A stretch of DNA of 64,000 nucleotides from Turneriella parva DSM 21527. Lineage in GTDB: Bacteria; Spirochaetota; Leptospiria; Turneriellales; Turneriellaceae. The notes beneath the pieces are model-generated. The model saw nothing but the letters and a program-made list of their open reading frames with translations. It ran no database searches and was not told where the DNA came from. Shown here piece by piece: positions 1-64,000 of the stretch. The stretch spans positions 868,001-932,000 of the forward strand of contig NC_018020.1 of NCBI RefSeq assembly GCF_000266885.1, read 5' to 3'. The translations under genes and the position numbers were made by a program. Position 1 is the first letter of the stretch. Every line of letters begins with the position of its first letter.

Positions 1-396
1 TTCATATTGATAGCTGAATCTGAAAGCCGCGAGGGGAGACGTGAATCTGGCCATCAAGCCGCTCAAATGGCCCAGTTTCAAGAGAGCGCAGCTGAAGCCG
101 GGTTCAACATGGCAGTCACAATGTACATGGTTGATGCTCTCGAATATTTTTCGGCTAAATCCCATGAACATATAAAAAAGACCGCACTTGAGATAGCCAT
201 GCTTGGCATGCAGGGTATTCAGCCTGATAAACAAGGGTACAAAATCAGAGCTGTGCCCGAAAAAACCTTCTCTGGCTATCATCTACTCGCCTATTACTAC
301 GTGACGTTTGCACTGGCCTTCCCGGGAATGTTGAATCAGCTTGGCTTACCTTATGACGGTGAGTATGCCATGGCATTGAAGATGGCTAGAAAATAG
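1..396 (+). CDS. Hypothetical protein, probably the 3' end of a longer gene
   Basis: The reading frame is open to the left edge, so the real start probably lies outside the window; the first in-window start-like codon is TTG at 7. About 130 residues are visible. The C-terminal half is rich in Tyr, Phe, Leu and Ala (around GYHLLAYYYVTFALAFPGM) and could form a hydrophobic helix. I do not recognise a family. It ends 2 bases before the MazG-like gene and shares its AT-richer composition, so it is likely the first visible member of the same transcription unit and may be part of the same system. Confidence 0.55.
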   Translation, partial: FILIAESESREGRRESGHQAAQMAQFQESAAEAGFNMAVTMYMVDALEYFSAKSHEHIKKTALEIAMLGMQGIQPDKQGYKIRAVPEKTFSGYHLLAYYYVTFALAFPGMLNQLGLPYDGEYAMALKMARK

Positions 397-398
397 CT

Positions 399-728
399 AT
401 GGCTGACATCCAAGAAATCATCGTTAAACTACGCAAATTTCGCGATGACCGCGATTGGGCTCAATTTCACAATTCAAAAGATCTCGCGTTGGCCCTTTCA
501 ATCGAAGCGGCTGAGCTGAATGAACTGTTTCTCTGGAAATCAGCCGAAGAGGTCGATATCGAAAAACTCAGATCGGAGTTGGCTGACGTTTTTTCTTATT
601 GCCTCTTGCTTCTCGATAAGCACGGGCTTGATCTCGGCGAAATCATTGATGCGAAGCTTCATTTGAATAACGAAAAATATCCGGCAGATCAAGTTCGCGG
701 TAGCGCGAAGAAGTATACCGAATTATGA
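399..728 (+). CDS. MazG-like nucleotide pyrophosphohydrolase
   Basis: This 109-residue protein matches the compact MazG/dCTPase-like all-alpha pyrophosphohydrolase family, which hydrolyses (d)NTPs to monophosphate and pyrophosphate. The metal-binding acidic motifs are visible: ExxE at E36/E39 in SIEAAELNE, and E60 and D63 in ELADVFSY. The C-terminal KYP...VRGSAKKYTE tail is typical of the family. The length is normal for a single-domain member. The start ATG lies 2 bases after the previous stop, and the stop overlaps the next start (ATGA), which indicates translational coupling to the helicase-nuclease gene. Its job beside that gene is inferred: it may alter nucleotide pools when the partner acts, or clean up noncanonical nucleotides. 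Confidence 0.9.
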   Translation: MADIQEIIVKLRKFRDDRDWAQFHNSKDLALALSIEAAELNELFLWKSAEEVDIEKLRSELADVFSYCLLLLDKHGLDLGEIIDAKLHLNNEKYPADQVRGSAKKYTEL

Positions 729-2938
729 CCGCTGCCTTCGAAAACGATTCTTACCAAATAACCAAGTATCCGTTCGACCGCTCTTTAGTTGATCAATTAA
801 GCAAGAATGCCTGGGCCAAGGACATGTGGCCCACCGTATATTTGATTAGCAACGACCGCGAGGGTGAAATATATGTTGGCGAGACAACTGATGCTATTTC
901 TCGCATGAACAGCCACTTAAGCAGTCCCAAACGGGCCAACCTCAAAGACCTTAGATTGATTACCTGCGAATTCTTTAATAAATCTGCGACGCTGGATATA
1001 GAATCGAATCTGATCAAATATATTGCGGCCGATGGTAAGTACCGTTTACAAAATGGCAATGCGGGTTTGGCCAGGCATAGGTATTTTCAGAAACCGGAAT
1101 ATACGCGGCTTTTTTATCAAATCTGGGAAGGGTTGCGTAGAGAAAACATAGCGAAGCAATCCCTTGAAAAAATAGACAATTCTGACCTGTTCAAGTATTC
1201 ACCCTATAAATCTCTAAACCGTGACCAGCTGCTAAGCATTCTGGAAATTTGCAGGTCGCTGCTAAAAGAAAAAACAGATACGATTCTTATTCAAGGTGGT
1301 GCCGGTACCGGCAAAACCGTTCTAGCCATATACTTTTTTAAATTAATGCACAGTGAAATTGATTTTGAGACACTTGAAGATTTGACAGATGAAGATGCAG
1401 AGCTGTATGCAGCCCTGGCAAAACTTAAGAAAAAATGGCCGAATCCACGCATGGCGCTGGTCGTACCTATGGCGTCGCTGCGTGCCACTCTTCAGCGTGC
1501 TTTTAACAACGTGAAAGGCCTGAATGCCTCGATGGTAATGGGGCCAATGGAAATTACAAGAGCCAAATATGATATCATACTGGTAGATGAGGCACACCGT
1601 TTGCGTCGGCGCAAGAATCTAGGTGCCGTTTTCGGAGCATTTGATCAGGCAAATGAGCGGTTAGGCCTCGATAAAGAAGCCCATGAGCTAGATTGGGTAA
1701 TGCTCCAGAGCACAAAACGGATTCTTTTTTATGATCCGATGCAAAGTATCAAGCCGACGGATGTAAGGCGCGAGGATTTTGAAAAGCTCAGTAAAAAGAA
1801 AGACACTTTAAGACTGGAACTGAAGTCGCAACTAAGAGTTAAAGGCGGCAACGATTATACAGAATTTGTCAGCGGGTTGATGTCGGGAAAGTTAACTCGA
1901 GGGATCAAGAGCCATGACATTCTGGATTACGACTTCAGGCTTTTTACCGATATTCGCGAGTTCATCGAAACAGTGCGGCAGAAAGAAAAAGAGACCGGTC
2001 TCAGTCGCTTTGCTGCCGGATATGCATGGCCGTGGAAATCGAAGAACGATAAATCCGCATTCGACATCGAAATCGACGATGTGAGAATGCAATGGAACGG
2101 GACTACCGCAGACTGGATAAATAGCCCCACTGCCGCCGAAGAAGTGGGCTGCATTCATACAACACAGGGTTATGACCTGAATTATGCGGGGATAATCTTA
2201 GGGCCTGAAATTTCATACGATCACAAAAAAGGTGAAATCGTAATAAGGCGCGAGAATTATCATGATCGAAACGGTAACGTCGGTATTTCCGATCCGCTGG
2301 AACTCAGAGACTATATCATCAACATCTACCAAACATTACTGTTGCGGGCGATTCGTGGCACCTATGTGTATGTCTGTGATCCCGATCTGCGGGAGTATTT
2401 CAAGAAGTTCGTGCCCATTAGCGAGCTGCAATCAACAACCAAGTCTGCCAATTCCTACGGCAGTCTACGGCTTCTAAAGGGCGGCTCTTTAAAACCCTAC
2501 GAAAATGCGCTCCCCGTCTTCGACATCAAAGTCGCGGCCGGGGAATTTAGTGAAAGCCAACTGGCTGAATCTGAAGTTTGGGCCGAATTCGAGAAGCCAC
2601 AGAAAGATCTATTCATTTGCCAAGTGATTGGCGAATCGATGAACAAAAAAATTCCAAACGGGTCGTGGTGCCTCTTCAGGTTGAATCCTCAAGGATCGCG
2701 GCAGGGTAAGATTGTCCTGGTTCAGCAACGCAACCTTGAAGATCCGGACTATGGTGGACGATACACGATTAAGAGGTATGAGAGCGAAAAGGCCATGACA
2801 GAAGATGGCTCTTGGACACACACGAGCATCTTACTTAAGCCTGAATCAACTGAATTTGGTTATGAGCCTATCAAACTATCCCCCGATCAAGAGGGTTCAT
2901 TGCAGGTTATTGCTGAATTCGTCCGAATCCTCTGTTAG
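725..2938 (+). CDS. GIY-YIG nuclease / DUF2075 helicase / LexA-like S24 peptidase fusion
   Basis: The protein has 737 residues and three recognisable parts. Residues 36-112 look like a GIY-YIG nuclease: VYLI at 38-41, IYVGE at 49-53, with candidate catalytic R60, E93 and N110. Residues about 165-560 are a DUF2075 (SF1-like) NTPase with Walker A GGAGTGKT at 191-198, Walker B ILVDEAHR at 285-292, and later helicase motifs around FYDPMQ (335-340), LKSQLR (366-371) and HTTQGYDL (478-485). Residues about 598-737 resemble a LexA/UmuD-type S24 domain: a VAAGE cleavage-like site (A605-G606), GESM with S638, and TIKRYE with K683. The gene overlaps the MazG gene by 4 bases. DNA processing tied to a damage or stress sensor is inferred; I cannot assign it to a named system. 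The first two domains are secure and the S24 call is good. Confidence 0.85.
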   Translation: MTAAFENDSYQITKYPFDRSLVDQLSKNAWAKDMWPTVYLISNDREGEIYVGETTDAISRMNSHLSSPKRANLKDLRLITCEFFNKSATLDIESNLIKYIAADGKYRLQNGNAGLARHRYFQKPEYTRLFYQIWEGLRRENIAKQSLEKIDNSDLFKYSPYKSLNRDQLLSILEICRSLLKEKTDTILIQGGAGTGKTVLAIYFFKLMHSEIDFETLEDLTDEDAELYAALAKLKKKWPNPRMALVVPMASLRATLQRAFNNVKGLNASMVMGPMEITRAKYDIILVDEAHRLRRRKNLGAVFGAFDQANERLGLDKEAHELDWVMLQSTKRILFYDPMQSIKPTDVRREDFEKLSKKKDTLRLELKSQLRVKGGNDYTEFVSGLMSGKLTRGIKSHDILDYDFRLFTDIREFIETVRQKEKETGLSRFAAGYAWPWKSKNDKSAFDIEIDDVRMQWNGTTADWINSPTAAEEVGCIHTTQGYDLNYAGIILGPEISYDHKKGEIVIRRENYHDRNGNVGISDPLELRDYIINIYQTLLLRAIRGTYVYVCDPDLREYFKKFVPISELQSTTKSANSYGSLRLLKGGSLKPYENALPVFDIKVAAGEFSESQLAESEVWAEFEKPQKDLFICQVIGESMNKKIPNGSWCLFRLNPQGSRQGKIVLVQQRNLEDPDYGGRYTIKRYESEKAMTEDGSWTHTSILLKPESTEFGYEPIKLSPDQEGSLQVIAEFVRILC

Positions 2939-2970
2939 TCACCCGCACTTGATGCTCTCATGACAACCTC

Positions 2971-3013
2971 CCCTCCCCGCAAGCGGGGAGGGCGCTTGCG
3001 CTCGGGCGCAAGC
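2971..3013. repeat. Tandem hairpins of a dispersed palindromic repeat
   Basis: Two perfect hairpins lie just after the helicase gene. The first pairs CCCTCCCCGC (2971-2980) with GCGGGGAGGG (2983-2992) over an AA loop. The second pairs GCTTGCGC (2994-3001) with GCGCAAGC (3006-3013) over a TCGG loop. A close relative of the first hairpin occurs at 37479-37500, so this is a dispersed element rather than a dedicated terminator, although it could stop transcription of the upstream operon. There is no T-tract. Confidence 0.7.
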
Positions 3014-3038
3014 CCGTGGGGGGGTGGGGACATACCGA

Positions 3039-3099
3039 CCGGGGGGTGAGTTCCCTTAAAGATTTACCGCCGCGTTAATTCTTATACCCTGGGGCTATG
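3039..3099 (+). repeat. 61-bp direct repeat, copy A
   Basis: This segment is repeated with clear similarity at 3530-3590. Both copies start with CCGGGGGGTGAGTTCC, share GATTTACCGCCGCG, and end in a TATACC- or CATACC-like stretch followed by GGCTATG. In copy A the terminal ATG (3097) opens a 27-codon frame that ends at 3180 and overlaps the next gene. The shared block may carry promoter and start signals. Confidence 0.7.
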
Positions 3100-3157
3100 G
3101 CCGCGGGTATTGCCATCAAGAGCGCCATTGAAGCCAAAAAACTATTAGAGGGTGAAA

Positions 3158-3367
3158 ATGCGAACGGACACAGAAATTAAGGATGCGGGCTTCAGCGCGC
3201 TGAATACGAAATTGGACAATCTGGAAGTAGAGCGCTTCATTGCACTCGTAAACCGGCAGAAATTCGATTATACCGAATGGCGAAAGACTTTGTTTGAAGA
3301 TATGACCATAGACGAGATCTCCGCAAGAGCAAATGAGTATACCCGCAAGCAATTCAGCGAAGAATAG
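3158..3367 (+). CDS. Small hypothetical protein, antitoxin-like
   Basis: The product has about 69 residues and is acidic and probably helical. I chose the ATG at 3158 because AGAGGG sits 5 bases upstream; a GTG at 3152 is an alternative. The pattern (DTEI..AGF..L...L..VEAERFIALV...FDYTEWR..LFED) resembles small proteins I associate with toxin-antitoxin neighbourhoods, but I cannot name the family. A HicB-like fragment follows within 5 bases of its stop. It may be what is left of a decayed toxin-antitoxin locus at the edge of the accessory segment. Confidence 0.55.
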   Translation: MRTDTEIKDAGFSALNTKLDNLEVERFIALVNRQKFDYTEWRKTLFEDMTIDEISARANEYTRKQFSEE

Positions 3368-3371
3368 ATAA

Positions 3372-3461
3372 TTCCGTAATGGAAATCGCTGCGAAATCAT
3401 TCTATACAGAAGCAAAGAAGACGACGCCTACATCGCAGACTGGATAGAGAAAGCAAAATAA
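3372..3461 (+). pseudogene. HicB-like antitoxin N-terminal fragment
   Basis: In this frame the residues CEIILYRSKEDDAYIAD (from 3390) match the usual start of HicB antitoxins (roughly Y.(V/I)I.Y.SEED.AFIAEVPELPGC). The match breaks off where EVPELPGC would be expected, and the frame ends a few codons later at TAA 3459-3461. No start codon is present in frame after the TAA at 3369, so I read it as a short remnant. The call rests on about 17 residues. Confidence 0.4.
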
Positions 3462-3499
3462 ATGCGGGCGTAAAATTATGACCCCACCAGGTAAATTCA

Positions 3500-3590
3500 T
3501 GGCCCCCCCTCCCTTCGAAAGAGAGGGGGCCGGGGGGTGAGTTCCTTTCCGATTTACCGCCGCGATAAATCTCATACCGTGGTGGCTATG
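3500..3590 (+). repeat. Dispersed palindrome plus 61-bp direct repeat copy B
   Basis: The CCCCCCTCCC...GAGAGGGGG palindrome around TTCGAAA (about 3503-3528) leads straight into copy B of the 61-bp repeat (3530-3590). On the minus strand the palindrome would encode the peptide pattern PPAPSLSKGGG, familiar from interspersed repeats in many bacterial genomes. Copy B ends exactly at the ATG chosen for the phosphatase gene, so the repeat supplies that gene's immediate upstream region. Confidence 0.7.
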
Positions 3591-5765
3591 CCCTTGCTTT
3601 CGCCCGAATTCAGACGTTCGCCGTTTTTTCAGCTCAGCTGGCGCCTCGAAACATTCACGAGTGTCATACCTATTCCGACATTTGTCTATTTTATTATGGT
3701 CACTGGCGCTTTCGAAGGCGAGGCGCGCATCTGGGCGGTCGCGATCGCGGGCATTTTTGCCGGCGGCGGCACGGTAATCTGGGGGCTCGCCTTTCGCTGG
3801 TTCGCGCTGAAAAGTCTTCTCGGCCAGCTCGATGCGCTCAAGGCTGCGGCGTCGGCGAGCGACGACGAAAAAATTGCGCTGCGCAATAAACTGCTCGAAT
3901 ACCCTTACCGCGAGGGCCGGGTGATTATCGCACGCTGGTCGGTCGGCGTCGTCGCCGGCGCGCTCATCTATATCGGGCAAATGCGCGAAGTACCGTGGTA
4001 TGCGCTTGGTGTCGAAGTGTATTCGCTTCTCTTTGTTCTGCCCATCTCGTATGTGATGTACATCTTTATGCCTGAGAGCGTACTGCGCCCGCTTTTGCAA
4101 GAGCCGGTGTTTGCCGGCTTGCCTGCCGCGGGCGGCAGCATTCGCGAAACGAGCTATTTCTCGCGCATTATGCTGAGCATCGCCGCCGTGACGATTACGC
4201 CGATCGCTATATTCGGATTTATACTTTATACGACGGTGACCGGCAAAAATTCATTTCAGCACCCAGAGGTGCACATCGTCTTGCTCTCACTCGAGGCACT
4301 CGCCGCAATCGTCATCGTTTCGTACCGCATCGCCAAGACCGTGAAGCTGAGCATTCACGACACCAACGACGTGCTGCAGCAATTAGGCAAGGGGGATTTC
4401 AAAGCCAACAGCGCGCGCGCGACGACCGATGAATTTGGCCGTCAGGCAGAACTGATCGCTGTCGTCGCGCGCGATCTCAGCAAAATGTACCATGAAGTCA
4501 AAGAACTTAATGACACGCTCGAGCAGAAAGTTATCACGCGCACTGAAGAGTTGAACAATACTCTCGAAGAGGTACGCCGGCTGAAACTACACCAAGACGG
4601 GGACTACTTTCTCACTTCACTGCTCTTAAAGCCTCTCAACACGAACTATGTCAAGAGCGACCGTTTAACCGTAGAATTTCTGCAACGGCAGAAAAAGAAG
4701 TTTTATTTTAAGGGCAAGCCGCATGACCTCGGCGGCGACCTTTGCAGCGCGCACACGATACGTATACGCGACCGCGAATACACGGCGTTTATGAACGCCG
4801 ACGCCATGGGTAAGTCGATGCAGGGTGCAGGCGGCGCGCTGGTTCTGGGCGCAGTCTACTATTCGATCATTGAGCGCACGCGGGCCGTGGCTGCCATGCA
4901 GCGCCTGTCGCCCGAACGCTGGCTCAAGAATACATTTCTCGAACTGCACAAGGTGTTCGAGAGTTTTGATCATTCGATGCTGATCTCTCTCGTGCTCGGC
5001 ATAGTCGATAACGACTCGGGGCTGCTCTACTACATTAACGCCGAACATCCCTGGTCGATACTTTACCGTGACGGCACGGCGACGTTTATTGAACAAGAAC
5101 TCTACGTGCGCAAACTCGGCATGAGCGCCGCCAGCGGCACGATCTATATCCGCATATTTGAACTCAAACCCGGCGATATGCTCATCTGCGGTTCAGACGG
5201 TCGCGACGATATTATGCTGCCCTCACCCGATGGCAAGCCGCGCATGAACGAACAAGAAGATCTGATTCTCGAAACTGTCAGAAAGGCCGACGGCGAGCTC
5301 GAACGCATATTTGAGCTGACGCAAGAAATCGGCGAAATTACTGACGACTTCTCGCTGCTAAAAATTCGTTACTACGGCGACACGATGCCCGAAACCGAAA
5401 AACTGGCAAAACGTTCGGCTTCGGGGCGACACTACGAAGCGAAAAACTATGCTAAGGCAATCGCCGAGGGCGAAGCGTACCTCGGCAACAAACCGTCGGA
5501 TAACGAATTCATGCGTTTTTTGTCGCGCTGCCACCGCCTCGCCGGCAACTACGACATCGCGATCGATCTGTGTGAAAGGCTGCGCCTGAGGTTGCCACAA
5601 GACACGCGCAATTTGATCAATCTTGCAGGGCTGCATCTTGTGAAAGGCGATAGCGAACGCACCAGGGCGCTGATTGCCGAAATTCGTCGGCTTGAACCGA
5701 ACGCCCCGGCGCTGAAAAAACTAGAAGACGCGTACGAGCGCAGGTTGCGCAACCGCGCGGCGTAA
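3588..5765 (+). CDS. Membrane-bound SpoIIE-type PP2C phosphatase with HAMP and TPR regions
   Basis: The start at ATG 3588 gives 725 residues; an upstream GTG at 3537 lies inside a repeat and is rejected. The N-terminal 250 residues contain about six membrane segments. A HAMP-like linker (about 253-300) and a coiled coil (300-345) follow. Residues about 355-615 are a SpoIIE/RsbU-type Ser/Thr phosphatase with the metal-binding acidic pattern GGDL, NADAMGKS, GSDGRDD and DDFSL. The last 100 residues form TPR-like helices. The family dephosphorylates anti-anti-sigma factors in partner-switching pathways, a common spirochaete signalling layout. No partner gene is adjacent, so the target is unknown. 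The gene ends 13 bases before the methyltransferase gene. Confidence 0.88.
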   Translation: MPLLSPEFRRSPFFQLSWRLETFTSVIPIPTFVYFIMVTGAFEGEARIWAVAIAGIFAGGGTVIWGLAFRWFALKSLLGQLDALKAAASASDDEKIALRNKLLEYPYREGRVIIARWSVGVVAGALIYIGQMREVPWYALGVEVYSLLFVLPISYVMYIFMPESVLRPLLQEPVFAGLPAAGGSIRETSYFSRIMLSIAAVTITPIAIFGFILYTTVTGKNSFQHPEVHIVLLSLEALAAIVIVSYRIAKTVKLSIHDTNDVLQQLGKGDFKANSARATTDEFGRQAELIAVVARDLSKMYHEVKELNDTLEQKVITRTEELNNTLEEVRRLKLHQDGDYFLTSLLLKPLNTNYVKSDRLTVEFLQRQKKKFYFKGKPHDLGGDLCSAHTIRIRDREYTAFMNADAMGKSMQGAGGALVLGAVYYSIIERTRAVAAMQRLSPERWLKNTFLELHKVFESFDHSMLISLVLGIVDNDSGLLYYINAEHPWSILYRDGTATFIEQELYVRKLGMSAASGTIYIRIFELKPGDMLICGSDGRDDIMLPSPDGKPRMNEQEDLILETVRKADGELERIFELTQEIGEITDDFSLLKIRYYGDTMPETEKLAKRSASGRHYEAKNYAKAIAEGEAYLGNKPSDNEFMRFLSRCHRLAGNYDIAIDLCERLRLRLPQDTRNLINLAGLHLVKGDSERTRALIAEIRRLEPNAPALKKLEDAYERRLRNRAA

Positions 5766-5778
5766 CGAACCCGATTCC

Positions 5779-6960
5779 ATGCTCAAGATTAAACTCACCC
5801 GCAACCTGCGCCGCTCGATTCTGCGCGGTCACCCTTGGGTCTATAAAGAGGCGATCGCACAACCACCCAAGGTTGAATCGGCACAGCTGGTGTCGGTGCT
5901 CGATCTAAAAGGCGAAGAGCTCGGTTGGGCGATGTACGATCCACATGGGCCGCTGTCGCTGCGCATGGTCAGCCTCGAGAAGAAGCCACCCAATGCCGCG
6001 TTCTTTGAGCAGCAGCTGCTGCGCGCTGCACAGCTGCGCCGCGATTTGAATCTAACCGACACTACAGCCTACCGCCTCATTAACGGCGAAGGCGATTTGT
6101 TGCCGGGACTTGTTTGCGACATCTATGGTTCGACTTCGCTCACCACAAGTGGTTCGACCGCCGTCGTGCAGTTCGATGGCCGCGGCCCGTCAGAATTCTA
6201 CAACAAAGATCAAATCGCAGGCTGGATATCGAAAGCCACGGGAGTCAAGTCCGTGGTCGAAAAATTTCGCCGCAATACTGAAGGTGGTCTGAGTCTCTTG
6301 GCCGGCAGCCCAACGGCATCTGTCATCGAGGTGACCGAGAACGGCGTGAAGTTCAAAGTCGACATCGAGCACGGGCAGAAGACCGGCTTCTTTCTCGACC
6401 AGCGCGACAACCGGCAGTATGTGCGTGCCATCAGCCGCGGTAAGTCGGTACTGAATCTTTTCAGCTATACGGGCGGCTTCTCGGTTTACGCCGGGCTCGG
6501 CGGCGCGACACGCGTGGCGAGCCTCGACGTCGCCGAAGGCGCCGTGCGCTCTGCCGAGGCTAACTGGGCGCTGAACGGCCTGCCACCGGGGCAGCACGAA
6601 GGGCTCGCCGTCGACGTTTTCGATTACCTCACCAATGCCACCGAAAAATGGGACCATGTGATCGTCGACCCGCCTTCTATGGGCCACAGCGAAGAGCAGA
6701 AAGAACGGGCTGTGAAGAAATACACAGACCTCTTCGCCGCGTCGGTAAAGCTCGTCAAAACCGGCGGCCAGCTGTCGCTCTGCTCGTGCTCGAGCCATAT
6801 CTCATTCGAAGACTTTTTCGAAATTATCCGCGAGGCAATGTCGCAGGCGCGGCGCCGTGGGCAGATTCTGCGCGTCTCAGGCCAGGGGCCCGATCACCCG
6901 TTTCTGCACAGCTCACACGAGCAGCGGTATCTGAAGTTTGTACATTTGGTTTTGGTTTGA
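5779..6960 (+). CDS. rlmI: RlmI-like 23S rRNA (cytosine-C5) methyltransferase
   Basis: The 393-residue protein has an N-terminal PUA-like RNA-binding region (residues about 1-75, with RGHPWVYKEAI) and a C-terminal Rossmann-fold SAM methyltransferase. Characteristic pieces are GQKTGFFLDQRDNR, VLNLFSYTGGFSVYA (SAM motif I), the catalytic-type motif VDPPSMG near residue 295, and the CSCSSH segment near the end. This architecture is the RlmI/RlmK family, which makes m5C in 23S rRNA. Exact substrate specificity is inferred from the family. The gene is likely co-transcribed with the upstream phosphatase (13-base gap) and converges with the amine oxidase gene. Confidence 0.88.
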   Translation: MLKIKLTRNLRRSILRGHPWVYKEAIAQPPKVESAQLVSVLDLKGEELGWAMYDPHGPLSLRMVSLEKKPPNAAFFEQQLLRAAQLRRDLNLTDTTAYRLINGEGDLLPGLVCDIYGSTSLTTSGSTAVVQFDGRGPSEFYNKDQIAGWISKATGVKSVVEKFRRNTEGGLSLLAGSPTASVIEVTENGVKFKVDIEHGQKTGFFLDQRDNRQYVRAISRGKSVLNLFSYTGGFSVYAGLGGATRVASLDVAEGAVRSAEANWALNGLPPGQHEGLAVDVFDYLTNATEKWDHVIVDPPSMGHSEEQKERAVKKYTDLFAASVKLVKTGGQLSLCSCSSHISFEDFFEIIREAMSQARRRGQILRVSGQGPDHPFLHSSHEQRYLKFVHLVLV

Positions 6961-6966
6961 GCGGCG

Positions 6967-8334
6967 CTAAAGCGCCGCGCAAACCTCTATAGCCGCTCGC
7001 TCACCCGATTCAATCGCGCCTTCGATATAGCCTATCCATTCGCTCGCGGTTTCGGTGCCGGCGTAGTGCACGCGGCCATGCGGCGCTCTCAGCGAAGCAC
7101 CGAGTTCGGTAAGCGCGCCGGGTGCGGGCAAGCCGACATAACAGCCTTCGCTGAAAGGGTCGGTGATCCAGTCGTGGTCGACGTAGTCGACAGGGTTTTC
7201 GCCCTCAGCACCAAACGCGGCGACGACCGACCGAATTACCTCGCGCCGCCTGCCGTCTGCGTCTGAGCTCCACCTCACGGCCGTCGGGCCATCAAAAAAA
7301 CCGACCAGAATACCGCACGAACCGTCGGCGGGTGACGCGTCGAACATCGGCGAGAAGCCTGCGGTGTTGCTGACAAATTCTCCAGTGAAACCCTGCTCGC
7401 GCCAGAACGGGCGCTTATATGCAATGAGGCACTTGATCACCGAACCCATCGGCATACGCTCACCGAGACGCCGGCGCGCTGTCGTCATCGCATCGCCTTC
7501 GATCTTGCGCGCGAGCGCCGGCGCGACTGCGAGCACGACGCGCTTTGCCTGAATATTGCCTCGTGAGTGGGTGACAACAACACCTTTTGAGGATTGCGTA
7601 ATCTTCTGCACCGGCGCACCAAACAGAATTTTCTGCTGCAGTTTTTTCGCGAGATGCACACTCAGCTGGTGCATGCCGCCTTTGACTGTGGCAGCCTGTG
7701 CGCCGCCTTCGGCAGACGCAAGGTAATTGAAAGAGCCGTTTGCCCTGAGATAAGTGAGAAAATGCAGCATCGACAACTGTCCCGGCTTCGCGCAGAAGAT
7801 TGCGCGCACGCCAATGTCAAAGAGCGCCTGCGCCCCGTCTGATCTGAGCCACCGCCGTTGCCAGTCAGCAACGGTTTGGGTATCGAGATTTGCCAGAGTT
7901 GACTGCCAGGGCACTTTCGGGTCTATTTTTCTCTGCAGTGCGGTAAGCCGCCACAGCGCGAACTGCATTTCTATGAGCGCCCGTACAGACACGGGCGGTA
8001 TGAGTCCCGAGTAATAGCGGGTTTTATTGTTGATCTGCACGAGTTTTTTCCCTACGGAATACTGTGGCACCAGCTCAGCGCCCGCTTCGTGCACAAGCCG
8101 CGTCAGGCGCTCGTGGCCGACACCGACCCACTGCCCACCGGTATCTATCGTACGGCCGAAGAGTTTTCCCGGCCGCGATCTACCCCCAACCCGATCGCGC
8201 GCTTCGATGACCTGAACCTTAAGACCCTGTGCCTCGAGTGCGCGCGCGGCAGTGAGGCCCGCAAAACCCGCGCCGATGACGACGACATCGACACTGCGCG
8301 CGCCCGATCGTCGTGATAACTTATTGCCCTTCAC
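6967..8334 (-). CDS. Flavin monoamine oxidase family protein
   Basis: The 455-residue protein begins with an FAD-binding Rossmann fold, VVVIGAGFAGLTAARALEA, followed by the second dinucleotide motif EARDRVGGRS and the GGQWVG segment typical of amine oxidases. The C-terminal FAD motif YAGTETASEWIGYIEGAIESG is also present. It probably oxidises an amine or a related hydride donor with O2. The start is a GTG. No signal peptide is seen, so it is likely cytoplasmic. Similar flavoproteins are often found near photolyase genes in light-responsive clusters, and a photolyase lies 2.6 kb away, but a functional link is only suggestive. It converges with rlmI with a 6-base gap. Confidence 0.88.
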   Translation of the reverse strand: MKGNKLSRRSGARSVDVVVIGAGFAGLTAARALEAQGLKVQVIEARDRVGGRSRPGKLFGRTIDTGGQWVGVGHERLTRLVHEAGAELVPQYSVGKKLVQINNKTRYYSGLIPPVSVRALIEMQFALWRLTALQRKIDPKVPWQSTLANLDTQTVADWQRRWLRSDGAQALFDIGVRAIFCAKPGQLSMLHFLTYLRANGSFNYLASAEGGAQAATVKGGMHQLSVHLAKKLQQKILFGAPVQKITQSSKGVVVTHSRGNIQAKRVVLAVAPALARKIEGDAMTTARRRLGERMPMGSVIKCLIAYKRPFWREQGFTGEFVSNTAGFSPMFDASPADGSCGILVGFFDGPTAVRWSSDADGRRREVIRSVVAAFGAEGENPVDYVDHDWITDPFSEGCYVGLPAPGALTELGASLRAPHGRVHYAGTETASEWIGYIEGAIESGERAAIEVCAAL

Positions 8335-8443
8335 AACCCCGAAGCTTTTCGCTCGCGCGTGAAATGCGCAAGCAAATTCTCTTCAGCCACAGAAATAGCC
8401 AGCCATCAACGCTCTAACGGGTTGCTGAAAAAGAAACCTCTTA

Positions 8444-8576
8444 GCAGGCATCCGGAACCGCAAAAGCGAAAAGCAGCAAAGTCGCTTGCCCAGCAAGCGA
8501 CGACGCGCTTTAGCAGTCATTTGCGCAGGCAAATGACGAGGCTTTTCGCTCTTGCGGGAGTTTTTCCGGAGCCTGC
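8444..8576. repeat. Three-way-junction palindromic element
   Basis: An interrupted outer stem joins GCAGGC (8444-8449), CCGGAA (8452-8457) and CGCAAAAGCGAAAAGC (8459-8474) to their complements at 8571-8576, 8564-8569 and 8541-8556, with one mismatch in the long block. Inside are two 9-bp hairpins: GTCGCTTGC/GCAAGCGAC (8481-8501) and GTCATTTGC/GCAAATGAC (8516-8537). The hairpins differ at two adjacent stem positions, yet pairing is kept. The element fills the gap between the amine oxidase and the small membrane-protein gene. No convincing protein is encoded. Confidence 0.75.
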
Positions 8577-8585
8577 TCAAGAAAA

Positions 8586-8867
8586 TCAGTAAAACACCGC
8601 GCTGACGACAATTGCCACAATATTCGCGAGAATAATCAAGATCATCGCGAGATTACCCACGATGTTGTTGCGCAGCCACGACCAGATCGGCAGGTCGTGG
8701 CCCAGAACAACGGTAATCCACAATAAGTTCAGAAAGAAGACGCCGGCCAGCAGAACGGCATGGGGCTTGCCCCAATAATCGCGCGAGAGAACCAACGCGA
8801 CACCGACCACGAGCAGCAGAATCTGCATCGCGAACTTTTGCAGAGGGTTTCCATCACCGGCGGCCAT
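8586..8867 (-). CDS. Small integral membrane protein
   Basis: This 93-residue protein has three predicted membrane helices (residues about 14-30, 36-56 and 70-92) and no recognised domain. The start ATG at 8867 has GGGA five bases upstream. It is the last gene of a minus-strand set with the tautomerase and SDR genes and lies 48 bases after the tautomerase stop. The three-way-junction repeat begins 9 bases after its stop. I cannot assign a function. Confidence 0.7.
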   Translation of the reverse strand: MAAGDGNPLQKFAMQILLLVVGVALVLSRDYWGKPHAVLLAGVFFLNLLWITVVLGHDLPIWSWLRNNIVGNLAMILIILANIVAIVVSAVFY

Positions 8868-8915
8868 GTTTCCCGTTTGCCGAGATTCGCCGATGTGTCA
8901 ATCAGATGAAATAAA

Positions 8916-9116
8916 TTACGGATTGCGTTTCTTGTAATCTTCGGTGAGCATACCGGCGAAGCCCCAATGGTCTTCTTCGATCTCTTGAATGACGATATGC
9001 GTGTGTTCGGGCTTCTTGCCCAGAATTCTCACGAGTGAGGCGGTGACATCTTTCACGAGCTCAGAGCGCTGTTCGCGCGTGGCACCCTTGGTTATCTGTA
9101 TATTGACGTATGGCAT
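8916..9116 (-). CDS. 4-oxalocrotonate tautomerase family protein
   Basis: The 66-residue protein begins MPYVNIQITKG; removal of Met would expose the catalytic Pro1 typical of the tautomerase superfamily. Length and the beta-alpha-beta pattern, including HTHIVIQEI near residues 39-47, fit the 4-OT subfamily, which works as a hexamer in the cytoplasm. The gene starts 2 bases after the SDR stop, so the two are almost certainly in one operon. The substrate is unknown. Confidence 0.88.
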   Translation of the reverse strand: MPYVNIQITKGATREQRSELVKDVTASLVRILGKKPEHTHIVIQEIEEDHWGFAGMLTEDYKKRNP

Positions 9117-9118
9117 AA

Positions 9119-9937
9119 TCAGCCGAGCTTAAGAAGCTGACCAAGAACTGTCGTATAACTTTCAGGCATCGAGCGTGCCATAACGTCGATCGCCACCGCG
9201 TCGGCGCCGATCAGCACGCGCGGTGATTTTTTCTCAATACCCTTCACGATCGTTGCAGCAGCTTCTTCGGGCGTGGTGCGCGCGAGTTTGGCGAATTTTT
9301 CGGCGGCAGTCGCATGGCTTGTATCGCCGTTGGGGCCGGTCTTGTAACGCGCGTACGCCGCGATGTTCGTTTTGATGCCGCCAGGGTGCACGCAGCTCAC
9401 GCCGATGTGGGTGTCAGCCAACTCTTGCCTGAGTGATTCAGTAAAGCCCCGCACGGCAAATTTCGCCGCATTGTATGCCGACTGCGTGGGCACGCCAATG
9501 ATGCCGAACACACTCGAGATATTCACGATGTGTGCTTCGTCGGCCTTTTGCAGGTAAGGCAGAAAAAATTTGGTCCCGTAGAGAACTCCCCACCAGTTGA
9601 TGCCCATGAGCCACTCGTAGTCTTCGATGCTCGTTTCTTCGACGGTAGCCGATACCGCAACGCCGGCATTATTGATGACGATATGAACTCCGCCGAATTT
9701 TGCCACCACCTTTTCGGGGTAAGCCATCATCGCATTTTTATCGGCGACATCGAGCGCGTCGGCAATGACATCGCGCGTGAAACGCTCGCAAAGTTTGGCC
9801 GTTTCTTGCACACTCTCGAGGCGAATATCGCTGAGCGCAAGCTTGCAGCCTTTTTCAGCGAGGTTGAGCGCGAGTGCGCGGCCAATACCCGACCCCGCAC
9901 CGGTGATGACGGCCACACGGCCTTGAAAGTTCTTCAT
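9119..9937 (-). CDS. SDR family NAD(P)-dependent oxidoreductase
   Basis: I chose the ATG at 9937 because the classical SDR start (MKNFQGRVAVITGAGSGIGR) begins there; the frame stays open upstream to 9994 without homology. The cofactor motif GAGSGIG, the NNAG motif, the catalytic Ser in NISSV and the YNAAK catalytic pair are all present, so it should be active. The 272-residue length is normal for a classical SDR. It heads a three-gene minus-strand operon with a tautomerase and a small membrane protein. The substrate cannot be predicted. Confidence 0.9.
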   Translation of the reverse strand: MKNFQGRVAVITGAGSGIGRALALNLAEKGCKLALSDIRLESVQETAKLCERFTRDVIADALDVADKNAMMAYPEKVVAKFGGVHIVINNAGVAVSATVEETSIEDYEWLMGINWWGVLYGTKFFLPYLQKADEAHIVNISSVFGIIGVPTQSAYNAAKFAVRGFTESLRQELADTHIGVSCVHPGGIKTNIAAYARYKTGPNGDTSHATAAEKFAKLARTTPEEAAATIVKGIEKKSPRVLIGADAVAIDVMARSMPESYTTVLGQLLKLG

Positions 9938-10023
9938 ATGGGATGCATTCGTGGCATGCGACAGGCCGCAAAGCAAAACTGACGCCTTGTTCACTTTTAC
10001 CTACAGGCGACCCTCCTTTTAAG

Positions 10024-10060
10024 TTGACACCTTGACATATACAGAATGTCAACATGTCAT
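10024..10060 (+). promoter_or_regulatory. Candidate toxin-antitoxin operator/promoter
   Basis: TTGACA occurs at 10024-10029 and 10032-10037, and TGTCAA at 10047-10052 forms an inverted repeat with the second copy (9-base spacer). TGTCAT follows at 10055-10060 and overlaps the proposed antitoxin start. Phd-type antitoxins usually bind palindromes over their own promoter, so this is the likely autoregulatory site. I could not fix a convincing -10 box. Confidence 0.5.
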
Positions 10061-10313
10061 GCAAGATGCGCTGATGGTTGCCGATTTCAAGGCACGATTC
10101 TCCGATGTTCTGGCGAAGGTTCGCAACGGTGAAGAGGTCGTGCTCGAGTACGGGCGGCGCCACGAGAAAATTGCCGTGTTGGTGCCGTACGAAAAATACC
10201 GGCGCCTGACCGCGGGAAAAACGAAACGGCAGGCTGGCACCCTGGCAGGCAAAGTAGAAGTCTTCTTTGGAAAAGACTTCAAAATGACCGATCAAGAATT
10301 TCTGGACTCGTGA
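10059..10313 (+). CDS. Phd/YefM-type antitoxin
   Basis: Starting at ATG 10059 the protein has 84 residues. The N-terminus (VADFKARFSDVL..VRNGEEVVLEYGRRHEKIAVLVP) is the classic Phd/YefM DNA-binding and dimerisation fold; the C-terminal tail ending in MTDQEFLDS would bind the toxin. TTG 10032 and ATG 10074 are other possible starts. The stop overlaps the PIN-domain gene start (GTGA), which is standard for type II pairs. It should repress its own promoter and neutralise the downstream RNase. Confidence 0.88.
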   Translation: MQDALMVADFKARFSDVLAKVRNGEEVVLEYGRRHEKIAVLVPYEKYRRLTAGKTKRQAGTLAGKVEVFFGKDFKMTDQEFLDS

Positions 10314-10708
10314 CTTACCTACTCGATACGCGTGCATTGATCTGGTTCTTGACGGAGCCGAAAAAAATTTCTGGCAAGACCATGAAAAGGCTTCTCATGC
10401 CAGAAACCTCGGTTTATTTTTCGAGCATCAGTTTCTGGGAAATTTCACTCAAGTTTTCAATTGGAAAGCTGAATTTGAAAGGCGGCGGACCAGATAGTCT
10501 GCTTGAGGCAGCCAAAGAACAAGGGTTCAAATTTATTACAGTCAGCGAGCAAGACGCGCTGGGGTTTGCCAACGTACCGCGGCATATCCATTCTGATCCG
10601 TTTGACCGCATGCTGATATGGCAGGCGGTTTCACGCGGCCTGACTTTGGTGAGCGCAGAAGCGCAACTGAGCGAGTACCAGGCGCTGGGGCTGAAGTGGG
10701 TTTGGTGA
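10310..10708 (+). CDS. PIN-domain toxin (VapC-like)
   Basis: The 132-residue protein begins with YLLDTRALIWFL and has PIN-domain acidic residues at D6, E44 (SFWEIS), and D96/D99 (HSDPFDRMLIWQA). The usual final acidic region reads VSAEAQL, with Glu rather than the common Asp. PIN toxins are Mg2+-dependent RNases that cleave tRNA or rRNA sites. The GTG start overlaps the antitoxin stop by 4 bases. The fold is secure; the RNA target is unknown. Confidence 0.88.
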   Translation: MTYLLDTRALIWFLTEPKKISGKTMKRLLMPETSVYFSSISFWEISLKFSIGKLNLKGGGPDSLLEAAKEQGFKFITVSEQDALGFANVPRHIHSDPFDRMLIWQAVSRGLTLVSAEAQLSEYQALGLKWVW

Positions 10709-10733
10709 CCCAGGCCCCACCAAGATTGCAAAT

Positions 10734-10958
10734 ATGGGCAAACCGGCGAAGCAAGCGAAAGTACCGTTCAGCAAAATTATCGGTTCAAAATGGACGGCGG
10801 CCAACCCAACCAATGGCGAGAAACATTTTCTTGTAACCCGCATCGCCGATCACAAGCGCCGCGAACTCAAGCTTGAATGCGTTGTCACGAGGCGCAGCTT
10901 CATTCTGCCGTTGTCAGAACTGACCAACGCAGCGAATTACACTTCGGGTTGGCATTAG
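10734..10958 (+). CDS. TIGR02450 family Trp-rich protein
   Basis: The 74-residue protein has the pattern SKWTAANPTNGEKHFLV at residues 18-34 and ends TSGWH, matching the TIGR02450 Trp-rich family. Members of this family are often encoded near deoxyribodipyrimidine photolyases, and one lies immediately downstream here in convergent orientation. No enzymatic motif is visible. It starts 25 bases after the PIN toxin gene and may be read from the same promoter or its own. Confidence 0.85.
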   Translation: MGKPAKQAKVPFSKIIGSKWTAANPTNGEKHFLVTRIADHKRRELKLECVVTRRSFILPLSELTNAANYTSGWH

Positions 10959-10981
10959 CAAAATGGGGATCTATAATTTTT

Positions 10982-12514
10982 CTAAACCATGCCATCACCC
11001 AGAAACTGCGCCGCTTTCTTGCGAATGAGCTCTTTCGCATCTTGAGCCATTTTGTCCCAGGTTGCGTATGTATAGACGAGTCTATGGTTTTTACGGAGCA
11101 AGCGCTCGTTTCTGGCCAGAAAATCCCAGTAGAGAGCATTGAACGGGCAGGCATTCTCGGTTGTAGTCTCTTTCGAGTCGAACCGGCAATGCCGGCAGAA
11201 ATTGCTCATGCGTGAAATATATTTGCCGCTCGCAGCATAAGGCTTCGAGGCCATGATGCCGCCGTCGGCGAAAAGAGCCATGCCCAGAGTATTTGGCAGC
11301 TCTACCCATTCGAATGCATCGGCATAGACTGCGAGATACCACTCGCACACTGCCTCGACGTCGAGGCCTGCGAGCAAAGCGAAGTTGCCCGTGATCATCA
11401 ACCGCTGAATATGGTGCGAATACGCGTGTTCGTGGGTGTGTCTCACCGCTTCGGCGATGCAGAACATCTCGGTTTCGCCCGACCAGTAGAATTCTGGCAG
11501 GGGCCTTTTGGCGTTAAAAAAATTCAGCTTTGCATAGTCGGGCATCGCATGCCAATAGATACCGCGCACGTATTCGCGCCAACCGAGAATCTGCCGAATG
11601 AAACCTTCTGCCGACGCAAGCGGCACAGCACCCGACCGGTATGCTCTTTCAGCTGCGCGGCAGATTTCGAGCGGCTGCAAGAGTCCCGCGTTGAGATAAC
11701 AGGATAGCAGCGAATGGTAGAGATAAGCTTCGCCCGTAACCATGGCATCCTGATAATCGCCGAAATGGGGTAAGAGCATTGCGATGAAGTGCTGTAATTC
11801 AAGCAGCGCTTCGTCACGTGTCACCGCAAAATGAAATGGCTCAAGCCTTCCAAAGTGCCCAGAGAACTTCTGCCGCACGAGTTCGAGCACCTCGCGGGTA
11901 ATCTGCGACTTCTTGTGGCTAATGCGCCGTGGCGATGCCAGGCCCCTCGGCGGTGGCTTGCGGTTTTCCCGATCGAAATTAAACGCGCCGCCTTCGGGCA
12001 AACCGTCTTTGTCCATCAAGATATTGTAACGGCGGCGCATTTCACGGTAAAAAAATTCCATGCGCAGCTGCTTCTTGCCTTCAGCCCAGCGTTCAAAATC
12101 GGCGTGTGATGCAAGAAAGCGAACGTCTTCGCGCATTTCGAAATCCACACCGTCGATCGTCTGCCAGCTGCGCATCACTTCGCGCAGGCGATATTCGCCG
12201 GGTTCAGTTGCAACTAGGCGAGTGAGCAATTGCTCTGCCAGCGCGCGCCTGACTTCACCGTCGATCGAACCGGTATTTGCCGCGTCGGTGAGCTTCACAT
12301 AGCGTACCGTGAACCCTTTCGCCTGAAGCTCTGCTGCGAAATGCCGCATCGCCGCGAACAAAAATGCAATCTTCTTCGGATGGTGGCGCACATAAGTCGC
12401 CTCAGCCATCACCTCGCAGATCAGCACCACATCGAGCTGCGCGTCGATATCAGCGAGCGATGCGATCTCGTGTGAAAGTTGATCGCCCAAGATGAGGCGA
12501 AGTGCACCGGCCAT
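10982..12514 (-). CDS. FeS-type cryptochrome/photolyase (PhrB-like)
   Basis: From ATG 12514 the protein has 510 residues, normal for the FeS-BCP/PhrB class of prokaryotic (6-4) photolyases. The N-terminus (LRLILGDQLS) is the alpha/beta antenna domain. The C-terminal domain carries four cysteines in the [4Fe-4S] arrangement: one in AVCEWYLAVY, two in FCRHC, and one in NACPF. It probably uses FAD and light to repair UV-damaged DNA. Neighbouring genes on both sides (Trp-rich protein; SDR and epimerase genes) resemble light-responsive clusters in other bacteria. The gap to the divergent SDR gene is 190 bases and should hold both promoters. Confidence 0.92.
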   Translation of the reverse strand: MAGALRLILGDQLSHEIASLADIDAQLDVVLICEVMAEATYVRHHPKKIAFLFAAMRHFAAELQAKGFTVRYVKLTDAANTGSIDGEVRRALAEQLLTRLVATEPGEYRLREVMRSWQTIDGVDFEMREDVRFLASHADFERWAEGKKQLRMEFFYREMRRRYNILMDKDGLPEGGAFNFDRENRKPPPRGLASPRRISHKKSQITREVLELVRQKFSGHFGRLEPFHFAVTRDEALLELQHFIAMLLPHFGDYQDAMVTGEAYLYHSLLSCYLNAGLLQPLEICRAAERAYRSGAVPLASAEGFIRQILGWREYVRGIYWHAMPDYAKLNFFNAKRPLPEFYWSGETEMFCIAEAVRHTHEHAYSHHIQRLMITGNFALLAGLDVEAVCEWYLAVYADAFEWVELPNTLGMALFADGGIMASKPYAASGKYISRMSNFCRHCRFDSKETTTENACPFNALYWDFLARNERLLRKNHRLVYTYATWDKMAQDAKELIRKKAAQFLGDGMV

Positions 12515-12664
12515 GCAGCGTTGAATGCCGGCGCGGCCGCGCGGCAAGGCGAAGATTCAACCAGCTTCGACAGCCCAACCACCACACAGCTCTGGCAAAA
12601 CATAGCGGCCTTTCGCACCCATTCATTCGCGGTTGAAAAACAATGTCCAATGTTTACCAAAAAG

Positions 12665-12694
12665 CTAACACACGAATCATGTCTCGTTTGTTAG
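12665..12694. promoter_or_regulatory. Candidate operator between photolyase and SDR genes
   Basis: CTAACA (12665-12670) and TGTTAG (12689-12694) form an inverted repeat with an 18-base spacer, ending 10 bases before the SDR start codon. The site lies in the only divergent promoter region of the photolyase cluster, so a shared light- or damage-responsive regulator is possible. No regulator gene of the MerR/LitR type is visible in the window. The arms are short, so confidence is limited. Confidence 0.35.
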
Positions 12695-12704
12695 ATTCAT
12701 AGGC

Positions 12705-13403
12705 ATGGCGAAATATCTCGTATTCGCCGCCTCAAGCGGCATCGGTCAGGCGGTGGTCGCAGAATTGCGTGAGCAGGGGCACGATGTGGTAACCACCGCG
12801 CGCAACGCTGCTAAAATCAACCCTGACTTCACCGTCGACGCCTCAGATTTCGAGGCTGTCGAGCAGGTCTTTGAGGGTGTGGGTGCGGTCGACGGCGTGG
12901 TGAATTGCGCGGGTTCGCTGCTCTTAAAGCCCGCACACCTGACGACTGCGGGTCAGTTTGATGAGGTGATGGTAGCATCGCTCAAGACGGCGTTTGCCGT
13001 CGTGCGCGCTGCCGGTAAACATATGCGCGGCGGAGGGTCTGTGGTATTGGTTTCTTCGGCTGCAGCGATGGCGGGCTACGCCAACCACGAAGCGATTGCG
13101 GCTGCTAAGGCCGGTATTATTGGCCTCGTGCGCTCCGCCGCAGCGACATATGCTGCGAGCAACCTGCGCTTCAACGCCGTTGCGCCGGGTCTCACCGAAA
13201 CGCCACTGACGCAGCAATTGACGACGAACCCGGCAGCGCGCAAAGTTTCAGAGGCAATGCATGCGCTCGGCAGAATCGGCTCAGCCGAAGAAATCGCGCG
13301 CGCGATCTGCTTTTTACTCGACCCGGGCAACAGTTTCATTACAGGGCAAGTCATTGCCGTCGACGGCGGCCTGAGTATGGTGCACCCGAAAGCCCGCGCA
13401 TAG
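12705..13403 (+). CDS. SDR-fold protein lacking the catalytic Tyr
   Basis: The 232-residue protein has an SDR fold: a cofactor loop at the N-terminus (AASSGIGQAV), NCAG, a Ser in VSSAAAM, and a C-terminal VDGG. At the usual YxxxK position it reads HEAIAAAKAG: the Lys is kept but Tyr is replaced by Ile. Related proteins with this pattern seem to exist, so it may be a distinct subfamily rather than an error. It may bind NAD(P) without classical activity. The gene ends 2 bases before the epimerase-like gene, so they form an operon divergent from the photolyase. Confidence 0.85.
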   Translation: MAKYLVFAASSGIGQAVVAELREQGHDVVTTARNAAKINPDFTVDASDFEAVEQVFEGVGAVDGVVNCAGSLLLKPAHLTTAGQFDEVMVASLKTAFAVVRAAGKHMRGGGSVVLVSSAAAMAGYANHEAIAAAKAGIIGLVRSAAATYAASNLRFNAVAPGLTETPLTQQLTTNPAARKVSEAMHALGRIGSAEEIARAICFLLDPGNSFITGQVIAVDGGLSMVHPKARA

Positions 13404-13405
13404 CT

Positions 13406-14845
13406 ATGGAAATCCAGCGCCCTCTGACAATTGCGATCGCCGGCGGCAGCGGTTTTGCAGGCAAAGCGCTGGCTGTCGAACTTTTGAACCGCGGCCACAG
13501 GGTGCGTATACTGGCACGCTCAGTCGCCAATGGTAACCCAAGACCCAACCTCGAGACGCGGCAGTGCGATGTCTTTTCGCTGAAGCAGGTCGACGAGGCT
13601 CTCGCCGGCTGCGACCGCGCCGTCTACCTTATTCACTCGATGCTGCCGAACAACCGCATGACGCAGGCGAACTTCGAAGACCTCGACGTTCTGGTCGCCG
13701 ACAACTTCGCGCGCGCCTGCCGCAAAAACAAGATCGAGCGCATTGTCTACATTGGCGGCATTATTCCGCCAGGTGAACTCTCGCAGCACCTGCGCAGCCG
13801 CCTCGAGGTAGAACAAACTCTTGCCGCATACGGTACACCGCTCGTGGCGTTGCGCGCAGGCCTCGTCATCGGCGCGGGCGGTTCTTCGTACCGCATTCTC
13901 GCGCGGCTGGTGAAGCGGCTGCCGGTGATGGTCTGCCCCGCGTGGACGCGCTCGCGTTCAAACCCGGTGGGCCTGGACGACGCCACGGCAGCGCTGGTTG
14001 CCGGTTGCGAGCGCAGCTGGAAAGAGCTGCAGACCTTCTGTGCCAACACCACAGGTACCGCTCATGAGAATTATCTGGCATTCAATATCGGCACGCGCCG
14101 CGTGGTGAGTTATGTTGAGCTGATGCAGACGGCCGCGCGAGTCTATAACCGCAGGCTCGCTGTGCTGACCGTGCCGGTCAATTCATATGCTCTCAGTAAG
14201 CTTTGGGTACGCTTCTTTTCAGGGGCCTCAAAGACACTCGTTGAACCGCTGGTCGAAAGTCTCAAGCACGACATGGTCGCAGAACCGAATGGCTTGCCCG
14301 AACTTCTCGGCCGCGAACCGCAAACACTCGAACTCATGCTTGAGCAGGCTGAAGCCTCGAAACCGGTAAATCTTATGATGCCGCGGGCCGGCGCATCCAC
14401 TGACCGCAGTGTCAGGTCTGTACAACGGCTCAATGTGCCGCAAGGTCGCGACGCCGACTGGATAGCGCGGCGCTACGGCATTTGGCTCGGCCGCTTCTTT
14501 CGCGGGCTGATCACCGTGACCATGCGGCAGCGCAATCTGGTGTTTGCAGCCAATGGCATCGAACTCTTGCGGCTCGACTATTCGGCCGAACGCTCAGACC
14601 GCACGCGCGCGCTCTATTACATCACAGGTGGCGCGCTCGCACGCAAACACACTTCACTCTCGGGCCGGCTTGAGTTCAGACTGCTCGCGTCGGGTTCGCA
14701 GGCGCTCGCGGCGATTCACGATTTTGAGCCCGCGCTGCCCTGGCCGATCTACACCAACTCGCAGGCGCCGTTTCATGCTTGGGTGATGGGTCGGTTTAGG
14801 GATTATCTCAAAGGTCGAAGGCACAAAGGAGATATTCAACCCTGA
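13406..14845 (+). CDS. NAD(P)-binding epimerase-like protein with C-terminal extension
   Basis: The 479-residue protein starts with an atypical-SDR nucleotide-binding motif (IAIAGGSGFAGKALAVEL) and matches the complex-I-NDUFA9/YbjT-like group over about 300 residues. The last 120 residues form a separate domain (YGIWLGRFFRGLITV...) resembling a lipid- or ligand-binding SRPBCC-like region, which I cannot name. It is probably a cytoplasmic or membrane-associated NAD(P)-dependent enzyme or chaperone. It starts 2 bases after the SDR-like gene and its 3' end overlaps the convergent SRPBCC gene by 10 bases. Confidence 0.8.
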   Translation: MEIQRPLTIAIAGGSGFAGKALAVELLNRGHRVRILARSVANGNPRPNLETRQCDVFSLKQVDEALAGCDRAVYLIHSMLPNNRMTQANFEDLDVLVADNFARACRKNKIERIVYIGGIIPPGELSQHLRSRLEVEQTLAAYGTPLVALRAGLVIGAGGSSYRILARLVKRLPVMVCPAWTRSRSNPVGLDDATAALVAGCERSWKELQTFCANTTGTAHENYLAFNIGTRRVVSYVELMQTAARVYNRRLAVLTVPVNSYALSKLWVRFFSGASKTLVEPLVESLKHDMVAEPNGLPELLGREPQTLELMLEQAEASKPVNLMMPRAGASTDRSVRSVQRLNVPQGRDADWIARRYGIWLGRFFRGLITVTMRQRNLVFAANGIELLRLDYSAERSDRTRALYYITGGALARKHTSLSGRLEFRLLASGSQALAAIHDFEPALPWPIYTNSQAPFHAWVMGRFRDYLKGRRHKGDIQP

Positions 14846-15309
14846 CGCTGAGGCCCTGCCAGAATCGTTTCGCGTGTCACCCGGTGGCGATAGTCAAACA
14901 GCCGCTCGAGTTCTCGCCGCGCAAACCATCCGCCGAAAAAAGCACCCACGGGGCCGAGCGGCAGTGCATATTCGATGTCGTCAATGAGGATCGATTCGTT
15001 TTCTGAAACCGCCTCGACAATATGCCGGTGCAGCCAGTAGCGAAAAGGGCCTTTGACCATGCGGTCGGCAAACATGCGCCCTGCCTCATACTCCACATGC
15101 TCGGCTTCTATAGTTTGCCACAGCGGCCCGATCTTGGTCTTGAGTATCACGCGCGTACCGACGGCGAGCGAGGTCGGCGGCTGAATAACCTCTGTCGTCT
15201 GCCAGGGCGGTTGCAGCAGTGCAAACGCATCGGGCCGTTCGTGAAAAGCAAAAAGGCGAGCAGCAGTCGCGGGCATTTTTGATTTTTTCTGAAAGTTTTG
15301 TGTTGTCAT
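14836..15309 (-). CDS. SRPBCC family ligand-binding protein
   Basis: The 157-residue protein has the START/SRPBCC pattern: an N-terminal strand, the segment LQPPWQTTEV, the central FRYWLHRHIVEAV and the C-terminal helix with RRELERLFDYRHR. Such proteins bind hydrophobic ligands in a deep pocket. Similar genes occur next to NAD-epimerase genes, sometimes as fusions. The gene lies 12 bases after the lipase-like gene and probably shares its transcript. Confidence 0.8.
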   Translation of the reverse strand: MTTQNFQKKSKMPATAARLFAFHERPDAFALLQPPWQTTEVIQPPTSLAVGTRVILKTKIGPLWQTIEAEHVEYEAGRMFADRMVKGPFRYWLHRHIVEAVSENESILIDDIEYALPLGPVGAFFGGWFARRELERLFDYRHRVTRETILAGPQRQG

Positions 15310-15321
15310 TATTCTCTCTAA

Positions 15322-16050
15322 TTAGGCGCTCAGAAAATCTCGCACGAGTTCAAAGGCCTTTGCATTGACCACCAGACCAAGATGTGAACCGCTCACTTCG
15401 GCGTGCGTTACGTTGGGTGAACGCTGGTCGATGCACGCGCGCCAGTCGACCACTGCATCGGCCTTGGAGTAGATCGCAAGAATTGCGTTTTTTATCGGCA
15501 CAGCGGAGCGCATTTCGACATCGCGCGCCATGGCCTCGAGATCGAAACCCCAACTCTTGTAGAGCTCGCCAACCGCCGTGAATTTTGGACCTCCCACTAC
15601 TGGCGAGCCCAAAGTCACCACATGCGCCACCTGCTCGGGCAGTTCGCGCGCTACCTCGCGCGCAATATAACCGCCGAGACTCCAGCCGACGAGGTGCACC
15701 TGCAGGCCATCGGCTGTAAATTCTTTGAGCCGCTGAATGGCCTGCGCGAGCAGATCGGGCACATAACCGTGGTTGCGACCGAGGCCCCAGTGGTGCACTT
15801 CGGCGCCGATGGTTTTGAGGTAATGGTGCAGCACAGTCATGGCAACTTCGTCCGTGCCGAAACCGGGAAAAAGGATAACGGGGTGATTGAAGGGGCGTTT
15901 ACCGCGCGTGAGTGCAGGGTATCGCAGCGCCAGATTTGCCAGCTCGAGCGCAACCGCAGCTTCTCGCCACAATCCCCAACGCGACGGCGGTTGGGGAGAG
16001 AGTTCACGTCTGGTGTCTATGGCTAGATAACTTCGCGGCGGTTTCGTCAC
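15322..16050 (-). CDS. Alpha/beta hydrolase, lipase-like
   Basis: The 242-residue protein has an alpha/beta hydrolase core: HPVILFPGFG as oxyanion region, the nucleophile elbow GWSLGG with Ser near residue 125, and GSHLGL with a candidate catalytic His near the C-terminus. It resembles bacterial triacylglycerol-lipase-like esterases. The start is GTG and no clear signal peptide is seen. Residues about 14-26 (RELSPQPPSRWGL) are encoded by a dispersed palindromic repeat at 15974-15996, so the N-terminus has been extended or altered by that repeat. It likely forms an operon with the SRPBCC gene. Confidence 0.82.
   Translation of the reverse strand: MTKPPRSYLAIDTRRELSPQPPSRWGLWREAAVALELANLALRYPALTRGKRPFNHPVILFPGFGTDEVAMTVLHHYLKTIGAEVHHWGLGRNHGYVPDLLAQAIQRLKEFTADGLQVHLVGWSLGGYIAREVARELPEQVAHVVTLGSPVVGGPKFTAVGELYKSWGFDLEAMARDVEMRSAVPIKNAILAIYSKADAVVDWRACIDQRSPNVTHAEVSGSHLGLVVNAKAFELVRDFLSA
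15974..16007. repeat. Dispersed palindromic repeat inside the lipase gene
   Basis: CCCCAAC (15974-15980) and GTTGGGG (15990-15996) form a hairpin, followed by GAGTTCAC, a relative of the GGTGAGTTC piece at 3046-3054, 3537-3545 and 32102-32110. The repeat is translated in frame near the N-terminus of the hydrolase. Such repeat-encoded peptides are known in several bacterial groups. Confidence 0.6.
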
Positions 16051-16124
16051 TTTCGCAAGCTAACTCGCAGAGTCCCGAACGACCAGCAAAAACAGCGTAC
16101 GGTTTTCAGCAGCCGAAACCGGGT

Positions 16125-17093
16125 TCAATATATGGCGTAACTGGCGTACACATTGAATAGGGCAAGCCCTGCGCCAAGTTGAAACGTGCTACCTGAAAAG
16201 GCGCTTACACCTGTGAAGTCTGCAATCATGGCAATGCCGACGACGAGCGATTCGGTACGCGCTCCCAGATTGATCTTGGCATTGCCCTTGAAGTTATCTG
16301 TGACTGTGGTCGAACTACCTGCATTGACATCTATCGTCGCATGCGTCGCACCGCCACCGAGCATCAATATTACGGTGATGAAAAAAGCTCCCTTGTCGGC
16401 ATATGAAAGGCCAAGCCCGGGCATCACTGAGAGATTTAGGTACTGGCCACCACGGTAGCCTGTATACTGCGGAAACCGAGCCTCGAGAGTCGCTGGAATA
16501 ATTGTCGTTGAACTGCTGACCATGAAAGCGTTCGCCGAAGCGCCGAGTAAGAAACCCAGATGAAAACCATCTTGCCAGCCCGCTTGCCTGAATGCAGGTT
16601 TTAACGAGAAACTATCGGTAAGGGAAAAATAAACGTTTGTGCCAAGATTGGTGACGCGCAGATCGCTGCGAATATCGGCGATGCTATTGTCCGTTTTGCC
16701 ATTCGGGTAATCGGCATAAAAGCCGGAATAGTTTTGGTAGAACAGATCAACCCCCACCCGTTCTGCGTAATAGTAGCCCTGCAGATCTTGAGCTCGCGTA
16801 GTGCCGTAACGCGAAGTGTCTTTGTCGATTCCAGGAACTTTAAAATCGACCATGAAACCAAAATCTCCATAGTTTAGCCCCAAACCTGCCAAGAAAGGCG
16901 TATTGGGTTCGTACGATACCGGAATCAGCCCTTCTGGTGTTTGATCGCTTAGATTCAGTGAAAGCGAACGGCTTTCACCCGCAAACCGCATCACAAGTGG
17001 TTCGCGCTCGGGCTTTTTTTCCTGCGCTTCGGTATGCACAGTAAACAGAATCATGATTGTAACAAAGAATCGAAACCGCAGCCTGAACGACAT
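16125..17093 (-). CDS. DUF4421 family outer-membrane barrel protein
   Basis: I chose ATG 17093 because it begins a good signal peptide (MSFRLRFRFFVTIMILFTV, cleavage near EAQ); the frame is open further upstream without a plausible start. The mature protein of about 300 residues has the DUF4421 pattern GLGLNYGDFGFMVDFKVPG, a VDLFYQNYSGFY strand, and many amphipathic beta strands ending in Tyr, as in outer-membrane barrels. The role is unknown. It is divergent from a small secreted-protein gene. Confidence 0.78.
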   Translation of the reverse strand: MSFRLRFRFFVTIMILFTVHTEAQEKKPEREPLVMRFAGESRSLSLNLSDQTPEGLIPVSYEPNTPFLAGLGLNYGDFGFMVDFKVPGIDKDTSRYGTTRAQDLQGYYYAERVGVDLFYQNYSGFYADYPNGKTDNSIADIRSDLRVTNLGTNVYFSLTDSFSLKPAFRQAGWQDGFHLGFLLGASANAFMVSSSTTIIPATLEARFPQYTGYRGGQYLNLSVMPGLGLSYADKGAFFITVILMLGGGATHATIDVNAGSSTTVTDNFKGNAKINLGARTESLVVGIAMIADFTGVSAFSGSTFQLGAGLALFNVYASYAIY

Positions 17094-17244
17094 ACTGATT
17101 CTAATGCGCACCCCGATCAACGCGGTCAAGTCAAATGGTTGAAGAGAAGATTCAGACTCCATCAAGACATTCTTGATCTTTCTTAAAAGCCACAGCGACC
17201 GCTTCGAATTCTTTATCGTGCGTCTAATCTTTTTACTCTGGTTC

Positions 17245-17724
17245 ATGTTAAGATTTCTGGTTATCGCGATTTTCGCTCTATCACTGCCCATTATGGCAGA
17301 CCCGCAAGAATGCCTCGTCGAGGGCGCGGTTGAACAGATTGCCGAGCACATGCCCGAGAATTCTATCATTTATCGCGAATGTTATCATTGCCAAACGCCC
17401 GCGTACGAAATGATTCGCGTGACAAAGACCGAAATTCGCCCTTGTCACGTGAGAGGTCTCGCCGATGAACGGGCCCTCTATATCACGGGCGAAGTGTTGT
17501 TAAGATTTCAAATGCCAAAATGCGGTGCAATCGAAGGCGAAGAAAAATCAAAATACAAGTTAGAAAGTGAATTGCTGGTTCTTAACTATGCCTGGCTGCG
17601 CGACGCCAAAAAGTACAAAGCCGAAAATATAGCCGACACTTTCGGTGAAAACTCTCACCACTTGTGCAAGGTCTTTTCTGATAAAGCCTTGGCCCGAAAA
17701 CAACCGAAAAAACAGAAGCGTTAG
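17245..17724 (+). CDS. Hypothetical secreted protein
   Basis: From ATG 17245 the product has 159 residues with a clear signal peptide (MLRFLVIAIFALSLPIMA, cleavage before DPQ). The mature part has several Cys residues (C in QECLVEG, ECYHC, PCHV, KCGAI, LCKVF) that could form disulfides in the periplasm, and a very basic tail ending in KQKR. No family is recognised. The longer frame from 17173 adds a hydrophobic stretch and is less likely. Confidence 0.65.
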   Translation: MLRFLVIAIFALSLPIMADPQECLVEGAVEQIAEHMPENSIIYRECYHCQTPAYEMIRVTKTEIRPCHVRGLADERALYITGEVLLRFQMPKCGAIEGEEKSKYKLESELLVLNYAWLRDAKKYKAENIADTFGENSHHLCKVFSDKALARKQPKKQKR

Positions 17725-17769
17725 TCTCGCAGGCCGTCAACCGCCATGACGTTAAACAGCTAATCCGTT

Positions 17770-18210
17770 ATGGTTGCACTCTTGCAAAGGGTTCGTTCAG
17801 CCGCCGTCGATATTGCCGGCGAGCGCGTATCAGAAATTGGCCCAGGCCTTCTCGTATTGCTCGGCGTCGGTCACGATGACCATGAATCCCTGGCATCGGC
17901 GCTTGCCAAAAAGACCGCAGCGCTGCGCATCTTCAGCGACGAGGCCGGCAAGATGAACCTGAGCGTCGCTGATATCCAAGGCGAAGTACTCGTTGTGTCT
18001 CAGTTCACTCTCATGGCCGACACGCAGAAGGGCAACCGGCCGTCGTTCGTCGATGCCGCGAAGGCAGAGCTTGCAATCCCGCTCTACGAATTCTTCGTCG
18101 CCGAGCTCGGCCAACTACTGGGCAAAGAGATCAAGACCGGCCGATTCGCTGCAGACATGCAGGTGAGCCTGGTCAATGACGGGCCGGTGACGATTTGGCT
18201 CAAGGCTTAA
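17770..18210 (+). CDS. dtd: D-aminoacyl-tRNA deacylase
   Basis: The 146-residue protein is a complete DTD1-type deacylase, which removes D-amino acids (and glycine from tRNA-Ala) as a translation quality-control step. The substrate-pocket motifs SQFTLMAD (residues 77-84) and the C-terminal VNDGPVTIWL are present. Length is normal. The gene stands alone; its stop abuts the convergent lipoprotein gene. Confidence 0.95.
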   Translation: MVALLQRVRSAAVDIAGERVSEIGPGLLVLLGVGHDDHESLASALAKKTAALRIFSDEAGKMNLSVADIQGEVLVVSQFTLMADTQKGNRPSFVDAAKAELAIPLYEFFVAELGQLLGKEIKTGRFAADMQVSLVNDGPVTIWLKA

Positions 18211-19227
18211 TTACTGCTGGCAGGTGAGCGTCAGCTGGTCGACGGTGCAGGTATTATTGCCTCCGAGCGCCCCGTTGGCATCGATGCAGCGGAATTGCAG
18301 GGTATTTGCCGTCGTGTCTTCGTTCGCCGTCAACAGTAACCTGAGCGTACCGGCGGTACCGGTACCACAATGCGCCCAGATGCGATTGCTATTCCAGTTG
18401 ATCGCCAGGCAGTTCTCGGCTGCGCTGTTCGAATGGTTGTAGAACATCTGCAATTCACAGCCGAAGCGGCCAGAAAGACTAATCGACGGAACATAGGTTG
18501 CGTTGCTTGTTCCTGTGTATGCGTTGCCACCACCGCCAATAGTCACGAGCCCCCCTGTACCGCCGAACCCTGCTGTCGCATTAAAGGTCCATAAGCTGTT
18601 CAGAGACCAGTTGGCCGCTGAGACATTGAAATTATCATCGAGCACAGTTGTGCTCGTTGAGGCCTTGTCGTTACACCTTACGACAACGTTGTCAATGCGC
18701 CAATCGGCGAAGCCAGTGGTGTTGTTTGTCACGCTTGAGACAAATGAAATGCGCCCAGTACCGTTCGCCGGTAAGAGAGCTTTTCTGCGGACAAAACTGG
18801 TCGCGCTCGAGATATCAGATGCTCCGCTCGTATCTTTAAACGTGCCGACGACGGTTGAACCAAACTGTACATTCGCCGATACGCCTACTTCACCTTTGAG
18901 CAGAAACTGTGTGTCATATTCGAGTACACAGCCGGTTTTTCCAGTCAGGTCAAGTGTCGCTGCCGTCGAGATATTGAAGGTGGCGGCCGTTGCGCTCGAA
19001 GGAGCCTGCAATGCGAGGCCGTTCATGGCGGGTGTGGAGGTCAACCAGGTACCCGAGGTCTGATTCCACTGGGCAAGACCATTGTCAAAATCATCTCTGA
19101 AGATCACATTTTCCACTGGCCTCGGCAGGCTGTCGAGAAATGCGTCCTTCTGCTCCATCGCTGTGCAGGCGGTCAGGAACGCGAAGGAGAGGAGCGTAGC
19201 GAAGGGGGTGAGGCGTGCGCGTCTCAT
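18211..19227 (-). CDS. Lipoprotein with two lectin-like (ConA-type) repeats
   Basis: I chose ATG 19227 because it overlaps the upstream stop (ATGA) and gives a lipoprotein signal, LLSFAFLTAC, with the lipid-modified Cys near residue 21. The mature protein has two similar beta-rich units, each opening with a DDFDNGLAQW- or DDNFNVSAANW-type motif and ending with a Cys pair region, like jelly-roll lectin/MAM-type domains. It is probably surface exposed or periplasmic and translationally coupled to the CsgG-like barrel gene upstream, so the two may work together. Confidence 0.75.
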   Translation of the reverse strand: MRRARLTPFATLLSFAFLTACTAMEQKDAFLDSLPRPVENVIFRDDFDNGLAQWNQTSGTWLTSTPAMNGLALQAPSSATAATFNISTAATLDLTGKTGCVLEYDTQFLLKGEVGVSANVQFGSTVVGTFKDTSGASDISSATSFVRRKALLPANGTGRISFVSSVTNNTTGFADWRIDNVVVRCNDKASTSTTVLDDNFNVSAANWSLNSLWTFNATAGFGGTGGLVTIGGGGNAYTGTSNATYVPSISLSGRFGCELQMFYNHSNSAAENCLAINWNSNRIWAHCGTGTAGTLRLLLTANEDTTANTLQFRCIDANGALGGNNTCTVDQLTLTCQQ

Positions 19228-20465
19228 AACCTCACCCCCGCATAAAACCAAAGATCGTGCTGCATGAACACCTGATTGGCAGAGAACATGGTGACTTGCG
19301 CGCGGTAACTGAGGCCAAGGCTCCAGTAAGAGAAGTGGTACGCGCCCGAGGTGCCGATGACGGCACTCGGCTGCCAGCTCGAAAAGACAGTGCTGTCGGT
19401 TGTCGCGAGCCGTGTGTAAACAAGCCCCGGGCCTGCTTCGGCGAATGCCAGCCAGCGTCCCGATTGCAGGTAGGGTATTCCCAATATTGCATGATTCGAA
19501 ACAAAGACGCCACTCAGCGATGCGGACTGAACCAGCATGAGTGAGTTAGCTCCCACTATGTCACTTTGGCCACTCAAGAGCGTGATCTTGCTCTGCAGGC
19601 CCACGCGTGATTCTTTCGGCATGAAGAACAATTTTTGCGAAAGGCCGGTGAAATAACCCGCCGCGCCGAGGGAATACCCCGTCAGTTTTTGCACTGGTAT
19701 GCCTTTATCATAGGTGATTGTACCGTCACTGCTGTAGAGTGGATGTAGCAGCGGCATACCAGCGAAAATTTGTATCTCCCAATCACGCGCTTCGGCTTTG
19801 TTGCGGTTTGCTTCGGCATTGCGTCTTTCGGCCTCAGCGGCATCGAACATCGGTAGTTCGCGTGCCATCGATTCGGCGATCTTGTTGGCGAGTATATTGA
19901 TGCCATTAAACATCTCGCTGTCTGACTTGGTGAGTATTTCTTCAGCAACCTTGAGCAGCCGGGTGTCTGCTTCATAGGCTTGCGCGCTCATCAGCAGTAC
20001 CCCGTTCAGTTCGCTGAACTTGCCCAGCACCACGACATCGGCACCGGCATCGCGGCCGCGTTTGATTGCATCGTTACGGTTCACCGCTACATTCACCTTG
20101 GGTGGGGTGTTTGCCATAGTCGGTTCGCTGCTCGTGCTCTGAGCCGAATTCGCTTCAGCTGGAGCGGCATTAGCAGGTGCCGGTGACCCGTCCGCGATAG
20201 CATTCACCCGCGCATCCTCGCGCAGCATGAGCCTGAACTTCCCGGTTTTTTTAATCGAGTCGGCGAGCGCGTCCGAGATGCTGCCAGAGAGATAGTCGAA
20301 TTCGATCTTGCCCGTCTGGTTCTCGAAATCGAAGATCAGCACCCGGCGCTGCACGATACCGATCTTGGGTGATGCTGGGCTGGCCGCAGGTTTATCTTCC
20401 GCATATGTGGAGTTTGATTGTAAGTGCAGAAGGAGTACTGCCAAGGCCAGGACAGTTTTTGACAC
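19224..20465 (-). CDS. CsgG-like N-terminal domain plus outer-membrane barrel protein
   Basis: The start is likely GTG 20465, giving a signal peptide (SKTVLALAVLLLHLQSNSTYA). Residues about 45-215 look like a CsgG/FlgO-type domain (RRVLIFDFENQTGKIEFDYLSGSISDALADS... and GADVVVLGKF). An Ala/Pro/Ser-rich insert splits this domain. An alpha-helical linker (AEAERRNAEANRNKAEARDWE) leads to a beta barrel of about 180 residues ending in FYAGVRL. A paralogous layout is at 41251-43278. The overlap with the lectin-like lipoprotein gene suggests a joint envelope function. Confidence 0.72.
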   Translation of the reverse strand: MSKTVLALAVLLLHLQSNSTYAEDKPAASPASPKIGIVQRRVLIFDFENQTGKIEFDYLSGSISDALADSIKKTGKFRLMLREDARVNAIADGSPAPANAAPAEANSAQSTSSEPTMANTPPKVNVAVNRNDAIKRGRDAGADVVVLGKFSELNGVLLMSAQAYEADTRLLKVAEEILTKSDSEMFNGINILANKIAESMARELPMFDAAEAERRNAEANRNKAEARDWEIQIFAGMPLLHPLYSSDGTITYDKGIPVQKLTGYSLGAAGYFTGLSQKLFFMPKESRVGLQSKITLLSGQSDIVGANSLMLVQSASLSGVFVSNHAILGIPYLQSGRWLAFAEAGPGLVYTRLATTDSTVFSSWQPSAVIGTSGAYHFSYWSLGLSYRAQVTMFSANQVFMQHDLWFYAGVRL

Positions 20466-20522
20466 GGTGGCGGGTATCGAGAGAAAACAATTTGGCGTCA
20501 ATTCTTTACGGTTATACCTGCA

Positions 20523-20536
20523 CCCCTGTTCAGGGG
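20523..20536. other. Short hairpin between divergent envelope genes
   Basis: CCCCT (20523-20527) pairs with AGGGG (20532-20536) over a GTTC loop, in the 131-base gap between the proposed starts of the CsgG-like and beta-helix genes. It could be an operator or an RNA leader hairpin for either gene. The arms are short. Confidence 0.35.
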
Positions 20537-20596
20537 GGTGGGATAACACACCTATGTCTTGACCGACACCGAATGTGTGCCGTCTTCGGCGTCACT

Positions 20597-23080
20597 ATGC
20601 AGTGTTGGGCACAAATTCGGAAATTTGGCGAGAATATCGGGAGGCTGGGCGCTTTTTTTGTCTTGTTATTCTCTCGCTGCAGCGGCACATCGACTGAGCA
20701 GCTGCTGGATCTCGCCTTCATTAAAGCCGATACGTATTTGGCGATTGAAACGGAATCGCTCGTGAGTTCGGGCAAAAACTTTGTGGTCACGGTCACAGCC
20801 CGCAAGAGGAATATAAACACCCTGGATCTGAATTTCCAAAACCAGCTGTCGGTGACATCAAGCGGTGCTGGTACCCTCAACATCAGCAATATAGAGCCAT
20901 GGTCGCAGGGCAAAACGCGCATCACGCTATCTTACACGACGACTGTCGGCGTCGGTAGCCTTGATACCATCATCTTGCAGCTTGCGGCCGCCGGCACATC
21001 GATCACTGCCTCATCAAACAAGATTTCTGTCTATAACGAGCCGACGTTGCACCATTTCGACGTGACGATACCGACCACGACGCAAATAAACACCTCGTTC
21101 AACGTCACGATCACAGCAAAGGATGTGAATGGCGCAACGCTGACATCCTTCAGTACTCCCAACGATGCGGGTGTGTTGATTACACCATCGAGTGCCTCGG
21201 GCACTCTGACGGTCACTTCGCCTGCTTCGGGATTTGTCAATGGGGTCCTCACTGTCTCGGCTTTGTATAACATAGCAGTCTTTGCCCTCAGAGTAAGGGT
21301 TGCGCTGCAGTCAGATGCAGCTATCAAAGGCGAGTCTGGCCCGTTGAACATACAAACAGCGGCGCTGGCCACGCTTGCGAACTTTCGCGTGATGGCGATA
21401 CCCATTGCCAGCAACAAGATACGTCTAAACTGGACAAGAATTCCTGAGGCATTTGATGTCATCGTGGAGGAAGAGTTGACGCCCGGCAACTATGCCCAGA
21501 TAGCCAATTTTTCGGGTAGCCTGCATTATTATTACCACACAGCGCTCGCGGCAGCCAGTACGCATTCTTACAGGGTGACGATAAAAGATAACGCGGCCGT
21601 CACTCTTTTACAGGGTACAGCAAGTGCAACGACCTTTGGTACGGGCGGGTGCGTCACGAATATCGCAGCTATTACTTACACCACGAACCAGAGCTGGACC
21701 ATCGCAGGCTCGCCTTATTGCATCACGGGTTCGGTAATCTTTGATGCCGGTGCGCGACTGGAAATCGAACGCGGTGCACTGATCTTGATGTCGAGTACCG
21801 GACGCCTAACATTTCGCAACGCCGCTGCGTTTTTGCCTGCCGACACTGGCAGCGGCATGACGCGCATTACTTCAGTCAGTGACGCAAGTCCGCCAGTTCC
21901 ACACCTTGGCGTAGTACTGGAGTCGACGGCGAGCCCCACAGCGTACGCTGGTGCGACTGATGATTACGCCAATGGCAGCGTGTTGCGCCACATCTACTAT
22001 GAGTATGGAGCAGAATTTAGGAGCGATGTCAATCTAAAGGTCGATGACGTCTTCTTCAGACAAAATTTAAACAGGGCGCTGGCAGCGTACGGGCCTACCA
22101 AAACAGTCGTTACGAATGCCACGTTTCAAAACAACACGGGAAGCGGTGGTGGCGGCCTGGCAGGCATTCCGGGTGTAACCAGCGTTAGCGCAGCTACATT
22201 CGAGTATAACACGTCGAATGCCCCCCAAGGCTGGGTCCATGGTGGTGGTCTACGAAACTGTAATCAAGTAACCAATAGTTTCTTCATCGGAAATAGTTCT
22301 TCACAAGGGGGAGGCGGCGTCGGTTCGTGTAACTCTGTTATTGATTCCTTCTTCGTAAAAAATTACGCTGTCACCTTCGGTGGTGGGCAGGCCGAAGGTG
22401 TCGCGCTGAGAAATTATTATTCTGAAAATAGCGTTTCGGGCAATGGGGGCGCGATTTGGACATATAGTGTTGGCGCGAATGTCATCACTCACAGTTACTT
22501 CGAAAACAACGCGACGGCAGGTAATGGTGGTGCGGTCTTCTTGTATTCAAACAGCTCAGGTCTGCAGACCAAGGGCCTTCGCTATAATTGGTACCGTGGA
22601 AATTCGGCCACAGGACAAGGTGCCGCGGTCTTCGTCGATACAACTAACACAGCGGGTTCCGCGATTGCGTTCACCTCACTTCAAGAATACTACCTGGACA
22701 ATGCGACCGGCAATTCGGCCCTATATGTTCGCCAAAACCGAGATGCAACCGATACCGATAATGATATTGCCACCATTATCAACAGTGTCTTTAAGAAAGC
22801 CGCTTCGGATGCTGAATCGGAGGCAAATGTCGCATTCGTTTTGACAGGTACACCGACTCCGGTCGGCGTTTCGAACGGAACCATCAACAACAGCTACTTT
22901 GAAACCGGGGCGGCAGATTGCACGGCCGCATTCATCACTGGAGCAACCAGCTCATGCACAACGCCAACCCCGAATCTGTTCAAGACAGATGTGCAGTGGC
23001 CGTTTTGTGCCAGCACTGCGCCAGGCCAGGCGACGCCGGCGAATTGCGTCGGGCCGAGTTGGGATAAGCCGGTGCCGTGA
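20597..23080 (+). CDS. Surface lipoprotein with Ig-like/FnIII and right-handed beta-helix regions
   Basis: The frame is open from 20369, but ATG 20597 (or 20573) puts a lipobox-like signal, FFVLLFSRC, near the N-terminus. About 830 residues follow. The first third has two Ig-like units; a fibronectin-III-like domain follows (LANFRVMAIPIASNKIRLNWT); the rest is a right-handed parallel beta helix with repeated Asn/Gly turns such as NNTGSGGGG, GNSSSQGGGGVG and NNATAGNGGAVF. This resembles Pmp/pectate-lyase-like surface proteins. An adhesive or polysaccharide-binding role is inferred. Its 3' end lies 4 bases from the convergent mnmG. Confidence 0.72.
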   Translation: MQCWAQIRKFGENIGRLGAFFVLLFSRCSGTSTEQLLDLAFIKADTYLAIETESLVSSGKNFVVTVTARKRNINTLDLNFQNQLSVTSSGAGTLNISNIEPWSQGKTRITLSYTTTVGVGSLDTIILQLAAAGTSITASSNKISVYNEPTLHHFDVTIPTTTQINTSFNVTITAKDVNGATLTSFSTPNDAGVLITPSSASGTLTVTSPASGFVNGVLTVSALYNIAVFALRVRVALQSDAAIKGESGPLNIQTAALATLANFRVMAIPIASNKIRLNWTRIPEAFDVIVEEELTPGNYAQIANFSGSLHYYYHTALAAASTHSYRVTIKDNAAVTLLQGTASATTFGTGGCVTNIAAITYTTNQSWTIAGSPYCITGSVIFDAGARLEIERGALILMSSTGRLTFRNAAAFLPADTGSGMTRITSVSDASPPVPHLGVVLESTASPTAYAGATDDYANGSVLRHIYYEYGAEFRSDVNLKVDDVFFRQNLNRALAAYGPTKTVVTNATFQNNTGSGGGGLAGIPGVTSVSAATFEYNTSNAPQGWVHGGGLRNCNQVTNSFFIGNSSSQGGGGVGSCNSVIDSFFVKNYAVTFGGGQAEGVALRNYYSENSVSGNGGAIWTYSVGANVITHSYFENNATAGNGGAVFLYSNSSGLQTKGLRYNWYRGNSATGQGAAVFVDTTNTAGSAIAFTSLQEYYLDNATGNSALYVRQNRDATDTDNDIATIINSVFKKAASDAESEANVAFVLTGTPTPVGVSNGTINNSYFETGAADCTAAFITGATSSCTTPTPNLFKTDVQWPFCASTAPGQATPANCVGPSWDKPVP

Positions 23081-23084
23081 GCGC

Positions 23085-25046
23085 TTAGCCTGCCTTCGCC
23101 CGCCGCTGGCTTTCTAGCACAATGAGCAAAATGTCAATATCACTTGGATCAACCCCTGAGATTCGCGCGGCCTGTCCAACGGTGCGCGGCCGAATCTTCT
23201 TTAGTTTGGCACGCGCCTCGAACTTGATGCTGTCGAGCTGGTCGTAGTCAAAATCTTCGGGTATCGGCCGGTCTTCACTGCCGAGGCGGCGTTCGATGCG
23301 GTTCGATTCGCGCTCGTTGTAGCCGTCGTATTTGACTTCCATCGCGATCTTGAATTCTTCTTCTCTGCTGATTTGTCCCAGACCCCCTCCGGGGGTTTGG
23401 GACAAATCAGCAAAAATTAGTCGGATTGCCTCTTCGGTGAGCTGCGGTCGCCGTAGCACGGCCTCATACGTGAGGCCCTTCTGCACGCTCATTTCCTGCG
23501 TCGCAAGTTTTTCTATAAGATGAGTGCTGAGCTTCTTCGCCGCAATCGCCTTCTTGTACGAAGCGTAGCGCTCGTATTTTTCAGTACACTGTGTCATCAG
23601 CCCACCATCGATGCCGAGCTCTGCGGCGTACTTCATCAGGCGAAAATCAGCGTTGTCCTGGCGCAGGGTGAGGCGATGCTCAGCGCGTGAGGTGAACATG
23701 CGGTAGGGTTCGTCGACGCCCTTGTTGACGAGGTCGTCGATCAAGACGCCGATGTAAGCTTCGTCGCGCTTCAGAATAAATTCTCCACGGCCTTGCGCGC
23801 GGTAGATGATATTGTAACCGGCGACAAGCCCCTGTGCGGCGGCTTCTTCATAGCCCGTGGTTCCGTTGATCTGGCCGGCGAGGTAGAGCCCGCGCACCTT
23901 CTTGGTTTCGAGCGTCGGGTAAAGTTCGGTTGGCTGAATAAAGTCATATTCGACCGCGTAACCGGGGCGCATGATGCGCGCGTTCTCGAGGCCCTTGATA
24001 GAACGCACGATATTCCACTGCACATCTTCTGGCAGGCTGGTCGAAATGCCATTCACATAAACTTCGTGAGTGCGCAGACCTTCTTTCTCTAAGAAAATCT
24101 GGTGGCGTTCTTTTTCGGCGAAACGCACAACCTTGTCTTCGATTGAAGGGCAGTAGCGCGGGCCGACCGATTTGATCTTGCCTGAATACAGAGGCGAACG
24201 ATCGAGCGCGCCGCGAATAATGTTGTGCGTCTCGGCGGAGGTATAAGTTAAATGGCAGTCGATCTGTTTCTGCCAGAGTTTTTCCTTTGCATATTCGAAG
24301 GAAAAACTGAAGGGCTGCGGCTCTGCGTCGGGCTCCTGGATCTGCATCACCGAATAATCGATCGTATCGCCATGCACGCGCGGGGGCGTGCCGGTCTTGA
24401 GCCGGCCGAGTTCAAAGCCGATGCGCGTGAGAGAAGGGGAGAGCTCCTGCGAACTTTTGTCGCCATAGCGGCCGGCCTGCGTCTGGAAGTCACCGACGTG
24501 AATGAGCCCGCGGAGAAAAGTGCCGGTAGTGATGACAACCGCCGGTGCGAGGATTTCCAGTTTGCGTTGGGTGATAATCCCGAGCACCCGTTTTCCGCCG
24601 TCACCCTGAGCCTGTCGAAGGGTCGGCGTCTGATCAATTAATAAATCCGCAACACTATCCTGCAGAATATCAAGATTCGGCGTTGATTCGAGAATGAACT
24701 TCACTTCATTCTGATAAAGTTTCTTGTCGGCCTGTGCGCGCGGGCCCCATACGGCAGGGCCCTTGCTGCGGTTGAGCATCTTGTAATGAATGCCGGTGCG
24801 GTCGGTGGCGACACCCATGAGGCCGCCCAATGCATCGACCTCGCGCACCATGTGGCCTTTCGCCACGCCGCCGATAGAAGGATTGCAGCTCATCTGCCCG
24901 ATCGTGTCGAGCGACATTGTCACGAGCAAAGTTTTGAGCCCTGCCTTCGCGCAGATATGCGCGGCGTCGCAGCCGGCATGGCCTGCGCCGACGACGATGG
25001 CATCGTATTGCCGGGGGTACCTGAAGTGTTCGTCAGTGACGTGCAC
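23085..25046 (-). CDS. mnmG: tRNA uridine-5-carboxymethylaminomethyl modification enzyme MnmG (GidA)
   Basis: The 653-residue protein is MnmG, which with MnmE and FAD/NADH modifies the wobble uridine (cmnm5U34) of several tRNAs. Visible features are GAGHAG (residues 20-25), CNPSIGG (54-60), and the C-terminal helical domain ending near PSDIDILL. Two repeat-derived insertions sit in frame: TLRQAQGD at 142-149 in a surface loop of the FAD domain, and a 15-residue stretch at 546-560 ([15 protein letters not shown]) encoded by a 45-bp perfect-type palindrome. All essential motifs remain, so the enzyme is probably functional. mnmE is not adjacent. Confidence 0.95.
23367..23411. repeat. 45-bp palindrome inserted in frame in mnmG
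   Basis: GCTGATTTGTCCCA (23367-23380) and TGGGACAAATCAGC (23398-23411) are perfect arms; the inner GACCCCC and GGGGGTT continue the stem with one G-T pair, leaving a 3-base loop at 23388-23390. The total is a 21-bp stem in exactly 45 bases, so the frame is kept. It encodes residues 546-560 of MnmG. Confidence 0.85.
24604..24622. repeat. Dispersed CCTGAGC...GAAGGG repeat in mnmG
   Basis: The sequence CCCTGAGCCTGTCGAAGGG matches a short interspersed repeat seen in many unrelated bacteria, whose translations read SLSKG or LRQAQGD. Here it is read in frame as RQAQGD within a loop of MnmG (residues about 142-149). Confidence 0.65.
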
Positions 25047-25094
25047 GGGGCAGTGCAGGTGGTTTAGACACCGCGTACAGCGATGTCTTGTAAC

Positions 25095-27074
25095 TCATGT
25101 TTTGGCGGGGGCATACCACGCGTAGATCTCGCCATATCCCTTAATCTGCAAAGGTCCGCGGCGCACGAACCCGGTGCGGTTCGACAGCGCCCGGTGCGTG
25201 CTCTCGCTCACCTGAATCGCGCCCGGTTCGCCGTTCGACTCGAGCCGCTGCGCGAGGTTGACCGAATCACCCCACAGGTCGTACGAAAACTTACGCTTGC
25301 CAATCACTCCTGCGACGACAGGGCCACTGTTGATGCCAATGCGCATCGCGAGGGAGCTATGGTGTTTCACGTTCACGGCATCGAGCGCGGCAAACATCGC
25401 GCGTGCCAGCGCGACGATACGATCGGCATGGTCTGCGGCAGCCTCGGGCAGACCTGCAACCGCCATATAGGCATCACCGATCGTTTTGATTTTTTCAACG
25501 CCGTACCTGACTGCGAGTTCGTCAAATTGTGAAAACAGGTCGTTGAGTATCGCGACCAGGTCGGCAGCAGAAAGTTTTGCAGAAAGGCTCGTAAAGCCTA
25601 CCAGATCAGCAAAGAGAATCGAAGTTTCGGGTGCATGGTCGGCGATCACGGTTTCGCCCGCCATCAGGCGCCCGGCTATCTTCTGCGGCAGAATATTGAG
25701 CAGCAGGTCTTCACTCCGCTGTTTTTCTTGCTCGAGATCGCGAGAGGTAAGGTGCAGAAAATGGGTCAGAATGCGCTTTTCCCGCCGCAGCTGCGTGACC
25801 TCTTGCCGCAGCGCCTCGGGTGTAGAATCAAAAACCGGGGCTTCAAAAAGTTCTTCAGTCATCGGCGCCGGGCCGCCCGACGCAGCGGTGTGGCTGTGCC
25901 CCTGACCTGTCTTTCTCAGCACGACTGCCGATATCACCGTGTTATGAAAGTCGCAGCGCATGCCGCGCGTGTTGCCGATTTCACCCCATGAGTTGAAGCC
26001 AATAACCGGTGCATTCCAGATACGCTGGACCATCGCCAGCTCGTTGTCGAGGTATGGGCCGAATGCGCGCGACCTGATCGCGCAGTTGAACAGCAGCACT
26101 GCCCCCGCATCGCTCAGGTTCTGCGCTGTGCGAAATTCTTCCATTTCACCTTTGGTCTTGCTGATCGTCTCTGCAAGGTTCGGCGAGCAGAAACGCACGA
26201 GCGAGCCCTGCGGTATGTCGCCGCCGTACGTGACAGATTTCGTTTCGGGGTCGAACAGCACGGCCGCGCGCATGACTTCTGAACCGTTGTTTCGGCGCAG
26301 CAGTATCGGATACTCACTGGCAGCGAGCAGGTCGGGGTCGATATTATTTGTTGCTGACTGCGACGAGACTGTGCGCAGGTCAAAATACTTGCGATAGAAA
26401 TCGGTTGCGGGCATTCCTTCGATTTCAAATACGCGGTTACCCTCTGAGCGGGTAATCTTTTTCGTTGTGCCCAGCTCGCGCCAGCCGCTCACGGCGATGC
26501 CGTGTACATCGACAATGTCGCGGTTCAGAACCAGCGCCCGCACCGCGGTTTCGCGCAGGTCGCTCTCGCCGAAAACCGGCGGTCGCTCATAGAGTGCAAA
26601 GCTGCTGGCGAGACCGCCATAAACAGGCATATCCGGTGCGATGGAAAAGAAACCTGAAAGCACCTGCTCGACGCGTATTGCAATGCCGCCCCCGGCCACG
26701 AGCAAAAGCACGACTGCATTTTTATATTGCTGGGTCGCAAAGCCCGCGAGGGTCTTTCCCAGGTCGTGCGCTGCCGTTGCAGACCCAGGCTCGCTGATTT
26801 CAAAAGTTTTGAGCCGCATCGCCGTTGCTGGCAGTTCGAGCAGCAGGCACGCGATCGATTTCTGGTGTACTCGGTCGAGGCTAATCTCTTCGGCCGAACA
26901 CGCACCGAAAACTTCAATACCCCGCTCGGCAAAGATTCGCTGTATCTGCCAGTCGATCAGGTGCTCGCTGGCAAACACGATGGCGAGATTCGGCTTAAAC
27001 TCCGCTGAAAGTTGTGCATCGAGTTCAGATTCGAGCTCTGCGATTGAGGTGGCGCTGAGGGCAGAATTCTTCAC
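25095..27074 (-). CDS. FIST sensor domain - adenylate cyclase (class III) fusion
   Basis: The 659-residue protein has FIST-N and FIST-C sensory domains (residues about 30-390; for example VVLLLVAGGG and IGFNSWGEIG), a coiled-coil linker (420-460) and a class III nucleotide cyclase domain (480-650). Catalytic features are intact: metal Asp residues D490 (FADLVGFT) and D534 (TIGDAYM), adenine-selecting K530 and D599 (YDLWGDSVN), N606 and R610. The residue pattern supports cAMP rather than cGMP. No transmembrane segment is seen, so it is likely a cytoplasmic sensor; FIST domains are thought to bind small ligands such as amino acids. The gene stands alone upstream of mnmG. Confidence 0.92.
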   Translation of the reverse strand: MKNSALSATSIAELESELDAQLSAEFKPNLAIVFASEHLIDWQIQRIFAERGIEVFGACSAEEISLDRVHQKSIACLLLELPATAMRLKTFEISEPGSATAAHDLGKTLAGFATQQYKNAVVLLLVAGGGIAIRVEQVLSGFFSIAPDMPVYGGLASSFALYERPPVFGESDLRETAVRALVLNRDIVDVHGIAVSGWRELGTTKKITRSEGNRVFEIEGMPATDFYRKYFDLRTVSSQSATNNIDPDLLAASEYPILLRRNNGSEVMRAAVLFDPETKSVTYGGDIPQGSLVRFCSPNLAETISKTKGEMEEFRTAQNLSDAGAVLLFNCAIRSRAFGPYLDNELAMVQRIWNAPVIGFNSWGEIGNTRGMRCDFHNTVISAVVLRKTGQGHSHTAASGGPAPMTEELFEAPVFDSTPEALRQEVTQLRREKRILTHFLHLTSRDLEQEKQRSEDLLLNILPQKIAGRLMAGETVIADHAPETSILFADLVGFTSLSAKLSAADLVAILNDLFSQFDELAVRYGVEKIKTIGDAYMAVAGLPEAAADHADRIVALARAMFAALDAVNVKHHSSLAMRIGINSGPVVAGVIGKRKFSYDLWGDSVNLAQRLESNGEPGAIQVSESTHRALSNRTGFVRRGPLQIKGYGEIYAWYAPAKT

Positions 27075-27318
27075 AGTTGATCCAGACCAGGGTTGAGCGC
27101 CCGCGCATTGCGGGAAGGTGATTTTCTGACCTGCCCGATCAAGCCGTCAAGTTGCCTACCGCTTTAGATTAAGACAGCGGCGATACGGGGAGTCTAGTAT
27201 GGCCGACCTGTATTAAGCGCAGTCTCAACGGGTGCAGACATACCTAAAATTATTCAATCCGAACCAAAAATACTCTCGTATTGCCGTCATGCTGCCAGCA
27301 TTTTTGCCACCACAAAGA

Positions 27319-27942
27319 ATGCGAAGACTTCTCTATTCTCTCACCGCTGCGTGTTGGCTGAGCGCCTGCGCAAACTATGACCTCGCGGCGCACCTCGAGA
27401 ATCCGGGAACAGGCAATGGCGGTGCTGTTGGCAGCTGCAGTAGTGCTTGCCGCATATTCGTTTCGGCGGTGGCATACAGTGGAAACCTTGGAGGCATACC
27501 GGGGGCCGATGCAAAATGCCAAAACGATTCAAACCGCCCGCTATCTGTGGGCGGCCAATGGCGCGCGCTGCTATCGGCTACTGATCGCAAAGCGTGCGTA
27601 TCTGCCAGCTGCCCAGGGGGGCAGGCCGAAAATCTCAACTGGGTGCTGCGTGCGAACACAACGTACTACAGAACAGACAACTCGCCTATCGGCCAGACAA
27701 ATGGCGCTGGCCTATTCAACTTTAATCTTACACAACCAATAGCCGATGGAGCCGGCAACGTATGGACGGGCACCTATGCCGACTGGACTTCAGCCAGCCT
27801 CACCGACCGTTGCAACGACTGGTCAGACAGCGGTACGACCGATGCGATCTACGCGCTTTCGGGCTCGACAACCGCGACAGCGATCGGCAACTTTCACATC
27901 AACTGCAGCAACCTGCACCGCCTCTATTGCGTAGAGCAGTAG
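27319..27942 (+). CDS. DUF1554 family lipoprotein
   Basis: ATG 27319 gives a lipoprotein signal, MRRLLYSLTAACWLSAC, with lipidated Cys at 17. The mature part matches DUF1554, a family strongly associated with Leptospira outer-membrane lipoproteins: a Cys-rich N-terminus (GSCSSACRIFVSA), ADAKCQNDSN, a TGTYADWTSASLTDRCNDW block and the C-terminal HRLYCVEQ. The even Cys content suggests disulfides outside the cytoplasm. It supports the Leptospirales assignment. No operon partner is visible; the 244-base gap upstream holds no obvious gene. Confidence 0.85.
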   Translation: MRRLLYSLTAACWLSACANYDLAAHLENPGTGNGGAVGSCSSACRIFVSAVAYSGNLGGIPGADAKCQNDSNRPLSVGGQWRALLSATDRKACVSASCPGGQAENLNWVLRANTTYYRTDNSPIGQTNGAGLFNFNLTQPIADGAGNVWTGTYADWTSASLTDRCNDWSDSGTTDAIYALSGSTTATAIGNFHINCSNLHRLYCVEQ

Positions 27943-28125
27943 TTGGTTTTTTCTCTCGCGGCTCAGCAGCTCGAAAAGTTTAAGCAGAAATACGATTGCC
28001 GCGATCGTTTTCGCAGCCATGAAAAAAGTAAATCCACATGCATTCTTCAGGCGTAATGTTTATTGATTGTGCTTTTATCGACGCAGCCAATTCTGCAGTA
28101 TCTGGGCGCGGGCGCACCGGAACGA

Positions 28126-28698
28126 ATGGCCGAACAAGACGATCAAGAGCTGCTGCAGCGTATTCTGCAGCGTGACAAACAGGCCTTTGCGTTGCTGTAC
28201 GATAAATACGCACCGAAAATTCTTGGTTTGGCGCGCAAGATGCTGACCGATCTCGCCGCTGCCGAAGATGCTACTCAAGAGACTTTTCTGGCGCTTTGGC
28301 AGAAGGCACATCTGTACAACTTTGAAAAGGGTGCGCTGCTCACGTGGCTCTACCGCATATGCCGCAATCTGTGTCTTGACCGCATGAAAAGACCGGCGCA
28401 AGAGCGAGAGGTGAATCTGCAACCGGGCATCTTGAGCGACCGAATTTTGCTGCAGCCTGCAAAAGAAAACGAAACCGACCCGGAAAAACTGCAGGCCCGA
28501 ATCAATTTGGCGCTCAAAGCACTGAGCGCAGCCGAACAGAATCTCATCGAGCAGGCTTTTTTCGCCGGGCAAAGCCACAGCGAGATTGCAAAATCGAGCG
28601 GTATACCGCTGGGTACGGTCAAAACCCGAATCGCTGCCGCGCTGAAAAAATTGCGGCACGGCTTAGGCAGCGCCTGGCAATCAGGTGAGGATATCTAA
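28126..28698 (+). CDS. ECF-type RNA polymerase sigma factor
   Basis: From ATG 28126 the protein has 190 residues. Sigma region 2 is clear (LYDKYAPKILGLARKML, then AAEDATQETFLALW), and region 4 carries a helix-turn-helix (SHSEIAKSSGIPLGTVKTRI). The size and layout match group 4 (ECF) sigma factors. It is followed 4 bases later by a cupin protein of the ChrR type, which is the expected anti-sigma partner, so the pair probably answers to oxidative or similar stress. Autoregulation is usual, but I could not pick out the promoter. Confidence 0.92.
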   Translation: MAEQDDQELLQRILQRDKQAFALLYDKYAPKILGLARKMLTDLAAAEDATQETFLALWQKAHLYNFEKGALLTWLYRICRNLCLDRMKRPAQEREVNLQPGILSDRILLQPAKENETDPEKLQARINLALKALSAAEQNLIEQAFFAGQSHSEIAKSSGIPLGTVKTRIAAALKKLRHGLGSAWQSGEDI

Positions 28699-28702
28699 CG
28701 AA

Positions 28703-29203
28703 ATGAAGAATTGGCAACACCGCATTCTCGACGCCGTGACGCAAGGCAGAGAGCCCGCATGGCGAGACCGGCTTTTTCGGCACCGCCGTGCATATGCTGC
28801 CGAAATCGAACGTCTCGCTACCGCACTGTGTTACGGCGCTGAAGCCGTTACCCCATTCCATAGCCTGAAAGAAAGAACGCTGGCCGCGGTTGCTGAATGC
28901 GAAGAGCAGCAGGTTATGCCTGCGACGACCCGAAACTGGAAATACCTGTTACCCGGAATCGAAATCTGCGTGCTCAGCGAAAAGCAGGGGCATCGCTCCG
29001 TGTTGTTAAGAATAAAAGCGGGACATACATTACCCTCACACGATCACAAAACTACCGAACAGGCGATGGTGCTCGAGGGAAGTTGCTACTCGGGAAAATC
29101 ACGACTCGAGAAGGGTGATTTTTTCATCGCCGACGCGGGCACGCGGCATGAGCCGGTGAGCGCAATCGAAGACTGCGTGTTGCTCGTCATCGCTCACCCG
29201 TGA
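28703..29203 (+). CDS. Cupin-domain anti-sigma factor (ChrR-like)
   Basis: ATG 28703 is preferred, with GAGG upstream; GTG 28685 is an alternative overlapping the sigma gene. The 166-residue protein has a C-terminal cupin domain with metal ligands in LPSHDHKTTEQ and TRHEP. The N-terminal half is helical, as in ChrR anti-sigma factors, but lacks the HxxxCxxC zinc motif usual in the ZAS fold (here it reads HRRAYAAEIERL). Sensing may therefore rely on the cupin site. It should hold the preceding ECF sigma factor inactive until a signal changes its metal site. Confidence 0.82.
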   Translation: MKNWQHRILDAVTQGREPAWRDRLFRHRRAYAAEIERLATALCYGAEAVTPFHSLKERTLAAVAECEEQQVMPATTRNWKYLLPGIEICVLSEKQGHRSVLLRIKAGHTLPSHDHKTTEQAMVLEGSCYSGKSRLEKGDFFIADAGTRHEPVSAIEDCVLLVIAHP

Positions 29204-29215
29204 ATCCAAACGAAC

Positions 29216-30535
29216 TCAGGGATTACTGCCAGCGATCGCAATGGTCGTCGGGTTTGTACCGGTGGCATAGGGCGAGCCACTAATAACCGAGAGTGCCCCC
29301 GTTGATGCGTCAACCGCGTAGGCCGTGGTGTTGGCCGATTGCTGGTTTGCTGCGTACGCATAGCGCGATGTTTCATCTATGGCAAAGCCGATGGGGTTGA
29401 GTCCCGAGGCAAAGGGTGACCCGTTGATTGCCACAAGCGCGCCATCGGCCGCAACCTGAAAAGCAGAAATGCCCGCAGTGAGGCTCGTGTCACCACTGTT
29501 GGCGACATAGACGAAGCGACCTTGCGCATCGCCCGTTACAAACCCAGGCGCAGCGCCTGCGGCAAAGGGTGAACCGCCGATGAGGCTGAGAGATCCGCTT
29601 GTCGTGTTTCTTGCATACCCTACAACACCTTGGGGCGCAAAGTATTGCGCGTAATAGACAAAGTTTCCGGAGGGGTGCACATAGACAGAAATTGCATCTT
29701 GAATTGCGCCGAAGGGCGAACCGCTAATTTGCGTTAAGGCGCCGGTATTCTGGTCGATCGAGAATGCGAGTGAATTGGGTTCAGGTGCGCTTTGGGTCGA
29801 ACCTGCATAGAGAAACTGACCGGTGAAGTCGACGTGTACCGAAGCCGGCGAAGCGATGGCAGGGGCTGAAGCAACGGTAAAGGGCGAGCCCACAACCTGG
29901 GTGAGTTCACCGGTAGCCGCATTCACCGTGTACGCCGACACAGCAGCGACCGTAGTGTTTTCATGCCCGACAAAAAGAAAGCGCCCCTGCGGGTCGATGG
30001 CTAGCGAATAGGGGTTTGTCGCAGTTGCCGCGGGTGAACTTACTAGCGTTGTTAATGCCCCGGTGGTCTGGTTGATCTCGAGAATCGAGATATTGCTCGA
30101 ACCATGGTTCGCTGCGTAGATATATCGACCACCGGGGTGCACCGTGACAAAGCGGCATGAATTACCAGCATTGTAGTTTGCAAGAAACGCGAGCGACCCC
30201 CCTGAATTGATGCTGAACGCAGAAATATTGTTCGTGCCAATATTGGCTGTATACATGAATTTCGGCTGGTAAAGCACGCGGATATAGACAACACCCGCGT
30301 AAAGCTTCAACAAAATCAGCAATTCAGCCGATACGACTTGCAGCTGGTCTGCATTTTCTGTGAGTTCTGCTAGCGCTTCACCCACAAGTTTATGCACACG
30401 CTGCGGCCGAAGTGGGTTCATGAAATTGATGATTTGCACCGGGTCGAAATCAGACCCCGTCACGTTGATCACACCGCCAAGCGGATCGTCTGCATCAGGT
30501 GTGATGGTTTCGACCTGAAAACCGAGCATAACCAT
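29216..30535 (-). CDS. YncE/lactonase-type beta-propeller protein, chimeric N-terminus
   Basis: Residues from about MYTANIGTNN (codon at 30256) onward form six to seven repeats of a beta-propeller with the recurring pattern GSPFA..., HPSGNFVY, NSGDTSL, as in 6-phosphogluconolactonase/YncE-like proteins. The 90 residues before this read like the end of a nucleotidyltransferase (DADDPLGGVINV ... LLILLKLYAG) and not like a propeller or signal peptide. So either the propeller gene starts at 30256 and has lost its original 5' end, or a fused protein is made from ATG 30535 (TTG 30559 is also possible). Without a signal peptide its location is uncertain. Confidence 0.7.
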   Translation of the reverse strand: MVMLGFQVETITPDADDPLGGVINVTGSDFDPVQIINFMNPLRPQRVHKLVGEALAELTENADQLQVVSAELLILLKLYAGVVYIRVLYQPKFMYTANIGTNNISAFSINSGGSLAFLANYNAGNSCRFVTVHPGGRYIYAANHGSSNISILEINQTTGALTTLVSSPAATATNPYSLAIDPQGRFLFVGHENTTVAAVSAYTVNAATGELTQVVGSPFTVASAPAIASPASVHVDFTGQFLYAGSTQSAPEPNSLAFSIDQNTGALTQISGSPFGAIQDAISVYVHPSGNFVYYAQYFAPQGVVGYARNTTSGSLSLIGGSPFAAGAAPGFVTGDAQGRFVYVANSGDTSLTAGISAFQVAADGALVAINGSPFASGLNPIGFAIDETSRYAYAANQQSANTTAYAVDASTGALSVISGSPYATGTNPTTIAIAGSNP

Positions 30536-30647
30536 GCACTGCAAGCGCTGCTGCGCCAATCACCATACAGCGAACATTGGCGTCTCTGAGAATTCCCGAG
30601 ACTTGGCGGGCAACCTCAAGAGTTCTTGCTATTCGGTCGCTGCTCAA
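30293..30647 (-). pseudogene. Nucleotidyltransferase (AbiEii/DUF6036-like) remnant
   Basis: Reading from TTG 30647 gives SSDRIARTLEVARQVSGI, then LRDANVRCMVIGAAALAV and HGYARFS, a typical start of AbiEii-like nucleotidyltransferases. That frame then stops. The next frame continues with GFQVETITPDADDPLGGVI and ends VSAELLILLKLYAG, a typical C-terminal half. About 40 residues that should hold the catalytic Asp motif are missing at the frame switch near 30520, and the real C-terminus is replaced by the propeller. The gene is inactivated. A small gene upstream overlaps its start, as in intact two-gene cassettes. Confidence 0.65.
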
Positions 30648-30783
30648 CTGTTGCCTTCAGAATCTTAGTGAGTTCAAGGCTGCGATAGTGCAAATATAAT
30701 GGCAGCATCATCTTTTCTTCGAGCGTCATCTCTGCAAGCTGACGATTCTTCACCGCCAACTTGGCGCTGGCTGTCTTGCCCAT
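30616..30783 (-). CDS. Small protein, likely partner of the nucleotidyltransferase remnant
   Basis: From ATG 30783 the product has 55 residues. The segment LAEMTLEEKMMLPLYLHYRS resembles the short helical proteins with a MT.EEKL..A..L pattern that precede AbiEii-like nucleotidyltransferase genes. Its 3' end overlaps the start of the nucleotidyltransferase remnant, as expected for a coupled pair. The partner is broken, so this gene may be a leftover antidote or regulator. It lies 51 bases downstream of the beta-lactamase-like gene on the same strand. Confidence 0.5.
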   Translation of the reverse strand: MGKTASAKLAVKNRQLAEMTLEEKMMLPLYLHYRSLELTKILKATVEQRPNSKNS

Positions 30784-30834
30784 ACTCACGGTCAAACACG
30801 CGCACCATGGCAACACGCGTCAAGTTGAATAATA

Positions 30835-32043
30835 TTAACCACACTCTTCTGAAATCGTGCGCAGCACATCGGCGAACGCTAGCACATGCCTGCCGCCGAG
30901 GCTTTTGCCGGTGTTGAGTAACGCAACAGAAATATCTCGCTGCGGGTCGGCCCAGCAGAGAATATTCATGAACCCGAGGTGTCCATATGCCTGCTTTGTG
31001 TCAGGCCCGAACATGCCCAGCGGGCTATTGCCGAGCATAAAACCCTGGCTATAGCGCATCGGCATCATGAGGCGGCGGTCGAACCAGGTATTGCCGGTTT
31101 CCAGCGTCATCGCGCGCACCGTTTCTTCTTTCATAATGCGCTTGCCGTTGAATTCACCGCCGTTCAGCAGCATCTGAAAAAACTGGGCAACTTCGGGCGC
31201 AGTCGCGACCATATTCGCCGACGGTACAATCGAGTTGTAAAAGCGTTCGTCACGCGACAGACCCACAATCGTCTCGAACGAACTGCCGATTGCGTATTCG
31301 ACCAGTTGCTTGAACGGAAATATATTCGGCCAGCCGGTGACATAGTTCTGCGCCACCTGCGAAATATCTTTGCCGGGTGCGCCATAATCGAACCACTCAA
31401 AGCCCAGGGGACCCCTGACGAGCTCATAAAGTGCGTGGCGCAAATCTTTGCCGGTAGTGCGTTTCACAACCTCGGCCAAAATATAACCGCCCGTCACCGC
31501 GTGGTAAGCAACCGCACCCTTCGTGTGCAGTTCAGCGCGCTGCTCACACAAGACCCGCACAACATGGTCGAACTCAAATATTTCACCCGACATGCCTTTT
31601 CGCGTAAACCCTGAAAAGCCCGCGCGATGGCCGAGCACATCGGCGACGGTGATGTCGTGTTTGCCATTCTTGGCAAACTCAGGAATATAATCGGCAACGC
31701 GCCGGTTAACATCGAGCGCACCCCTCTCATGCAAAATGTGCACGAGCGTCGCTGTCACCGCTTTCGAAGTCGAGAACAAACACACCGGCGTGTCGGGTGT
31801 CATGACGCGACGGGGGGATTGCGGAACGTCACCCGGCCCGTGGCCGTGCGAATGGCCGAGCGCCCGTTGCATGATCACCTTGCCGCGCCTCTGCAGCGAA
31901 AACGATATTGCAGGGTAAATCTTCGTGTCGTAGAGCGCCTGCAGCTTTTTCCAGATGGCATTTACCTGTGCGGCGGTTAATCCCCCTTGTTCGGGCGCCG
32001 ACTCAGCTGCGGCGTCGATCTGCGTGGCCAGAGGGGTGTGCAT
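30835..32043 (-). CDS. Class C beta-lactamase-like serine hydrolase
   Basis: The 402-residue protein has the SxxK nucleophile motif in FSTSKAV (Ser near residue 92) and a Tyr-containing second motif in YHAVTGGYIL, where Gly replaces the usual Asn. The C-terminal part includes YGHLGF, in place of the KTG box. This is the family of esterases, transesterases and DD-peptidase-like enzymes rather than true resistance enzymes. No signal peptide is present. The P450 gene lies 52 bases upstream on the same strand, so an operon for lipid or secondary metabolism is possible. Confidence 0.85.
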   Translation of the reverse strand: MHTPLATQIDAAAESAPEQGGLTAAQVNAIWKKLQALYDTKIYPAISFSLQRRGKVIMQRALGHSHGHGPGDVPQSPRRVMTPDTPVCLFSTSKAVTATLVHILHERGALDVNRRVADYIPEFAKNGKHDITVADVLGHRAGFSGFTRKGMSGEIFEFDHVVRVLCEQRAELHTKGAVAYHAVTGGYILAEVVKRTTGKDLRHALYELVRGPLGFEWFDYGAPGKDISQVAQNYVTGWPNIFPFKQLVEYAIGSSFETIVGLSRDERFYNSIVPSANMVATAPEVAQFFQMLLNGGEFNGKRIMKEETVRAMTLETGNTWFDRRLMMPMRYSQGFMLGNSPLGMFGPDTKQAYGHLGFMNILCWADPQRDISVALLNTGKSLGGRHVLAFADVLRTISEECG

Positions 32044-32095
32044 CGTGAAGGCGAAGTAACAACTTTAATGGGGCGGTAAATCGAATAGAGGGGGC

Positions 32096-33454
32096 CTAGG
32101 GGGTGAGTTCAGACCTTAGCACCATTTTCATGCCGTCTTTCGGGCGCAGAGTCACCTGCGGTAAGGGCACAACCTTAAAACCGGGGGAGAGCGACACACG
32201 CCAGCTGCGGCTGATCGTGGCGAGCAACAAGATCGCTTCTTGCCATGCGAACTGTTCACCGATACAGTTGCGCACACCTGCCGAAAAAGGGAAATAGCTG
32301 TACTTCGGTCTTTTTTCCGTTTCTTCATCTTTCCACCTTTCGGGGTGAAACTCGGTCGGTCGGTCGAACCAGCGGCCGTCGCGGTGCGTGACGTATTGGC
32401 TGAGCCAGAGCTCGCTGCCTTTCGGTATCCAATAGCCGCCGAGTTCGTAGTCACGCATGACTGTGCGGCCGATCACCCATGCCGGCGGGTAGAGACGCAT
32501 CGACTCGGCGACGACCTGGCGGGTATAGGTAAGCTGCGCAATGTCGTCGGTCGTGGCGGTGCGGTTGCCCAAAACCTCTTTCGCCTCTGCCTGCAACAGG
32601 TCATATGCCGCAGGGTTCTGTGACAAGAGGTAGAAAGTCCAGGTGAGCGCGTTTGCCGTGGTTTCGTGGCCCGCGAGAAAGAGCGTCATGGCTTCGTCTC
32701 GCAATTGCTTGCGTGCCGTTTTCGGGTCGATGCCGGCTTCTTTTCTTGCAACAATCATCATCGAGAGCAAATCACCGCGGTCTTCGCTATCGGCAAGATG
32801 CTCGTCGATCGTTTCATAGATAATTTTGTCGAGGGTCGCGATGCCCGACTTAATCGCGACTGTGGGGGGTAGTGGCAACGCCATCGACAGGTCGCTGAGC
32901 GGCAGGCGTATCACCTCGACGATGCGCATGACTTTTTCGAGCGCTTCGCCGATCGCGTCGACCTTTTCGCCTACATCCATATTGAAGAGGGCCTTGGCGA
33001 CAATCGCCGAGGTAAGCGCCATCATTTCACGGTGCATATCGATGCGCGATGCGTCACGCCAAGAAGCGATATGGTGTTCGGTTGCGTCTGCCATAATTTT
33101 GCCGTATGACAGAATTCGCTGGCGGTTAAACGCCGGCGAAGATATCTTGCGCATCTTCTTATGCTCTTCGCCTTCGCTCGTGAGCAAACCTTTGCCGAGC
33201 ACATATTTTGCGAGCAACTTCGAACCTGCATCTTTTTCGAATGCGTCGTTATCTTTAATGAGCACCTGCTGAATCAGGTCGGGGTGGTTCACGAGGGTGA
33301 TCTGGCGGTTGAAGAATGTCAATTTCGCGACATCGCCATAGGTAGCAACTTGTTGCAAAAAAGACAAGATGTCTTGCTCGACATCGAGCAGGTTACCGAG
33401 AAACGGCAGCCCTGCCGGCCCGGGTATTGCCTTCGATGCGGTGGTGGGTATCAT
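32096..33454 (-). CDS. Cytochrome P450
   Basis: From ATG 33454 the protein has 452 residues. All P450 signatures are present: the I-helix oxygen-activation motif AGHETT (261-266), ExxR at 317-320 (ESMR), the PERW meander, and the heme loop FPFSAGVRNCIG (388-399) with Cys397 as heme ligand. It is a soluble bacterial type resembling the CYP102-heme-domain/fatty-acid hydroxylase group, but the substrate is not predictable. No reductase is adjacent. The last residues (ELTP) are encoded by a short dispersed repeat at 32085-32110. It is divergent from an exported-protein gene. Confidence 0.93.
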   Translation of the reverse strand: MIPTTASKAIPGPAGLPFLGNLLDVEQDILSFLQQVATYGDVAKLTFFNRQITLVNHPDLIQQVLIKDNDAFEKDAGSKLLAKYVLGKGLLTSEGEEHKKMRKISSPAFNRQRILSYGKIMADATEHHIASWRDASRIDMHREMMALTSAIVAKALFNMDVGEKVDAIGEALEKVMRIVEVIRLPLSDLSMALPLPPTVAIKSGIATLDKIIYETIDEHLADSEDRGDLLSMMIVARKEAGIDPKTARKQLRDEAMTLFLAGHETTANALTWTFYLLSQNPAAYDLLQAEAKEVLGNRTATTDDIAQLTYTRQVVAESMRLYPPAWVIGRTVMRDYELGGYWIPKGSELWLSQYVTHRDGRWFDRPTEFHPERWKDEETEKRPKYSYFPFSAGVRNCIGEQFAWQEAILLLATISRSWRVSLSPGFKVVPLPQVTLRPKDGMKMVLRSELTP

Positions 33455-33510
33455 GGCGCTGCCTCGCAACCGTAATCGATGCGGCAAGCAGTTTGCCGGC
33501 AGGCACTTTT

Positions 33511-33540
33511 TTGGCAGCTGAGAGAAAAGTTTGTTATTCT
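33511..33540 (+). promoter_or_regulatory. Candidate sigma70 promoter for the exported protein gene
   Basis: TTGGCA (33511-33516) and TATTCT (33535-33540) are 18 bases apart and lie about 60 bases upstream of the ATG at 33602, which has AAGGGG as a ribosome-binding site. The fit is good but not perfect. Confidence 0.45.
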
Positions 33541-33601
33541 AAAAGTAGCATGGGCTTTTGGGTGGAACCCAATCTGCCGATCTTCGGTCTAAGGGGTATT
33601 G

Positions 33602-34282
33602 ATGTTGAAACGAATTCTTTCTTTATTCGCTGTGGTGACACTGGCAATGTCCGCAGCATATGCGGCTCCCACAAATTCTGAGGCAGCACTCGCCGACGCG
33701 CGTGAGACTTTTGCAGAACCCGGCGGTTTCGATTACCGCGATGGCTCGCCCGCACTGCTCTTCGACGAATTGCAGCTTGAGCAACAACTCGAAGCCAGAA
33801 AACAGGCGGCTGAGGCAGAGGCGACTACCCAATCAGCTGCAAACGCTGAAGCTAAAAAACCGCAATATGACTATCAAAAAGTTGTGCTGCCGATCGACCG
33901 TGTCGAAGGCGGCAGCTACACGAACCACTCACCGTTCGTCACGTGGGTGAAAGGCGAAAATTCAGACCGCGTCTACCCCGTGCCACCGGGCGTAACCTTT
34001 CCTTGGACCATCGACGGTTTCGCCGACCCCATCAATCGGCCCGGTGAAGTCTATAAGGTGATCGATGGATTACACACGTTCTACAATCTCGTCGATGGTG
34101 AGCCAAGCGTCGAGTTCTCGAGCAACAACAAGCTCGCTGCCATCGCAGGCCTCACCGTAGCACAATCTCTCAAAGGCGGCTGGAAAGACGCAAGCTGGCA
34201 CGCTGAGATTCGCGCGCAGACCGATTTCGGCTGGGACAATCTTTTCGAAATTTCCCGGCCCAACCTGGCATCCAACACATAA
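33602..34282 (+). CDS. Hypothetical exported protein
   Basis: ATG 33602 follows AAGGGG and gives a signal peptide, LKRILSLFAVVTLAMSAAYA, cleaved before APT. The mature 205-residue protein has a Gln/Glu/Ala-rich helical stretch (residues about 60-85) and then a beta-rich part with VEGGSYTNHSPFVTWVKG and WTIDGFADPINRPG. No family is recognised. Its stop codon lies within the A-tract of the terminator of the convergent OmpA-like gene. Periplasmic or surface location is inferred from the signal. Confidence 0.7.
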   Translation: MLKRILSLFAVVTLAMSAAYAAPTNSEAALADARETFAEPGGFDYRDGSPALLFDELQLEQQLEARKQAAEAEATTQSAANAEAKKPQYDYQKVVLPIDRVEGGSYTNHSPFVTWVKGENSDRVYPVPPGVTFPWTIDGFADPINRPGEVYKVIDGLHTFYNLVDGEPSVEFSSNNKLAAIAGLTVAQSLKGGWKDASWHAEIRAQTDFGWDNLFEISRPNLASNT

Positions 34283-34285
34283 AAA

Positions 34286-34327
34286 ACCAACCGACTTTTG
34301 CCGCTAGCCCGGCAAAAGTCAGTTGGT
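34286..34327 (-). terminator. Rho-independent terminator of the OmpA-like gene
   Basis: A stem of 17 paired positions out of 18 (34286-34303 with 34310-34327, loop CTAGCC) is followed on the minus strand by TTTTTT (34281-34286). It sits 27 bases after the OmpA-like stop and between convergent genes, so it may stop transcription from both sides. Confidence 0.85.
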
Positions 34328-34353
34328 GAAAACTCGAGACAACTAATTGAAAT

Positions 34354-34884
34354 TTACTTCTTTACTAACTTAAAAGTGACGCGGCGATTGTCGGCGTGCG
34401 ACAGATTCGGGTCTGGTTCTGAATTGCCGACGCCGACATAAGTCATCTTCGACTTATCGAGACCCTTCTTTGCGAAATAGTTATAAACATATTTTGCCCG
34501 CTGCTGCGAAAGTGACTTCGTGTAGGCGGCAGATTTCGAAGCGTGCTGGTTGGCATGCCCGATGATCTGCAGCTTATAGCCTGCGGGCATTGAGGCGACA
34601 ATACCCTTCGCGACAGTCGCAGCGTTTTCGCCATACTGGTCAAACTGCGTCATCGGCATCGTCGTTGAAAACGGCGGAAATCCCACTACTGGCACTTTGG
34701 CGAGTTGCTGGTTTGCCTGATCGACGATCAGGTCGTCACCGCCAAAAGACCTTGAACTCGCGCTCGCCGTGCCGTCCGTTGCGCCGGCGGCGCTGGCGTC
34801 GGCCTTTTTGTCGGTGGAGCCACAGGCTGCGGCGAAACCGGCAATCAAGATTAGGCACAAAATGCTAATTTTCTTTACTTCCAT
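34354..34884 (-). CDS. OmpA-like peptidoglycan-binding lipoprotein
   Basis: ATG 34884 gives the lipoprotein signal MEVKKISILCLILIAGFAAAC with a clear lipobox. After a Ser/Ala/Asp linker, residues about 75-176 form an OmpA_C-like domain: a strand with LQIIGHANQ, a helix with LSQQRAKYVYNYF, and the Asp/Arg peptidoglycan-binding end DNRRV. It should anchor the outer membrane to the cell wall (Pal/Loa22-like). The size is close to Loa22 of Leptospira, but identity with that protein is not shown. Confidence 0.85.
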   Translation of the reverse strand: MEVKKISILCLILIAGFAAACGSTDKKADASAAGATDGTASASSRSFGGDDLIVDQANQQLAKVPVVGFPPFSTTMPMTQFDQYGENAATVAKGIVASMPAGYKLQIIGHANQHASKSAAYTKSLSQQRAKYVYNYFAKKGLDKSKMTYVGVGNSEPDPNLSHADNRRVTFKLVKK

Positions 34885-35060
34885 TAAACCTCTCTTAAGA
34901 CCCGTGACCGACACCTGTAGTGCGTGACGGGTCTATGCTAAGTGAACCCCCACCACAGAGGTGGAGTTCCCAAGTTATGGGAAAAATATCCCATTTGAGG
35001 GTTGCCGGGTGTTTTCGCATTTTGGCTTGGCAGCCTGAGATACATGCGCTACGTTCGCCC

Positions 35061-35405
35061 ATGGTCGCCCGTATTGCCTCTTTAACCTTCGCCGTGGCTG
35101 CGCTTGCCGGCGCAGTGATTTTCGCGCAGCAGAAGGGGCGCGAAAAGCCCCGACCAAACCCGGTTTTTGATACGAGCAAATCGGGCGCACCTACACCGTG
35201 GCCTGACGACAAAGGGAGCACGACGGCGATTCAAGAAGAGGCCGCCCAGAAGGCGGCAGACGAAAAATCGGCAAAGCAGCAAAAAGGCGGTAGCGAGAAT
35301 GCGCCCGCAAAAACTGAAAACGAAAAGCACAAGCGCATTATGCCGAGTTCAAAATCGATGGTGCCCGAACCGCCTGTGAAAAAACCACCCCCACCGCCGA
35401 CCTGA
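35061..35405 (+). CDS. Hypothetical exported or membrane-anchored Pro/Lys-rich protein
   Basis: From ATG 35061 the product has 114 residues with one N-terminal hydrophobic segment (ASLTFAVAALAGAVIFA). The rest is low-complexity, rich in Lys, Glu, Ala and Pro, and ends PVKKPPPPPT. It is probably a signal-anchored, disordered periplasmic protein; a TonB-like spacer is possible but not supported by a motif. It ends 1 base before the hydroxylase gene, so the two are co-translated. Confidence 0.6.
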   Translation: MVARIASLTFAVAALAGAVIFAQQKGREKPRPNPVFDTSKSGAPTPWPDDKGSTTAIQEEAAQKAADEKSAKQQKGGSENAPAKTENEKHKRIMPSSKSMVPEPPVKKPPPPPT

Positions 35406-35406
35406 C

Positions 35407-36216
35407 GTGTGGCTGCTCGAACTTCTCGCGCAGGCCGTGCTTTTTCTGGCGGCCATCAGCCTCGTCTTCATTCCACTCGAATATTTCTGGCGCGCCGACA
35501 CTGCTGAAACCGGCCGAATACCCTGGCTGCGGCGCGGATGGTTGAACGACCTGCTATTCTATTTCGGACAAATTCTCGTCTTCAATAGCGTGACGCTGCT
35601 GGCTCTGGGATTTCTGTTTCAGCAAATTGAGACATCCTCATTTTTACCGGCAACGATAATGCAGCTGCCGCTGCCCTTGAAGATTGTGCTTGTGATATTG
35701 CTGAGCGATTTTCTCATCTATTGGGGGCACCGCGCGCAGCATCGCTTCGGCATTCTCTGGCGCTTTCACCGCGTGCACCACACCGCTCTGCACGTCGACT
35801 ACATCGCGGCATACCGCGAGCATCCGCTCGACAATATCTACACGCGCGGCCTTGAGACTCTGCCGGCGGTGTTGCTCGGCCTTGATCTGAACACCATCGC
35901 GGGGTTCGTGACCTTTCGTGGTCTCTGGGCGCTCTTTATTCACTCGAACGTCAATATACGATTAGGATTTCTCGAAGTTCTGCTCGGTTCGCCGCACCTG
36001 CACCATTGGCACCACGATTTGAGCCGCCGCGGCCTCGTGAACTACGCCAACCTTTCACCACTCATGGACATCTTGTTTCGAACGTATTATAATCCACCCG
36101 AGCGGCCGCATAGCTATGGAATTCCTGAGCCGGTGCGGCAGGCCTGGTTCTGGCAGATGCTCGACCCGCTGATACCGAACGCTTCTGAAGACTCTGCGAC
36201 ACGCAGCAAAAAGTAG
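35407..36216 (+). CDS. Sterol desaturase/fatty acid hydroxylase family protein
   Basis: The 269-residue integral membrane protein has the three histidine boxes of the fatty-acid-hydroxylase superfamily: GHRAQH (near 117-122), HRVHH, and HLHHWHH (near 198-204). At least four hydrophobic segments surround them. The enzyme would use a di-iron site at the inner membrane to hydroxylate or desaturate a lipid. The start is GTG, 1 base after the previous stop. Substrate unknown. Confidence 0.9.
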   Translation: MWLLELLAQAVLFLAAISLVFIPLEYFWRADTAETGRIPWLRRGWLNDLLFYFGQILVFNSVTLLALGFLFQQIETSSFLPATIMQLPLPLKIVLVILLSDFLIYWGHRAQHRFGILWRFHRVHHTALHVDYIAAYREHPLDNIYTRGLETLPAVLLGLDLNTIAGFVTFRGLWALFIHSNVNIRLGFLEVLLGSPHLHHWHHDLSRRGLVNYANLSPLMDILFRTYYNPPERPHSYGIPEPVRQAWFWQMLDPLIPNASEDSATRSKK

Positions 36217-36278
36217 TTGCGTTGCGCGAGACGCGCACCGGTCTAGCGGGCGCCTCAGGCCGCCAAGAGCCCAACAAT

Positions 36279-37508
36279 ATGTCACTGCTAACCAAGTTGC
36301 TTCTGCTGATTGTCGTCGCCCGCATCATGGGCCGGCTCGTCGTGCGCTTCGGCCAGCCGGCGATTGTGGGTGAAATGCTCGCGGGTGTTATTCTCGGCCC
36401 AAGCCTCTTGAACTTCATTCAGCCGAACCTGGCGCTTTCGGGAATCTCTGAACTCGCCGTCTTTCTCGTGGTGCTCTCAGCCGGCCTTGAGATGGAATTC
36501 AAAGACATTATCAGCGCATTCAAAGGTCGCGGGTTAGTCATTGCAACTTTAGGCTTTGTGATACCGATGGGCGCCGGTATCGGTGTGGGTCTGCTCTATG
36601 GTTTTGACACGATGCGAGTCATCTTTCTGGGCCTCTGCGTCTCGATCACTGCGCTGCCGGTTGCGGTGCGCATTCTGCAGACATTCGGCCTGCTCGACTC
36701 GGTGATTGCGCGCTATTCAGTGGCAACTGCTGTCTTAAATGACATCACAGCGCTTCTGGCGCTGGGGGTACTGCTCAACCTGCCTGTACAATTCTCGCTC
36801 GGTGAAGTCGGTATTTCGATTACGGTGACCGCCTCGAAGCTCGTGGTGCTCGCGGCATTTATTCTGGGGTTTAACTGGTCGCTGCAAAAACTCATTCGCC
36901 GTGGCTTTCGCATACAGCGCTGGTCTGAGAAGCTGGTTGAACTCTTTGGCCCCGAGGCCCTCTTCGGCATTCTCGTGGTGTTCGTGTTGCTCTTCGGCTC
37001 TGTCAGCGAAGCGCTCGGTTTTCACTTTGTCATTGGGGCATTCTTTGCCGCGCTTTTGATCGACCGTGAATTTTTTCTCGCGTCGCGCTTCAACGAGCTC
37101 GACCACACGCTGCGCTCTATCACTGATGGTTTTCTGGGGCCGGTCTTCTTTGCGACTCTGGGGCTCGAGTTCAACGCATCGTCTGTCAAATCGCTCGATT
37201 TTCTCGCAGCCGTGCTCGCAGTTTCAATTTTCTCGAAATTTTTCGCTGGCTGGCTCGGCGCCAAAATCATCGGCCTGAATACCGCAAACTCTCTCGGCAT
37301 CGGCATTATCTTAAACGGCCGCGGCGTTATGGAGCTTGTCATTGCTTCGATTGCCTACCAGCGCGGGTTTATCGGCCAGGGCCTATTCTCTGTGTTGGTC
37401 GTAATGGGTGTCGTGACAACGATGATCACGCCGATTATGTTCAGGCGGTGGGTGATGCCGCGTTTGTCCCCCTCCCAGCCTCCCCCGCAAGCGGGGGAGG
37501 TGCCGTAG
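36279..37508 (+). CDS. CPA2-type cation:proton antiporter
   Basis: ATG 36279 starts the first membrane helix (SLLTKLLLLIVVARIMGRLV). The 409-residue protein has 12-13 hydrophobic segments and KefB/NapA-like features (FGQPAIVGEMLAGVILGPSLL, SAGLEMEF, GRGVMELVIA). It should exchange Na+ or K+ for H+ across the inner membrane. It has no C-terminal TrkA domain. The last 13 residues (SPSQPPPQAGEVP) come from a palindromic repeat (37479-37500), so the original C-terminus was probably altered. It converges with the hydrolase gene. Confidence 0.88.
   Translation: MSLLTKLLLLIVVARIMGRLVVRFGQPAIVGEMLAGVILGPSLLNFIQPNLALSGISELAVFLVVLSAGLEMEFKDIISAFKGRGLVIATLGFVIPMGAGIGVGLLYGFDTMRVIFLGLCVSITALPVAVRILQTFGLLDSVIARYSVATAVLNDITALLALGVLLNLPVQFSLGEVGISITVTASKLVVLAAFILGFNWSLQKLIRRGFRIQRWSEKLVELFGPEALFGILVVFVLLFGSVSEALGFHFVIGAFFAALLIDREFFLASRFNELDHTLRSITDGFLGPVFFATLGLEFNASSVKSLDFLAAVLAVSIFSKFFAGWLGAKIIGLNTANSLGIGIILNGRGVMELVIASIAYQRGFIGQGLFSVLVVMGVVTTMITPIMFRRWVMPRLSPSQPPPQAGEVP
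37479..37500. repeat. Dispersed palindromic repeat at the antiporter 3' end
   Basis: CCTCCCCCGC (37479-37488) pairs perfectly with GCGGGGGAGG (37491-37500) over an AA loop. It is a close relative of the hairpin at 2971-2992. It encodes part of the antiporter C-terminus and sits between convergent genes, where it might also act as a weak transcription barrier. Confidence 0.75.
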
Positions 37509-37519
37509 GCGGTGGGGGA

Positions 37520-38389
37520 TTAACCTGCTTTTTGAAAGAACTTCTGGTTCTTGTCGAAATATTCGGTCGCGAGGTAGTCGTTGTTCATCTGGTCGGGGTG
37601 AAAGTCTGGCCTGAAATACTGCACCAGCTTCGGCACCATCGCCGCGAGCAGCTTCGCCGTCAGCGGCGCCTTCTCTGCGATTGACGCAGGTATGTCGGTT
37701 AGCTTGATATCTTTGTCTTCGGCGAGAAATTTCACCGCGCCGACAGCGCCATACCAGAGCAGCGCCCAGGTGCCGATCACCATGCCGGCGTTCTTGATGA
37801 CCTCACCCGAGTTGATCTGTTTCATCACGTCGAAGGCGACCGACTTGTGCTCAATCTCTTCGGCAGCATGCCACATCAGGAGCGCCTTCATGTTTTCATC
37901 GAAGCCCTGCATCGCGTTGAGCTCGGGGTCCATCGCCACTTCTGCGAGCGTCGCCGTGTAGTGTTCGAGCGCGCAGGTCACCGACAGCGCGAGCTTCTTG
38001 TATGTCTCTTCGCCGAAGATTTTGCGGATTGTACCCTCTACTGTTTCATACGCGTTTTTTGAGTACCAAGCGTCATATTCACGCACATTGACGCCCTGGC
38101 TTTCGAGGGTGTCCCAGATTTTTTCATGCTGCGCCATGTGCTGGGTTTCTTGACCGATAAACCCCTTGATGCGTGCTTTCAGCTGTGGGTCTTTAATTTC
38201 GTCTTGAAAGTACTTTACCGAACGAATGAAGAGCTTTTCGCCCTCGGGAAAAACAACGTGCAGGCTGTTCAGAATCTGCGTCAGCACCGCATTGCCGTCG
38301 GCGTAATACTTGGTGAAGTTCTGCTCAAGCCCGAACTCGGGGCGCCGAACCTGCGGCATGTTCATTTGAATTACGTTCTCTTTTGCCAT
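37520..38389 (-). CDS. Metal-dependent hydrolase, PF10118 family
   Basis: The 289-residue protein belongs to the predicted metal-dependent hydrolase family with a ferritin-like di-iron core. Conserved pieces are EGEKLFIRSV, GQETQHMAQHEKI, CALEHYTA and the His-rich WHAAEEIEHKSVAFDV. The enzyme class is not firmly known. The protein has no signal peptide. Its promoter should lie in the 113-base gap before the toxin gene. Confidence 0.88.
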   Translation of the reverse strand: MAKENVIQMNMPQVRRPEFGLEQNFTKYYADGNAVLTQILNSLHVVFPEGEKLFIRSVKYFQDEIKDPQLKARIKGFIGQETQHMAQHEKIWDTLESQGVNVREYDAWYSKNAYETVEGTIRKIFGEETYKKLALSVTCALEHYTATLAEVAMDPELNAMQGFDENMKALLMWHAAEEIEHKSVAFDVMKQINSGEVIKNAGMVIGTWALLWYGAVGAVKFLAEDKDIKLTDIPASIAEKAPLTAKLLAAMVPKLVQYFRPDFHPDQMNNDYLATEYFDKNQKFFQKAG

Positions 38390-38502
38390 TGTGAACTCCT
38401 TTCACCCACTGTGGGGCGACGCACCATTCGACACAAAAGCGAACAGACCGTCAAGATTTTTTCAATAAACAAGTGTTCATTATCTTTTGGCCGCGACAGG
38501 TC

Positions 38503-38829
38503 TCAATCCGTCAGATAGTCGGTGACCGCTGAGGTGAGGCGCCCCAGCAAATGAGCTGGCAGCAGGCCGCCCTGCTTGACAAGGCGAGATTTTGAAACTT
38601 GCCTCAGGCCGGGTACAACGGCAAAGGATTCTTTGGGACTCACAGCGGTGGCGAGACTGACCCGCAGAGGCCAAATTTCGCCGGGCTGCGTCGATAGCGG
38701 AACAACCACGACGCTTTCGAGAATCTGGTTTTGCTCGGTATTGGAGACAATGATGGCCGGCCGCACCTTACCCATTTCAGGCGGATGCGCATCAGTTAGG
38801 TTCACCCAGTAAAGCTGGCCGCGCAGCAC
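38503..38829 (-). CDS. MazF/PemK-type toxin (endoribonuclease)
   Basis: The 108-residue protein has the MazF fold signature: RGQLYWVNL at the N-terminus, GKVRPAIIVSN, and VVPLST. MazF toxins cut mRNA at short sequences. The gene starts 6 bases after the antitoxin stop. Typical length and residues suggest an intact toxin. Confidence 0.88.
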   Translation of the reverse strand: MLRGQLYWVNLTDAHPPEMGKVRPAIIVSNTEQNQILESVVVVPLSTQPGEIWPLRVSLATAVSPKESFAVVPGLRQVSKSRLVKQGGLLPAHLLGRLTSAVTDYLTD

Positions 38830-38835
38830 GACGCC

Positions 38836-39069
38836 CTACTTGACCGGCGCCTCAAGCGCGGCAGCCTGCCACAGAGCAAGGTCACTGGCCTCTTTTTCAT
38901 TTGCCCGCAGAAATTCCTGATACTGAATCGCTGCTTCACGAAACTTGCGCCGCTTGAGCTCAGCCTGAACGCTCTCACGCACGAAGCTCGTGATGCTCTG
39001 TTTGCCGCTAATGGCCCCGCGGATTTCTTTGAAAACCTCGCCTTCAAGTTTTATGGTAGTGGCTGCCAT
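38836..39069 (-). CDS. Antitoxin of the MazF-like pair
   Basis: The 77-residue protein begins TIKLEGEVFKEIRGAI and continues SITSFVRESVQAEL, a ribbon-helix-helix pattern (a short strand, then two helices) used for DNA binding and dimerisation. The C-terminal helix rich in Ala/Glu would wrap the toxin. It precedes the MazF-like gene by 6 bases. A palindrome overlapping its start codon is a likely autoregulatory site. Confidence 0.82.
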   Translation of the reverse strand: MAATTIKLEGEVFKEIRGAISGKQSITSFVRESVQAELKRRKFREAAIQYQEFLRANEKEASDLALWQAAALEAPVK

Positions 39070-39093
39070 ACCAATAGAGTACTAAACTGGTAT
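39068..39093 (-). promoter_or_regulatory. Candidate operator of the MazF-like pair
   Basis: ATACCA (39068-39073) and TGGTAT (39088-39093) form a 26-bp inverted repeat centred on the palindrome AGTACT (39078-39083). It overlaps the antitoxin ATG. A ribbon-helix-helix antitoxin would be expected to bind such a site. Confidence 0.55.
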
Positions 39094-39197
39094 TCTTTTG
39101 GCAATTATTCGCGCACTTTCTGTGATTTGTAATCAGAGCTGCGATTGATTCGTATGATTTTACACGGCCTCTCGCCTGTGCATTCTGACCCCACTGC

Positions 39198-40304
39198 ATG
39201 GGCTCAACCCTCGGCCGCATTTTTCGTGTCACGACGTATGGCGAATCGCATGGCGAAGCGCTCGGCTGCGTCATTGAAAACTGCCCCGCAGGCCTTGCGC
39301 TCACCGTCGACGACATTCAGCCCGATCTCGACCGCCGCAGGCCCGGGCAAAGCCGCATCACCACCCCGCGCGACGAACCCGACCGGGCGCGCATTCTTTC
39401 GGGCACGTTCGAAGATAAAACCATCGGCGCGCCGATAGCGATCGCAGTCTTCAACGAGAATGCACGCGAAAAAGACTACAGCGACATCAAAGAAATTTTT
39501 CGCCCCAGCCACGCCGATTATACCTACCACGCACGTTATGGCCATCGCGCCTGGCGCGGCGGCGGCAGATCGTCGGCGCGAGCCACCATCGGTATCGTGG
39601 CCGCTGGTGCGATTGCGAAGAAAATTCTTCGCGAAAAGGCCGGCGTCGAAATCGTCGGTTACGTCTCGCAAATCAAGAATTTGAAATTCGAGGGGGATAT
39701 AGACCTCTCACAGATCAGGGCGCTGCGCGAAACCATTGAGGCAAACCCCGTGCGCGTGCCCGACTCTGCGCTCGCCGACAAAATGGTGCGCCTGATACAA
39801 GACACGCGCCAAGCGGGTGACTCGCTCGGCGGCGTTGTCGAATGCGCTGCGGTCGGCGTGCCCGCAGGCTGGGGCGACCCGGTCTTTGACCGCCTCGACG
39901 CCCTCATTGCGCAGGCAATGCTCGCGATACCGGCAACTAAAGGCATCGAGATCGGTAGTGGCTTCGCAGCGGCAGAACTCACCGGCAGAGAACACAACGA
40001 CATCTTTGAAATGCAGAACGGCAAAGTTACCACCCGTACCAACCACTCAGGCGGTATTCAGGGCGGTATCTCCAACGGCATGCCCGTCACGTTTCGCGTC
40101 GCCTTCAAACCCACCGCAACGATCAGCCATGAGCAGCCTTCGGTCAACGAGCGCGGCGAGAATGTGACGCTCAAGGTCAAAGGCCGCCACGACCCCTGCG
40201 TCTTGCCGCGCGCGGTGCCAATCGTCGAAGCGATGCTGGCGCTGGTTTTGGTTGATCAATTCTTGTTATCGCAGACAGCGCGGTATGAGAATTTGAGTAT
40301 CTAG
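39198..40304 (+). CDS. aroC: Chorismate synthase
   Basis: The 368-residue protein is chorismate synthase, the last step of the shikimate pathway (EPSP to chorismate, needing reduced FMN). Signature segments are GESHGEALG (signature 1), RPSHADYTY, GGGRSSARAT, and SGGIQGGISNG near the C-terminus. Length is normal for the bifunctional-independent bacterial form. No other aro genes are adjacent. The gene converges with a lipoprotein gene across 134 bases with no clear feature. Confidence 0.96.
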   Translation: MGSTLGRIFRVTTYGESHGEALGCVIENCPAGLALTVDDIQPDLDRRRPGQSRITTPRDEPDRARILSGTFEDKTIGAPIAIAVFNENAREKDYSDIKEIFRPSHADYTYHARYGHRAWRGGGRSSARATIGIVAAGAIAKKILREKAGVEIVGYVSQIKNLKFEGDIDLSQIRALRETIEANPVRVPDSALADKMVRLIQDTRQAGDSLGGVVECAAVGVPAGWGDPVFDRLDALIAQAMLAIPATKGIEIGSGFAAAELTGREHNDIFEMQNGKVTTRTNHSGGIQGGISNGMPVTFRVAFKPTATISHEQPSVNERGENVTLKVKGRHDPCVLPRAVPIVEAMLALVLVDQFLLSQTARYENLSI

Positions 40305-40438
40305 TTATTTAAGAAATCGCAGACTACTATTCGCCAAGAGAAGTGCGATACTGCAATCATAGAGCCTACGAGGGTCGAAAGCCGCGGTCTGGTCGCCGTT
40401 TAAGGCACCGACATCGTTGTCCGGCAATCAAGGAGCAA

Positions 40439-41233
40439 TCAAGGCAGTGTCACGGTATAATCGTTACCAAGAGTTATGTCATACTGATCGATCGCAGTTT
40501 GACGGATTCTGAAAGTCTGGCTGGTTATTGGCAAAGTACCGCCGCTCTTGTGAAAGATTCTATAGGTTCCGCCACCTGTATGTTGAAAGGTGTGATTCGG
40601 ATATGAACCGCCCGCATTGCAGGCATTGAGCGCATCGATTATTGTGAAGATGCTATTACAATCGTTTAAGGCGAAAAGGGTTCCATTTTGCAGCTGCCGC
40701 GAAAGTACAACCGTAATATCCATATCGCCACCGGTAAAAGTACCTGCGGCAGCTGTCACCGACACTACACGCAGCTCTTGACCCAAGGGTATGCCACTCT
40801 TAAACTGAAAGGCTTTGTCTGACCCGAAAGCCGCCCCGCGAAAATCGGTTACCCCGGCTTTCACCGTGATCGTGTAATCGGTATTGGGGTCTAGATCTGC
40901 AGAGGGCGTGGCCACGAGAATCGAGTTTCGCTTTTCGAGAGAAGTTAAGGTTAGCGGGCTGCAGGCACCAGAGCGATTATTCAACAGCTGTATATTGCCG
41001 CTGCCGCAGTCACCTACAGTATCGACTGTCAAACTCGCTGCCTCCATCGGGTTGTTGAACTTGAGCTGAACCGATTGCGTGAGTGTCGTCCAACTCATGC
41101 TCGTTGTAGGTGAAGTCGAAAGCACCTGCGTCGGCGAGGCATAATACTTATCGACGACGAAGTCTTCAGGCACTGAAACGCCCATACAATGAGCAAAACC
41201 CAGAATCACGCCGCAAACCATTAGCTTTTTCAT
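40439..41233 (-). CDS. Lipoprotein with Ig-like (SbsA/Big_5-type) domain
   Basis: ATG 41233 gives a short lipoprotein signal, MKKLMVCGVILGFAHC. A Big_5-like domain follows (TQSVQLKFNNPMEAASL ... LDPNTDYTITVKAGVTDFRG), as in spirochaete surface proteins that test for maximal or minimal values in Ig folds. A second beta-rich unit completes the 264-residue product. It is 17 bases downstream of the CsgG-like barrel gene, the same layout as at 18211-20465. Confidence 0.75.
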   Translation of the reverse strand: MKKLMVCGVILGFAHCMGVSVPEDFVVDKYYASPTQVLSTSPTTSMSWTTLTQSVQLKFNNPMEAASLTVDTVGDCGSGNIQLLNNRSGACSPLTLTSLEKRNSILVATPSADLDPNTDYTITVKAGVTDFRGAAFGSDKAFQFKSGIPLGQELRVVSVTAAAGTFTGGDMDITVVLSRQLQNGTLFALNDCNSIFTIIDALNACNAGGSYPNHTFQHTGGGTYRIFHKSGGTLPITSQTFRIRQTAIDQYDITLGNDYTVTLP

Positions 41234-41250
41234 AAATCCTCCGCAAGTTT

Positions 41251-43278
41251 TCATATAAATTGCTTACCCACGCCGACGCTGAAATTCCAAATCAGCAGAT
41301 TTTGCCCGCCCGAATAGAAATAGAAATCGGGGCCGGTCTTAAAGAGAAACTTCAGGCTCGATGTATAATCGTATTGCAAAATCGCGCCCAGAGACATGAC
41401 GGGGGTGAATCCTGCTGAAAGATTGGCACCACCGCTACGCCAAATGTTCTGGTACGAAGAGCCAAAACCGGCATAAGGCAAGAGCTCTAGCTTGTAAGGC
41501 AGCGGCACCGGGTATGCTGTGAAGGCGATCAGGTCTGCGCGCAGCAGATTGGTTTTTACCGTATCGGTTGAAGTCTCGCCCGAAAACATCTGCACCGGCA
41601 GCGTCGCCGATGCGGTAGAGAAATTCAGCTGCGCGCCCAGAACGAGGTCGTAGGGCAGAATGTTCTTCACCTGATAAATGGCGCTGACCACAAAATATGA
41701 CAACATCTGCCCAACGGGAAAATTCTGATCTACGGCGATACTGTCGGCGCTGCCGCCGAGACTGCCCATCGCGGGGTACCCCAAATACCCTGAAATCTGG
41801 TGTTCGGGCACTTTGTAGCAGCCGATATTGACATCGATAGTGTCGCGATCACCCAGCTTTGAGGGCTTACCGACCTTGCAGTACTGCGCGGGCATCTTGG
41901 GCAAACTGACGAGGCCGATCTCGAAGAGTTGCAGGTCTTCGACCCGCGTCTGAAACTTCTTTTGACCTAAGGCGTCGATTTTGAGCTCTTCTTTGCCATC
42001 GAGCGACACGACAAGCTCACCCCCATGGAAATCTGTTAGCACGACAACCACCGGAACTGTATCCGTGATACAGCTAATAAGAATTTCTGTATTTTTGAAA
42101 GTCACCTTGTTGCGGCCATTACGCACGTGGCAGAATTGCCGCGGTTCTTTGGGCGCATTTTTCACTGTCAGCACATAAGACTCGCCGCCCTTAAATCGCG
42201 AACCAAAATCTTTTGCCGTTTCGCCAGGGTTCACCGCAAATTCTTTTCCACCGAAATCGAGCACAAGCCCCGTGCCCTTGAGTCCGGCGATCTGCGCCGT
42301 GACTGCAAAAGTCTGACTTTTGAGCTGTGCGAGAATCTCGCTTTTCATTTTTTCGCTAAGGCTATCGCTGTCTTGCACGAGTTCTTCGCGCACTGTGAAC
42401 AGAATCTGTTTCAACTGGGCATGGTAAGCCGAAACCGTGATGAACTTTTTGCCCTTCTCGCTGGCCGTGCCAGGCCAGAACAACAGATCACTTTTTAATG
42501 CCTCAGCAGCAGTCGCCAGGTATTGCGTATCGGCCGCCAGGTCCGTGCTCCATCCGCTTTTGCGGGCGTACCGTTCAACTCCCTTTGCTGAAATCTGAAC
42601 TCCATACCCGTCGTCGCGAATACTCGCCGAAATTTTTGCATAGAGACTGGTGACTTCTTTGTGGCTCTGGCCGGGTGCAGGTGGCAACCATGCCATACGC
42701 AAAGTGCCAACAGTTTGTATCGATGCGGATTCTTCTTCGCCCTCTGTCTCAACCGTAATCTTCTTGAGCTCACTCACCACGTTTTCAGCAGAGGTGTTGA
42801 TCGCTTCGAAGAGCGACGCGTCAAGATTGGGCTTCAGTTCGGGCAGTTCAGCGGTACGGTTTTCCGTGACGTAATAGACAAAGGTGCGCATGCTGATCTG
42901 CGTGACTTCATTCTCTGCCGGCTTGTGCCCGTGCGGCTTTTCGATGATGCCATACGAGCCATAGATGAGGATATCTGCGTTCAGCGCGACTGCGATACGC
43001 AGCAGGTTATTCTTTTCAGGAATCTTTCGGGGGTCGAAAATACCAACCTTACTCAACTCGGCCATTGCCTCGTTGATTTTCTCTTCGGAAATTCTCTCGT
43101 ATGAAAACTTCTGCTTTAGTGATTCATCGATTGCCGAAGCGAGAGAACCCGCCAAGTATCCCGCGCTTTCAACATTGCCTGTATAATGGATCATGCCGAT
43201 GCGGGCAAGCTCTGCTCTGACCGGGGTAAAGACAGCGGCAAGCCCGCAGTACAGGAGTATGAACTTGGTGTATTTCAT
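41251..43278 (-). CDS. Large CsgG-like/outer-membrane barrel protein
   Basis: ATG 43278 gives a signal peptide (MKYTKFILLYCGLAAVFTPVRA). About 675 residues follow. The N-terminal part (YLAGSLASAIDESLKQKF, IAVALNADILIYGSYG) resembles CsgG/FlgO-type domains; a second related unit comes at residues about 200-310; then a beta-rich middle and a C-terminal barrel ending in SVGVGKQFI. The architecture is a longer version of the 19224-20465 protein. An envelope or lipoprotein-assembly function is inferred. The upstream region carries a perfect 11-bp inverted repeat. Confidence 0.68.
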   Translation of the reverse strand: MKYTKFILLYCGLAAVFTPVRAELARIGMIHYTGNVESAGYLAGSLASAIDESLKQKFSYERISEEKINEAMAELSKVGIFDPRKIPEKNNLLRIAVALNADILIYGSYGIIEKPHGHKPAENEVTQISMRTFVYYVTENRTAELPELKPNLDASLFEAINTSAENVVSELKKITVETEGEEESASIQTVGTLRMAWLPPAPGQSHKEVTSLYAKISASIRDDGYGVQISAKGVERYARKSGWSTDLAADTQYLATAAEALKSDLLFWPGTASEKGKKFITVSAYHAQLKQILFTVREELVQDSDSLSEKMKSEILAQLKSQTFAVTAQIAGLKGTGLVLDFGGKEFAVNPGETAKDFGSRFKGGESYVLTVKNAPKEPRQFCHVRNGRNKVTFKNTEILISCITDTVPVVVVLTDFHGGELVVSLDGKEELKIDALGQKKFQTRVEDLQLFEIGLVSLPKMPAQYCKVGKPSKLGDRDTIDVNIGCYKVPEHQISGYLGYPAMGSLGGSADSIAVDQNFPVGQMLSYFVVSAIYQVKNILPYDLVLGAQLNFSTASATLPVQMFSGETSTDTVKTNLLRADLIAFTAYPVPLPYKLELLPYAGFGSSYQNIWRSGGANLSAGFTPVMSLGAILQYDYTSSLKFLFKTGPDFYFYSGGQNLLIWNFSVGVGKQFI

Positions 43279-43326
43279 GATGGGTGCGGGCATTTCGTTT
43301 AGAGCGTAATGAGTTCAAAGCGAAAA

Positions 43327-43353
43327 CCATACCAAACTCGCTGTTTGGTATGG
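43327..43353. promoter_or_regulatory. Perfect 11-bp inverted repeat, candidate operator
   Basis: CCATACCAAAC (43327-43337) and GTTTGGTATGG (43343-43353) are perfect arms with a TCGCT spacer. It lies 48 bases upstream of the minus-strand barrel gene and 167 bases upstream of the AEC carrier gene. It could be a regulator-binding site or an RNA hairpin in the 5' leader; there is no T-tract for termination. The rest of the 43279-43520 gap shows no gene. Confidence 0.5.
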
Positions 43354-43520
43354 AGCAGGTTCATTGTTCAGAATCCTGCCGGTAGATTGCTGCTCATTCT
43401 CGACAACGGGGCTTCAAATGGCTCTGGCGTAAAGTCCGTTTTTCAACTCGCGAAGACTTGTCAGCCGCCGTTTTAATAGCTGCAAGCCTCAATCTCTATT
43501 GAAAATAATCCACTAAACCT

Positions 43521-44417
43521 ATGACAGTTCTCATTCTCATCATCGCCTGCTTTCTCGCAGGGGTTGTGTTGCGCCGGCTGAAGGTGTTTCCCGAAAACGC
43601 GCATACGGTACTCAATACCTTCATTATTTACGTTTCGCTGCCGGCCCTCGTGATCAAATCATTGCGGCTGATACCGATGACACCCGCCTACTTCAGCGCC
43701 GCCCTCATGCCGTGGATTATGTTTCTGCTCGCAGCGATGCTTTTTCTGGCGCTTGAAAGATTCAAAGTCATCAACCGCACCACAGCGCTCGCGCTCATGA
43801 TCACCGCAGGCCTCAGCAACACGTCGTTTGTCGGCATACCAGTCATCGAAGCGCTGTATGGCAAGCAGTACATTCCGGTGGCGGTGATTATCGACCAAAT
43901 GGGCACATTCTTACTCGTGGCGCTGGTCGTTATACCGTTGGTGGATTTCTTGCGCATCGGTGAATTCAGCCTGCGCGTGGCGGCACGCAATCTGCTGCTG
44001 TTTCCGCCGTTTATTGCGCTGCTTCTCGCGTTCGTCTTTCAGGTATTTCGCCCCGTAGAAACTGTTTATGCCGTTGCCGAACGCATCGCCGAAACGCTTG
44101 CACCTCTCGCACTCGTTTCTGTAGGTTTGCAGTGGGCGCCTGGCAAGGTGAAAGAATTCGGCAAAGAGCTGGCATTGGGGCTGACATTCAAATTGATTCT
44201 GGCTCCGGCGATTATCTATGCTTTTTACGCGGCAGCAAAATACAATGCCGATCTGCGCAAGATCGTGGTGCTCGAGGCAGCGATGGGGCCGATGATCACC
44301 GGCGGCATTATCGCCATGCAGCGCAATTTAAACCCACCGCTGGTTGCGGCCATGCTTTCGATCGGTATTCCACTTTCGCTCTTGACATCGCTGGTCGTAA
44401 AGCTGCTGTTTCGCTGA
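43521..44417 (+). CDS. AEC family transporter
   Basis: The 298-residue protein has ten hydrophobic segments and the AEC (auxin efflux carrier/MleP-like) layout: an N-terminal half with NTFIIYVSLPALVIKSL, a TAGLSNTSFVGIPVIEALYG core with conserved Asn/Gly breaks, and a C-terminal half with AAMGPMITGGIIAM. Members export organic anions or amino-acid-like molecules. It is 6 bases upstream of the PAP2-type gene, so they share a transcript. Confidence 0.9.
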   Translation: MTVLILIIACFLAGVVLRRLKVFPENAHTVLNTFIIYVSLPALVIKSLRLIPMTPAYFSAALMPWIMFLLAAMLFLALERFKVINRTTALALMITAGLSNTSFVGIPVIEALYGKQYIPVAVIIDQMGTFLLVALVVIPLVDFLRIGEFSLRVAARNLLLFPPFIALLLAFVFQVFRPVETVYAVAERIAETLAPLALVSVGLQWAPGKVKEFGKELALGLTFKLILAPAIIYAFYAAAKYNADLRKIVVLEAAMGPMITGGIIAMQRNLNPPLVAAMLSIGIPLSLLTSLVVKLLFR

Positions 44418-44423
44418 TCAAAT

Positions 44424-45080
44424 ATGCTATACCTGCGCCGAATAAAGAGCGAATGGCTGGCTTTTGCCGAAAGTACACCGCAGCGCATTGAGTTTCTCGT
44501 CTCGGCAACGGTGCTTACGACCGTGATGTTCTGCCTGCTCTTCTATCTGCGCTATAACGAAACACGCCCGGGCGTCGTGCTGCAAGACCCGCTGCTTGCG
44601 ATGATCACCCCGGTCGATCTGAGCCTGCTCACTTTCATTCTCATCTATGCAGGCATCATCAGCACCGTCGGCATGTTGCTGAGCCACCCCAGGCGGCTCA
44701 TGATCGGTCTGCAAATTTATGCCGTTTACGCTTCACTGCGACTCACGGGAATGTGGCTGGTTCCACTCGAAGCACCGGCAGGCCTGATACCCCTTGTCGA
44801 CCCACTCATGTCGTGGGCGCAGACCGGACACCAGCTCAACAAAGATTTGTTTTTTTCTGGCCACACGTCGACGATGTTCATCTGCTATCTTATTTTGCCA
44901 CCGGGTTGGGGCAGGCCGATCTTTCTCACGGGTGTGATCATTATGGCGACGACACTCATTGTGCAGCACGTGCACTACACGGTCGACGTTTTGTCTGCGC
45001 CGTTCTATTGTTATGGCGCGATGGGGCTGGTGCTGCGTGTACGCAAGCTATGCGGAGCGTCAGGCGACATGAATGGTTGA
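44424..45080 (+). CDS. PAP2_C-type membrane phosphatase/phosphotransferase
   Basis: The 218-residue protein has about six membrane segments and the sphingomyelin-synthase-like PAP2_C motifs: SGHTSTMFICY and HYTVDVLSAPFYCYG with the conserved His and Asp. Eukaryotic relatives move phosphocholine headgroups between lipids; bacterial members are poorly described. A headgroup-transfer or lipid phosphatase role is inferred. It follows the AEC carrier gene directly. Confidence 0.85.
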   Translation: MLYLRRIKSEWLAFAESTPQRIEFLVSATVLTTVMFCLLFYLRYNETRPGVVLQDPLLAMITPVDLSLLTFILIYAGIISTVGMLLSHPRRLMIGLQIYAVYASLRLTGMWLVPLEAPAGLIPLVDPLMSWAQTGHQLNKDLFFSGHTSTMFICYLILPPGWGRPIFLTGVIIMATTLIVQHVHYTVDVLSAPFYCYGAMGLVLRVRKLCGASGDMNG

Positions 45081-45206
45081 GGGCAGCGGCAATACGGCGC
45101 CCGGCACATTGCGGTCTGAATCCTTTTTACTGCCTTAGAATCTTCTAATATAGAAGAGACATAATTACTTTTCTGTTTTTTGGTGCGGCCTTTGCTGTGC
45201 AATATA

Positions 45207-45237
45207 TTGACGCTCTGTCTCAGAGCCATTTTATGAT
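45207..45237 (+). promoter_or_regulatory. Candidate gltB promoter with palindromic operator
   Basis: TTGACG (45207-45212) and TATGAT (45232-45237) are 19 bases apart, which is rather long for sigma70; TTATGA one base earlier gives 18. The spacer contains the perfect palindrome GCTCTG-TCT-CAGAGC (45212-45226). A regulator bound there would sit between -35 and -10. GGGAG precedes the gltB ATG at 45268. Confidence 0.5.
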
Positions 45238-45267
45238 AAATTTTGACCCCTCGATAAGGGAGAAATT

Positions 45268-48200
45268 ATGAGCAGAACTGACAAAACGCCCCCTACACAG
45301 GCCACGCAGCCGCAGGTACACCCTGATTCGAACGCGGTTGGCGTGATGCCTACCTCGGCGATCGGTATGTACGACCCGCAGTTTGAAAAAGACTCATGCG
45401 GCGTGGGCTTCATCGTCGACCTCAAGGCAAATAAGTCACGCGACATCGTTGAGAAGGCCGTGCAGATGCTCATGAACCTCGAACACCGCGGCGCGGTGGG
45501 CGCAGACCCTGAAACAGGCGACGGGGCGGGCATTCTGCTGCAGATGCCGCATGACTTCATGAAGATCGCGGCAGCCGAAGCCAAGATCAAGCTGCCGAAC
45601 GAGGGTGAATACGCCGTGGCGTTTATCTTCATGCCACAAGACAATGGTCTGCGCAAACAAGTAGAAAATATTTTCGAGAAGATCGTCGTCGATGAAGACC
45701 TCGAATTTCTCGGCTGGCGCAAGGTGCCTGTCGACGATAACGTGCCAGGCTATGGCGCAAAGCTCACGCTGCCCTATGTCGTGCAGGCATTTGTTGGTCG
45801 TGGCAAGTTCAAAGGCAGCGCCGATGATTTTGAGCGCCGCCTTTATCTCGTGCGCCGCGTGATCGACCACCGCATTCGCGCAGAACTCAAACTGAACCGC
45901 GCGCAGTACTACGTGCCGTCGTTCAGCAGCCGCACCATTGTTTACAAGGGTATGCTGCTTGCGGCTCAGGTACCGGCATTCTTCAAAGACCTGCGCCATA
46001 AAGAAATGAAGTCTGCGCTCGCGCTGATTCACATGCGCTTTTCGACGAACACATTCCCGACATGGGATCTCGCGCACCCGTTTCGCATGATTGCGCACAA
46101 CGGCGAAATCAATACGCTGCGCGGCAACATCAACTGGATGCGCACACGCGAAGCCGTGATGGAATCACCACACTATGGCAGCGATCTGAAGCGCATGCTG
46201 CCGATCGTTATGGAAGGCCAGTCAGACTCGGCCACGTTCGATACAGTGCTCGAACTTCTCGTGATGAGCGGGCGCAGCCTGCCGCATGCGATCATGATGA
46301 TGATTCCCGAGGCATGGTCGAAAAATGACCTCATGTCAGAAGAGCGCCGCGCGTTCTATGAATACCACGCCACGATGATGGAACCCTGGGATGGCCCTGC
46401 GGCTGTGGCGTTTACTGACGGCAACATTATCGGCGCCACACTCGACCGCAACGGGCTGAGGCCTGCGCGCTATATCAAGACCAAAGACGATATCGTCATT
46501 ATGGCGTCTGAAATGGGCGTACTTGAAGTGCCGCCTGAAGACATTGTGCTCAGCGGCAAACTCGAACCGGGCCGCATGTTTCTCATCGACCTTTCTGAAC
46601 ACCGCATCATTTCTGACGACGAAGCGAAAGACAAGATCGTGAAACAGAAGCCCTATGGCAAATGGGTCAAAGAAAACATGATCAAGTTCGCCGACCTGCC
46701 AGAGCCCAAAGAATCGCCGACGCCCGAGCACAAAACCATGCTCGAACGCCAGCGTATTTTCGGTTACACTAAAGAAGACCTGCTGACGGTCATGAAACCC
46801 ATGGTCGTCACAGGGCAAGAAGCCGTAGGTTCCATGGGCACCGATGCCGCACTGGCAGTGCTTTCAGAAAAACCACAGCTGCTCTACCGCTATTTCAAGC
46901 AGCTCTTCGCGCAGGTGACGAACCCTCCGGTCGACGCGATTCGCGAAGAACTCGTGATGGAGCTGACGACCTACATCGGCCCTGAGCAAAACCTGCTCGA
47001 CGAAACGCCAGAACATGCACACCGCATTGAGCTGCCGCACCCGATTCTCGAAAACAGCCAGCTTGCCCAGCTGAAAGAAATCGCCGAAGGCCAGTTCTCG
47101 GCGCGCTCTTTCAGCCTGCATTTTAATCCGGCGAAGAAGAACGACATGCGCACTCAGCTCGACCGCATCTGCGCAAGTGCCTGCGAAGCTGTTCGCCTCG
47201 GTTTCAACATCATCATTCTCACCGACCGCGGTGTGAACCGTGAAATCGCCCCGATTCCGAGCCTGCTCGGTGTCGCCGCCGTGCACCACGCCCTTATTAA
47301 AGCGGGGCTGAGAACACGCACGGGTATCGTGATCGAAACGGGTGAAGCGCGCGAAGTTCACCATTTTGCACTGCTGTTGGGTTATGGGGCGAACGCCATC
47401 AATCCATACCTGGCGTATGAGACCCTGCACGACCTCTACAAAATCGGCTTCATGCCCGAGCTGAAAGAAGAAAAGTATATAGAGAAAAATTACCGCAAAG
47501 CAATCGGTAAAGGCCTCTACAAAATTTTCAGCAAGATGGGTATTTCAACTCTGCAATCGTATTGCGGAGCTCAGATTTTCGAAGCCGTCGGTCTCGACTC
47601 AGAGGTTATTGAACACTACTTCACCGGCACCGCGAGCCGGGTCGAAGGTGTCAGCCTCGAGATGCTCGAAGAAGAGGCACGCCGCCGCCACGAAGAAGCT
47701 TTCGGCGACCTGCGCGAAGGTATTCTGCCATCGGGCGGTCTTTACCACTACCGTGTAGACGGCGAAGCCCACTTGTGGAACCCGACTACCGTTGCGAAGT
47801 TGCAGATTAGCACGCGCAACTCTGACTACAAGACCTTTAAAGAATACACTGCGGCGATCGATGACCAGAGCAAGCGCCGTGTAACGCTGCGCTCATTGCT
47901 CGAGTTCGACTATGCTGCGACCCCGATTCCGATTGAAGAGGTCGAGCCGGCGAAAGAAATTGTGAAGCGGTTTGCAACCGGCGCGATGAGCTTCGGCTCC
48001 ATTTCGTGGGAAGCACACACCAACCTCGCGATTGCGATGAACCGCATCGGCGGTAAAAGCAATACCGGTGAAGGGGGCGAAAGCGCCGAACGATTTGTGA
48101 CTCTGCCGAACGGCGACAGCCTGCGTTCAGCAATTAAGCAAGTGGCCTCGGGTCGGTTCGGTGTCACAGCCAACTATCTTATCAATGCAGACGAACTGCA

Positions 48201-49920
48201 GATCAAGATGGCACAGGGTGCAAAACCCGGCGAAGGCGGGCAGCTGCCTGGCTTTAAAGTCGACAAGATCATCGGCAAAGTACGCCACTCAACGCCGGGT
48301 GTGACGCTCATTTCACCACCGCCGCACCATGACATCTATTCGATCGAAGATTTGAAACAGCTGATTTTCGACCTGAAAAATATAAATCCCCGTGCGCGCA
48401 TCAGCGTCAAGTTGGTGTCAGAGAGCGGTGTCGGTACGGTCGCTGCAGGCGTCGCGAAAGCGCACGCCGACCATATTCTGATCAGCGGCCACGACGGTGG
48501 CACTGGTGCTTCACCCATCAGCTCAATTCAGTACGCCGGCACCCCGTGGGAGCTCGGTCTCGCTGAGACGCACCAGGTGCTCGTTGTCAACGGCCTCAGA
48601 GACCGCGTTTACGTGCAGGCCGACGGCCAGATGAAAACGGGGCGCGACGTTGTTGTTGCCGCACTTTTGGGCGCAGAAGAGTTCGGTTTCGCCACGGCGC
48701 CGCTTGTGACTCTCGGCTGCATCATGATGCGCAAATGCCACCTGAACACCTGCCCGGTCGGCGTCGCCACGCAAGACCCTGAGCTGCGCAAGAAGTTCAA
48801 CGGCAAACCAGAGCATGTCGTGAACTTCATGTTCTACATCGCCGAAGAGGTGCGTGAATATATGGCTCGCCTGGGCTTCAGAAAGCTCACCGACATGGTC
48901 GGTCGCACAGAAAAACTGATCACCGCGCGACCCAAAGACCATTGGAAAGCGCGCGGCCTCGACCTCAGCAAACTGCTGACGATGCAGAAACCTGTCTACA
49001 AGACAGATCTCTACCGCACGAAGGCACAGAACCACGAAATCGACAAGCAGATTGACAACCGCATAATCGAGATGGCCAAACGCTCACTCGACAAGCAAGA
49101 GCCGGTCGAAATCAACCTGCCGGTAACCAATGTCGATCGTACCGTCGGCGCAATGCTCTCAGGCGAAGTGGCAAAACGCTATGGCGACGAGGGACTGCCA
49201 CACGATACGATCACCGTCAATATGAAGGGCACTGCAGGCCAGAGTTTTGGCTGCTTTCTCGCGAAAGGCGTGACTCTGAAGCTTTCGGGTCAGGCGAACG
49301 ACTACTGCGGCAAAGGTCTTTCGGGCGGCAAACTTGTCGTGCGCCTGCCAGAAAAAACCAGCTACAGCGCAACAGAGAATATCATCATCGGCAATACCTG
49401 CCTCTACGGCGCGACTTCGGGTGAGGCCTACTTTCAAGGCCGTGCGGGCGAGCGTTTCGGTGTGCGCAACTCAGGTGTGCATGCAGTCGTAGAAGGTACC
49501 GGTGACCATGGTTGCGAATACATGACGGGGGGCCGCGTGGTCGTTCTCGGTGAAATCGGGCGAAACTTTGCCGCAGGCATGTCTGGCGGCATCGCGTATG
49601 TGTGGGATCCGCAGAATGTACACGAGAAGTTCGTAAACATGGAACTCGTCGACATCGAAGCCGTTACCGACGAGCGCGATGCCGATGAACTGCTGCACAT
49701 GATTACGCGCCACAAAGAATATACCGGCTCGAAGCGTGCTGCTGAAATTCTCGGCGACTGGAAAAACCAGATCAAGAACTTTAGAAAAATTATCCCCGGC
49801 GAATACAAGAAGGCGCTCGCAGCTCTCGCAGACGAGGCGCAGAAAGAGAATGAAATGGTCGACGAATCTAAGTTAAAGGTGGGCAGCGAAGGCGCCGCTA
49901 AGGGTGGCAAACATGGGTAA
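45268..49920 (+). CDS. gltB: Glutamate synthase, large subunit
   Basis: The 1550-residue protein is the NADPH-GOGAT alpha subunit. It begins with a class II glutaminase domain whose nucleophile is Cys44 in KDSCGVGF, so the first 43 residues should be removed as a propeptide. Next come the central domain, the FMN-binding synthase domain ([21 protein letters not shown]; the [3Fe-4S] Cys cluster around [15 protein letters not shown]), and the C-terminal GXGXG beta-helix domain. It makes two glutamates from glutamine and 2-oxoglutarate. It overlaps gltD by 8 bases. Likely regulated by nitrogen status through the palindrome upstream. Confidence 0.97.
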
Positions 49921-51352
49921 GCCGACAGGCTTCAAAGAATTCGCCCGGGCATCGCAGGTTTCTGACCCAGTTGCAGAGCGGGTAAAACATTACAAAGAGT
50001 TCGAACACACGTTTGAGCCCGATGTGGCAAAAGTACAGGGTGCCCGTTGCATGGATTGCGGTATTCCGTTCTGCCATGGTGATACCGGTTGCCCGGTTGA
50101 TAACTATATTCCCGAGTTCAACGACCTGGTTTTTCGTGGCCGCTACGAAGACGCGCTCGAGAACCTGCATTCGACCAACAACTTTCCCGAATTTACGGGC
50201 AGATTGTGCCCGGCACCGTGCGAAGGGGCCTGCACTCTGGGTATCAATGAACCGGCCGTTGCCATCAAAGGTATCGAACGCTTCATCATCGATACGGGCT
50301 TCAAGAATGGTTGGGTCAAGCCGCAACCCCCGAAGCACAAAACCGGCAAGCGCGTTGCAGTGATCGGTGCGGGTCCCGCAGGCATGGCTGCATCTCAGCA
50401 GCTGGCTCGTATGGGGCATTCGGTAACGCTCTATGAAAAGAACGAGAAGATCGGCGGATTGATCCGCTTTGGCATACCCGATTTTAAATTCGAAAAATGG
50501 CAGATTGACCGTCGCGCCGAACAGATGACCGCCGAGGGTGTAGAGATCAAAACAGGTGTGAATGTCGGCAAAGATATCACAGCCGACGAGCTGCTCAAGC
50601 AATATGACGCGGTAGTTCTGTCGGGTGGCGCTGAAGCTCCTCGTGACCTGCCGATACCCGGCCGCGAACTTAAAGGTATTCACTTCGCCATGGAGTTTCT
50701 GCCGCAGAACAATCGCAAGAATGCCGGTATCGACGTGGCCAATGCCATTTCAGCGACCGGCAAGAACGTCGTCGTGATTGGCGGTGGCGACACCGGTTCT
50801 GACTGCGTGGGCACGTCAAACCGCCACAAGGCCAAGGGCGTCAGCCAGCTCGAACTTTTCCCGATGCCGCCGGCTGAACGCGCAGCTTCAACGCCGTGGC
50901 CTTACTGGCCAATGAAACTCAGAACTTCTTCGAGCCACGAAGAAGGCGCTGAGCGCATGTGGTCGATCAACACGCTGCGCTTCAACGACGACGGCAAAGG
51001 CAATGTCAAGAGCCTGTCTTGCGTCAAAGTAGAAATGAAAGACGGCAAGTTTGTCGATGTACCCGGTTCTGAATTTGAACTGCAGGCAGACCTGGTGCTG
51101 CTCGCGATGGGCTTTCTTGGCCCGCAAAAAGGCGGACTCATCGAGCAATTCGAAAAGGCCGGCCTGCAGCTCGATGCCCGAGGCAACGTGAAAGCAGACT
51201 TCGGCGACCATGCCGGCGCGCACCGCACGACAGTAGACAAAGTTTTCGCGGCAGGCGATATGCGCCGTGGCCAGAGTCTGATCGTTTGGGCGATTGCCGA
51301 AGGTCGCAAGTGTGCCAACGCAGTGAATGCCTATCTGATGGCCGCCAAATAA
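49913..51352 (+). CDS. gltD: Glutamate synthase, small subunit
   Basis: From ATG 49913, which overlaps the gltB stop and follows AAGGGTGG, the protein has 479 residues. It carries the N-terminal cysteine sets for two [4Fe-4S] clusters ([13 protein letters not shown] and [13 protein letters not shown]), an FAD motif ([11 protein letters not shown]) and an NADPH motif ([11 protein letters not shown]). It feeds electrons from NADPH to GltB. Translation is coupled to gltB. Confidence 0.97.
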
Positions 51353-51378
51353 GGCAGGCGACAGCCGAGAAGAGTTGT

Positions 51379-52353
51379 ATGTCTGAATTCAAACCACAAC
51401 GCCTGAAATTGCCTGTACCCGGTGAAGAGAACGTGTACGGCCTTTACGAAGGCCCTGTTCCCGACACAACTACCCGCGAGTGGGATTTCAACAGCAGGCT
51501 TTTTCCCCGCCGCCGCAGCGAGCGCAAAGCGTGGATATACCTTGGCTTTTTTAGCAGAGATTTCTATGCTGGCATGGCAATCGTCGACGCGGGTTATATT
51601 GCATCGGCATTCTGCTATGTGTATATACCGGCAGAAAAGTATTTTCACGAGCACAAACTGACTCTGCCGCTGGGCTTCGGCAACGCGTTCGATGCCACGC
51701 TCTCTGACAGCTGGCGCCTGGGCCCATATGAGATGCTGCCGACGAAAGAAAAGATCGTCGTGAACATCAGAGGCGAATTTGACCTCAGCGCGACCTTTGC
51801 GCTCAAGGGCAACGGCCTGAGCACGATAGCGCCGAGCGATGCCAACCGTCCGTTTCACTTCACATACAAAGAAATGAGCATGGCAGCCGAGGGCGAATTT
51901 AGCTTTCAGGGCCGCAGGCAGCGCTTTGCAGGCGATTGCGGTATTTCAGATTACACGAAAGGATATCCCCCGCGCAAAACAGAGTGGAACTGGTTGTCGC
52001 TTGTCGGCAAAACCGAAACAGGTAAATCCATCGGCGTGAACCTTGTCGACAAGTTCAACAACGGTATCGAGAACGCATTGTGGGTCGACGGCAAACCGAC
52101 CGCGCTCAGCACCGCTCATTTTCACTATATAAGGCCTGCCGATAAGTCGATCTGGCGTATTCTGACGCGTGACAATGTCTTTGAAGCCCGCTTTAGACCA
52201 TTTGGCGCGCGCGGTGAGAATCTCAACATCGGCATTCTGCGCAGCCAGTTTGTACAACCTTACGGCATTTTCGACGGGCAGATCAAGATTGACGGCCAGC
52301 TCGAAAAGTTTTCAGGCTACGGGGTCACCGAAGACCACCTGGCCCTCTGGTAA
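51379..52353 (+). CDS. DUF2804 family protein
   Basis: From ATG 51379 the protein has 324 residues matching DUF2804: [18 protein letters not shown], a central beta-rich region with [23 protein letters not shown] (the conserved WNW) and a C-terminal Gly/Tyr-rich end. The family is thought to be lipocalin-like, possibly for lipid handling. The function is unknown. It lies 26 bases after gltD and 11 bases before hslV, so it may be in the same transcript. Confidence 0.85.
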
Positions 52354-52364
52354 GCAACTTAAGT

Positions 52365-52895
52365 ATGGCGATACACTCGACCACCATTATCTGCGTGCGG
52401 CGTGACGGGCAGACCGCGATGGCCGGCGATGGCCAGGTCAGTGCCGGGCAGACAATTCTGAAAGGTAACGCGATAAAGGTCAGAAAGTTATTTTCTGACA
52501 AGATTCTGGCAGGTTTCGCCGGGGCGACGGCCGACGCGTTTACGCTCATCGAAAAGCTCGAAGAAAAATTACAGGCCTATGGCGGCAACCTGACGCGCGC
52601 ATCGGTTGAACTGGCCAAAGACTGGCGCACAGACAAAATGCTGCGGCGGCTCGAAGCGATGCTGATCGCAGCCGACAAAGACAAGATATTCTTGCTCACC
52701 GGCAATGGCGACGTGATTGAACCCGAAGAAGGCGTAATCGCCATCGGTTCAGGCGGAAACTATGCACTCGCTGCAGCACGGGCACTTTTGAAGAAAACGA
52801 CATTGCCGGCCGCAGAAATTTGCACAGAATCTTTGCAGATCGCCTCTGAAATCTGCGTGTACACCAACGGCAATATCCGGCTCGAAACTCTTTAA
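52365..52895 (+). CDS. hslV: ATP-dependent protease, proteolytic subunit HslV
   Basis: The 176-residue protein is HslV (ClpQ), the Thr-protease half of the HslUV complex. After removal of a short leader MAIHS the catalytic Thr ([10 protein letters not shown]) would be N-terminal, and [19 protein letters not shown] and [15 protein letters not shown] are typical. hslU, usually directly downstream, is missing here: a convergent lipoprotein gene follows 39 bases later. HslU must be elsewhere in the genome if the complex works. Confidence 0.95.
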
Positions 52896-52899
52896 TCTA

Positions 52900-52920
52900 C
52901 CCCGCAGAAAACCGGCGGGG
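52900..52920 (+). terminator. Possible hslV terminator
   Basis: CCCCGC (52900-52905) pairs with GCGGGG (52915-52920) five bases after the hslV stop. There is no T-tract, so it is a weak candidate for the end of the gltB-hslV transcript. Confidence 0.4.
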
Positions 52921-52934
52921 CAGCTATAGTTAGC

Positions 52935-53477
52935 CTACTCGTTTTCTTCGTTCTGACCGGGAATTCTGCCGACGGCAACGTTCTCGGCATCCAAATGCAC
53001 TCGCCAGCCGGCATCCGTTTTGATGAAAGATAACTTTTCGTCGTCGGCAAAGTAGAGAGTTGCCTTGTTGCCCTTTTCGGTGCGACGCAATACCTGAGCC
53101 GGAGGCAGCATCTCTTTTGGCAAAAGCGTAGTTTCACTGCCCGCGCCTTCGTTGCGCATCATATAGCCAATAAAATCTTCGATTGTCAGCTCTTTCAACT
53201 TTGAAACCGACATGTTCATCTGCTTGGCCATGTGCTCAAAGGCCTGCGCGGCTTGCGGGTTTTCAGGTATCGACTGGAACATCGAGCGCATGCCCTCGAT
53301 TTTCTCTTCGAGTTCTGTCAGGGTTTCTTTTGAGAGCACGGCTACAAAGGCCTTGGCGTCGCGGCGAATGTATGCGTCTTGCACGGCCGCCAACGCTGCC
53401 TCGGGCGTATCGAGCTTCTTCTTGCCACAACCGACAACAGCCAAAGCGCAAAATAGTGCGACAGAAATTCTGAACAT
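52935..53477 (-). CDS. Hypothetical lipoprotein
   Basis: The 180-residue protein has a lipobox signal MFRISVALFCALAVVGC. The mature part is mixed alpha/beta with an N-terminal Ala-rich helix (DTPEAALAAVQDAYIRRDA), which resembles NTF2-like or DUF4878-type lipoproteins, and an acidic tail (GQNEENE). No specific role is seen. It is the last gene of a minus-strand run with the DUF1175 and OmpL47-type genes. Confidence 0.72.
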   Translation of the reverse strand: MFRISVALFCALAVVGCGKKKLDTPEAALAAVQDAYIRRDAKAFVAVLSKETLTELEEKIEGMRSMFQSIPENPQAAQAFEHMAKQMNMSVSKLKELTIEDFIGYMMRNEGAGSETTLLPKEMLPPAQVLRRTEKGNKATLYFADDEKLSFIKTDAGWRVHLDAENVAVGRIPGQNEENE

Positions 53478-53516
53478 TCCCTCACTTTTTACGAGTCACA
53501 CAGAATGACAATCAAA

Positions 53517-54164
53517 TCAATCAAGAAACTGGGGCCTGAATACACCCTGAAAAACGGGGTTCTCTGCCACTGGGTGCCACTGGCTTTCGGGCAATGCCTC
53601 CAGGTCAGGTAGCGTGCGAATTCGCAGCTCGGCGCGCGCATCGCCGGTGTGGTAAACCGCAAGCACGCCTGCGCCTGCCCGTACTATCATCATCACATGC
53701 CGAATCTTCAATTCTGCAGAATAAAAATAGAGCAGATCCCCTGTCTTGAGGCGCGCCGGGCGCGCAACGCGTGCAAGGCGATGGCTATGCTGAATCAGCT
53801 GCTGGGCCGTTAGGTTGCCGTTTTGCCAGGCCGATGCAATTTCGGTCAGAAGTTTTGATTTCGCCAGAGCATTGACCGACCGCATCGCCGGATACCTGTC
53901 ATAAAACCGATCGTCATGCTGCTGCATGGCCTCCCAGAAAACGTAACGAACCAGGCCGGCGCAATCGCGGTTGCTTGCGTGCCAACGGTAGTTTGCACCC
54001 TTTGGCTCAAGGCGCAGTACAAGCGGGGTAAAGGCTTCTACGAACGCGCGAAATTTCTGTTGCGAGTCAGCACTTAACTTCAGGTTATCCGCGTAGGCCG
54101 GCGTGCATGCCAGATTCAGGGTAAAAAAAAGCCCCGCAAACGCGGGGCTTTTTCGAAAGATCAT
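53517..54164 (-). CDS. DUF1175 family secreted protein
   Basis: From ATG 54164 the protein has 215 residues with a signal peptide (RKSPAFAGLFF, cleavage after TPAYA). The mature part matches DUF1175: YRWHASNRDCAGLVRYVFWEA, LKTGDLLYFYS, RHVMMIVRAG and VYHTGDAR. The Cys/His placement resembles NlpC/P60-like cysteine peptidases, and the family may act on peptidoglycan. The signal peptide is partly encoded by an intrinsic terminator (54123-54153), so its transcription depends on read-through or its own promoter. Confidence 0.82.
   Translation of the reverse strand: MIFRKSPAFAGLFFTLNLACTPAYADNLKLSADSQQKFRAFVEAFTPLVLRLEPKGANYRWHASNRDCAGLVRYVFWEAMQQHDDRFYDRYPAMRSVNALAKSKLLTEIASAWQNGNLTAQQLIQHSHRLARVARPARLKTGDLLYFYSAELKIRHVMMIVRAGAGVLAVYHTGDARAELRIRTLPDLEALPESQWHPVAENPVFQGVFRPQFLD
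54123..54153 (-). terminator. Intrinsic terminator inside the DUF1175 signal-peptide coding region
   Basis: GCCCCGC (54131-54137) and GCGGGGC (54142-54148) pair over an AAAC loop; A8 (54123-54130) and T5 flank it, so on the minus strand the hairpin is followed by U8. It begins 22 bases after the OmpL47-type stop and lies in the first codons of the DUF1175 gene. This is one of the clearest terminators in the window. Confidence 0.9.
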
Positions 54165-54174
54165 CGGGAGATGA

Positions 54175-55353
54175 TCAGTTCGCTGGTGCAGCAGCTGGCT
54201 CTGCCGGCTTTTCAACAGTTGCGCCACCGACTGGGCGAATTGTTGATTTTGGCGGATTGTCATCGACGATGAAGTCAACGCGAACCGGTTGAGATTCGTT
54301 GCCAACTTTGTCTGACGCCTTCGCTTCGATGCTGTGCGGGCCTTCAGTCTGGAATACCAGCTTACCGCTGTAAATTTGCCATTCTGCAGCGCCGTCAACC
54401 TTTACGAAGATATTCGCGACACCTGATTCAGCATCTTGTGCCTCGACGAGGTAGCTGTTGTCACGCATTGCATATTTCTTGCCGTCGACGTTGATCCAGC
54501 GTTTTGCTGGCGTGATCATCACGACAGGAGGAGTATTCTCTACGTACAGAGAGTTGATAACCGCGAGGTCTTCTGGGCTTGCACCCTGGCCTGGGCTTGA
54601 AGTTGAGAAACCGCTGAGGTTCTCTGACTTGTTGCCGAGGTTGTCAATTGCGCGGTATTTCAGCTGCGCAGCACCCGGCTTATCGAGCACGATGCCGTCT
54701 TTGTATGGCTGCCAGTCAGAACCATTGGTTGAGTACTCAACGCTCTTCACGCCGCTATAGTTATCGGTTGCGCGAATTTCGAGTTTCGTGCCCGGTGCCA
54801 GATAGCGCTTACCATCGATAATAATCGGCGCTTTGTTCAGTGCAAAGTTCATGTATGGGCCGGTGTTATCGATAATCACGTTGAAGATGTTATCTTCTTC
54901 GCGGTTACCGACGCGGTCGACCGAACGGTAAGTAATCTTGTGCGGGCCTTCTTTTTCGAGTGAAAACGGATGACCGTACACTGAGAATGACTGGGTTTCG
55001 TTGATCTTGAATTCGATGTAATCGAGGTTCGAGATGTTATCGGTCGCAGTCAGTTCGAATTTGGCCTGTGACGTTGCATAGGTGTTCTTGCCGTCGTTGT
55101 AAAGGTTGCCAACCTGTGAGTCAGCTGTTGCCGCAGGTGCTGAGCTGCCTGCCGCGCGATCAGTCGCCGCCGGTGCCGTAACGGCCCCGTCGCTCGCCTT
55201 TTCAGCTTCGTCGACTTTTTTCTCTGCGTCTTGCGCAGCTTTATCGGCCGAATCAAGGCCAGACGGATCCAGGTCTTGAGCTATCAGCCACGAAGCTGAG
55301 GCAACAAGAACCAGAAACGCTATTTTCATGGTACGTGTCATGTTCAGTAGCAT
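54175..55353 (-). CDS. OmpL47-type beta-strand repeat protein
   Basis: The start ATG 55353 has AGAGAGGA 5 bases upstream. The protein has a signal peptide (MKIAFLVLVASASWLIA from an inner Met), an Asp/Lys/Ala-rich linker, and three or more OmpL47-type repeats of Ig-like fold with the pattern YSTNGSDWQPYKDG...YRAIDNLGNKSE, each ending in a DxxGN turn. Such repeats are frequent in Leptospira surface proteins. A structural or adhesive role outside the inner membrane is inferred. Its transcript probably ends at 54153-54123. Confidence 0.82.
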   Translation of the reverse strand: MLLNMTRTMKIAFLVLVASASWLIAQDLDPSGLDSADKAAQDAEKKVDEAEKASDGAVTAPAATDRAAGSSAPAATADSQVGNLYNDGKNTYATSQAKFELTATDNISNLDYIEFKINETQSFSVYGHPFSLEKEGPHKITYRSVDRVGNREEDNIFNVIIDNTGPYMNFALNKAPIIIDGKRYLAPGTKLEIRATDNYSGVKSVEYSTNGSDWQPYKDGIVLDKPGAAQLKYRAIDNLGNKSENLSGFSTSSPGQGASPEDLAVINSLYVENTPPVVMITPAKRWINVDGKKYAMRDNSYLVEAQDAESGVANIFVKVDGAAEWQIYSGKLVFQTEGPHSIEAKASDKVGNESQPVRVDFIVDDNPPKSTIRPVGGATVEKPAEPAAAPAN

Positions 55354-55412
55354 AGGTTCCTCTCTAAAAAAATTTGCATTTCAAAACCCCGTGGGATTTA
55401 CTCTGATAAAGA

Positions 55413-55494
55413 TACTCTGAAAGAACGGTTTTCGACTTTTTGGTTTCGGCGGCTGCGCCGCCGAAACCAAAAAGCAAACCAGTCTTTCAGAGTA
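55413..55494. repeat. 82-bp nested inverted repeat
   Basis: The core is a perfect 18-bp stem (55436-55453 with 55457-55474) closed by a TGC loop. GGTTT (55427-55431) pairs with AAACC (55476-55480), and TACTCTGAAAGA (55413-55424) pairs with TCTTTCAGAGTA (55483-55494). The small unpaired pockets are asymmetric. It has no T-tract next to the outer stem on either strand. Confidence 0.85.
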
Positions 55495-55558
55495 CCCTTA
55501 GTGTATCGTCCCGCCGGGTATGATGACTTAACTGCGAGTCGCGGGTTTAGTCACACAA

Positions 55559-55617
55559 TGTCAATTTATTTTGCCATATGAGCCGCCTCGTGGCCCAGAT
55601 GGCAAAATAAATTGACA
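55559..55617. repeat. 59-bp inverted repeat with 19-bp perfect arms
   Basis: TGTCAATTTATTTTGCCAT (55559-55577) pairs perfectly with 55599-55617 across a 21-base centre. The AT-rich arms differ from the local GC-rich sequence, which suggests a small mobile or acquired element. It does not resemble the nearby 82-bp repeat. Confidence 0.85.
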
Positions 55618-55680
55618 CGTAAACGGGGTCAATCCCCCCCATGATTTGGCCGATAATATAGCATGCGCGGGCGTCTTATG

Positions 55681-57168
55681 TCACAATTTCTCAGGATGAT
55701 GCTCGTGGGCGGCACGCTGCTCGCGTCGGTCAATTGCGCGGCGCGTCAGGTGCGCAACGAGATCGAGCTGCAAGAGGCGGCGAAACGAGCTGCGGCAAAC
55801 GAAGAGAAGGGCTGGGTCGCGCTCGAAGGCACGGTTCGCACGAAAGACGAAGACCCTGATTATGACATGCAGCGCAAGGCGCTCGCCGAAGTCGGCAAAA
55901 TTCCCTCGCCGCGCTCGCAGGTTCTGCTGACTGAAAACGTCAACAACCGCTACCTGCGCGCAGAGGCAATCGGTGGGCTGATGAAACAGCGCAACGAATC
56001 TAACCGAGAGGCCATCGACAAACTCATCGTCGAGGCCGCGGCGAAAAACGCAGAGGAATTCAGCGGCCTCACTCGCGAAGAGATTCAGGCACTCGGCGAA
56101 TCAGACAATCCCGAAGCCGTTCGGTTGCTCAGGCAGCAGATGGGGCGCGACCCGAACAAAGACGAAATGACGATCGATGCTTTGGGCAAGATTCTGAAAC
56201 GCCAAAAACGCTCGAGTTACAGCCCGATCGACTTTTCGCTACCGCTCGGGCAGGGCGCAAAGATCAGCTTTGAAGACATTTCGACAGACAAAGGCGAGAG
56301 CGCAGAGCCGGCGAAAGCCGAGCCGGCGGCAGCTACCGCCAACGAAACAGACCCCGAACAGGCACTCATCGACTACCTCTCGGGCGATGGCTCGCCTGAA
56401 GCCAAAGACCGGGCAGTGCAGAACATTGCGGATGCACGCTCGAATGGTATCACTTACCTGTTGGGCCTTGCAGGCAAAACTTCGGTAAAACCGGCGGCAC
56501 GCATCGCGATTATCGACTTTCTGACCCGGCACGCCGTCAACACGCAGGATAAGTCGATGATCGGCAAGTTTCAGGCACTGCGTGGGCGCGCCGGTGGTAA
56601 CCGCCAGATAATTGCGTCGATCGATCTCTCGCTCAGGGTGCTCGGCAGCGCTTTCGGGCGCGCGGTGGCTGTTGGCGGTTCGCAGCGGCGACGCATTGTT
56701 GTCACCGACGGGTATGACCCGCTCGCGCGCGAAGCCGATATCGTGAAACTCGACCAGAGACCCTACCCCGGCTATTCGGCTGCAGATGTGCGCACAAACC
56801 TCAAGAAGGCACTCACCTATTACAGGCTCGATGCGACCCTTGCCGACCGCATGCAGAAACGCGTGAACGATTTGCTGAACCTGCCCGAGAACAAAGAATC
56901 ACCCGAGCGCAATCTCATCTTCACGGCGCTCGGCAGACTCTACCCCGATCGTGATTTTTACGTGCTGAAAAAGCAAGGGCAAGAAGCATTCGCAAAACCC
57001 GGCTATTTCACCACAACGCTGAGGCTCGTCACCGCCTCACGCCGCGGTCGATCATGGCAAATCGCCGCGTTGCAGCGCGTGTGGGGCCTGAGTGAAAACG
57101 AAGCCGATCGTATTCGCCAGATCTATCTGCGCGACGGCAAATTGCTGCAGCAGCGCATGCGGCTCTGA
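55681..57168 (+). CDS. HEAT-repeat lipoprotein
   Basis: ATG 55681 (or 55663) gives a lipoprotein signal, MLVGGTLLASVNC. About 495 residues follow with HEAT-like helical repeats (for example YLRAEAIGGLMKQ and DNPEAVRLLRQQM), an Ala/Glu/Pro-rich linker (residues about 205-235), then a second helical region. HEAT proteins act as scaffolds. No enzyme motif is seen. It is followed 20 bases later by the EamA gene. The region upstream holds large inverted repeats. Confidence 0.75.
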   Translation, partial: SQFLRMMLVGGTLLASVNCAARQVRNEIELQEAAKRAAANEEKGWVALEGTVRTKDEDPDYDMQRKALAEVGKIPSPRSQVLLTENVNNRYLRAEAIGGLMKQRNESNREAIDKLIVEAAAKNAEEFSGLTREEIQALGESDNPEAVRLLRQQMGRDPNKDEMTIDALGKILKRQKRSSYSPIDFSLPLGQGAKISFEDISTDKGESAEPAKAEPAAATANETDPEQALIDYLSGDGSPEAKDRAVQNIADARSNGITYLLGLAGKTSVKPAARIAIIDFLTRHAVNTQDKSMIGKFQALRGRAGGNRQIIASIDLSLRVLGSAFGRAVAVGGSQRRRIVVTDGYDPLAREADIVKLDQRPYPGYSAADVRTNLKKALTYYRLDATLADRMQKRVNDLLNLPENKESPERNLIFTALGRLYPDRDFYVLKKQGQEAFAKPGYFTTTLRLVTASRRGRSWQIAALQRVWGLSENEADRIRQIYLRDGKLLQQRMRL

Positions 57169-57188
57169 CCGCCACCACAAATTCAGTC

Positions 57189-58052
57189 GTGAAACTGCGC
57201 AACGAGCTGCTGCTCATTTTCGCTATGGTTATCTGGAGCGCCTCATGGACTTCGGGTAAACTCATAGCGTCGACGGCCCCGCCGCAGATCACGCTCTTCT
57301 GGCGATACCTGTTTTCTGCCATCGCCCTCGCGCCCCTCGTGACACTGACAGGTGCCCGCTTTAGGGTGACGCTTGCGCAGGCATTGTGGGCCGCGCTCGG
57401 TGCCGGTATCATGACGGTTTATACTTTCATGTTTTTCATTGGCCTCAAAACCGGCCTCGCGGGTGCTGCGGGTGTTCTGGTAACTTCAATGAACCCGATC
57501 TTCACCTACTTTCTGACCCGAGTCTTGTTTCGCCATACTTTGAGAGCCCGCGATGCTCTGGGTCTGACCCTCGGTGTAGCTGGCGGTGCGATTCTGATTG
57601 AGTTCTGGCACCTCTCGTACGAACAGATGCTGCTCTCGGGCAACCTGCTGTTTCTCGTCGCATCGCTCGTCTACGCGCTCGTGACGCTCACAACCAACGC
57701 AGCGACGCGCGCCACCTCGATCGTCGTCTATTCATTCTATGTGAATGTCTTTGGCGCGGTAATCTGCATGACTCTCATCGGGGGGGATTTCTCCCGTACA
57801 CCGGCGGCGCATGATTACAACTATTGGTTAAACGTTTTCTACCTGGGAGTCGTCTCAAACGCGTTCGCGACGACCGTCTACTTCTTTGCGGTCAAACAAC
57901 TGGGGTCGGCCCGCGCGAGCTCTTATGTTTTTATCGTGCCTGCTACCGCGCTCTTAATCGCGGCGCTCTACCTTCACGAACCGGTGAAGGCAACGACGCT
58001 CATAGGCGGATTGATTGCGCTTCTGGCGGTGACGATCTTGAGGCGCGCTTGA
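57189..58052 (+). CDS. EamA/DMT family transporter
   Basis: The 287-residue protein has ten hydrophobic segments in two EamA repeats (the first from FAMVIWSASWTSGKLIA, the second from GNLLFLVASLVYALVTL), the pattern of DMT metabolite exporters. The start is GTG. The substrate is unknown. It converges with the flagellar-cluster end gene 27 bases away. Confidence 0.9.
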   Translation: MKLRNELLLIFAMVIWSASWTSGKLIASTAPPQITLFWRYLFSAIALAPLVTLTGARFRVTLAQALWAALGAGIMTVYTFMFFIGLKTGLAGAAGVLVTSMNPIFTYFLTRVLFRHTLRARDALGLTLGVAGGAILIEFWHLSYEQMLLSGNLLFLVASLVYALVTLTTNAATRATSIVVYSFYVNVFGAVICMTLIGGDFSRTPAAHDYNYWLNVFYLGVVSNAFATTVYFFAVKQLGSARASSYVFIVPATALLIAALYLHEPVKATTLIGGLIALLAVTILRRA

Positions 58053-58079
58053 TGCCCTCTGGGCATCAAGCGCTAAATT

Positions 58080-58589
58080 CTATTCTTTATCCTGATCCAT
58101 CAGTTGTTTGATGGTTTCGGCCATAACTTCGGGCTGGTTCTTGAATTTCACCCCGTCGACGACGATCTCTTCTTTGCCGATGGTCACCCCGGCCTTGCGG
58201 GGTATCGAGCTGGCGCTGCCCGCAGAAGAATGCGCCGAGTCATAATTTCCCATGCCCTCGCCAGTACCTGAAAAATCCTCACCGTCGGCTGCAAGTTCGC
58301 TGCCACCCGTGTCGCCTTCGGGCAACATGTCTGAATTCTCACCGAGACCGAGAGTTTCAGAGTCGGGTTGGTTCTCAATCACCTCAATCGCTTCGGGAAC
58401 TTTCTTCGCGAGCAATGCATAAAGACCGCTGCCGAGCACAAACATCAAGAGGCCGCTGACGAGTGGTCTGAATACCAGCGCGACGGCGCCGCTGTCAGAA
58501 ATTATCGTGAACACGAGCGCGACCATGGCGCCCAATACGGCGAGCAGAATGCTCAGGCGAATGTGTGCGGCCGTGAAAAAAGCAGGCAT
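58080..58589 (-). CDS. Hypothetical membrane protein at the end of the flagellar operon
   Basis: The 169-residue protein has two membrane segments near the N-terminus (residues about 10-30 and 38-60), then a long acidic, Ser/Gly/Glu-rich and probably disordered part, and a short structured end (KEEIVVDGVKFKNQPEVMAETI). It is 25 bases downstream of flhG and likely co-transcribed. Flagellar or motility relevance is inferred from position only. Confidence 0.7.
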   Translation of the reverse strand: MPAFFTAAHIRLSILLAVLGAMVALVFTIISDSGAVALVFRPLVSGLLMFVLGSGLYALLAKKVPEAIEVIENQPDSETLGLGENSDMLPEGDTGGSELAADGEDFSGTGEGMGNYDSAHSSAGSASSIPRKAGVTIGKEEIVVDGVKFKNQPEVMAETIKQLMDQDKE

Positions 58590-58614
58590 TGTTCACGACC
58601 TCGCGAGCACCATG

Positions 58615-59469
58615 TTACATGGCAGGGCTGAAGATTTTTTTAAAGAAGGCGCCGACACCCGACTCGTTGCGCTTCGGCAGCTCTTGCTCGAGAATGCGCG
58701 ACGCGACGATGTCGAGGCACGATGCCGCCTTGCAACCGGGAAAAAGCTGGTAGAAGGGTTTCTGCCGGCGAATCGATTTGGAGACATTGTCGTCGTCGTA
58801 GATGAAACCCAGATTTTCGACTCGCACATTCAAGAACTGGCTCGAGATATTGATCACGCGCTCAGCAACCTTTTTCCCCTCGAGTGACGACTGCGCACGG
58901 TTGACGAGCAGCTTGAGGTTTTTGTCGGGCGCGACGAGCACGATCGATTTGATAATGCCATATGCGTCGGTAATCGCAGTCGGCTCGGGTGTCGTCACGA
59001 CGATCACCTTGTCGGCCGGCAGGGTAAAGCCGACGACGTTCGACGAAACGCCGGCGCCGGTATCGATCAGCATAATGTCATAGCCCGAGAGTTTTTCAAA
59101 GGCCGAGACCAGTGTGCCCCGCTCTTTGTCAGAAAGGTTGGCGAGCATGCTGTAGCCCGAGGCGCCTGCGATAATGTCGAGACCTTCGGGTGTGCGAATA
59201 ATAATGTCTTCGAGCTCTTTATGGCCCTTGATGACGTGATAGAGGTTGAATTTCGGCACGACGCCGAGCAGCACATTGACGTTCGCGAGGCCCAGGTCGG
59301 CGTCAAACAGCAGCACCTTCTTACCGGCAGTTGCGAGGGCAAGCCCGAGGTTCACAGAGATGGTTGATTTGCCCACACCCCCCTTACCGCTGGTGAGCGT
59401 GATGATTTGTGTGGTAGTGCCTGGGTCTGACTTACCGACCATTTTTCTGAGCGTGCTTGCCTGATCCAT
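58615..59469 (-). CDS. flhG: FlhG/FleN-type MinD-like ATPase
   Basis: From ATG 59469 the protein has 284 residues. It has the deviant Walker A of MinD/ParA proteins, SGKGGVGKS at 27-35 (both Lys), DADLGLANV and MLIDTGAG. FlhG restricts flagellar number and place together with FlhF, and the gene starts 13 bases after flhF, so identity is supported by context. The membrane-targeting helix typical of MinD is not evident at the C-terminus, which ends [11 protein letters not shown] and may serve that role. Confidence 0.93.
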
Positions 59470-59482
59470 TGAGCCTCTTCTT

Positions 59483-60748
59483 TTAGTTTCGATCAATTAG
59501 GTCTGTTTCATCAAGCCATTTTTTAAGCAGGGCGTCAGAAATGAGCAAGCGGTCGGCGTCGAGCCAGTCTTTGGCCACATCTTGACCGTTTGTGAGCATC
59601 GAGAACGGCTTGTGCCACGTGTCAGCCACTTCGACGATCGGCGCGAAACTAAAACTCTCATCGATCTTGCTGATAATGATACGGCTGTAATCCAAGAGCT
59701 CAAAGCGGTCGAACAACAGTCGGGCGTCTTGCAGGCGGGTTGTTGCAGGTATCACGAGGTGCGTTTCGATGTCGTGCTGCGCCGAGATCGCCTCGAAAAA
59801 GGTCTTTTGCCGCGCCAGAAATTCCTGATTTGCCGGGCTCGAACCGCTCGTATCGACAAAAATAAACTCGGCTTCGCTCTGCTCGATTGCCACCTTCAGC
59901 TCGTCGGGGTTGCGGCACACCCGGCAGGGAATATCCATAATGCGCGCATAAACTTTGAGCTGCTCGGTTGCGGCGATGCGGTAGTTGTCGATCGTGATCA
60001 GCTCAACCTTGCGCTTTTGTGAAACGCTCAGGCGCGCGGCCATTTTGACAAGGGTCGTTGTCTTGCCTGCGCCCGTCGGGCCGACGAGAGTGATAATTCT
60101 CTGCGAGGCCGTTGTCGTCGTGCGCACATGTTCGCCCAGAATCTCGCGTGCCTTTGCATGCACTTTTTTGCGCAGTTTGTAATCGGTCGGCGCAATCTGC
60201 GCCCGCGTACGCATGGCGATGCTCTCGGCAAAAGGCGAGCTAAACCCGATTGTCACGAGATGCTCGTAGAGCGACATCAGTTCGCGCTCTTTGACAAGGT
60301 CGAGATCGGGGCCGCCCTTGCTCTTCAGAGCCGCCTTCAGTTCGGCCACTTCGGCTTCGAGCTTGCGTATTTGCTCACCCGAGGGCGGGGTGATGCTGAT
60401 CGGCATCACTTCTTTTTTGAGCTGCGGCGTCAGTTCGCGACTGAGGGTAACCGGCCCGTTTTGATCGGGCAGAGCGCTGCGCTTCGGCGAAGTACGGTTC
60501 AGCATCTCTTCAAGCAACTTCAGCTTGTTGTCGATCGATTCATCTTTCTTCTTGGGCTGAACCTTATTCTTCTCAAGAATCGCGCCGCTTATTTCCCATT
60601 GTTTTGCGCGGGTAATTTTACCCCACACGCTCTTCACAGGCACTTCGCGCTGGTTTGAAATTAACACGTCAGGGCCGCTGCCATATTTGTTGCGAACCTT
60701 CGCGAGAACTTCAGCGTGAGAATCGCCCCGTTCGGTGAAATATTGCAT
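59483..60748 (-). CDS. flhF: Flagellar SRP-like GTPase FlhF
   Basis: The 421-residue protein has an N-terminal basic/coiled region, the NG domain with P-loop GPTGAGKTT (223-231), [13 protein letters not shown] and the DTSGSSP motif where SRP GTPases have DTAGR, and ISKIDE. FlhF marks the pole for flagellar assembly. The start overlaps the flhA stop (TGATG). The Ser-rich DTSG variant is the usual FlhF form. Confidence 0.95.
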
Positions 60749-62832
60749 CAGGCATTTACCTCGCTGGTATCAAGAATCACTTTTGTCAGTTCAAAAAATT
60801 TCGCATCGCGTGGAATTTCTTCGTACGCAATTACCGCGAAAGACCGCGTCGATGTTTCACGCGAAATGATTTCGGCTATACTCGAACGCACCTCAGAGCC
60901 GCAGACAAAGAGCGGAAACCGGCCCTGCGTTTGCATCGTGTTATATGCGTTCAAGAGCACGCTGCGCAGTCGCTCGCGATAGTGTGGGTCGATCGCGAGA
61001 ATTCGTCCGTCGCGGTCGTCGATGGTGATACTGCCACGCACGTCATATTCAATCTGCGGGTCGATGACTGCGGCGAAGATGGCCTTATTCTTATCTTGAT
61101 AGGGTGCGACGATCTGCCGGGCAAGGCGCTGGCGTACCATGTCGGTTAGCAGCTCTGCATTATTGACCCGGCCACCATAATCGGCCAGCGTCTCAAGAAT
61201 CGCGGGCAGGTTGCGTATCGAGACATTTTCTCTCAACAGATTGTGCAAGATCGACAACAATACCCCCGGGTTCGGAAAAAGTTTGGTCACTTCGTCGACC
61301 ACGCTCGGGTATTTTTGTTTCGTCTTGTCTAAGAGCAGCTTGACCTCTTCGCGGCCCATGATCTGCGGCGCGTAGGCCCTGAAAGTTTCTTGCAGGTGCG
61401 TGATCATCATCGTGCTCGCATCGATCACAACATAACCCTTCTCTTCAGCTTCGCGCTTTTTCTCGGGGTCGATCAGCACAACGCGCTGGCCGAACGCAGG
61501 GTCGTTGACAACCATGTCTGCCGAAGTCGGTTGAATCTCTTCGCGCACGTTGGGGTTCGTGAGCGCGCCGAGGTATTCAGGGTACACTTTGGTGCGGGCG
61601 ACCTCGATGCCGCCGATAAGAATCACATATTCGTTGCCGTCGAGGTCGAGGTTGTCGTTGATGCGAACCGGCGGCACAATCATACCGAGGTCAGCGGCCA
61701 TTTTCTGCCTCAGGTTGGTGATGCGGTCGAGCAGAGTGCCACCTTGCTTTCGATCGAGCAGCGGCACGAGGTTAAATCCTATTTCGATTTTTAGCGGATC
61801 GACAGCGAGCTCATCGAGAAACCGCTCTGTTGAGCCAACTTTTTGCTGCTCTTGAATCGCTTCTTGCTTTTGGCTCTCGGCCATTTTCTGCTGGCGCATG
61901 TTGTAGGCCAGAAAGCCCAGAAACAAACTGATGACCCAGAGTGAAAGTTTCGGAAACCCCGGCACCAGCGATGCGACAAACAGCGCGCCAGCAGTAATAT
62001 AGAGTGCGCGGGCGTTCTGAAACATCTGCGACGAAAGTTCGGTCGTGAGGTTATTCTTCGCGCCGGCACGCGTCACTACCATACCTGTCGCAACGGTAAT
62101 CAGCAGCGAAGGTATCTGCGCCACGAGGCCGTCGCCGATCGTGAGCAGCGTATAGGTCTTCAGCGCGGTTTGCAGGCTTTCACCCCGCATCGCCATTCCG
62201 ATAATGAGCCCACCGATCACGTTAATCGCGGTGATGATGAGCCCGACGCGCACATCACCCTGAACGAACTTGGTCGCACCATCCATCTGGCCGTAAAAAT
62301 CAACTTCGCGCTGCAGGGCTTCTTTTCGCCGCGTGCCCTCTTCTTCAGTGACTCGACCCGAAGTCATGTCGGCTTCGAGGGCCATCTGTCGGCCTGGCAA
62401 CGCATCGAGCGCAAAGCGGGCAGACACTTCTGAGATTCGCGTGGCACCTTTCGTGATGACCATCATCTGCACCAAGACGAGAATAATGAACACGACGAAG
62501 CCAATGACATAATTGCCGCCGACGACGAACTCACCAAACGCACGAATCAGCTGGCCCTCAAACGCCGGGCCCTTTGCCAGAATAAGCCGTGTCGACGACA
62601 CGTTGAGTGCCAGGCGGTAGACCGTGGTCACGAGCAACAGCGTCGGAAAAACAGAGAATTCTGAAATTTCCCGATTGAACATCGCCGTCAACAGCGCGAC
62701 GATAGAAATCATAATACTGATCGCCAGCAAAAAGTCGAGCAGCAGCGCGGGCAAAGGAACAATCAGCATCGCGACAACCGCGATTACCGCGACGCCGAGC
62801 ATAATATCACCCTGCTGGTACCACTTCTTCAT
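60748..62832 (-). CDS. flhA: Flagellar export gate protein FlhA
   Basis: The 694-residue protein is FlhA. About eight membrane helices in the first 320 residues surround the FHIPEP signature region (RISEVSARFALDALPGRQMA, EADMTSGRV). The C-terminal cytoplasmic half (about 350-694) binds export chaperone-substrate complexes. It forms the proton-driven gate of the flagellar type III export apparatus. The start overlaps the flhB stop by ATGA and the stop overlaps flhF, so the three are co-translated. Confidence 0.97.
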   Translation of the reverse strand: MKKWYQQGDIMLGVAVIAVVAMLIVPLPALLLDFLLAISIMISIVALLTAMFNREISEFSVFPTLLLVTTVYRLALNVSSTRLILAKGPAFEGQLIRAFGEFVVGGNYVIGFVVFIILVLVQMMVITKGATRISEVSARFALDALPGRQMALEADMTSGRVTEEEGTRRKEALQREVDFYGQMDGATKFVQGDVRVGLIITAINVIGGLIIGMAMRGESLQTALKTYTLLTIGDGLVAQIPSLLITVATGMVVTRAGAKNNLTTELSSQMFQNARALYITAGALFVASLVPGFPKLSLWVISLFLGFLAYNMRQQKMAESQKQEAIQEQQKVGSTERFLDELAVDPLKIEIGFNLVPLLDRKQGGTLLDRITNLRQKMAADLGMIVPPVRINDNLDLDGNEYVILIGGIEVARTKVYPEYLGALTNPNVREEIQPTSADMVVNDPAFGQRVVLIDPEKKREAEEKGYVVIDASTMMITHLQETFRAYAPQIMGREEVKLLLDKTKQKYPSVVDEVTKLFPNPGVLLSILHNLLRENVSIRNLPAILETLADYGGRVNNAELLTDMVRQRLARQIVAPYQDKNKAIFAAVIDPQIEYDVRGSITIDDRDGRILAIDPHYRERLRSVLLNAYNTMQTQGRFPLFVCGSEVRSSIAEIISRETSTRSFAVIAYEEIPRDAKFFELTKVILDTSEVNA

Positions 62833-63965
62833 GCGACCCGCCGGTTACGCGTAATTTTCTCGGTAAGCGCAGGCAGCGCCGCGACGATTTTGGCGACAAG
62901 CTCAAACAGGTTATGCGGCAGAATCTGATTCAAAGCGACATTGTCATAAATGAATCGCGCGAGTGGCTTGTCTTCGACGAGCGGCACTTCATTCTGCCTG
63001 GCCACTTCACGAATGATGCGCGCAATTTCATCTTCGCCTTTTGCCACAAGTTTCGGCGGCGTGCCTTCGAAATCGAGTTCGAATTTGATCGCTACCGCAT
63101 AGTGCGTGGGGTTCGTGATGACGAGGTCGGCTGTGGCGACTGCCTGGCGCATTGAACTGCGCAGAGCTTCTTGCATGCGCTGGCGCTGCCGTGCCTTTAT
63201 CTGCGGGTCACCCTCTTGCTCACGGTATTCTTGCTTCACTTCTTGCTTCGTCATCTTCAGACTTTCGATGAACTGCGAGCGCTGAAAGATGTAATCGGGT
63301 ATCGACATCAGTAGCAAGATGACAATGAGCACAAGAGCGAGCTTGAAGCACATGTACCCGAGCGTGCGCAGCGCCTCGCCCACGCCCATGCGGCCGGTTT
63401 TCATGATGCTCAAAAAATCGTCGCTGATCATGAGGTAGCTGACAAGCCCAATCAGCACAACTTTCACGATCGTTTTCAGCAGATTGATATATATCTGCTT
63501 CGAAAAGAATATGCGCTCAACCATGCGGTTGAAACTGAAAGAAATATTCGAGAGTTTTGGACGCAGCGGTTCGAGCGAAAACATAAAACCAGTCTGCGAC
63601 AGGTTACCGATAATGCCCATGATCATGACAGCCGCAAAAAACGGCGCGAGCATAAAAAAAAGTTCGCGCGAAATCATGAGTACCATGGGCATGAGTGTGG
63701 TTTCGTTGATGGCGCCGAGGCTCGAAAAATTGCCGATGTAAACTTTTGCGAGGCGCGCGATTGAAGAGAGAATCCAGCCGGCGCTGGCGAATAGAACGAT
63801 GAGACCAGCGAGCGAACCCAGCGCGGCGGGTATCTCGGCACTTTTCGGTACGCGGCCTTTTTCGCGTTCGCGGCGGCGACGGGTTTCGGTGGGGTCTTCG
63901 GTGCGACCCTCGTCTTCGGCCGCAAACATCGCCAAGAGGTCTAGATCCTCATTGACGAATGGCAA
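62829..63965 (-). CDS. flhB: Flagellar export switch protein FlhB
   Basis: The protein has four membrane helices, a basic N-terminal segment (DPTETRRRREREKGRVPKS) and the autocleavage motif NPTH (about 285-288) in LVITNPTHYAVAIKF, where FlhB self-cleaves to switch export from rod/hook to filament type. The TTG at 63965 gives 378 residues, but the frame stays open to the right edge, and an internal TTG or ATG near 63929-63935 is also possible, so the 5' end is uncertain and may lie outside the window. It heads the visible flagellar operon. Confidence 0.93.
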   Translation of the reverse strand: MPFVNEDLDLLAMFAAEDEGRTEDPTETRRRREREKGRVPKSAEIPAALGSLAGLIVLFASAGWILSSIARLAKVYIGNFSSLGAINETTLMPMVLMISRELFFMLAPFFAAVMIMGIIGNLSQTGFMFSLEPLRPKLSNISFSFNRMVERIFFSKQIYINLLKTIVKVVLIGLVSYLMISDDFLSIMKTGRMGVGEALRTLGYMCFKLALVLIVILLLMSIPDYIFQRSQFIESLKMTKQEVKQEYREQEGDPQIKARQRQRMQEALRSSMRQAVATADLVITNPTHYAVAIKFELDFEGTPPKLVAKGEDEIARIIREVARQNEVPLVEDKPLARFIYDNVALNQILPHNLFELVAKIVAALPALTEKITRNRRVA

Positions 63966-64000
63966 AGCAGGTGAGGATATCGATGCGTACTGAAGGTCAG

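Follow-up and report, generated by a model that had tools for sequence, protein, structure and literature searches.

A predicted intrinsic terminator that also reads as signal-peptide codons in Turneriella

Can the terminator of one gene serve at the same time as signal-peptide coding sequence of the next? This question is raised by the junction of two minus-strand genes of Turneriella parva (genome of 4,409,302 bp in two contigs), which we analysed in a window of 64,000 nt (G000:C1:868001-932000; positions below are those of the window unless a contig is named). The upstream gene (54175..55353, stop TGA 54177-54175) encodes an OmpL47-type surface or outer-membrane protein of 392 aa, which scores 191 bits with the NCBIfam domain model barrel_OmpL47 (NF047446, cut-off 40) and 242 bits with the Lepto_OmpL47 equivalog (NF047441), slightly below its cut-off of 250. 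The label OmpL47-type, used in the original prediction, is therefore the right name, and OmpL47 proper is borderline. The downstream gene (53517..54164, ATG 54164-54162) begins 10 nt past this stop and encodes a DUF1175 or MagC-like exported protein of 215 aa, matching PF06672 with 85.1 bits (cut-off 27, E 6.5e-24) and also PF00877 (NlpC/P60, E 6.2e-6). Sequence comparison with the PDB gives MagC as its sole relative (7bk8; match over residues 29-214, E 1.1e-11).

The hairpin within the DUF1175 gene

The predicted intrinsic terminator (54123..54153, minus strand) is composed of a 5' arm at 54153-54142 (AAAAAGCCCCGC), a GUUU loop at 54141-54138, the 3' arm GCGGGGC at 54137-54131 and eight U at 54130-54123, so that the G-C-rich stem, the short loop and the directly following U-tract typical of such terminators are all present. 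The full fold (AAAAAGCCCCGC-GUUU-GCGGGGCUUUUU followed by UUU) is a perfect stem of 12 bp, made up of seven G-C and five A-U pairs and closed by a loop of 4 nt, in which five of the eight U are paired. Thus, of the 7-bp G-C stem with U8 originally placed at 54123-54164, the sequence, coordinates and frame stood, but the stem length did not, as the five A-U pairs extend it to 12 bp. The hairpin folds with -22.1 kcal/mol (z -4.7), a stability that was not reached by any of 200 shuffles. It was missed by a consensus terminator scanner, probably as a result of the U-tract being taken up into the stem. Across the 4.41-Mb T. parva genome, GCCCCGC-N3-8-GCGGGGC-T7 has a single match, at the DUF1175 start, and the longer palindrome is likewise single. 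Next to it lies a small perfect hairpin of 7 bp (GAUCAUC-UCCC-GAUGAUC, 54159..54176, minus strand), whose arms contain the DUF1175 AUG and most of the OmpL47 stop codon; as a conserved element it was rejected, being found in T. parva only among the seven Turneriella genomes compared.

Hairpin and U-tract together are codons 5-14 of the DUF1175 gene (AAA AGC CCC GCG TTT GCG GGG CTT TTT TTT), and their bases encode K-S-P-A-F-A-G-L-F-F; the terminator letters are indeed read in frame near the ATG, as had been claimed. The signal-peptide coding region (MIFRKSPAFAGLFFTLNLACTPAYA^DN, 54090..54164, minus strand) has the layout of a Sec signal peptide, MIFRK-SPAFAGLFFTLNLA-CTPAYA^DN, with a charged n-region, a hydrophobic core and small residues before an AYA-D cleavage site that was placed by eye. 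Its best mean hydropathy over 11 residues is 1.71 with the terminator-encoded residues and 0.70 without them.

Conservation of both codes in seven Turneriella genomes

DUF1175 orthologues of 50-67% identity, each with OmpL47 directly upstream, were found in all six further Turneriella genomes compared (the relatives being mostly draft genomes), and the gene is intact in 7/7. The hairpin is kept in all seven (-16.5 to -23.9 kcal/mol) and is followed by exactly eight U in each. It encodes KSPAFAGLFF, KGPALAGLFF, KSPALAGLFF, KGPAFAGLFF, KGLALAGLFF or KSPAILTAGLFF, and ESPTVKTVGLFF in G012, where the stem is largely rebuilt; the loop is 6 nt longer in G009, and the A-tract opposite the U-tract varies and is broken in G007. 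In the seven-genome alignment 98.8% of the stem cells are paired, compared with at most 74% when the stem is slid. Covariation is modest, consisting of one two-sided change that is not significant against shuffles. The U-tract ends 52, 52, 65, 50, 49, 58 and 58 nt past the same-strand OmpL47 stop (range 49-65 nt), shortly after a stop codon as expected of an intrinsic terminator, and this distance is not constant modulo 3. From the U-tract to the protein body the frame is preserved in all seven, despite 11-18 codons of length variation. Core hydropathy ranges from 1.7 to 2.6 and is weaker in every genome once the terminator-encoded residues are removed. The start codon (ATG in three genomes, TTG in two and GTG in two) stands immediately 5' of the hairpin in all except G012, where it lies inside it. 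As both codes are conserved, the dual use of one sequence, as OmpL47 terminator and as DUF1175 signal-peptide codons, is supported.

Synonymous sites allow the two codes to be told apart. Across the seven genomes, the ten hairpin codons form the ten-codon window of the gene with the highest synonymous identity, 91% (135/149); past codon 30 it is 38.3% (738/1929), close to the 37.3% obtained from random draws, so that synonymous sites outside the hairpin are saturated. Among 57 amino-acid-invariant columns, four use a single codon, namely GGG CTT TTT TTT. When each signal peptide was reshuffled with synonymous codons, 0.3-1.2% of the trials matched the observed fold in six genomes and 5.7% did so in G012, where the comparison has little power because the hairpin lies partly 5' of the start. 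Chance folding of a signal peptide with much Ala, Gly, Pro, Lys and Phe, and with no role as RNA, is conceivable, given that signal peptides share a general amino-acid pattern and that Leu-Phe-Phe codons are T-rich by usage (which alone gives a chance of about 0.66 of at least seven T in eight). However, the gap between 91% and 38% in synonymous identity, the restriction of single-codon columns to the hairpin, folds that beat the synonymous shuffles in 6/7 genomes and the different stem of G012 all speak against such a coincidence, which we consider ruled out by synonymous constraint and codon shuffles, with practically no probability left to it. Judged by sequence conservation, the RNA is under a constraint that the protein does not account for. 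Nearly as improbable is that the terminator alone is real and that DUF1175 is not translated through it, owing to a later start or to the gene being dead. The missing Shine-Dalgarno sequence and the ordinary-to-low codon adaptation would suit this reading, but the frame from U-tract to body holds in 7/7, the loop insertion of G009 is a multiple of the codon length (6 nt), the gene is intact throughout, and neither T. parva nor G011 has an ATG, GTG or TTG in the part of the signal peptide that follows the hairpin. The start further downstream that could have contradicted the original prediction is thus missing in these two genomes. Because the frame is conserved, no downstream start exists in T. 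parva and G011, and the hydrophobic core needs the hairpin residues, an exported product requires that the hairpin be translated. An N-terminal extension upstream (TTG at 54398) was rejected, because stops just upstream close this frame in G007 and G008.

Probable termination and read-through

With the hairpin inside the gene, transcription of DUF1175 would require read-through or else a promoter located 5' of the terminator, and the promoter between terminator and gene that had been named as a counter-indication falls away for the same reason. That the 3' end of OmpL47 holds a conserved promoter was considered and rejected: synonymous identity is not raised there (0.35-0.47 in the last 40 columns). 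Codon adaptation, which we use as a proxy for expression, places the T. parva OmpL47-type gene at the 98.7th percentile and DUF1175 at the 31.8th. A Shine-Dalgarno match of at least 4 nt precedes DUF1175 in one of the seven genomes, and such matches are present in most ribosomal-protein genes. In E. coli, terminators within the first 100 nt of open reading frames are close to 100% efficient despite translation, according to the review PMC7858274. Codon usage, the absent Shine-Dalgarno sequence, the weak starts and these E. coli data lend indirect support to the expectation that the gene needs read-through and may be expressed at a low level.

We consider it likely, judging from the sequence features above, that the hairpin is a real terminator of the OmpL47-type gene and attenuates DUF1175, which would be made by read-through only. 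The terminator is predicted to end transcription of a highly expressed OmpL47-type gene, and DUF1175 would be made only by those RNA polymerases that pass the hairpin. As a built-in attenuator, the hairpin would keep the exported DUF1175 protein scarce relative to OmpL47; weak initiation (no Shine-Dalgarno sequence, often TTG or GTG) would lower it further, and selection would now maintain both codes. Termination and its efficiency are inferred here, as are a low expression level of DUF1175 and the evolutionary order.

Two other readings accept the RNA element and assign it a different main role. The attenuator might be conditional, in that a ribosome stopping at the end of OmpL47 and re-initiating 8-34 nt further on would cover the 5' arm and block the hairpin, so that read-through would report translation or growth rate, as in E. 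coli frd-ampC. The start codons immediately upstream of the hairpin, or inside it in G012, the short stop-start spacing and the missing Shine-Dalgarno sequence are what such coupling predicts, and coupled ribosomes can antiterminate intrinsic terminators, with the growth-rate-dependent antitermination of ampC/frd as precedent (PMC6045580 and PMC7858274). On the other hand, the stop-start spacing varies between genomes, no conserved leader or antiterminator structure was seen, and the nearly full efficiency of E. coli terminators at such positions despite translation (PMC7858274) also argues against it; we hold this reading to be unlikely. More doubtful still is that the hairpin acts mainly as a stabiliser or processing signal for the 3' end of OmpL47 mRNA, or as a brake on DUF1175 translation, with termination secondary. 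Terminator hairpins can stabilise upstream mRNA (the subject of PMC11696848), and a stable stem 11 nt past the start codon would be expected to hinder the ribosome, but exactly eight U in 7/7 genomes and the fixed CTT TTT TTT suit termination better than stability alone, and the opposing A-tract is variable, being broken in G007.

A point against the terminator reading is that T. parva has few classical intrinsic terminators: in a sample of 1.66 Mb (L025-L044, L061-L120 and the window) they were found at 30 of 1421 genes (about 2%), compared with 17-21 in reversed-sequence controls at the same threshold, which suggests that most transcripts end by other means (Rho or other). The OmpL47/DUF1175 terminator ranked ninth by score in this survey. 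No second strong terminator-like site in an N-terminal signal peptide was found in the 1.66 Mb, and the idea that terminator signal peptides form a class across the genome was therefore dropped. The same stem with T7 was found at eight further sites in 120 spirochaete genomes, all outside same-strand open reading frames and 7-46 nt from the closest same-strand boundary of one. A scan of genome contigs gave a single Spirochaetota contig, which agrees with the G011 contig in length and in the position of the match. We also observed a terminator-like GCGCCTC-TTGG-GAGGCGC-T9 on the plus strand at G000:C1:167458-167484 (L033, ~7458-7484), which lies in frame in the gene of a membrane-anchored AraC-type regulator and reads VRLLGGAFFFIF between two hydrophobic segments. 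At 34281-34325 (minus strand) an ATG comes directly after a 15-bp hairpin with T6 (CAACTGACTTTTGCCGGGCTAGCGGCAAAAGTCGGTTGGTTTTTTATG), and a T-run with ATG also forms the end of two more terminators of T. parva, located close to C1 132562 and 450990.

Origin of the arrangement and its precedents

Five genomes from four further genera of the family carry a hairpin and U-tract within about 100 nt 3' of their OmpL47 orthologue, and these differ in sequence from the Turneriella hairpin. In these outgroups OmpL47 is not adjoined by DUF1175, which lies on another contig with a different signal peptide and, where checked, next to unrelated genes (PheS, phosphoribosyltransferase-like, AMP-binding, cytochrome-assembly); adjacency of the two genes was seen in Turneriella only, among the genomes compared. 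As the outgroup OmpL47 has a terminator and DUF1175 lies elsewhere, the terminator use is probably older and the signal-peptide use derived, and the simplest order is terminator first, signal-peptide capture later. Another order, in which the terminator was lost and then re-evolved inside the coding region, is possible because the outgroup hairpin sequences differ. The suggestion that signal peptides may arise from terminators thus gains support as to direction, but not from homology of the hairpins across genera. For the capture scenario, the DUF1175 (MagC-like) gene would have come to adjoin the 3' side of the terminator in the Turneriella lineage, and the terminator bases would have turned into the n-region and the first half of the hydrophobic core of its signal peptide. 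We see about equal grounds for and against this fuller account, by which an existing terminator was taken into the reading frame of a gene that had newly come to lie next to it, turned into the signal peptide of that gene and fixed an attenuator within the export signal, the two codes having been inseparable since the genus ancestor.

In E. coli frd/ampC, the hairpin is an untranslated leader. The T. parva junction resembles this system in that an upstream terminator (predicted here) limits a closely packed gene for an exported protein, as summarised for the frd operon and ampC in PMC6045580; in contrast to T. parva, the ampC promoter lies inside the last frd gene. In Burkholderia, where termination was tested, read-through of the nlpD1 terminator gives a low level of the downstream exported protein of penA (PMC6045580), and the hairpin precedes the start codon by 25-73 nt, whereas that of T. 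parva begins 11 nt downstream of the first start-codon base. Being located in codons 5-14, the latter is not an untranslated leader, and we regard it as a variant of both systems. It also resembles the ORF-start terminators of Li et al. 2015 (cited in PMC7858274), for which an efficiency close to 100% is reported, in lying within the first 100 nt of the reading frame; that study, according to the review, measured termination as a function of position in the ORF, whereas the T. parva case is natural, sits in a signal peptide and is conserved in the genus. The protein context differs too, as P. aeruginosa MagC is part of the mag operon (Mag macroglobulin complex, PMC5764988) and the T. parva DUF1175 gene has OmpL47 as neighbour and no mag-like operon. 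Two T. parva alpha-2-macroglobulin (A2M) genes are located at C1 ~0.62 and ~3.32 Mb, far from DUF1175. Upstream terminators that act as attenuators in untranslated leaders are already known; in the open-access literature searched we found no description of a terminator-encoded signal peptide, nor of a conserved terminator inside signal-peptide codons.

Taken together, the locus is a clean case of one sequence with two unrelated codes, kept in seven genomes. Gene-start correction or terminator tools that bar overlap with coding sequence would misplace the DUF1175 start or miss the terminator. The reading of an A-tract, a G-C stem and a U-tract as Lys, Pro/Ala/Gly and Leu/Phe offers a testable route for the birth of an export signal and, if a terminator was indeed captured as a signal peptide in Turneriella, this would be one way in which signal peptides originate.
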